19,648 bases of DNA from Acidobacteriota bacterium (GTDB taxonomy: Bacteria > Acidobacteriota > Aminicenantia > UBA2199), in the NCBI GenBank assembly GCA_021817755.1, contig JAKAGC010000005.1:1-19648 (forward strand), in the 5' to 3' direction. The notes under the pieces are model-generated. The model made no database searches. It was not told the origin of the DNA and saw nothing but the letters and a program-made list of their open reading frames with translations. Made by a program: the position numbers and the translations under genes. Of this stretch, positions 1 through 19,648 are shown piece by piece; within the stretch, counting starts at the first letter, position 1; every line of letters begins with the position of its first letter.

Positions 1-1213
1 AATTAAACTCTCTTCCAGACTCAAAGGACTTTGGAATACCTATAAAAGGACCCAAGGGGTTCTCCAGGCATTAAAGGCGATAAAACTGGATGAAAAACGA
101 AAAGAAGAAGAACTGGCTTTACAAAAATTCATCGATTCGGATCGGGCACGAAAAGCAAAATATGGAACGGTATTGCCGAAAATAGCTGAACTTTACGGGA
201 AAAAAGCACTTCGCGGACCTCATGATATGTTGCTCTATTACCTTTTACGCAATACAACCCTCCTCAATAATGCCTACGTGGCTTATGAGGCTTCGATAGA
301 ACGGAAAAAGAAAGATACGGACCGGGAAGCCAAATATATGGACCGAAGTTTCGATAAAACAAAAGAAGACCTGGAATTGAACTTGAAAAATTACGATGAA
401 ACAGCAGATAAAACGATTTTAAAAGGGATGTTACTGCGAGCGGCTGCATTAGACGAACAACACCGCATTCCGGCTGTGGATAAAATTCTTACGCTGGCTC
501 CGGATAAAGAAAAAGCAATCGATATTTTTATCGAAAAAGCTTACGGAACTTCAAAGTTAAATGATAAAGATTATTTAAAGAGCATTTTTGATAAAACCAC
601 TCTTGAGTTATCGAAATTGGAAGATCCATTTATTGAACTGGTGATTAATTTATATCCGTCATACCAGGAAAAGAGGGACAACGATAAAGCAGAGACGGGG
701 GTATTGGATGAGCTGTTGGCTCTATATATCGATGTAAAAAAAGAATTCGCAGGCAGCGATTTTATCCCGGATGCAAACAGTACCCTCAGGTTTACTTATG
801 GCCATGTACGTGGGTATTCGCCTGCTGATGCAGTTTATATGAAACCTTTTACCACTCTCACCGGTGTTATGGAAAAGAATACGGGTAAAGAACCTTTTGA
901 AGCACCTTCCAAATTAATCGAATTATATAACAAGCAAGATTTTGGGAAGGCCTGGAATCCAATTTTAAAAGATGTTCCGGTTAATTTTTTATATAATATG
1001 GATACCACAGGTGGGAATTCAGGAAGTCCTGTTTTTAATGCGAAAGGGCAGTTGGTAGGTTTGAATTTCGACAGGGTATTTCGTGCAACTATTAATGATT
1101 TCGCCTGGAATGAATCATACAGCCGTTCAATCGGAGTTGATATCCGTTATATTATCTGGTTCCTGGAAAAATTCGGTGGAGCGGGTCAACTGTTAAAGGA
1201 AATGAATCTATAA
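1..1213 (+). CDS. S46 family dipeptidyl-peptidase, DPP11-like (3' part, 5' end outside window)
   Basis: Serine exopeptidase that removes dipeptides from peptide N-termini in the periplasm. The reading frame is open from base 2 to the TAA at 1211-1213, about 403 codons. S46 enzymes are usually near 700 residues, so the N-terminal part with the catalytic His and Asp lies upstream of the window; the TTG at 173 is an internal Leu codon, not a start. Family signs are the helical middle region, the GGNSGSPV motif with the nucleophile Ser encoded at 1019-1021, and the closing SIGVDIRY and GGAGQLLKEM segments. Eighteen residues after that Ser is Arg (in GLNFDR). In DPP11 an Arg at this spacing selects Asp/Glu at P1, whereas DPP7 has Gly. 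Acidic P1 specificity is therefore inferred. The family call is firm; the subtype is likely. Confidence 0.93.
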   Translation, partial: IKLSSRLKGLWNTYKRTQGVLQALKAIKLDEKRKEEELALQKFIDSDRARKAKYGTVLPKIAELYGKKALRGPHDMLLYYLLRNTTLLNNAYVAYEASIERKKKDTDREAKYMDRSFDKTKEDLELNLKNYDETADKTILKGMLLRAAALDEQHRIPAVDKILTLAPDKEKAIDIFIEKAYGTSKLNDKDYLKSIFDKTTLELSKLEDPFIELVINLYPSYQEKRDNDKAETGVLDELLALYIDVKKEFAGSDFIPDANSTLRFTYGHVRGYSPADAVYMKPFTTLTGVMEKNTGKEPFEAPSKLIELYNKQDFGKAWNPILKDVPVNFLYNMDTTGGNSGSPVFNAKGQLVGLNFDRVFRATINDFAWNESYSRSIGVDIRYIIWFLEKFGGAGQLLKEMNL

Positions 1214-1230
1214 CAGCTTTAAACGTTTTT

Positions 1231-1264
1231 CCCGCCTTTTTTTCGTAAATAAAAAAAAGGCGGG
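1231..1264 (+). repeat. 13-bp inverted repeat just before the zinc-ribbon gene's ribosome site
   Basis: Perfect arms at 1231-1243 (CCCGCC followed by T7) and 1252-1264 (A7 followed by GGCGGG) with an 8-nt loop. The T and A runs are inside the stem rather than after it, and neither strand has a U-tract after the hairpin, so this is not a standard intrinsic terminator. The downstream arm ends one base before the GGAGG site at 1266-1270. The hairpin could therefore affect translation start of the next gene or protect an RNA end. Function unknown. Confidence 0.5.
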
Positions 1265-1275
1265 CGGAGGAATTC

Positions 1276-1506
1276 ATGGCAGTTATACAGCAAACGAGTT
1301 TAAAGTGCTTGGCTTGTGGAAGTACGGAGTTGGGATTCGGAAATCTTGCTACTCCTGCTAACGTTTTTATTCCTACCGGTATGTTTACCGTGTACGGTTT
1401 TAAAAGTCGTGCGTATGTGTGCCTGAAATGTGGAACTATCGGGCACTATTTACCAAAAGACACAGTAGAAAAATTAAAAGACAAACTCAGCTCAAGTTTG
1501 AAATAA
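1276..1506 (+). CDS. Small zinc-ribbon protein, function unknown
   Basis: A 76-residue protein with two CxxC knuckles, CLAC (residues 12-15) and CLKC (49-52), about 34 residues apart. This is the classic four-cysteine zinc-ribbon layout. Between the knuckles lies a hydrophobic, probably beta-rich stretch, and the C-terminus is a short charged helix (KDTVEKLKDKL). There is no signal peptide or membrane segment, so it is probably cytoplasmic. The ATG at 1276 has a strong GGAGG at 1266-1270 with 5-nt spacing. It lies 62 bp after the S46 peptidase and may be co-transcribed with it. Zinc ribbons of this size bind nucleic acid or proteins or serve as structural subunits; the sequence does not say which. 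Confidence 0.8.
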   Translation: MAVIQQTSLKCLACGSTELGFGNLATPANVFIPTGMFTVYGFKSRAYVCLKCGTIGHYLPKDTVEKLKDKLSSSLK

Positions 1507-1558
1507 TAATTTTGAATGTAATTCTATTGATTCGTAGATATGTTTTAATTATTTTCCC

Positions 1559-1600
1559 CGGAAGGTCATAAAACTATAAACGCTTTATGACCTTCTTCCG
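1559..1600. terminator. Hairpin terminator between convergent genes
   Basis: Perfect 12-bp arms at 1561-1572 (GAAGGTCATAAA) and 1584-1595 with an 11-nt loop. It sits between the end of the zinc-ribbon gene (1506) and the end of the minus-strand gene (1630), where a bidirectional terminator is expected. The U-tracts are weak on both sides, so termination efficiency is uncertain. Confidence 0.6.
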
Positions 1601-1629
1601 ATTTCTATTCTAATCTTATAAATAAAAAA

Positions 1630-2955
1630 TTAATAACCGAAAGGAGTGGATTTAAACCCACGACTCCACATGTAATGATTGAATGTTTGTTGATTGATAT
1701 TCATCATTACGGAATGATTTATCATGTTTTTAACCAATGTGGATTTAAGAGAACTCGATGATGAACCGCTGGATTGGGAAGATGAAGAATTTGAAAACGC
1801 GAGTTTTTGCAATTGACTGTAAATCTTTTCTTTTTCAGTGGCATTTCCATAACGAATAAGGGTTCGGAACGTAATCCAAAGACCTGGACAGGTCAAAATA
1901 TCATTGCGCTCTTCTATTGAAAAATTATTCCAGTTTTTCTGTAATAAATTACGAATATTATTAACCTGGGTAGTAGAAAGTTCGGCTGGGGATGCATTCC
2001 TGTTTTCCGACAATAGATTTGCAAACGCAGTCATCTCTGCATATGCTGTAGCTGCCATTTCGGTTAAGGGAGGATTATCTCCGGTAAGGATTTTACTCTT
2101 CATTTCCAATTGTTTACGTATTATTCTTACGACCTTATCGGTTTTATCGGATTCATTCAACCAACTGCGGGTTGTTTTCTCAAGCTCCTTTCGAAGCTCT
2201 TCCAATTTATGCTGGTCTGCTGTGAGAATAAAGGCTACCAATTTTGGGTAACTATCGTATTTTTTCAATGACTCGGCAGATTCATTTTTCCACCCTGAAA
2301 GAAGTTCTTCGAGGATGATTGTTTCCTGAGAGTGAGTAAATGGCGCACCAAGAGCGAACTCCAATACAAATAAAAACGCATTTGAATTTCTTATGTTTTG
2401 TCCTGTATTGGGTGTTGTAACCTGGGTTTCAGCAATAACATCACTGGATGGAGGTTTGGAAGTATTTCCTGAAGCAATGGAACCTACAAAAGCCTGGAGT
2501 AATTGTAATGCATACTGCCGGTTATAACCTTCTATTGGGGCACTGTAAGAAAACCAAAAAGCACTGGCTTTATCTTTTAATAAAAGAACTTCTGCCCGGA
2601 ATGGGGTTTTATTTTCAGTATAAGTGGAATAAAAATAAACAGATGTTCCTCCATCTTCACGGAAACCCTCTGCTTTAATATCGGGCATTCCTTGTTTGAA
2701 TAATGCGATCATTTGTTTGGCAAGAGCAGTAGGGCTTTTGGTCTTATCGAACGGAACAGACACAATCAGCAATTGCTCACTATTCGATGGATTAGAAATT
2801 TCGATATTGGTATCCTGGGCCTTTACTTGCCAATTGGCAGGATAATGAAAAGAAAATGAATCGGTAACATACTTTTTCCAGGTTGTACCGGCTTGCATAT
2901 TCATGCAAAGAACTACTATTAATATAAAGAATAATGGAAAATATAATCGTTTCAT
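1630..2955 (-). CDS. Secreted protein with PsbP-like N-terminal domain, function unknown
   Basis: A 441-residue protein. Residues 1-23 form a Sec signal peptide (MKRL, a hydrophobic core, then MQAG). The Cys in that core lacks a proper lipobox, so a soluble periplasmic or secreted product is favoured. Residues 26-160 look like a PsbP/DUF1795-type domain: it opens with a Y-x-SFHYPANW-type strand and continues with beta strands and a short helix, as in proteins that bind surfaces or small ligands. After a Ser/Thr/Pro linker (163-185) comes a helical region (190-385) and a Ser-rich stretch (389-402). The ATG at 2953-2955 has a CGGAGGAATT ribosome site. It is monocistronic, with its own near-perfect promoter. 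No enzyme motif was recognised. Confidence 0.8.
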   Translation of the reverse strand: MKRLYFPLFFILIVVLCMNMQAGTTWKKYVTDSFSFHYPANWQVKAQDTNIEISNPSNSEQLLIVSVPFDKTKSPTALAKQMIALFKQGMPDIKAEGFREDGGTSVYFYSTYTENKTPFRAEVLLLKDKASAFWFSYSAPIEGYNRQYALQLLQAFVGSIASGNTSKPPSSDVIAETQVTTPNTGQNIRNSNAFLFVLEFALGAPFTHSQETIILEELLSGWKNESAESLKKYDSYPKLVAFILTADQHKLEELRKELEKTTRSWLNESDKTDKVVRIIRKQLEMKSKILTGDNPPLTEMAATAYAEMTAFANLLSENRNASPAELSTTQVNNIRNLLQKNWNNFSIEERNDILTCPGLWITFRTLIRYGNATEKEKIYSQLQKLAFSNSSSSQSSGSSSSSLKSTLVKNMINHSVMMNINQQTFNHYMWSRGFKSTPFGY

Positions 2956-3000
2956 AATTCCTCCGTAAGTACCATTGTATAAAAGAGTTTTGAGGAAAAT

Positions 3001-3029
3001 ATTATAATCGAATCCGTTTTTTTTGTCAA
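3001..3029 (-). promoter_or_regulatory. Perfect-consensus sigma-70 promoter for the PsbP-like gene
   Basis: Read on the minus strand, TTGACA (3029-3024), a 17-bp spacer, then TATAAT (3006-3001). Both hexamers and the spacing are exact consensus. The transcript should start near 2994, giving a leader of about 40 nt before the ATG at 2955. A promoter this strong suggests constitutive high expression. Confidence 0.87.
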
Positions 3030-3189
3030 AAACAGGGAATGGTTGTCATTGGATTAATAAAAAATAAACACATAGGAGGTGTTAAAATAAATAGTAAATG
3101 GGTAACATTTGGGATAGGAGAATATTTCTATTTCAATTGATATACGGGTGATTCTTTTCCGATTAATTCAATTTCGATTGGGAATCCTC

Positions 3190-3218
3190 TTTAAAAAATG
3201 TTATAGGTCGGGTATAAT
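3190..3218 (+). promoter_or_regulatory. Probable promoter of the FHA / SEDS-PBP operon
   Basis: TATAAT at 3213-3218 with a TTTAAA hexamer (4 of 6 to TTGACA) 17 bp upstream at 3190-3195. The start would be near 3225, about 65 nt before the first gene. It lies in the 331-bp divergent gap 2956-3289, which otherwise holds the minus-strand promoter and AT-rich sequence. An AGGAGGT at 3074-3080 has no credible gene after it. Confidence 0.5.
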
Positions 3219-3289
3219 TATAAAATAAAAACGAATGGAGCGAGAATTACGATTATTAGAATTGTAATGATTATCAAACGGAGGATATG

Positions 3290-5170
3290 ATGCCAAATCC
3301 GAAGGAATCACCGAATACCCCGGAAAACGAACAATTGAAACCACCGAAAAATTACCTAAAAAGCATTATGCAGAAAGCGAAAAAAGCGGTGGATTTGATG
3401 ATCGGAAACGCGGAAGATTACACCCGCGAGGATTCGGGGGGGGACCTGAAGTTCGATCCACGTTGCATGATGAAAATAGATGTGACCTTTGATAAAAATT
3501 TCCTCCCAAAAGAAAAAGTAGTAAAGCTTAACCTTAGAGGATCTCGCTTCTTTAATGAAATTAAAGCGGATTTGAGGGAATTGAATACGATTTTTATCAT
3601 ATATCCGCATGCCTATGCCATCCAACTGGATACGCGAAAAGATCAATGGGAAAAAAAACTCATTCGCGAATTAAACGCGGATTATCAATTGGAACTGCAA
3701 ATGATTAAATTCTTCAATGAAGACGATATTGCGGGAATCTACCAACGAGCAGGTTTTGATCATATCCGAAATCCTTACCGCCTAAAAGAAAACGAATTAT
3801 TAATCATTGCAGGTGGATTTACCAATTTTAACTTTGACGGCCTCCATCTTTGTCAGATAGAAGGGGATGTTATTTCAACTGAAACGAGTGATGCCTCTCC
3901 TAAAAAATACTCGGAATATTATTTTACCCGGTTTTCCGAAAAAGCGGGAGCCTACTTCTATGTGGGAGGCGAATGGTACTATAACCTCTTTATTCCTGAA
4001 ATGCATGATTCGGATAATTCACTATTTTTCTCCCTGCGTATCGGGGATGACAGTAAAACTTTCAAATTTTTTAGCGATTCGAGGAAAGCCGGCATAGAGA
4101 TTCGCGGGACAATACGTTCGGAACATTCTTCAGAAAATGAAAAATTAATCTATCCGATAAATCCAGTTTATCTCTCGGGTTCAAACGCAAAAAATATCAC
4201 TCTTACTGCGATATACGATATCGACAAAGAAGAACCACCTTCGGTTGAAATTTTAGATAAGAGTAAACCTGTTTCCAATGAAAAATTCTCGGAGAAAGAT
4301 CAATTATTACTGGAAGAAATTCCCTTCCTGGAAGATGTGATGATCTTTCTTCCTGCTCCGAATCAACATGATATTCCTTCTTATATTATGTCGGTTGGAG
4401 ATGAGAAAAATGGGATCAAGTTTTTTGCCTCAAGCCAGGATAATGAAATCTCAATACTGGCGCCGGGCAGGGAGAAAAAATTCTATAAACGCCATATCGA
4501 TGACCCAATCGATTATTCGATAAAATTCGGAAAACTGGGGTACTCGATATCCAATGAATTCCTTTCCCGGTTTGGAGATAAGGAATTGAAAGTCTATTTT
4601 TCCTGGGGACTTAGCAACAATATGCCCAACCGGATATTCCTTAAAGAGGATTTTTATATTCTTGGGCGTGATCCGCTGGCAAATATGGAAGATACAATTC
4701 ATTCGAAATTTCAAAAAAACCTGATCGTCTTGAATACGGGGATTGAAAGTTTCTGGCGTATTGGGACTTCACGGGATCATGCCATTATACTAAGAGAATC
4801 TCCGGGAAAGTACCGTATTTTTAATATCTCAACCAGCTTCCCGGTCTATGTTGTTCGTAAAGAGGACCTGGAAAAACCGCTGATTTCGCCCTTTAAACTT
4901 GAACATACCGAAGTAAAAAATGAACCTGATAACCTCTATCCTTTCCTGAACCGTTTTTATAATGATCGTTCAAGAGCGAAAAAAATGATAAATGAACTTT
5001 CCAACCAGGCAGACCACCTGGAATTGGAACCGAATGACTGGATTATTATTGGGAATCGGGTGTATAAATTTATTATTCCTTTGCTAATGGAATCTGTTTT
5101 AAGCGATCGCGTCCAGATGAGCGTACTTCGCAAAATCCGGGAAAGCAGTTCTGTTTTAATTTCATCCTGA
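3290..5170 (+). CDS. FHA-domain protein, first gene of the wall-synthesis operon
   Basis: Cytoplasmic protein of 626 residues; no signal peptide or membrane helix. Two ATGs are adjacent (3287 and 3290). GGAGG at 3280-3284 is only 2 nt from the first but 5 nt from the second, so 3290 is preferred. Numbered from 3287, the C-terminal part is a forkhead-associated (FHA) domain. It has ILGRD with the phosphothreonine-contacting Arg at 461, SRDHA (495-499), the FNIS turn at 512-515, and a final LEPNDWIIIG strand (580-589). About 34 residues lie between GRD and SRDHA, longer than usual. Residues 1-430 are not a family I recognise. FHA domains bind phosphothreonine peptides. The stop lies only 7 bp before the next start, so the two genes are almost certainly translationally coupled. 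By position it resembles actinobacterial FhaA, next to rodA-pbpA. Confidence 0.85.
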   Translation: MPNPKESPNTPENEQLKPPKNYLKSIMQKAKKAVDLMIGNAEDYTREDSGGDLKFDPRCMMKIDVTFDKNFLPKEKVVKLNLRGSRFFNEIKADLRELNTIFIIYPHAYAIQLDTRKDQWEKKLIRELNADYQLELQMIKFFNEDDIAGIYQRAGFDHIRNPYRLKENELLIIAGGFTNFNFDGLHLCQIEGDVISTETSDASPKKYSEYYFTRFSEKAGAYFYVGGEWYYNLFIPEMHDSDNSLFFSLRIGDDSKTFKFFSDSRKAGIEIRGTIRSEHSSENEKLIYPINPVYLSGSNAKNITLTAIYDIDKEEPPSVEILDKSKPVSNEKFSEKDQLLLEEIPFLEDVMIFLPAPNQHDIPSYIMSVGDEKNGIKFFASSQDNEISILAPGREKKFYKRHIDDPIDYSIKFGKLGYSISNEFLSRFGDKELKVYFSWGLSNNMPNRIFLKEDFYILGRDPLANMEDTIHSKFQKNLIVLNTGIESFWRIGTSRDHAIILRESPGKYRIFNISTSFPVYVVRKEDLEKPLISPFKLEHTEVKNEPDNLYPFLNRFYNDRSRAKKMINELSNQADHLELEPNDWIIIGNRVYKFIIPLLMESVLSDRVQMSVLRKIRESSSVLISS

Positions 5171-5177
5171 GATCAGA

Positions 5178-8100
5178 TTGGGAATGGGAAATCATATTCA
5201 ACCGGTATTTTATATCTCCTGGGCAATCTGGCTTGCCTTTTCATTTACACTCATAGCACTGGATAAACGAAAACCGTTACGGTGGCCTCGGTTTCTTTCA
5301 TTTATAAGCCTTTCAATCTCTTCCATTGCTATCTTTACGCTTTTTCTTTTTTTGGTTCGAGATTTTAAATCGGAATCTTATTTTTTCATCGAAAACTACC
5401 GGTATCCAATTTCACGAGAGGCCGGGGAAATCACTATAGGAAACGATGAAAAGAAATCGGCTATTTGCCTGGAAAATCCATCTGCTGCTTCACAACATGT
5501 GAAATTGAATTTTAATGATTCTTATTTCCAGGTATCCAACATTAGCGAAGATAAAAAAGTGGATATAAATGGAAAATACTTAAATTCTTCCATTTTAAAA
5601 GAAGGGGATGAAATCCGTTTCGGAGAAAGAGAAACACTAAAAATAAAGAATATAGGTCCTCCCTATCCTCTTGGCCGTTCGATTACGGTATCGATCTCAG
5701 GGGATCGCATTAAGCAAAATAAAATTCTGACATTACACACTCTTTTAAATAAAAAAATCGATATCCGCAGGGATTGGGTGAGAGAAATCACAGCAAGCCC
5801 GGATCACCTTTCTTTTCCTTCGCGTTCCACAGAAGAAAACGGAGAGATACTTGCTTCTCTAATGTATGAACCGCATACACGGGTAATGAAAACTAGTATC
5901 TATTACGCCATCTTTTTTATTTTCCTTGCACTCATTTCTATTGGAATTTTTCTGTATTTAAAAAATCATCTAAACGGAGGTTTATTACTTTTAATGATAC
6001 TATCCCTTCCGTTTGCGGCAGGGTTGATATCATTCCGTCATGAAGGATACCTTCTTCTTGGATTTATTCCAATTATTTTTTATATCGAGCGGAAACGAAA
6101 AACACGTTGGAAATGGGGTTCGGTTTTGGTGGTGCTTCTTTTTATCACAGCGTTTACCATACCTTTTATGCTTGATCTTGAAGGGGATTTTATCATATCT
6201 TATACCAATTATAAAAATACTCCTCGAACGGGAAGTAGTGGTATTCAAATGAAGCGTGGAACGGATTCCTTCAATTTGTATGATAAAAAAGAAACCTTGC
6301 TCTATGGAAAAACCTATAATATGGTACTGGGGCATACGCAATACGGTCTTCATTCGGATAAGAATTGGATTACTCTTACACCCCGGGATCCTGAACGAAT
6401 AAAAGTTTCACCCTCTTTTCATTCGATAATCGATGACCTATCACTTGTAAAGCCAGGGAATGATTATATTTACTTAACATTTCCCCATGTATTTGAAGAA
6501 GTCTCTTCCACACAGTTGAAAGGAAAAGATAAATTTGAAATTAAAGGAAATGATGGAAGCAGTATCACTCTTTCTCGAAGCGTGAACCGTAATTATATCC
6601 TATTCAGAAATGGATTGATTTTTTTTATTATGGTGCCTTTTTGGTGTTTCCAATTATTTCGATTACCTATATCCAAGCGTTTTTTTTCACGTTTCTTCAA
6701 AAAAATACTTCCCGATATTATATCTCTAAAGTTTAAAATTTCGAATACGGGAGATGAGTTTCCGGGGAATATGATATTTAATGTAGTATATTTCCTGGTG
6801 GGAGTTGGGTATGTTCTTTTCGGAAGTTTGGCACTTTATAATAATAGTTTTTTGAAGAATTTTACGAAATTCAGAGAGAGCGCCCTTCCCTTATTCGTAC
6901 TACTCTTTATAGGAATCTTGTACATCAGCCGTCATAACCGTATTCTTGTTTTTCTTTACCGCCTTTTACGGCAAAAGACATATCATGTTCCTTTCCTGGT
7001 GTTTTTAGTTCTCATTTTTCCCGCCCGGCGAAGTTGGGTATTTTTAGTTGCAGGATTAGCATTTATTATATTCGTCTATGGGTTTCGATTACGGCGAGGA
7101 ATAATATATGAGTTCAGGAATGCACACAGTTATACGGTAGATATAAAAAAATTAATTGAAACTCCTGTATGTGATTTTGAGAGTAGGGAGAATAAGCGGT
7201 TGTTTTTCGGACTGGGAGCATTACTCGATAAAGCAGGATGGAATTGCCTGTTGGGAGCTGATTTGCTTCTGTTGCTGGCATTATTTTTTATCATTTTGCA
7301 GCTATTCCTGGGTGGAGAGTTGGGAGTATCGGTAGGTGGATTTTTATTTCTTCCCATCGAACTGGGAAAAATTCTATTGACTATCTATTTCGCTGACTGG
7401 GTTTCCCGAATCGACAAAGGCATGAAATTCAATGTATTATGGGTTTATGGACTAGTAATGATCCCATTTATATTGTTAGTGTTTTTTTTAAAAGATTTTT
7501 CACCGCTAACAGTCTTCATCTTTGTATTCTTCTATCATGTAATCCGAATCGATAAACCTGTATTATTTAAATTATCGCTAATAATACCCGGATTATTTAT
7601 TATCTGGATGGGAGCGTTGGATTTAAATAATTATGTTTTCCCCCGACGCTCACTTTCTGCCGCAGTATCGCTTCCAATTCTTTTTATGTTAGTTGGCTTA
7701 TGGAAGGATAGTATCCCTTTTTATTGGCTTCAACAGTTTGTGCATCAGATTTCCCAAAAATTTACCAAACGTTTTAGGAAGGTCCAGGAAACCGGTTTTC
7801 AAAAGGGTTTCCTGGTCGACGAAGTCAACAGAGTGAAAAGAATCTTTGTGTCGATCTTTCTAATTTTAGTTTTAGTGGGATCCAATTATTTTATTTATAC
7901 TCATCGAATTGGTGTGCCAAAAGTATTGGGAGACCGGATCAGTGTATGGTTGAATCCCTGGCAGGATTTTAATTTATCATATCAATACATAAACTCTGTG
8001 TGGCTGATGAAAGGGGCCGGGTTATACGGAAGGGGCATCGAGGCGTTGACGGATGCGTCGCAGGTCCCGGTAATCGAGAAAGACTTAAGTTTTTCATTAT

Positions 8101-11100
8101 TCACAGCAACAACCGGGATAATCGGTGCAGCACTTCTATTAATCACATTGTTTTTAGTGGCAGCAGCGGTTCGGAGGAGGGTATGTACGCCCTGGCACCG
8201 TTATGTATTAGAGTTTTTAGTTGTAATATTTACCGCACAATTTCTTGTTCCTGCGATGTATGTATCCGGGATACTCCCATTAATGGGGCAACCACTTCCC
8301 TTTATTTCCTATTCCAATAATATGCTATTACTTTTCGCACTTCCTTTTTCATTGCTGATGGTAATACTTTCTCGACCTTCGTCATCTCTCGTTTCATCGA
8401 CTCCGGCGAGGGTGTCTATTGTCGAGGAGCAGAATAAACAATATGATGTTTCTTCTCCCCCGGTAGACAAAACGTTTATTGGATTTGGATGGAAACGCTT
8501 TTTCTTTTTCTGTATCATTATATTAATATTGGTTTCCATGGTTGTTTTAAGACTCATATCTGTTTCCTTTCCAAGGGATAAAGAGGAAGGGACTCAGATC
8601 GTTTACCTGGAAAGTTTCACAAAAGATGGAAAGCTTTTTTCCATTCGACCTGTTGGTGATCGTTTCCGTTTAATTCCCACTATTGGAGGTATTTCGGTAG
8701 TAGGGAAGAAATCTGGGCTTTTATATGACATTGAGAACAATGATTTGATATTCGTGCAGGGCCGGAAGTTTCAGTTTAAAGTATACCCTGGCCGTTATGT
8801 TTACAAAGAAGTATATCGTCAGCCTTTAATAACAATGTTTCCAGGGCCATATTCAGTAAAAAATATCGGTGGATGGATTTCGAGGGATAGAACGAAAGTT
8901 CCGGTAAGGAAACAGGATAGAGAATTTTTAAAGAATCTTGCCATTGAATTGGGTTCGGAAGAAATGAAAAAATTTGTTTCCGGGAGTTCTATTAATCCTT
9001 ATCCATTGCTTGAATTGCAGTTTAAAAAAGGAAAATTAATCATTCTTTCCTCAGGTCCGAATATCACCCGGCTGAGAGGGTTCGGGAGGAAGGAATTCCT
9101 GCCGCATGTACCTATCCCAGTAAGGGCAGGAGATATAATCCGGCTTCATCCGGTTAATGTATCAAATGGAATAGAGCCGCTTGATTTGAAGTTTGATTTC
9201 AGTTCTTACGATGGAGCTCCTGCGCTTTCCATTTCCTATCGTGAGCGAGGGAATTTTCCATATACCACCCCACTTAAAGCAGAAGCCGCAGTCTTAAAGT
9301 CAATCGATACGGGGATGATTTATGAGGTCAGCCCCACAGATGAAACCCTTTTTATCGGGGAGAGGGGATTGTATTCATTTCATATGACTCTTTCCGATTT
9401 TACCACGCGTATGTATATACCTGACAGTGTACCTCAGGGGCGGGTATTGGAAATGAAAGAACTGCTTGAAAACCGAATGTATTTTCGCGAGAAAGGAGAA
9501 TTCCAAGCTGTAACAAATGATTTCTTGAAGCGAGTTCGGATTGAAGGATTCGATCAGAAAGGCAATTCCAGGTTGGATTCCTTTTTTAAAACCAATAAAA
9601 TCAAATGGCGGACCTTTAACAATATTAAACATTTCGGAACCTATGAACATAAAGCGATCGATTTAATCGATAAAATGCAAAGTAAAGGAGTTTTCTTTTA
9701 TTATAAACAGGAAATAGGAAAATTGAATTTCGCTTCCTCACGAAATAAAGCCGGAAAAGAAGCGCCTTCAATTTTCGAAGTTAAAAACAATCGTTTGTAT
9801 TTAAGTGGGGAGCAAGCACCCCGTCCTACTTCCCGTACTATCCAGCAGTTCCAAAAGCCTTTTGTTGTGGATTCTGAAAACAACATCCTTGCTTATAGTT
9901 CACAGATTAATGGACGATATAGACGGTTTTATACTTCCGATACGCCACCCGATATTCTATATCTACTGGGCAGTAACCCTATCGCGAACTGGGGATTGGA
10001 ACAGATTTTTTCTCCCCTTTACAAACAAGGTAAGGTCTCTCAAATACAATTGACAATCAATTCAAATTGGCAGCAATTGACTCTGGAAGCGATGCGGGAG
10101 CAGTTGTTATCAATACGGGATGATGAAATTAAGAGCGGGAAATATATCGCTTTAAATAATCATCTAATGGAAATTGAAGAGCGAATCGATGGATTAAAGC
10201 TGAAGTTAAAAAACGCGGACCGGGATTCCTCTTCTGAAATATCTACACAATTGGGAAAATCGCTTCGAGATGCTCAGGCAGTGAAAGAGGAGATGGACAA
10301 GGAGAAAAACAGGTTTTATGAAGCGGCTGTTATATTAATGGATGAATACGGGCGGATTTTAACGGCTGCATCCTATCCAAATACCCCCGATGCATTACAA
10401 GAGTTAAATCCTGAGATCACATCGCCGTTTTTACGGGATGTTAATCCCTATTTAAACCGGGCATGGAAATGGAAATACAATCCGGGTTCCACAGCCAAGA
10501 TACTCGATTCCATTGCTTTTTTAAGTGAGAGATCACGATTTCCTTACCTTGATCGTTTATTGACTTCTATAAACGCGTTTTCCCGGTTTCCCAGGGAGGA
10601 TTTGAAAGGCAGTGTAATGTTAAATGGTAAGGAAGTGCCCTTCAATCTCGGCAATTTTCAGGGGCACAATATACCAGGTGGGTTTTGTTCATTAGAGGAT
10701 GCCTTTGCCCATTCATACAACACTTATTTTTCGTATCTTGCGCTCCATATTAATCGTGTATTAACAGTAGACAGTATGGTTTATGACCATCCCCGGTCAT
10801 TTATAACGCGCGGTTCGATTCCTGCTGCCGATATATACCGGGATTATCCTATACTTGAATATGCCGAGCGGTTATTGATGAACAGGAAGATCGATTTATT
10901 GCAGAATCTTTCGGATACACCTATTCATTCAGAGATGCATCGATTACCCAATGATGCATTGATGTCAATCGAATCCGTATTCCCGGTGAATGCCTATACG
11001 CAAGCCAATGTCGCTCATTATTCGATCGGGCAGGGGGATTTCCAATTAACCGCGTTGCAGAATGCCCTTGTTTCGCTATCTGTACTTAATGATGGGGTCA

Positions 11101-11531
11101 TTTATTATCCATCCATAATACGTTCCGTTACTTTCCGTTCACCGTCTCTAATTTTTTCTTCCCCTGTTTCCCGTGTTTTTGAACCTGATCCGGCAAAACA
11201 AACCGTTCGGGTTTATTCTGCCGAGGTAGCGGCACAAATAAAAGAGGCTATGAAGCAGGTTGTATTGCGAGGAACAGCGGGGGGTGTATTTGGTGATCTC
11301 ATGAAGGGACGGACGTTTTATGCCAAAACTGGAACCGCAGAAACGGGGATATCGAAGGATAATGCTATATTTACCGGGTTTGTGGAGATGAAAGATGGAC
11401 AGAAGGTAGTGTTTTCGGTGATAGTACCGCGTTCCGGATTAGGGGCAAGGATAGCAGGAAAGCTCACAGCAGAAATCTTCCGGCGCATCCTTGATTATGA
11501 GAATAGTAAAGGGAATGCAAAAGAGAAATGA
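5178..11531 (+). CDS. Single-chain FHA-like / SEDS glycan polymerase / class B penicillin-binding protein fusion
   Basis: A 2117-residue bifunctional peptidoglycan synthase. Residues 1-60 are two membrane helices. Residues 80-157 are an FHA-like domain (ITIGND, SQH at 105-107, SNIS, DINGK, LKEGDEIRFG); the usual Arg after IG is Asn. Helices at 240-330 and a beta-rich segment (331-475) follow. The SEDS polymerase (about 530-1065) has LPIELGK (725-731), LNPWQD (925-930), the conserved Asp969 in KDLSF, and LPLMGQPLPFISY (1033-1045). After a 40-residue polar linker comes one helix (1105-1124) and a long pedestal. The transpeptidase has S1771-TAK, S1846-Y-N, IGQG (1950-1953) and K2050-TG, all intact. 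A predicted coiled coil (about 1640-1712) precedes it. RodA-PBP2 and FtsW-PBP3 are normally separate proteins in complex; here they are joined head to tail. The start is TTG 5178 or ATG 5184. Confidence 0.93.
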   Translation: MGMGNHIQPVFYISWAIWLAFSFTLIALDKRKPLRWPRFLSFISLSISSIAIFTLFLFLVRDFKSESYFFIENYRYPISREAGEITIGNDEKKSAICLENPSAASQHVKLNFNDSYFQVSNISEDKKVDINGKYLNSSILKEGDEIRFGERETLKIKNIGPPYPLGRSITVSISGDRIKQNKILTLHTLLNKKIDIRRDWVREITASPDHLSFPSRSTEENGEILASLMYEPHTRVMKTSIYYAIFFIFLALISIGIFLYLKNHLNGGLLLLMILSLPFAAGLISFRHEGYLLLGFIPIIFYIERKRKTRWKWGSVLVVLLFITAFTIPFMLDLEGDFIISYTNYKNTPRTGSSGIQMKRGTDSFNLYDKKETLLYGKTYNMVLGHTQYGLHSDKNWITLTPRDPERIKVSPSFHSIIDDLSLVKPGNDYIYLTFPHVFEEVSSTQLKGKDKFEIKGNDGSSITLSRSVNRNYILFRNGLIFFIMVPFWCFQLFRLPISKRFFSRFFKKILPDIISLKFKISNTGDEFPGNMIFNVVYFLVGVGYVLFGSLALYNNSFLKNFTKFRESALPLFVLLFIGILYISRHNRILVFLYRLLRQKTYHVPFLVFLVLIFPARRSWVFLVAGLAFIIFVYGFRLRRGIIYEFRNAHSYTVDIKKLIETPVCDFESRENKRLFFGLGALLDKAGWNCLLGADLLLLLALFFIILQLFLGGELGVSVGGFLFLPIELGKILLTIYFADWVSRIDKGMKFNVLWVYGLVMIPFILLVFFLKDFSPLTVFIFVFFYHVIRIDKPVLFKLSLIIPGLFIIWMGALDLNNYVFPRRSLSAAVSLPILFMLVGLWKDSIPFYWLQQFVHQISQKFTKRFRKVQETGFQKGFLVDEVNRVKRIFVSIFLILVLVGSNYFIYTHRIGVPKVLGDRISVWLNPWQDFNLSYQYINSVWLMKGAGLYGRGIEALTDASQVPVIEKDLSFSLFTATTGIIGAALLLITLFLVAAAVRRRVCTPWHRYVLEFLVVIFTAQFLVPAMYVSGILPLMGQPLPFISYSNNMLLLFALPFSLLMVILSRPSSSLVSSTPARVSIVEEQNKQYDVSSPPVDKTFIGFGWKRFFFFCIIILILVSMVVLRLISVSFPRDKEEGTQIVYLESFTKDGKLFSIRPVGDRFRLIPTIGGISVVGKKSGLLYDIENNDLIFVQGRKFQFKVYPGRYVYKEVYRQPLITMFPGPYSVKNIGGWISRDRTKVPVRKQDREFLKNLAIELGSEEMKKFVSGSSINPYPLLELQFKKGKLIILSSGPNITRLRGFGRKEFLPHVPIPVRAGDIIRLHPVNVSNGIEPLDLKFDFSSYDGAPALSISYRERGNFPYTTPLKAEAAVLKSIDTGMIYEVSPTDETLFIGERGLYSFHMTLSDFTTRMYIPDSVPQGRVLEMKELLENRMYFREKGEFQAVTNDFLKRVRIEGFDQKGNSRLDSFFKTNKIKWRTFNNIKHFGTYEHKAIDLIDKMQSKGVFFYYKQEIGKLNFASSRNKAGKEAPSIFEVKNNRLYLSGEQAPRPTSRTIQQFQKPFVVDSENNILAYSSQINGRYRRFYTSDTPPDILYLLGSNPIANWGLEQIFSPLYKQGKVSQIQLTINSNWQQLTLEAMREQLLSIRDDEIKSGKYIALNNHLMEIEERIDGLKLKLKNADRDSSSEISTQLGKSLRDAQAVKEEMDKEKNRFYEAAVILMDEYGRILTAASYPNTPDALQELNPEITSPFLRDVNPYLNRAWKWKYNPGSTAKILDSIAFLSERSRFPYLDRLLTSINAFSRFPREDLKGSVMLNGKEVPFNLGNFQGHNIPGGFCSLEDAFAHSYNTYFSYLALHINRVLTVDSMVYDHPRSFITRGSIPAADIYRDYPILEYAERLLMNRKIDLLQNLSDTPIHSEMHRLPNDALMSIESVFPVNAYTQANVAHYSIGQGDFQLTALQNALVSLSVLNDGVIYYPSIIRSVTFRSPSLIFSSPVSRVFEPDPAKQTVRVYSAEVAAQIKEAMKQVVLRGTAGGVFGDLMKGRTFYAKTGTAETGISKDNAIFTGFVEMKDGQKVVFSVIVPRSGLGARIAGKLTAEIFRRILDYENSKGNAKEK

Positions 11532-11852
11532 TTCTTTGACATTAATAAGTGATTATAATAAAGTAGTGTTATTTGAACCCTACTATATATGCCACAGAGA
11601 GCACAGAGACCACGGAGATTTTTTCCGATATTTACTTAATACTGCATTTTATACAAATACTTAAGTAACTCCGGCAATTTCCAGAATGGTTTCATCCCAA
11701 TTACTATTAGTTTAGATGTGTTTTGAGATTTCTTTAAGAAACTGTCTCAGGACCAAGTTTAAATCGAAATATGTTTATTCTATTTTATTTAGTAATGAAA
11801 TAATACTCATTGAAATATAAACAATAGAGTGATGCATTTATTTTCTTTAAAA
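11532..11852. other. Gene-free gap after the fusion gene
   Basis: No credible gene. It holds a TTGACA at 11536-11541, but the only TATAAT (11554-11559) is 12 bp away, too close for a sigma-70 promoter; a TAAAGT at 17 bp is weak. It also holds the 9-nt tandem repeat annotated separately. The rest (11620-11852) is AT-rich with no hairpin terminator that I could find, so transcript ends here are undefined. Confidence 0.6.
11593..11619. repeat. Three tandem copies of a 9-nt CACAGAGAN unit
   Basis: Units CACAGAGAG, CACAGAGAC and CACGGAGAT lie head to tail, followed by a T6 run. Similar CACAGAG-type arrays occur between genes in many environmental bacterial genomes, where they are dispersed and have no known function. 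Recognition here rests on the pattern alone. Confidence 0.7.
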
Positions 11853-12557
11853 TTACGGGCTTAGCGAATTAATTCCTTTTGATAGAATTTCTTGAAGCAT
11901 AACCTGTCTATCTCTTTCAAAATCTTCGGCATTTATAGGATTAACCCAGCGAATCATCTTAAACATCTGGGCAGGGAATGTTTTTAATAGATCAAAAATC
12001 AATAACTCTTCAATTGCTTCTTTTTGTTCAGCTTCATATATGATCTCATCCCATTTGAACGATAGGTTTTTGCAGATAAACCATATATCCGCAACATCCT
12101 TGGACTCAAGACGAGTGATAGCTGTAAGTTTATTTGAAAGAATGTTCCTCAAATTATCCACCCTGGAAAAAGAAGAAAAACTCTGGAATTCACCAAAATG
12201 GGGAATTTCAAGCTCGTTTACAAAATCGATTTTTAATTTAGACTGGAAATCCGCCTTGAATTTTTCGTGAAAATTTTCGGTATGAACATATATCTGCGTA
12301 AAATCTTCCGTCATAATACGTGTTTCAAGTATGAAAGAGGATTTAAGTTTCGCAATAATCTCCTTTATACTGTTGAGAAAATCGGACTTCCGGTGGACAA
12401 AAAAATCAAGGTCATCTGAATAACGGTGGTTCAAATAGAACCGACTCAAAGCCGTTCCCCCTGTAAGATAGAAATCATAATTTTCAAGTATTTTAAATAC
12501 TTTATCCTGCAGAATATACAGCTCTTTATAATATTCCATGCAATGTTTCCCGAACAC
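11853..12557 (-). CDS. AbiEii-type nucleotidyltransferase toxin
   Basis: Nucleotidyltransferase-fold protein of the AbiEii/AbiGii (MenT-like) family, about 230 residues, a usual length. The core signature is at the N-terminus: YLTGGTALS (residues 30-38), then the R-x-S-x-DLDFF metal-binding motif with Asp pair at about 48-51. Later comes the family segment NILSNKLTAITR...KDVADIWFI. Known members transfer nucleotides to RNA acceptors such as tRNA and stop growth, either as toxins or in phage abortive infection. The start may be ATG 12557 or the internal ATG at 12539 (MEYYKE). Either overlaps the end of the upstream partner gene, the layout of a co-translated toxin-antitoxin pair with the antitoxin first. 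All expected motif residues are present, so it is probably active. Confidence 0.87.
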   Translation of the reverse strand: MFGKHCMEYYKELYILQDKVFKILENYDFYLTGGTALSRFYLNHRYSDDLDFFVHRKSDFLNSIKEIIAKLKSSFILETRIMTEDFTQIYVHTENFHEKFKADFQSKLKIDFVNELEIPHFGEFQSFSSFSRVDNLRNILSNKLTAITRLESKDVADIWFICKNLSFKWDEIIYEAEQKEAIEELLIFDLLKTFPAQMFKMIRWVNPINAEDFERDRQVMLQEILSKGINSLSP

Positions 12558-12810
12558 GTTTATAACGTTCTTTTACACTCTTCTTCCAAATATATTTTAA
12601 AACCTCATCACCTAAGAATTGATAAAGACGTTTCATACCAAATATATCCACTAAATCATACCATCGTATTGAAACCAACAGCCTTGCTGTTATTTGATTT
12701 CGATTGAGATCTTTTATTTCTTTTTCTCCTATCAGGAATTTATAAAGATCATCTTCTGTATAATCGATATCATAATCCCAAAAAATGGATTTCAACTTTT
12801 CCTTATTCAT
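12526..12810 (-). CDS. Probable antitoxin partner of the AbiEii-type toxin (DUF6922-like)
   Basis: A 94-residue basic, helical protein. The opening (SIFWDYDID, then ITARLLVSIRWYDLVDIFG) resembles the short proteins that precede AbiEii-type toxins, in which a 'WD' stretch is followed by a long helix (DUF6922-like; matched by pattern only). It is not the classical AbiEi, which carries a winged helix and is about 200 residues. The gene ends at 12526, inside the toxin gene, so the two share 14-32 bp depending on which toxin start is used. The ATG at 12808-12810 has no clear ribosome site. A role in neutralising the toxin or repressing its own promoter is inferred from position. Confidence 0.72.
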   Translation of the reverse strand: MNKEKLKSIFWDYDIDYTEDDLYKFLIGEKEIKDLNRNQITARLLVSIRWYDLVDIFGMKRLYQFLGDEVLKYIWKKSVKERYKRVRETLHGIL

Positions 12811-12960
12811 GACTTGATTTTAACAAAAAATGAGAATAATATCCATTCTTTTTTAACTTGAAATATAGTATTTAAAAGAAATATTTTCTGGCTTAAGAAA
12901 AATTCTACCGGATCGATAAGAGAGCTAATTATTGTAAATCATAGACGAAAATAAAGTATA

Positions 12961-12984
12961 ATTCTTAAATAGAAATTTAAGAAT
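12961..12984. repeat. Perfect 10-bp AT-rich inverted repeat upstream of the toxin-antitoxin pair
   Basis: Arms ATTCTTAAAT (12961-12970) and its exact complement (12975-12984) around a 4-nt loop. It lies about 150 bp upstream of the antitoxin start, in the 401-bp gap 12811-13211. It could be an operator or a weak hairpin. No gene is seen between 12811 and 13211, and no convincing promoter for the pair was found. Confidence 0.45.
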
Positions 12985-13102
12985 AAATATCAATACTATT
13001 TTTAGGGAATGAAAAATGTATTTTTTTTGGTTTTCTCTTTTCCTATTTGGGTTGTCCCAATATATTATTCTATCAATATAAAAAATGTAAAATTTAAAAT
13101 AG

Positions 13103-13138
13103 AAAAAAGGGGTTAATCAACCTTGATCGATTAACCCC
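13103..13138 (-). terminator. Intrinsic terminator of the RiPP precursor gene
   Basis: Minus-strand transcript: stem GGGGTTAATC (complement of 13138-13129), a 10-nt loop, the complementary arm (13118-13109), then six U residues (13108-13103). This is a classic rho-independent terminator 74 nt after the stop codon of the precursor gene, showing that gene is a short monocistronic transcript. Confidence 0.85.
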
Positions 13139-13211
13139 CACTAAATTTGGTTTATTCCCTTAAAGGAAATTTTGAAAATCCGTGCGGACGGCGTCAATGA
13201 TTTGCATTATC

Positions 13212-13433
13212 TTATATGCAAAGCTGGTCAGGATATAAAGTCGCGTCACAGAATCTAAAACGGCAAGTAAAATTTGGACAAAATGTTACTTCCATGGTGA
13301 TTAAATAGGTGAAACAAGGTAACTGTTCCGAATCATTAGTCCCTCCAAGCACTTCTTTCATAGTGCCTAAGGATAAATTTGATACAGTCTCCTTGCTTAA
13401 TACTAATTTTTTTGAAAGGTTTTTTGTTTTCAT
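13212..13433 (-). CDS. RiPP precursor peptide, lanthipeptide-type with double-Gly leader
   Basis: A 73-residue peptide. Residues 8-20 (KKLVLSKETVSNL) match the K-L-x-L-x-KET-[IV]-x-x-L leader core seen in class I lanthipeptide and related GG-leader precursors. It is followed by MKEVLGG, with a double-glycine cleavage site at 30-31. The inferred core (32-73) has five Cys (40, 52, 57, 62, 72) and seven Ser/Thr, including adjacent T56-C57, which suits thioether rings. AGGAGG (complement of 13448-13443) lies 9 nt before the ATG. It has its own promoter and terminator. No dehydratase, cyclase or exporter gene is in the window, so the modification class is unproven. A Cys-rich secreted peptide with disulfides is the alternative. 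Confidence 0.75.
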   Translation of the reverse strand: MKTKNLSKKLVLSKETVSNLSLGTMKEVLGGTNDSEQLPCFTYLITMEVTFCPNFTCRFRFCDATLYPDQLCI

Positions 13434-13458
13434 GCTGAAAATCCTCCTATTATTTTAT

Positions 13459-13492
13459 CCGGGATATATTTTGTTTATGGGATATACCCCGG
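13459..13492 (-). promoter_or_regulatory. Leader hairpin in the RiPP precursor mRNA
   Basis: Ten-base arms at 13492-13483 and 13468-13459 with a 14-nt loop, ending 10 nt before the AGGAGG site. The only non-Watson-Crick position is a G-U pair in the minus-strand RNA but an A-C mismatch in plus-strand RNA, which fits a role in the minus-strand transcript. It may stabilise the mRNA or control translation. Confidence 0.5.
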
Positions 13493-13512
13493 TATTTGGC
13501 TGATGTCATTTT

Positions 13513-13541
13513 ATTATAGTATCATTAGGTAAAAAATTCAA
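13513..13541 (-). promoter_or_regulatory. Promoter of the RiPP precursor gene
   Basis: On the minus strand, TTGAAT (13541-13536), a 17-bp spacer, TATAAT (13518-13513). The start should be near 13506, giving a leader of about 72 nt that contains the hairpin at 13459-13492. Confidence 0.75.
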
Positions 13542-13630
13542 TCAATATATTAAAATTTTTACTTTTATAATGTCTTTAATTAAATGATATAAGATGTTAT
13601 TGATTCTCTTCAAGCTGAGCTTTCATTCTA

Positions 13631-13659
13631 TTGACAAAACAATAAAACAATCTTAAAAT
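13631..13659 (+). promoter_or_regulatory. Promoter of the secreted subtilisin gene
   Basis: TTGACA (13631-13636), a 17-bp spacer, TAAAAT (13654-13659, one mismatch). The predicted start near 13666 gives an unusually long leader of about 205 nt before the ATG at 13871. An 11-nt dyad (AAGCTGAGCTT, 13612-13622) lies just upstream and could be an operator. The 437-bp gap between the two divergent genes holds nothing else beyond the leader ORF noted under findings. Confidence 0.72.
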
Positions 13660-13870
13660 ATGCTTCTGGTTTTATATTGTGCGGTTTTCTTTGAAGAGGT
13701 TTTTTGTATGACTACATTTCTACATCACAGGTGCGGAAAGGTTTTAGGTTTCTTATGTATAAATAATACCTCCTTAAAATTTAAATCATAACCTCTTATA
13801 GAAACTCGATTTCTTTTCCTTTATTACTTTTTAAACGCATTACTTAAAAAAATAAACGGAGGAAAGAATA

Positions 13871-15169
13871 ATGAAATCAAAGATTTTATTAAGTCTGGTA
13901 ATTGGGGTATTTTTTCTGGTAGCAACCACCCCTTTCATCTATGGAAGCAGATGGATATTGAGTTCCAATTCGGGCCAATTGCCTGATGATCTTGCTTCTA
14001 AAGTTCAACAAGCAGGAGGCACATTAATCTCCACCCTTGGAGAAATGGGAGTAGCTTTTGCCGAATTCAGTAACCGTTCGGATGCAGAATCACTGGAAGC
14101 TCATGGAATGGATGTGATGGTGGATATAGAAGCTCAATGGATCCCGGAAGATCAAAATTCAGTTTTCATCGAAGACACAGGGATTCAAGCTGTTCCAGGG
14201 ACTTCGGATACATATTACCGTTATCAATGGCATCACCCTGTAATTCATTCGGATCAAGCATGGGCAGCAGGAGTTTTTGGGAATGGTGTACGCGTGGCAG
14301 TAATCGATACGGGTATCTGGTATAAACATCCGGATTTGAAAAATAATATCGACTATGCTGCAAGCATTTCATTGGTTCCCGGTATTACTGATTTTCTTGA
14401 TGATAATGGTCATGGTACGCATGTTTCAGGTATTATCGCTGCTGCGGCTAATAATTGGGGCTCTGTAGGCGTTGCTCCCCAGGCAACATTAATTGGTATT
14501 AAAGTATTCGATAGTACTGGCCGGGGGCCTATGAGCCGTGTGGTCCAGGGTATTTATCATGCGATAAGCCAAAATGCACAAGTTATCAATATGAGTCTTG
14601 GAACATATGTAAAGAAAAATGGTTATGCAGGAAGCTATACTGCGCGTGATGCACAGAAAATAATTAAATTGAATCGCAAAGCAGTTACTTATGCTACTTC
14701 TCATGGAGCACTTGTGGTGTGTTCTGCGGGAAACGAATCAATTGATATGGATCATAATCAGAATATTATTGGTGTGCCCTCGGAATGTGCGAATGCAATT
14801 TCTATCTCAGCAACCGGCCCGATCGGTTTGCAAGATTTCGATCATTTTGCTTCTTACTCCTGTTATGGTAATTCTGCAATCTGGGTAGCTGCACCGGGTG
14901 GGGATTCAATCAATTATCCGAATGCAGGCTGGTACTATGATATGGTGTTCAGCACAACGATAAATGGATGGTCATGGATGTCGGGTACAAGTATGGCTGC
15001 TCCGATGGTTTCAGGAGTAGCAGCACTCATCCTTTCCAAATATGGCCCGATGAGCCCTGGAGAACTTAAAAACCGCATTGCTCAAACTGCGGATGATCTT
15101 GGAAAACCGGGACATGATCCCTATTACGGAAGAGGAAGGGTTAACGCATACAGAGCGGTAACAGATTAA
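13871..15169 (+). CDS. Secreted subtilisin-family (S8) serine protease
   Basis: A 432-residue endopeptidase precursor. Residues 1-25 are a signal peptide. Residues 26-90 look like a short inhibitor-type propeptide (about 65 residues, mixed alpha/beta), followed by the catalytic domain. The full triad is visible: Asp146 in VAVIDTG, His181 in NGHGTHVSG, Ser374 in SGTSMAAP; the oxyanion Asn288 is in CSAGNES. There is no C-terminal sorting or membrane segment, so it is released to the periplasm or medium. The ATG has GGAGG at 13858-13862, 8 nt upstream. It is transcribed alone, with its own promoter and a strong terminator. It is divergent from the RiPP precursor gene; S8 proteases (LanP type) are known leader peptidases of lanthipeptides, so it is a candidate maturation enzyme, though a general degradative role is equally possible. 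Confidence 0.95.
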   Translation: MKSKILLSLVIGVFFLVATTPFIYGSRWILSSNSGQLPDDLASKVQQAGGTLISTLGEMGVAFAEFSNRSDAESLEAHGMDVMVDIEAQWIPEDQNSVFIEDTGIQAVPGTSDTYYRYQWHHPVIHSDQAWAAGVFGNGVRVAVIDTGIWYKHPDLKNNIDYAASISLVPGITDFLDDNGHGTHVSGIIAAAANNWGSVGVAPQATLIGIKVFDSTGRGPMSRVVQGIYHAISQNAQVINMSLGTYVKKNGYAGSYTARDAQKIIKLNRKAVTYATSHGALVVCSAGNESIDMDHNQNIIGVPSECANAISISATGPIGLQDFDHFASYSCYGNSAIWVAAPGGDSINYPNAGWYYDMVFSTTINGWSWMSGTSMAAPMVSGVAALILSKYGPMSPGELKNRIAQTADDLGKPGHDPYYGRGRVNAYRAVTD

Positions 15170-15200
15170 CGATTATATTGTTGTTCTATTCATATTTAAT

Positions 15201-15229
15201 AAAAAAGGAGCCTTCGGGCTCCTTTTTTT
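15201..15229 (+). terminator. Intrinsic terminator of the subtilisin gene
   Basis: Stem of A6 then GGAGCC (15201-15212), UUCG tetraloop closed by C-G (15213-15216), complementary arm, then a U7 run ending at 15229. It is 32 nt after the stop codon and is a textbook rho-independent terminator, so the following kinase gene needs its own promoter. Confidence 0.95.
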
Positions 15230-15267
15230 CTATTTACTTTTATTATCATTTATGGCTAAATATATTC

Positions 15268-15723
15268 GTGAAAGAAAAAAATAAAAGCCAAAATGTTTTG
15301 TATCTTTTGTTAGTCGGATTGATATTGATAACCTGTTCTATCCTATGGGGACTTGATCCGGAGATGGATATCCGGCAATACAATGCGGAAGTGTTTCTAA
15401 CGGAAAATGGTTTGCCTCAGAGTTCGGTTCTGTCTATCATACAAACATCGGATGGTTATTTATGGATGGGCACGTATGAAGGAATCGCACGGTTTGATGG
15501 GATTCATTTTCGTATTTTCGATACCTCGAATACACCGGAAATGACCAGCAACCGGATTCGTGTTCTGCTTGAAGATAAACATAATACTCTTTGGATCGGT
15601 ACATCAGGAGGGATATTAAGTTTGTCTGAAGGTGTTTTCCATTGCTATACCATAGAGGACGGATTATCAAGTAATGCAATTTCCTGTCTGTATGAAGATA
15701 AAAAGGGTACTCTTTGGATCTGA
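15268..15723 (+). pseudogene. 5' part of a propeller-sensor Ser/Thr kinase gene, ended by an in-frame TGA
   Basis: N-terminal 151 residues of a large membrane sensor whose frame continues after the stop to 18540. From the GTG at 15268 the protein begins with a basic KEKNK stretch and a hydrophobic core (LYLLLVGLILITC), a good signal peptide; the frame is open upstream to 15178, but that part overlaps the terminator at 15201-15229. No clear ribosome site is seen, so the start is uncertain. Three Reg_prop propeller blades follow, each ending in a WIGT-type motif (LWMGTYEG, LWIGTSGG, LWI-stop). The third breaks exactly where Gly is expected: TGA at 15721-15723 in place of a GGA-type codon. The next codons read TTRGF, as a propeller blade would. 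One base change (GGA to TGA), a sequencing error or readthrough would all explain it. Confidence 0.8.
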
Positions 15724-18540
15724 ACAACTCGAGGCTTCTGCACTGATGAAAAAGGAAAATTTACTTCTTTTTCCTCTAAGGAATTGAAAGAGGTTTTTGT
15801 TAATGCCATTACGGAAGATAGAAAGGGGAATACCTGGATCGGGACTTCAGGCTCAGGAATATATATATTGAATAAGAAATCGGGGAAGGTAATGAGACCT
15901 TATGGTGGGGTTATTCCTGAAAATGCTGATATTCGTGCTTTATACAGGGATAAATCGGGGAAAATATGGATTGGCACGGGGGGAAATGGAATTGTTGTTT
16001 TTGATGGATTGAATACGAAATCCTATTCGATTCCAGATGGCTTGTCAGGTGATGATATCCGCTCAATTTACGAAGACAAACATGGGACTGTATGGATTGG
16101 GACGAATGGGAAGGGATTGAATGCCTGGAGACATGGAGTTTTTTCTGTTTTGGATTCGTCGCAGATTTTACTGGATGTTCCTATTCGATCGATAATTGAG
16201 GATAAAGAAGGTAATCTCTGGATCGGAACAAGAGATGGATTAACGGAACTAAAAGAAGAGAAATTTATTATTTATAATCGCAGAAACGGCTTGCCTGTAG
16301 ATAGTGTTCGTACTGTCTTCGAAGATAATGAAAAACGTGTTTGGGTCGGAACTGTTAGTGGTGGGTTAGCGTTGTTTGATGGCAATTCATTCAAAACGTT
16401 TGGGACGAAGGAAGGCCTTAAAAGCGAGCATATTTGGACAATTGCTCAATCCGGGGATGATTCCTTGTGGGTGGGAACTTATGGTGAAGGCCTGCACCGT
16501 ATAAAAGATAACGGGGTTGTAAAAGTTTATACTACTGAAAATGGTTTATCGAATAATGTAGTTAGAGCACTTTATGTCTCGAATGATGAAACACTGTGGA
16601 TCGGCACGAATGGTGGTGGAGTTGATGTTATCGAATTACCGAAAAGCGATACTATCAAGGTGAACTACAATTCAAAAAACGGATTGTCGGATAATTTTGT
16701 TTATTCTATCAGTGGAGATAAAGAAGGGAATACCTGGATTGGCACATATTATGGGGCTCTTAATCGGATAAAGGATGGAACAATTCGGGTTTATGGAATT
16801 AAAGAGGGACTTACGAATCACGCGATATGGAGTATTTACCCTGATGAGAAACAGGATGGTGTGGTGTGGTTGGGGACTGACGGAGGAGGACTTGTTCGGT
16901 TCAAAGATGGGAGGTTTACACGCTTCACTCCGCGTGACGGTTTATACAGTGATTTAGCGTTTACTGTACTGGAAGATCATTCGGGGAATTTATGGATGAA
17001 TTGTAACCAGGGAATTTATTCAGTTCGAAAAATCGATCTGGATGATTTTATGAAGAAAAAAATACTAAGAATTCCATATATCTCTTTTGGGAAAGATGAA
17101 GGAATTAAGAATACGGAGTGTAATGGTCCTGCTCAACCGGCTGGGATTTGCCGTTCTACTGGAGAATTGTGGTTTCCTACAATTCGTGGGGCAGTGGTAA
17201 TCGATCCGAAAAAAAAGAGGACTAACAAAACACCACCTCCTGTGATTATAGAAGAAATCAGAGCGAATGGAAAAATGATTTATTCATATCTTGGTGGGGG
17301 AGGGAAGCATATTGTTTTACCTCCGGGAATCAAGAGAATAAATGCCTCTTTTACTGCTTTTTGTTTCTCAAATCCGCATCGTGTAAGATTTATGTGTAAA
17401 CTGGACGGCTTTGATGATACCTGGATTAATCTTGATTCACTTCGCAGTGTTTCTTACACCAATATCCCACCTGGTGAATATGCGCTTCGAGTTGTCGCTT
17501 GTAATAACGACGGGGTTTGGAATTTGGGCGGCGATAGAATGGGATTAACTTTAAAGCCGTTTTTCTGGCAGACATTATGGGTACAGGGAATTGCATTACT
17601 TATATTTGCATTTTTATCATATTTGATGATCGGGTTAGTTAAGAAACATCTCAGATTGATTGCATTCTGGAAAAAAAAGAAATATATTGGTTCATATGAA
17701 ATCGAAGAAGAAATCGGTCACGGTGGTATGGGTATTATTTATAAAGCTCATAATATTCTGGATAAAACGAAAATATACGCTTTAAAAGTAATGAAAGAAG
17801 AGCTAATGTTGGACGGGGTTCAGAAGAAGCGTTTTAAAAATGAATCAATTCTGGTGGACCAGATCGATCACCCTAATATTGTAAAAGTATACGAACGGGG
17901 AGAAGATAACGGTAAATTATATATAGCAATGGAACTTCTTGAAGGTGAAACCCTGGCACAACGTTACAAATCGGGGAATTATCCTGGGTTAGAGGAGTGC
18001 CTTCATATTATGGGGCAATTGGCATATACATTAATTCATTTGCATAAAGAGAATATTATTCACCGGGATTTGAAACCGGAAAATATTATGCTGGTTAAGC
18101 GAGGTGGGGATTTAAGTTTTTTAAAGATATTGGATTTTGGAATTGCTCGGGGGCAGAATTTCTCCAATTTGACTGAGACAGGACAGGTATTGGGTACTAT
18201 TTCCTATATGCCTCCGGAAATGATTTCAGATGGATCGATTTCCACTTATACGGATATTTATTCATTAGGGATATTGGGGTATGAAATGTTGACACGGCAA
18301 AGACCTTTTTCAGGGGAAACGCCGATCGATACGTTAAAAAAAGTGGTGCATTATACTCCTCCTTCTCCGAAAGAAATAAATAAGGATATCCCGGAAGAGT
18401 TAAACGATTTAATATTGCGGATGATGGAGAAGAACCCTTCCAATCGACCTAATGCGAGAGAGATACTGGCAATTCTTGCCGGATTGAATCTCCGGTATTT
18501 TTCTTCAAAACAAGATCCGGGATTAAATAGCCTGGGATAA
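15724..18540 (+). CDS. Reg_prop propeller / Y_Y_Y / transmembrane Ser/Thr protein kinase (3' part of the interrupted gene)
   Basis: Continues the frame of 15268-15723; the first usable start after the TGA is a TTG at 15784 with a poorly spaced ribosome site. Numbering from there (918 residues): eleven further blades with WIGT-like motifs run to about residue 475. With the three upstream they make 14, as in two seven-bladed propellers. A Y_Y_Y domain (about 510-580) and one membrane helix (597-618) follow. The kinase domain (634-900) has the Gly loop (645-650), Lys668, Glu687, HRD (760-762) with Lys764 and Asn767, DFG (784-786) and PPE. All catalytic residues are present, so an active Hanks-type kinase is expected. 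The ectodomain is that of Bacteroides hybrid two-component sensors, with the histidine kinase replaced by a Ser/Thr kinase. Without the upstream signal peptide, the product starting at 15784 may be misplaced. Confidence 0.9.
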   Translation, partial: TTRGFCTDEKGKFTSFSSKELKEVFVNAITEDRKGNTWIGTSGSGIYILNKKSGKVMRPYGGVIPENADIRALYRDKSGKIWIGTGGNGIVVFDGLNTKSYSIPDGLSGDDIRSIYEDKHGTVWIGTNGKGLNAWRHGVFSVLDSSQILLDVPIRSIIEDKEGNLWIGTRDGLTELKEEKFIIYNRRNGLPVDSVRTVFEDNEKRVWVGTVSGGLALFDGNSFKTFGTKEGLKSEHIWTIAQSGDDSLWVGTYGEGLHRIKDNGVVKVYTTENGLSNNVVRALYVSNDETLWIGTNGGGVDVIELPKSDTIKVNYNSKNGLSDNFVYSISGDKEGNTWIGTYYGALNRIKDGTIRVYGIKEGLTNHAIWSIYPDEKQDGVVWLGTDGGGLVRFKDGRFTRFTPRDGLYSDLAFTVLEDHSGNLWMNCNQGIYSVRKIDLDDFMKKKILRIPYISFGKDEGIKNTECNGPAQPAGICRSTGELWFPTIRGAVVIDPKKKRTNKTPPPVIIEEIRANGKMIYSYLGGGGKHIVLPPGIKRINASFTAFCFSNPHRVRFMCKLDGFDDTWINLDSLRSVSYTNIPPGEYALRVVACNNDGVWNLGGDRMGLTLKPFFWQTLWVQGIALLIFAFLSYLMIGLVKKHLRLIAFWKKKKYIGSYEIEEEIGHGGMGIIYKAHNILDKTKIYALKVMKEELMLDGVQKKRFKNESILVDQIDHPNIVKVYERGEDNGKLYIAMELLEGETLAQRYKSGNYPGLEECLHIMGQLAYTLIHLHKENIIHRDLKPENIMLVKRGGDLSFLKILDFGIARGQNFSNLTETGQVLGTISYMPPEMISDGSISTYTDIYSLGILGYEMLTRQRPFSGETPIDTLKKVVHYTPPSPKEINKDIPEELNDLILRMMEKNPSNRPNAREILAILAGLNLRYFSSKQDPGLNSLG

Positions 18541-18580
18541 GGATTACACCGGTCGGTCCAATTTTAATTGGAATTGGCTG

Positions 18581-18609
18581 TTGATTCTTACCCAATTTTC
18601 TTGTATTAT
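18581..18609 (+). promoter_or_regulatory. Promoter of the aminotransferase gene
   Basis: TTGATT (18581-18586), a 17-bp spacer, TATTAT (18604-18609). The predicted start near 18617 leaves a 110-nt leader. An interrupted dyad with 7-bp arms (TCCAATT at 18557-18563, AATTGGA at 18566-18572) sits just upstream of the -35 box and could bind a regulator. Confidence 0.65.
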
Positions 18610-18628
18610 AAAGGGTAAAATAAGTCAT

Positions 18629-18698
18629 GAATAGAACTCTCTTATTAAAGATTTTATTGCCTCTTCAGGTAAAACTCAAATTAGAAGCGGTTCTATTC
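18629..18698 (+). promoter_or_regulatory. Possible structured leader RNA of the aminotransferase gene
   Basis: Perfect 9-bp arms GAATAGAAC (18629-18637) and GTTCTATTC (18690-18698) enclose 52 nt. Inside, a smaller hairpin is possible around CCTCTTCAGG (about 18660-18669). The closing stem begins about 12 nt into the predicted transcript and ends 15 nt before the AGGAG site. It matches no riboswitch class I recognise; chance pairing in AT-rich sequence is possible. Confidence 0.35.
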
Positions 18699-18726
18699 GA
18701 ATAAATAAAAAGAAGGAGAAGTGCCA

Positions 18727-19648
18727 ATGAGTTCAAATTATACGTATTCAACGGTTTCCAAACGTTCCGTCCGATCGGAGATACGAGAGATTTTGAAGTT
18801 TTCCCGTAAGCCTGGGGTTATTTCCTTTGGCGGTGGATTACCGGATGCTTCGTTATTCCCGATCCAGGATATCATCGATATTACTAAAGAAGTATTGGAG
18901 AATAAGGGTTACCTGGCTCTCCAGTATGGACCCACACAAGGGGAAAACGAGATGCTGGAAGCCCTGTGTCAGCATATGGCGGATTTCAATGAAGCGGCAA
19001 CTCCGGAACAAGTATGTGTTACGTCTTCTTCCCAGCAGGGATTAGACCTGGTATCTTTGCTTTTCCTGGATGAAGGGACACCTATTATTATGGAAAAGCC
19101 ATCCTACCTCGGAGGAATCCAGGCATTCCGCAGATGTGGTGCCGATATGTATGGCGTACATATGGATGATGAGGGTATGATTACCTCCGAATTGGAAGAG
19201 GTTATCGAAAAGTTAAAAAAAGAGGGCAAAAAGCCGAGCTTTATTTATACTATTCCTGACTTCCAGAATCCTTCGGGCATTAACATGAGTCTCGAACGCC
19301 GCAAAAAACTGGTGGAAATCGGACAGAAAAACGAGATACTGATTCTTGAAGATTCACCTTACCGTGAACTCTCTTTCACAGGAGAATTCCTTCCCAGCCT
19401 CTGGACACTTTCGGGTGGAAAAGGAGTCATAATGCTTAAAACCTTTTCAAAAGCGCTCTTCCCTGGTATGCGTATGGGATGGATCGTTGCCGAAAAGGAT
19501 TTAATTGAGAAGGTCGAATTATTGAAGCAGTCGGTGGATTTGTGTACGCCTTCCTTTAACCAGCTTATCCTTGCTACTTATATCAAGCAAGGGAAGATGA
19601 AAAGAACCATCGAAAAAGCAATCGAATGCTATAAACCGAAATCCGTTG
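18727..19648 (+). CDS. Class I/II PLP-dependent aminotransferase (3' end outside window)
   Basis: Fold-type I aminotransferase, of the group that includes 2-aminoadipate aminotransferase (LysN) and MocR C-terminal domains. It transfers an amino group between an amino acid and a 2-oxo acid using pyridoxal phosphate. The visible 307 residues show the typical order: SFGGGLPD (about residues 33-40), YGPTQG, TSSSQQGLDLV, PDFQNPSG with Asn181, EDSPY with Asp209 and Tyr212, and the Schiff-base Lys242 in TFSKALFPGMRMGW. Family length is about 400, so roughly 90 residues are missing beyond base 19648. The ATG at 18727 is preceded by AAGGAG with about 9-nt spacing. There is no DNA-binding N-terminal domain, so it is an enzyme rather than a MocR regulator. 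The exact substrate (aminoadipate, branched-chain or aromatic) cannot be fixed from the sequence. Confidence 0.93.
   Translation, partial: MSSNYTYSTVSKRSVRSEIREILKFSRKPGVISFGGGLPDASLFPIQDIIDITKEVLENKGYLALQYGPTQGENEMLEALCQHMADFNEAATPEQVCVTSSSQQGLDLVSLLFLDEGTPIIMEKPSYLGGIQAFRRCGADMYGVHMDDEGMITSELEEVIEKLKKEGKKPSFIYTIPDFQNPSGINMSLERRKKLVEIGQKNEILILEDSPYRELSFTGEFLPSLWTLSGGKGVIMLKTFSKALFPGMRMGWIVAEKDLIEKVELLKQSVDLCTPSFNQLILATYIKQGKMKRTIEKAIECYKPKSV

Follow-up and report, generated by a model that had tools for sequence, protein, structure and literature searches.

Whether a peptidoglycan polymerase and its transpeptidase partner can be made naturally as a single polypeptide, and what such a protein would do in the cell, is the question raised by a contig from an Aminicenantia member of the Acidobacteriota (the window; 19,648 nucleotides analyzed). 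A preliminary description of this DNA had noted a SEDS glycan polymerase and a class B penicillin-binding protein (PBP) in one uninterrupted frame. We examined the frame itself, its relatives and its genomic surroundings.

One frame for a SEDS polymerase and a class B PBP

In the table of open reading frames, the frame begins at TTG 5178 and stays open for 2117 codons (positions 5178–11531, forward strand). ATG 5184 is the likelier start because the relatives begin at that place, and the gene would then extend over positions 5184–11531 of the forward strand, with its stop at 11531, and encode 2115 residues. The stop-free run is 2123 codons long, whereas the maximum in 200 shuffles at 38% GC was 183. 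A Pfam scan identified FHA, FTSW_RODA_SPOVE, and Transpeptidase domains, all scoring over their cut-offs, and gave no match to the GT51 family at E ≤ 0.1. Both profiles and both folds match, so the SEDS polymerase and the class B PBP lie in one ORF with both catalytic domains present, as the preliminary description had stated; the window gene is a natural SEDS–PBP fusion.

The SEDS fold spans residues 525–1072 (6750–8393, forward strand), covering the segment (530–1065) to which the preliminary description had assigned it. The sequence match is weak, with 64 bits for the fusion versus 331 and 267 bits for the two stronger, canonical SEDS genes in the same genome; nevertheless PF01098 scores 59.2 bits against a curated cut-off of 26.4, and matches 13 of 13 aligned family members at E ≤ 0.1. 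The catalytic loop, P964 to D969 (8067–8084, forward strand), corresponds to the segment bounded by Pro257 and Asp262 in E. coli RodA, and the equivalents of these two residues are kept in all 13 aligned rows, the window included, as are those of RodA K117, E114, D159, R210, and S344. In E. coli RodA assayed in vitro, P257A and D262A are reported to abolish activity and E258A, H260A, and T261S are not (PMC10449877), and the positions of E258, H260, and T261 are the ones replaced in the fusion family. The same report, together with the E. coli alignment, places the catalytic Asp at D969, and we rejected the Asp of the NPWQD motif as a candidate for this role. All 10 canonical SEDS rows carry the loop-2 Trp (RodA W102), which E. 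coli keeps, whereas all 13 family rows have Gly at this position; W102A is reported to reduce E. coli RodA activity (PMC10449877). Loss of the Trp would weaken a claim of canonical activity, and we do not take this residue as defining the SEDS fold family. Among the positions that could be placed, which leave out RodA Arg48 and Arg109, the Gln111 position is Leu or Phe in the window's branch, and the Arg101 position is not conserved in the family and varies among the canonical rows as well. Residues 965–968 of the catalytic loop fall under pLDDT 50 in the predicted structure, and the SEDS part of a second structure model is low in confidence.

The N-terminal extension of the fusion is large and carries an FHA-like beta domain after the second transmembrane helix (residues 68–200, 5379–5777, forward strand; Pfam FHA at 85–149). 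This domain probably lies in the periplasm, a placement that hinges on a fourth helix at about residues 286–307 that went uncalled when the window's own protein was scanned for hydropathy. Phosphothreonine-binding FHA domains carry a motif of GR, SxxH (SRxH), and N (NxS). In the FHA-like domain of the fusion the motif is incomplete: the Arg of GR is absent in 12 of the 12 aligned rows having the region and the Ser is variable, with the His retained in 12 of 12, the Asn in 10 of 12, and the following Ser in 12 of 12. We infer that this domain probably does not bind phosphothreonine. The SEDS half contains a second beta domain (residues 337–470, 6186–6587, forward strand), which is presumably extracytoplasmic.

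The join between the halves is topologically sensible, as had been proposed: a polar, putatively cytoplasmic linker (residues ~1069–1100, 8382–8477, forward strand) precedes the PBP membrane helix (residues ~1105–1130, 8490–8567). A beta-rich insertion of about 420 residues belonging to no recognized family (~1131–1554, 8568–9839) separates this helix from the pedestal; profile–profile comparison of the insertion with either FHA region (that of the fusion or that of the upstream protein described below) gave at best 9%, and two pieces of the insertion matched each other at 28%, which lends no support to the idea of FHA domains within the insertion. The pedestal and transpeptidase fold (~1555–2110, 9840–11507) contains SxxK at 1771–1774, SYN at 1846–1848, and KTGT at 2050–2053. 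The transpeptidase profile scores 85.8 bits versus 22.1, and all 13 aligned members retain SxxK, SxN, and KTG, bearing out the earlier reading of these motifs as intact. With an N-terminal membrane helix, a pedestal plus transpeptidase fold, and no GT51 domain, this half is a class B PBP, and its best structural matches are PbpA-like proteins of Actinobacteria.

Distribution and origin of the fused form

To examine the prevalence of the family, we used two short peptide patterns to scan a set of 84,980 species, each represented by one genome. The scan returned 12 loci, all from Candidatus Aminicenantes or Acidobacteria/Acidobacteriota. Within the class, an alignment of the SEDS half matched 14 of 142 genomes at 1e-15. 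G020, G060, and G093 were rejected because their only matches lay in ordinary-SEDS-like frames of 328–409 aa, leaving 11 family carriers. At 1e-6, 141 of the 142 genomes have a SEDS match, and at least three SEDS matches occur in 14 genomes, namely the 11 carriers and G064, G072, and G095. In a phylum sample of 396 genomes, with at most two candidates scored per genome and the sample's share from outside the class not given, six genomes matched, all of the same class. A search of plasmids returned only three records, each a weak match to the PBP half, and a search of phages found no fusion.

Complete fusions are present in the window and in two relatives (G001:C127, 2041 aa; G002:C539, 1938 aa). 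A fourth, in G003, runs 1170 residues to a contig end that lies beyond the junction, with a matching PBP end on a separate contig. SEDS and PBP occur as separate neighbors, with an overlap or a gap of no more than 12 bp, at eight loci (G001:C161, G002:C529, G016, G041, G047, G037, G044, and G050), two of these being paralogues that coexist with a fused copy in the same genome. In G054 the two genes are on different contigs, and G010 shows the PBP half only, on a contig that begins there. Other long SEDS frames were also observed in Aminicenantes, up to at least 1011 aa among the matches listed. Five such loci, from G036, G053, and G059, have 66–72% GC with PBP or Mur genes in other frames; from the ORF tables and GC content these frames look like chance extensions, and we rejected them as fusions.

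Midpoint-rooted trees were constructed on the shared parts of the SEDS and PBP halves (15 and 14 rows, respectively). In both, the four fused rows group as a single clade (98/99 in the SEDS tree, 88/97 in the PBP tree). Split forms surround this clade in the SEDS tree, with enclosing branches at 95/94 and 90/85; the PBP tree does not fix how the three groups within the window's family branch. Most simply, the fusion would have arisen once, in this Aminicenantes genus, and the comparison of loci together with the trees suggests that two adjacent genes lost the intervening stop and start.

Genome context and the upstream FHA protein

The host genome encodes more than one SEDS–PBP pair. One of its two strong SEDS genes lies on contig C269 beside a PBP gene and the genome's one strong MreB match, and the other lies on contig C58, about 4.4 kb from a PBP gene. 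Since these canonical SEDS/PBP loci are elsewhere, the fusion is, by sequence, a third, divergent SEDS–PBP pair and not the cell's RodA–PBP2 or FtsW–FtsI. The preliminary description, which had viewed the protein in the frame of RodA–PBP2 and FtsW–PBP3, was right as to a SEDS–PBP pair, although not as to which one. In equivalog scoring the fusion reached 62.6 bits versus 336.7 for rodA_shape and 89.7 versus 455 for pbp2_mrdA; judged by equivalog score and mreB neighborhood, it is not the elongasome RodA–PBP2.

Directly upstream, 13 bp before ATG 5184, ORF A (3287–5170, forward strand) encodes a soluble 627-residue protein with a C-terminal FHA-type region (residues ~452–596, 4640–5074). Here the complete phosphothreonine-binding motif (GR, SRxH, NxS) is present in 12 of 12 aligned rows, with G460, R461, S495, R496, H498, N513, and S515 invariant. 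For the window's ORF A, Pfam gives no FHA hit at E ≤ 0.5; 5 of the 12 ORF A members are matched, weakly (best E 0.0017), and neither a PDB sequence search nor the Pfam scan linked ORF A to FhaA. ORF A or a homologue stands directly upstream of the SEDS gene in the 12 loci where the upstream flank is present, two of these homologues (L032 and L035) lying beyond BLAST linkage and being assigned by alignment and motif. Using a search model built from most of the same rows, we found ORF A in 11 of the 142 class genomes. Ten of these are among the 11 family carriers; the other is G052, where only a short FHA-like fragment adjoins it. In the sole family carrier without ORF A, the contig ends inside the SEDS gene.

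Protein kinase genes accompany the cassette in part of the family. In one genus (g13, family f5), a Pfam-identified kinase gene overlaps the stop codon of the PBP gene at three of its four loci, and at locus L027 a kinase follows the PBP after one small ORF; the other flanks examined contained no kinase adjacent to the cassette, and no phosphatase was found in the flanks examined. Kinases are common in these genomes (10–47 matches per genome in 11 genomes). The window's kinase is 4.3 kb away in a 4.74 Mb genome with 32 kinase matches, and we rejected its proximity as proof of phospho-regulation. We infer that ORF A probably couples the synthase to Ser/Thr phosphorylation.

The arrangement resembles the mycobacterial operon of fhaA, fhaB, rodA, pbpA, pknA, pknB, and a phosphatase gene (PMC11898655), in which a soluble protein with a C-terminal FHA domain is likewise encoded beside SEDS and PBP genes. 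The likeness is one of arrangement only: the mycobacterial operon includes a phosphatase, a kinase is directly adjacent to the cassette described here only in the three f5 loci, and here SEDS and PBP are fused.

Proposed function, alternatives and significance

We propose, with a probability of roughly 75%, that the fusion is an accessory, third peptidoglycan synthase that unites a divergent SEDS glycan polymerase and its partner class B PBP in one polypeptide. The SEDS half would polymerize lipid II via Asp969, the C-terminal transpeptidase would cross-link the strand via Ser1771, and the linker would hold the PBP membrane helix beside the polymerase. Together with ORF A, the soluble FHA protein encoded upstream, the fusion belongs to a cassette. 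To judge by sequence, the chemistry of the fusion is ordinary and its architecture unusual. The folds of both halves are shared with E. coli RodA–PBP2 (8tj3), T. thermophilus RodA–PBP2 (6pl5), and FtsWIQBL (8bh1, 8p1u), as are the catalytic Asp and Pro, several cavity residues, and the cytoplasmic location of the SEDS C-terminus and the PBP N-terminus. Those complexes consist of separate natural chains, whereas the fusion has the FHA-like, second beta, and PBP insertion domains in addition. Class A PBPs also combine a polymerase and a transpeptidase in one chain, with the difference that their polymerase is GT51 and that of the fusion is SEDS.

An artefact of assembly or sequencing joining two genes might be suspected in a host assembly that is fragmented into 811 contigs and 79.6% complete, yet it is very unlikely because relatives share the fusion. 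Separate assemblies of three other species of the same genus each carry an open frame across the junction, and the stop between residues 1060 and 1110 that would betray a false join is seen neither in this assembly nor in the fused relatives. We rejected the artefact reading on this shared junction, the fused clade, the occurrence of separate and fused copies as distinct paralogues in two genomes, and the absence of a stop in 2123 codons at 39% GC. A real fusion might also have a SEDS half that is regulatory or polymerizes another undecaprenyl-linked glycan, leaving the PBP as the sole wall enzyme. This seems improbable to us, as all 13 aligned rows retain the activity-linked equivalents of Asp262, Pro257, Arg210, and Asp159 and the partner PBP retains every transpeptidase motif, although Trp102 and Arg101 lack conserved equivalents, as does Gln111 in the window's branch.

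We regard it as similarly improbable that the chain is cut in the linker to yield an ordinary two-chain SEDS–PBP complex, in which case the fusion would be of little consequence. The linkers of the fused relatives differ in length and sequence, except those of G001 and G003, which are alike, and minor cleavage of a synthetic RodA–PBP2 fusion in E. coli is reported in PMC6207328. Against cleavage, inspection of the four linkers by eye reveals no conserved site, and the proteins have diverged to about 50% identity without losing the fusion. The forced 1:1 stoichiometry foreseen in the preliminary description applies only if the chain is uncleaved. We also scanned the four fused genes for in-frame starts with a Shine–Dalgarno-like 4-mer in the 22 preceding bases, which revealed three: window residue 1079, where the 4-mer touches the start codon, and residues 1097 in L024 and 1098 in L026, both past the PBP membrane helix. 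None of the three stands where the separate homologous PBP genes begin.

Returning to the accessory synthase, a broader reading is that the cassette, comprising a soluble FHA sensor, a SEDS protein with periplasmic beta domains, and a class B PBP, could be an undescribed, phosphorylation-tuned wall synthase of Aminicenantes, which in its fused branch would need no partner-assembly step and, with its altered lipid-binding loop, would build a special wall layer or structure and not the general cylinder or septum; this extension is tentative and we consider it rather doubtful.

Natural SEDS–PBP fusions are already known as a kind. PMC10449877 states that single ORFs encoding such fusions exist, citing the genome of Rhodococcus sp. 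RHA1, and the fusion described here is therefore not new as a kind, a point missing from the preliminary description. Like ours, the Rhodococcus-type ORFs combine the polymerase and a class B PBP, although they belong to a different phylum and are known here only from that statement, the only one on natural SEDS–PBP fusions found in the accessible text of the literature consulted. No description of the Aminicenantes form was found in the accessible text of papers on natural fusions and the family (e.g. PMC8262863, PMC10469335). The lineage, the divergent family, the cassette, and the co-occurrence of fused and unfused paralogues in one genome appear to be new.

Coupling between SEDS proteins and PBPs has so far been studied with artificial linked constructs, such as a fusion with an 8-residue linker (PMC10449877) and a RodA-(GGGS)3-PBP2 fusion reported to work largely in E. 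coli (PMC6207328), to which the natural protein was fairly likened in the preliminary description. The presence of the fusion and unfused paralogues in one genome, as in two relatives of the window, offers an evolutionary experiment on the gains and losses that come with an undissociable complex. The family also provides a SEDS protein with its catalytic core preserved but without a loop residue that matters in E. coli, and its cassette may represent a phospho-sensing arrangement outside Actinobacteria.

Genes flanking the fusion gene in the window

The Pfam scan of the 441-aa ORF at 1630-2955 (minus strand) returned no family above cut-off. Also on the minus strand, at 11853-12557, lies the gene for an AbiEii-type nucleotidyltransferase (Pfam match, 60.9 bits), the start of which is overlapped by a 94-aa ORF; proteins of this type form the toxin component of type IV toxin-antitoxin systems. 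The subtilase encoded at 13871-15169 (plus strand) matched the type VII secretion mycosin model with 190.6 bits, against a model cut-off of 278.75. The ORF table and Pfam scan further revealed a short Reg_prop ORF (15178-15723) and a Reg_prop/Y_Y_Y/Ser-Thr kinase ORF (15784-18540), both on the plus strand and in one frame but separated by a stop, which together may represent a single, interrupted sensor-kinase gene.

Corresponding loci in relatives

In three relatives of family f5, the PBP gene was overlapped directly 3' by a gene encoding kinase-like and FGE-sulfatase domains in one protein (L035, 3154-4929; L036, 13370-15181; L038, 3642-5507), with the N-terminal lobe of the kinase-like domain lacking a match. 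On contig C52 of genome G052, no more of the SEDS gene than a short FHA-like fragment follows the homologue of ORF A, the FHA-type gene preceding the fusion; this cassette may be truncated or in decay.
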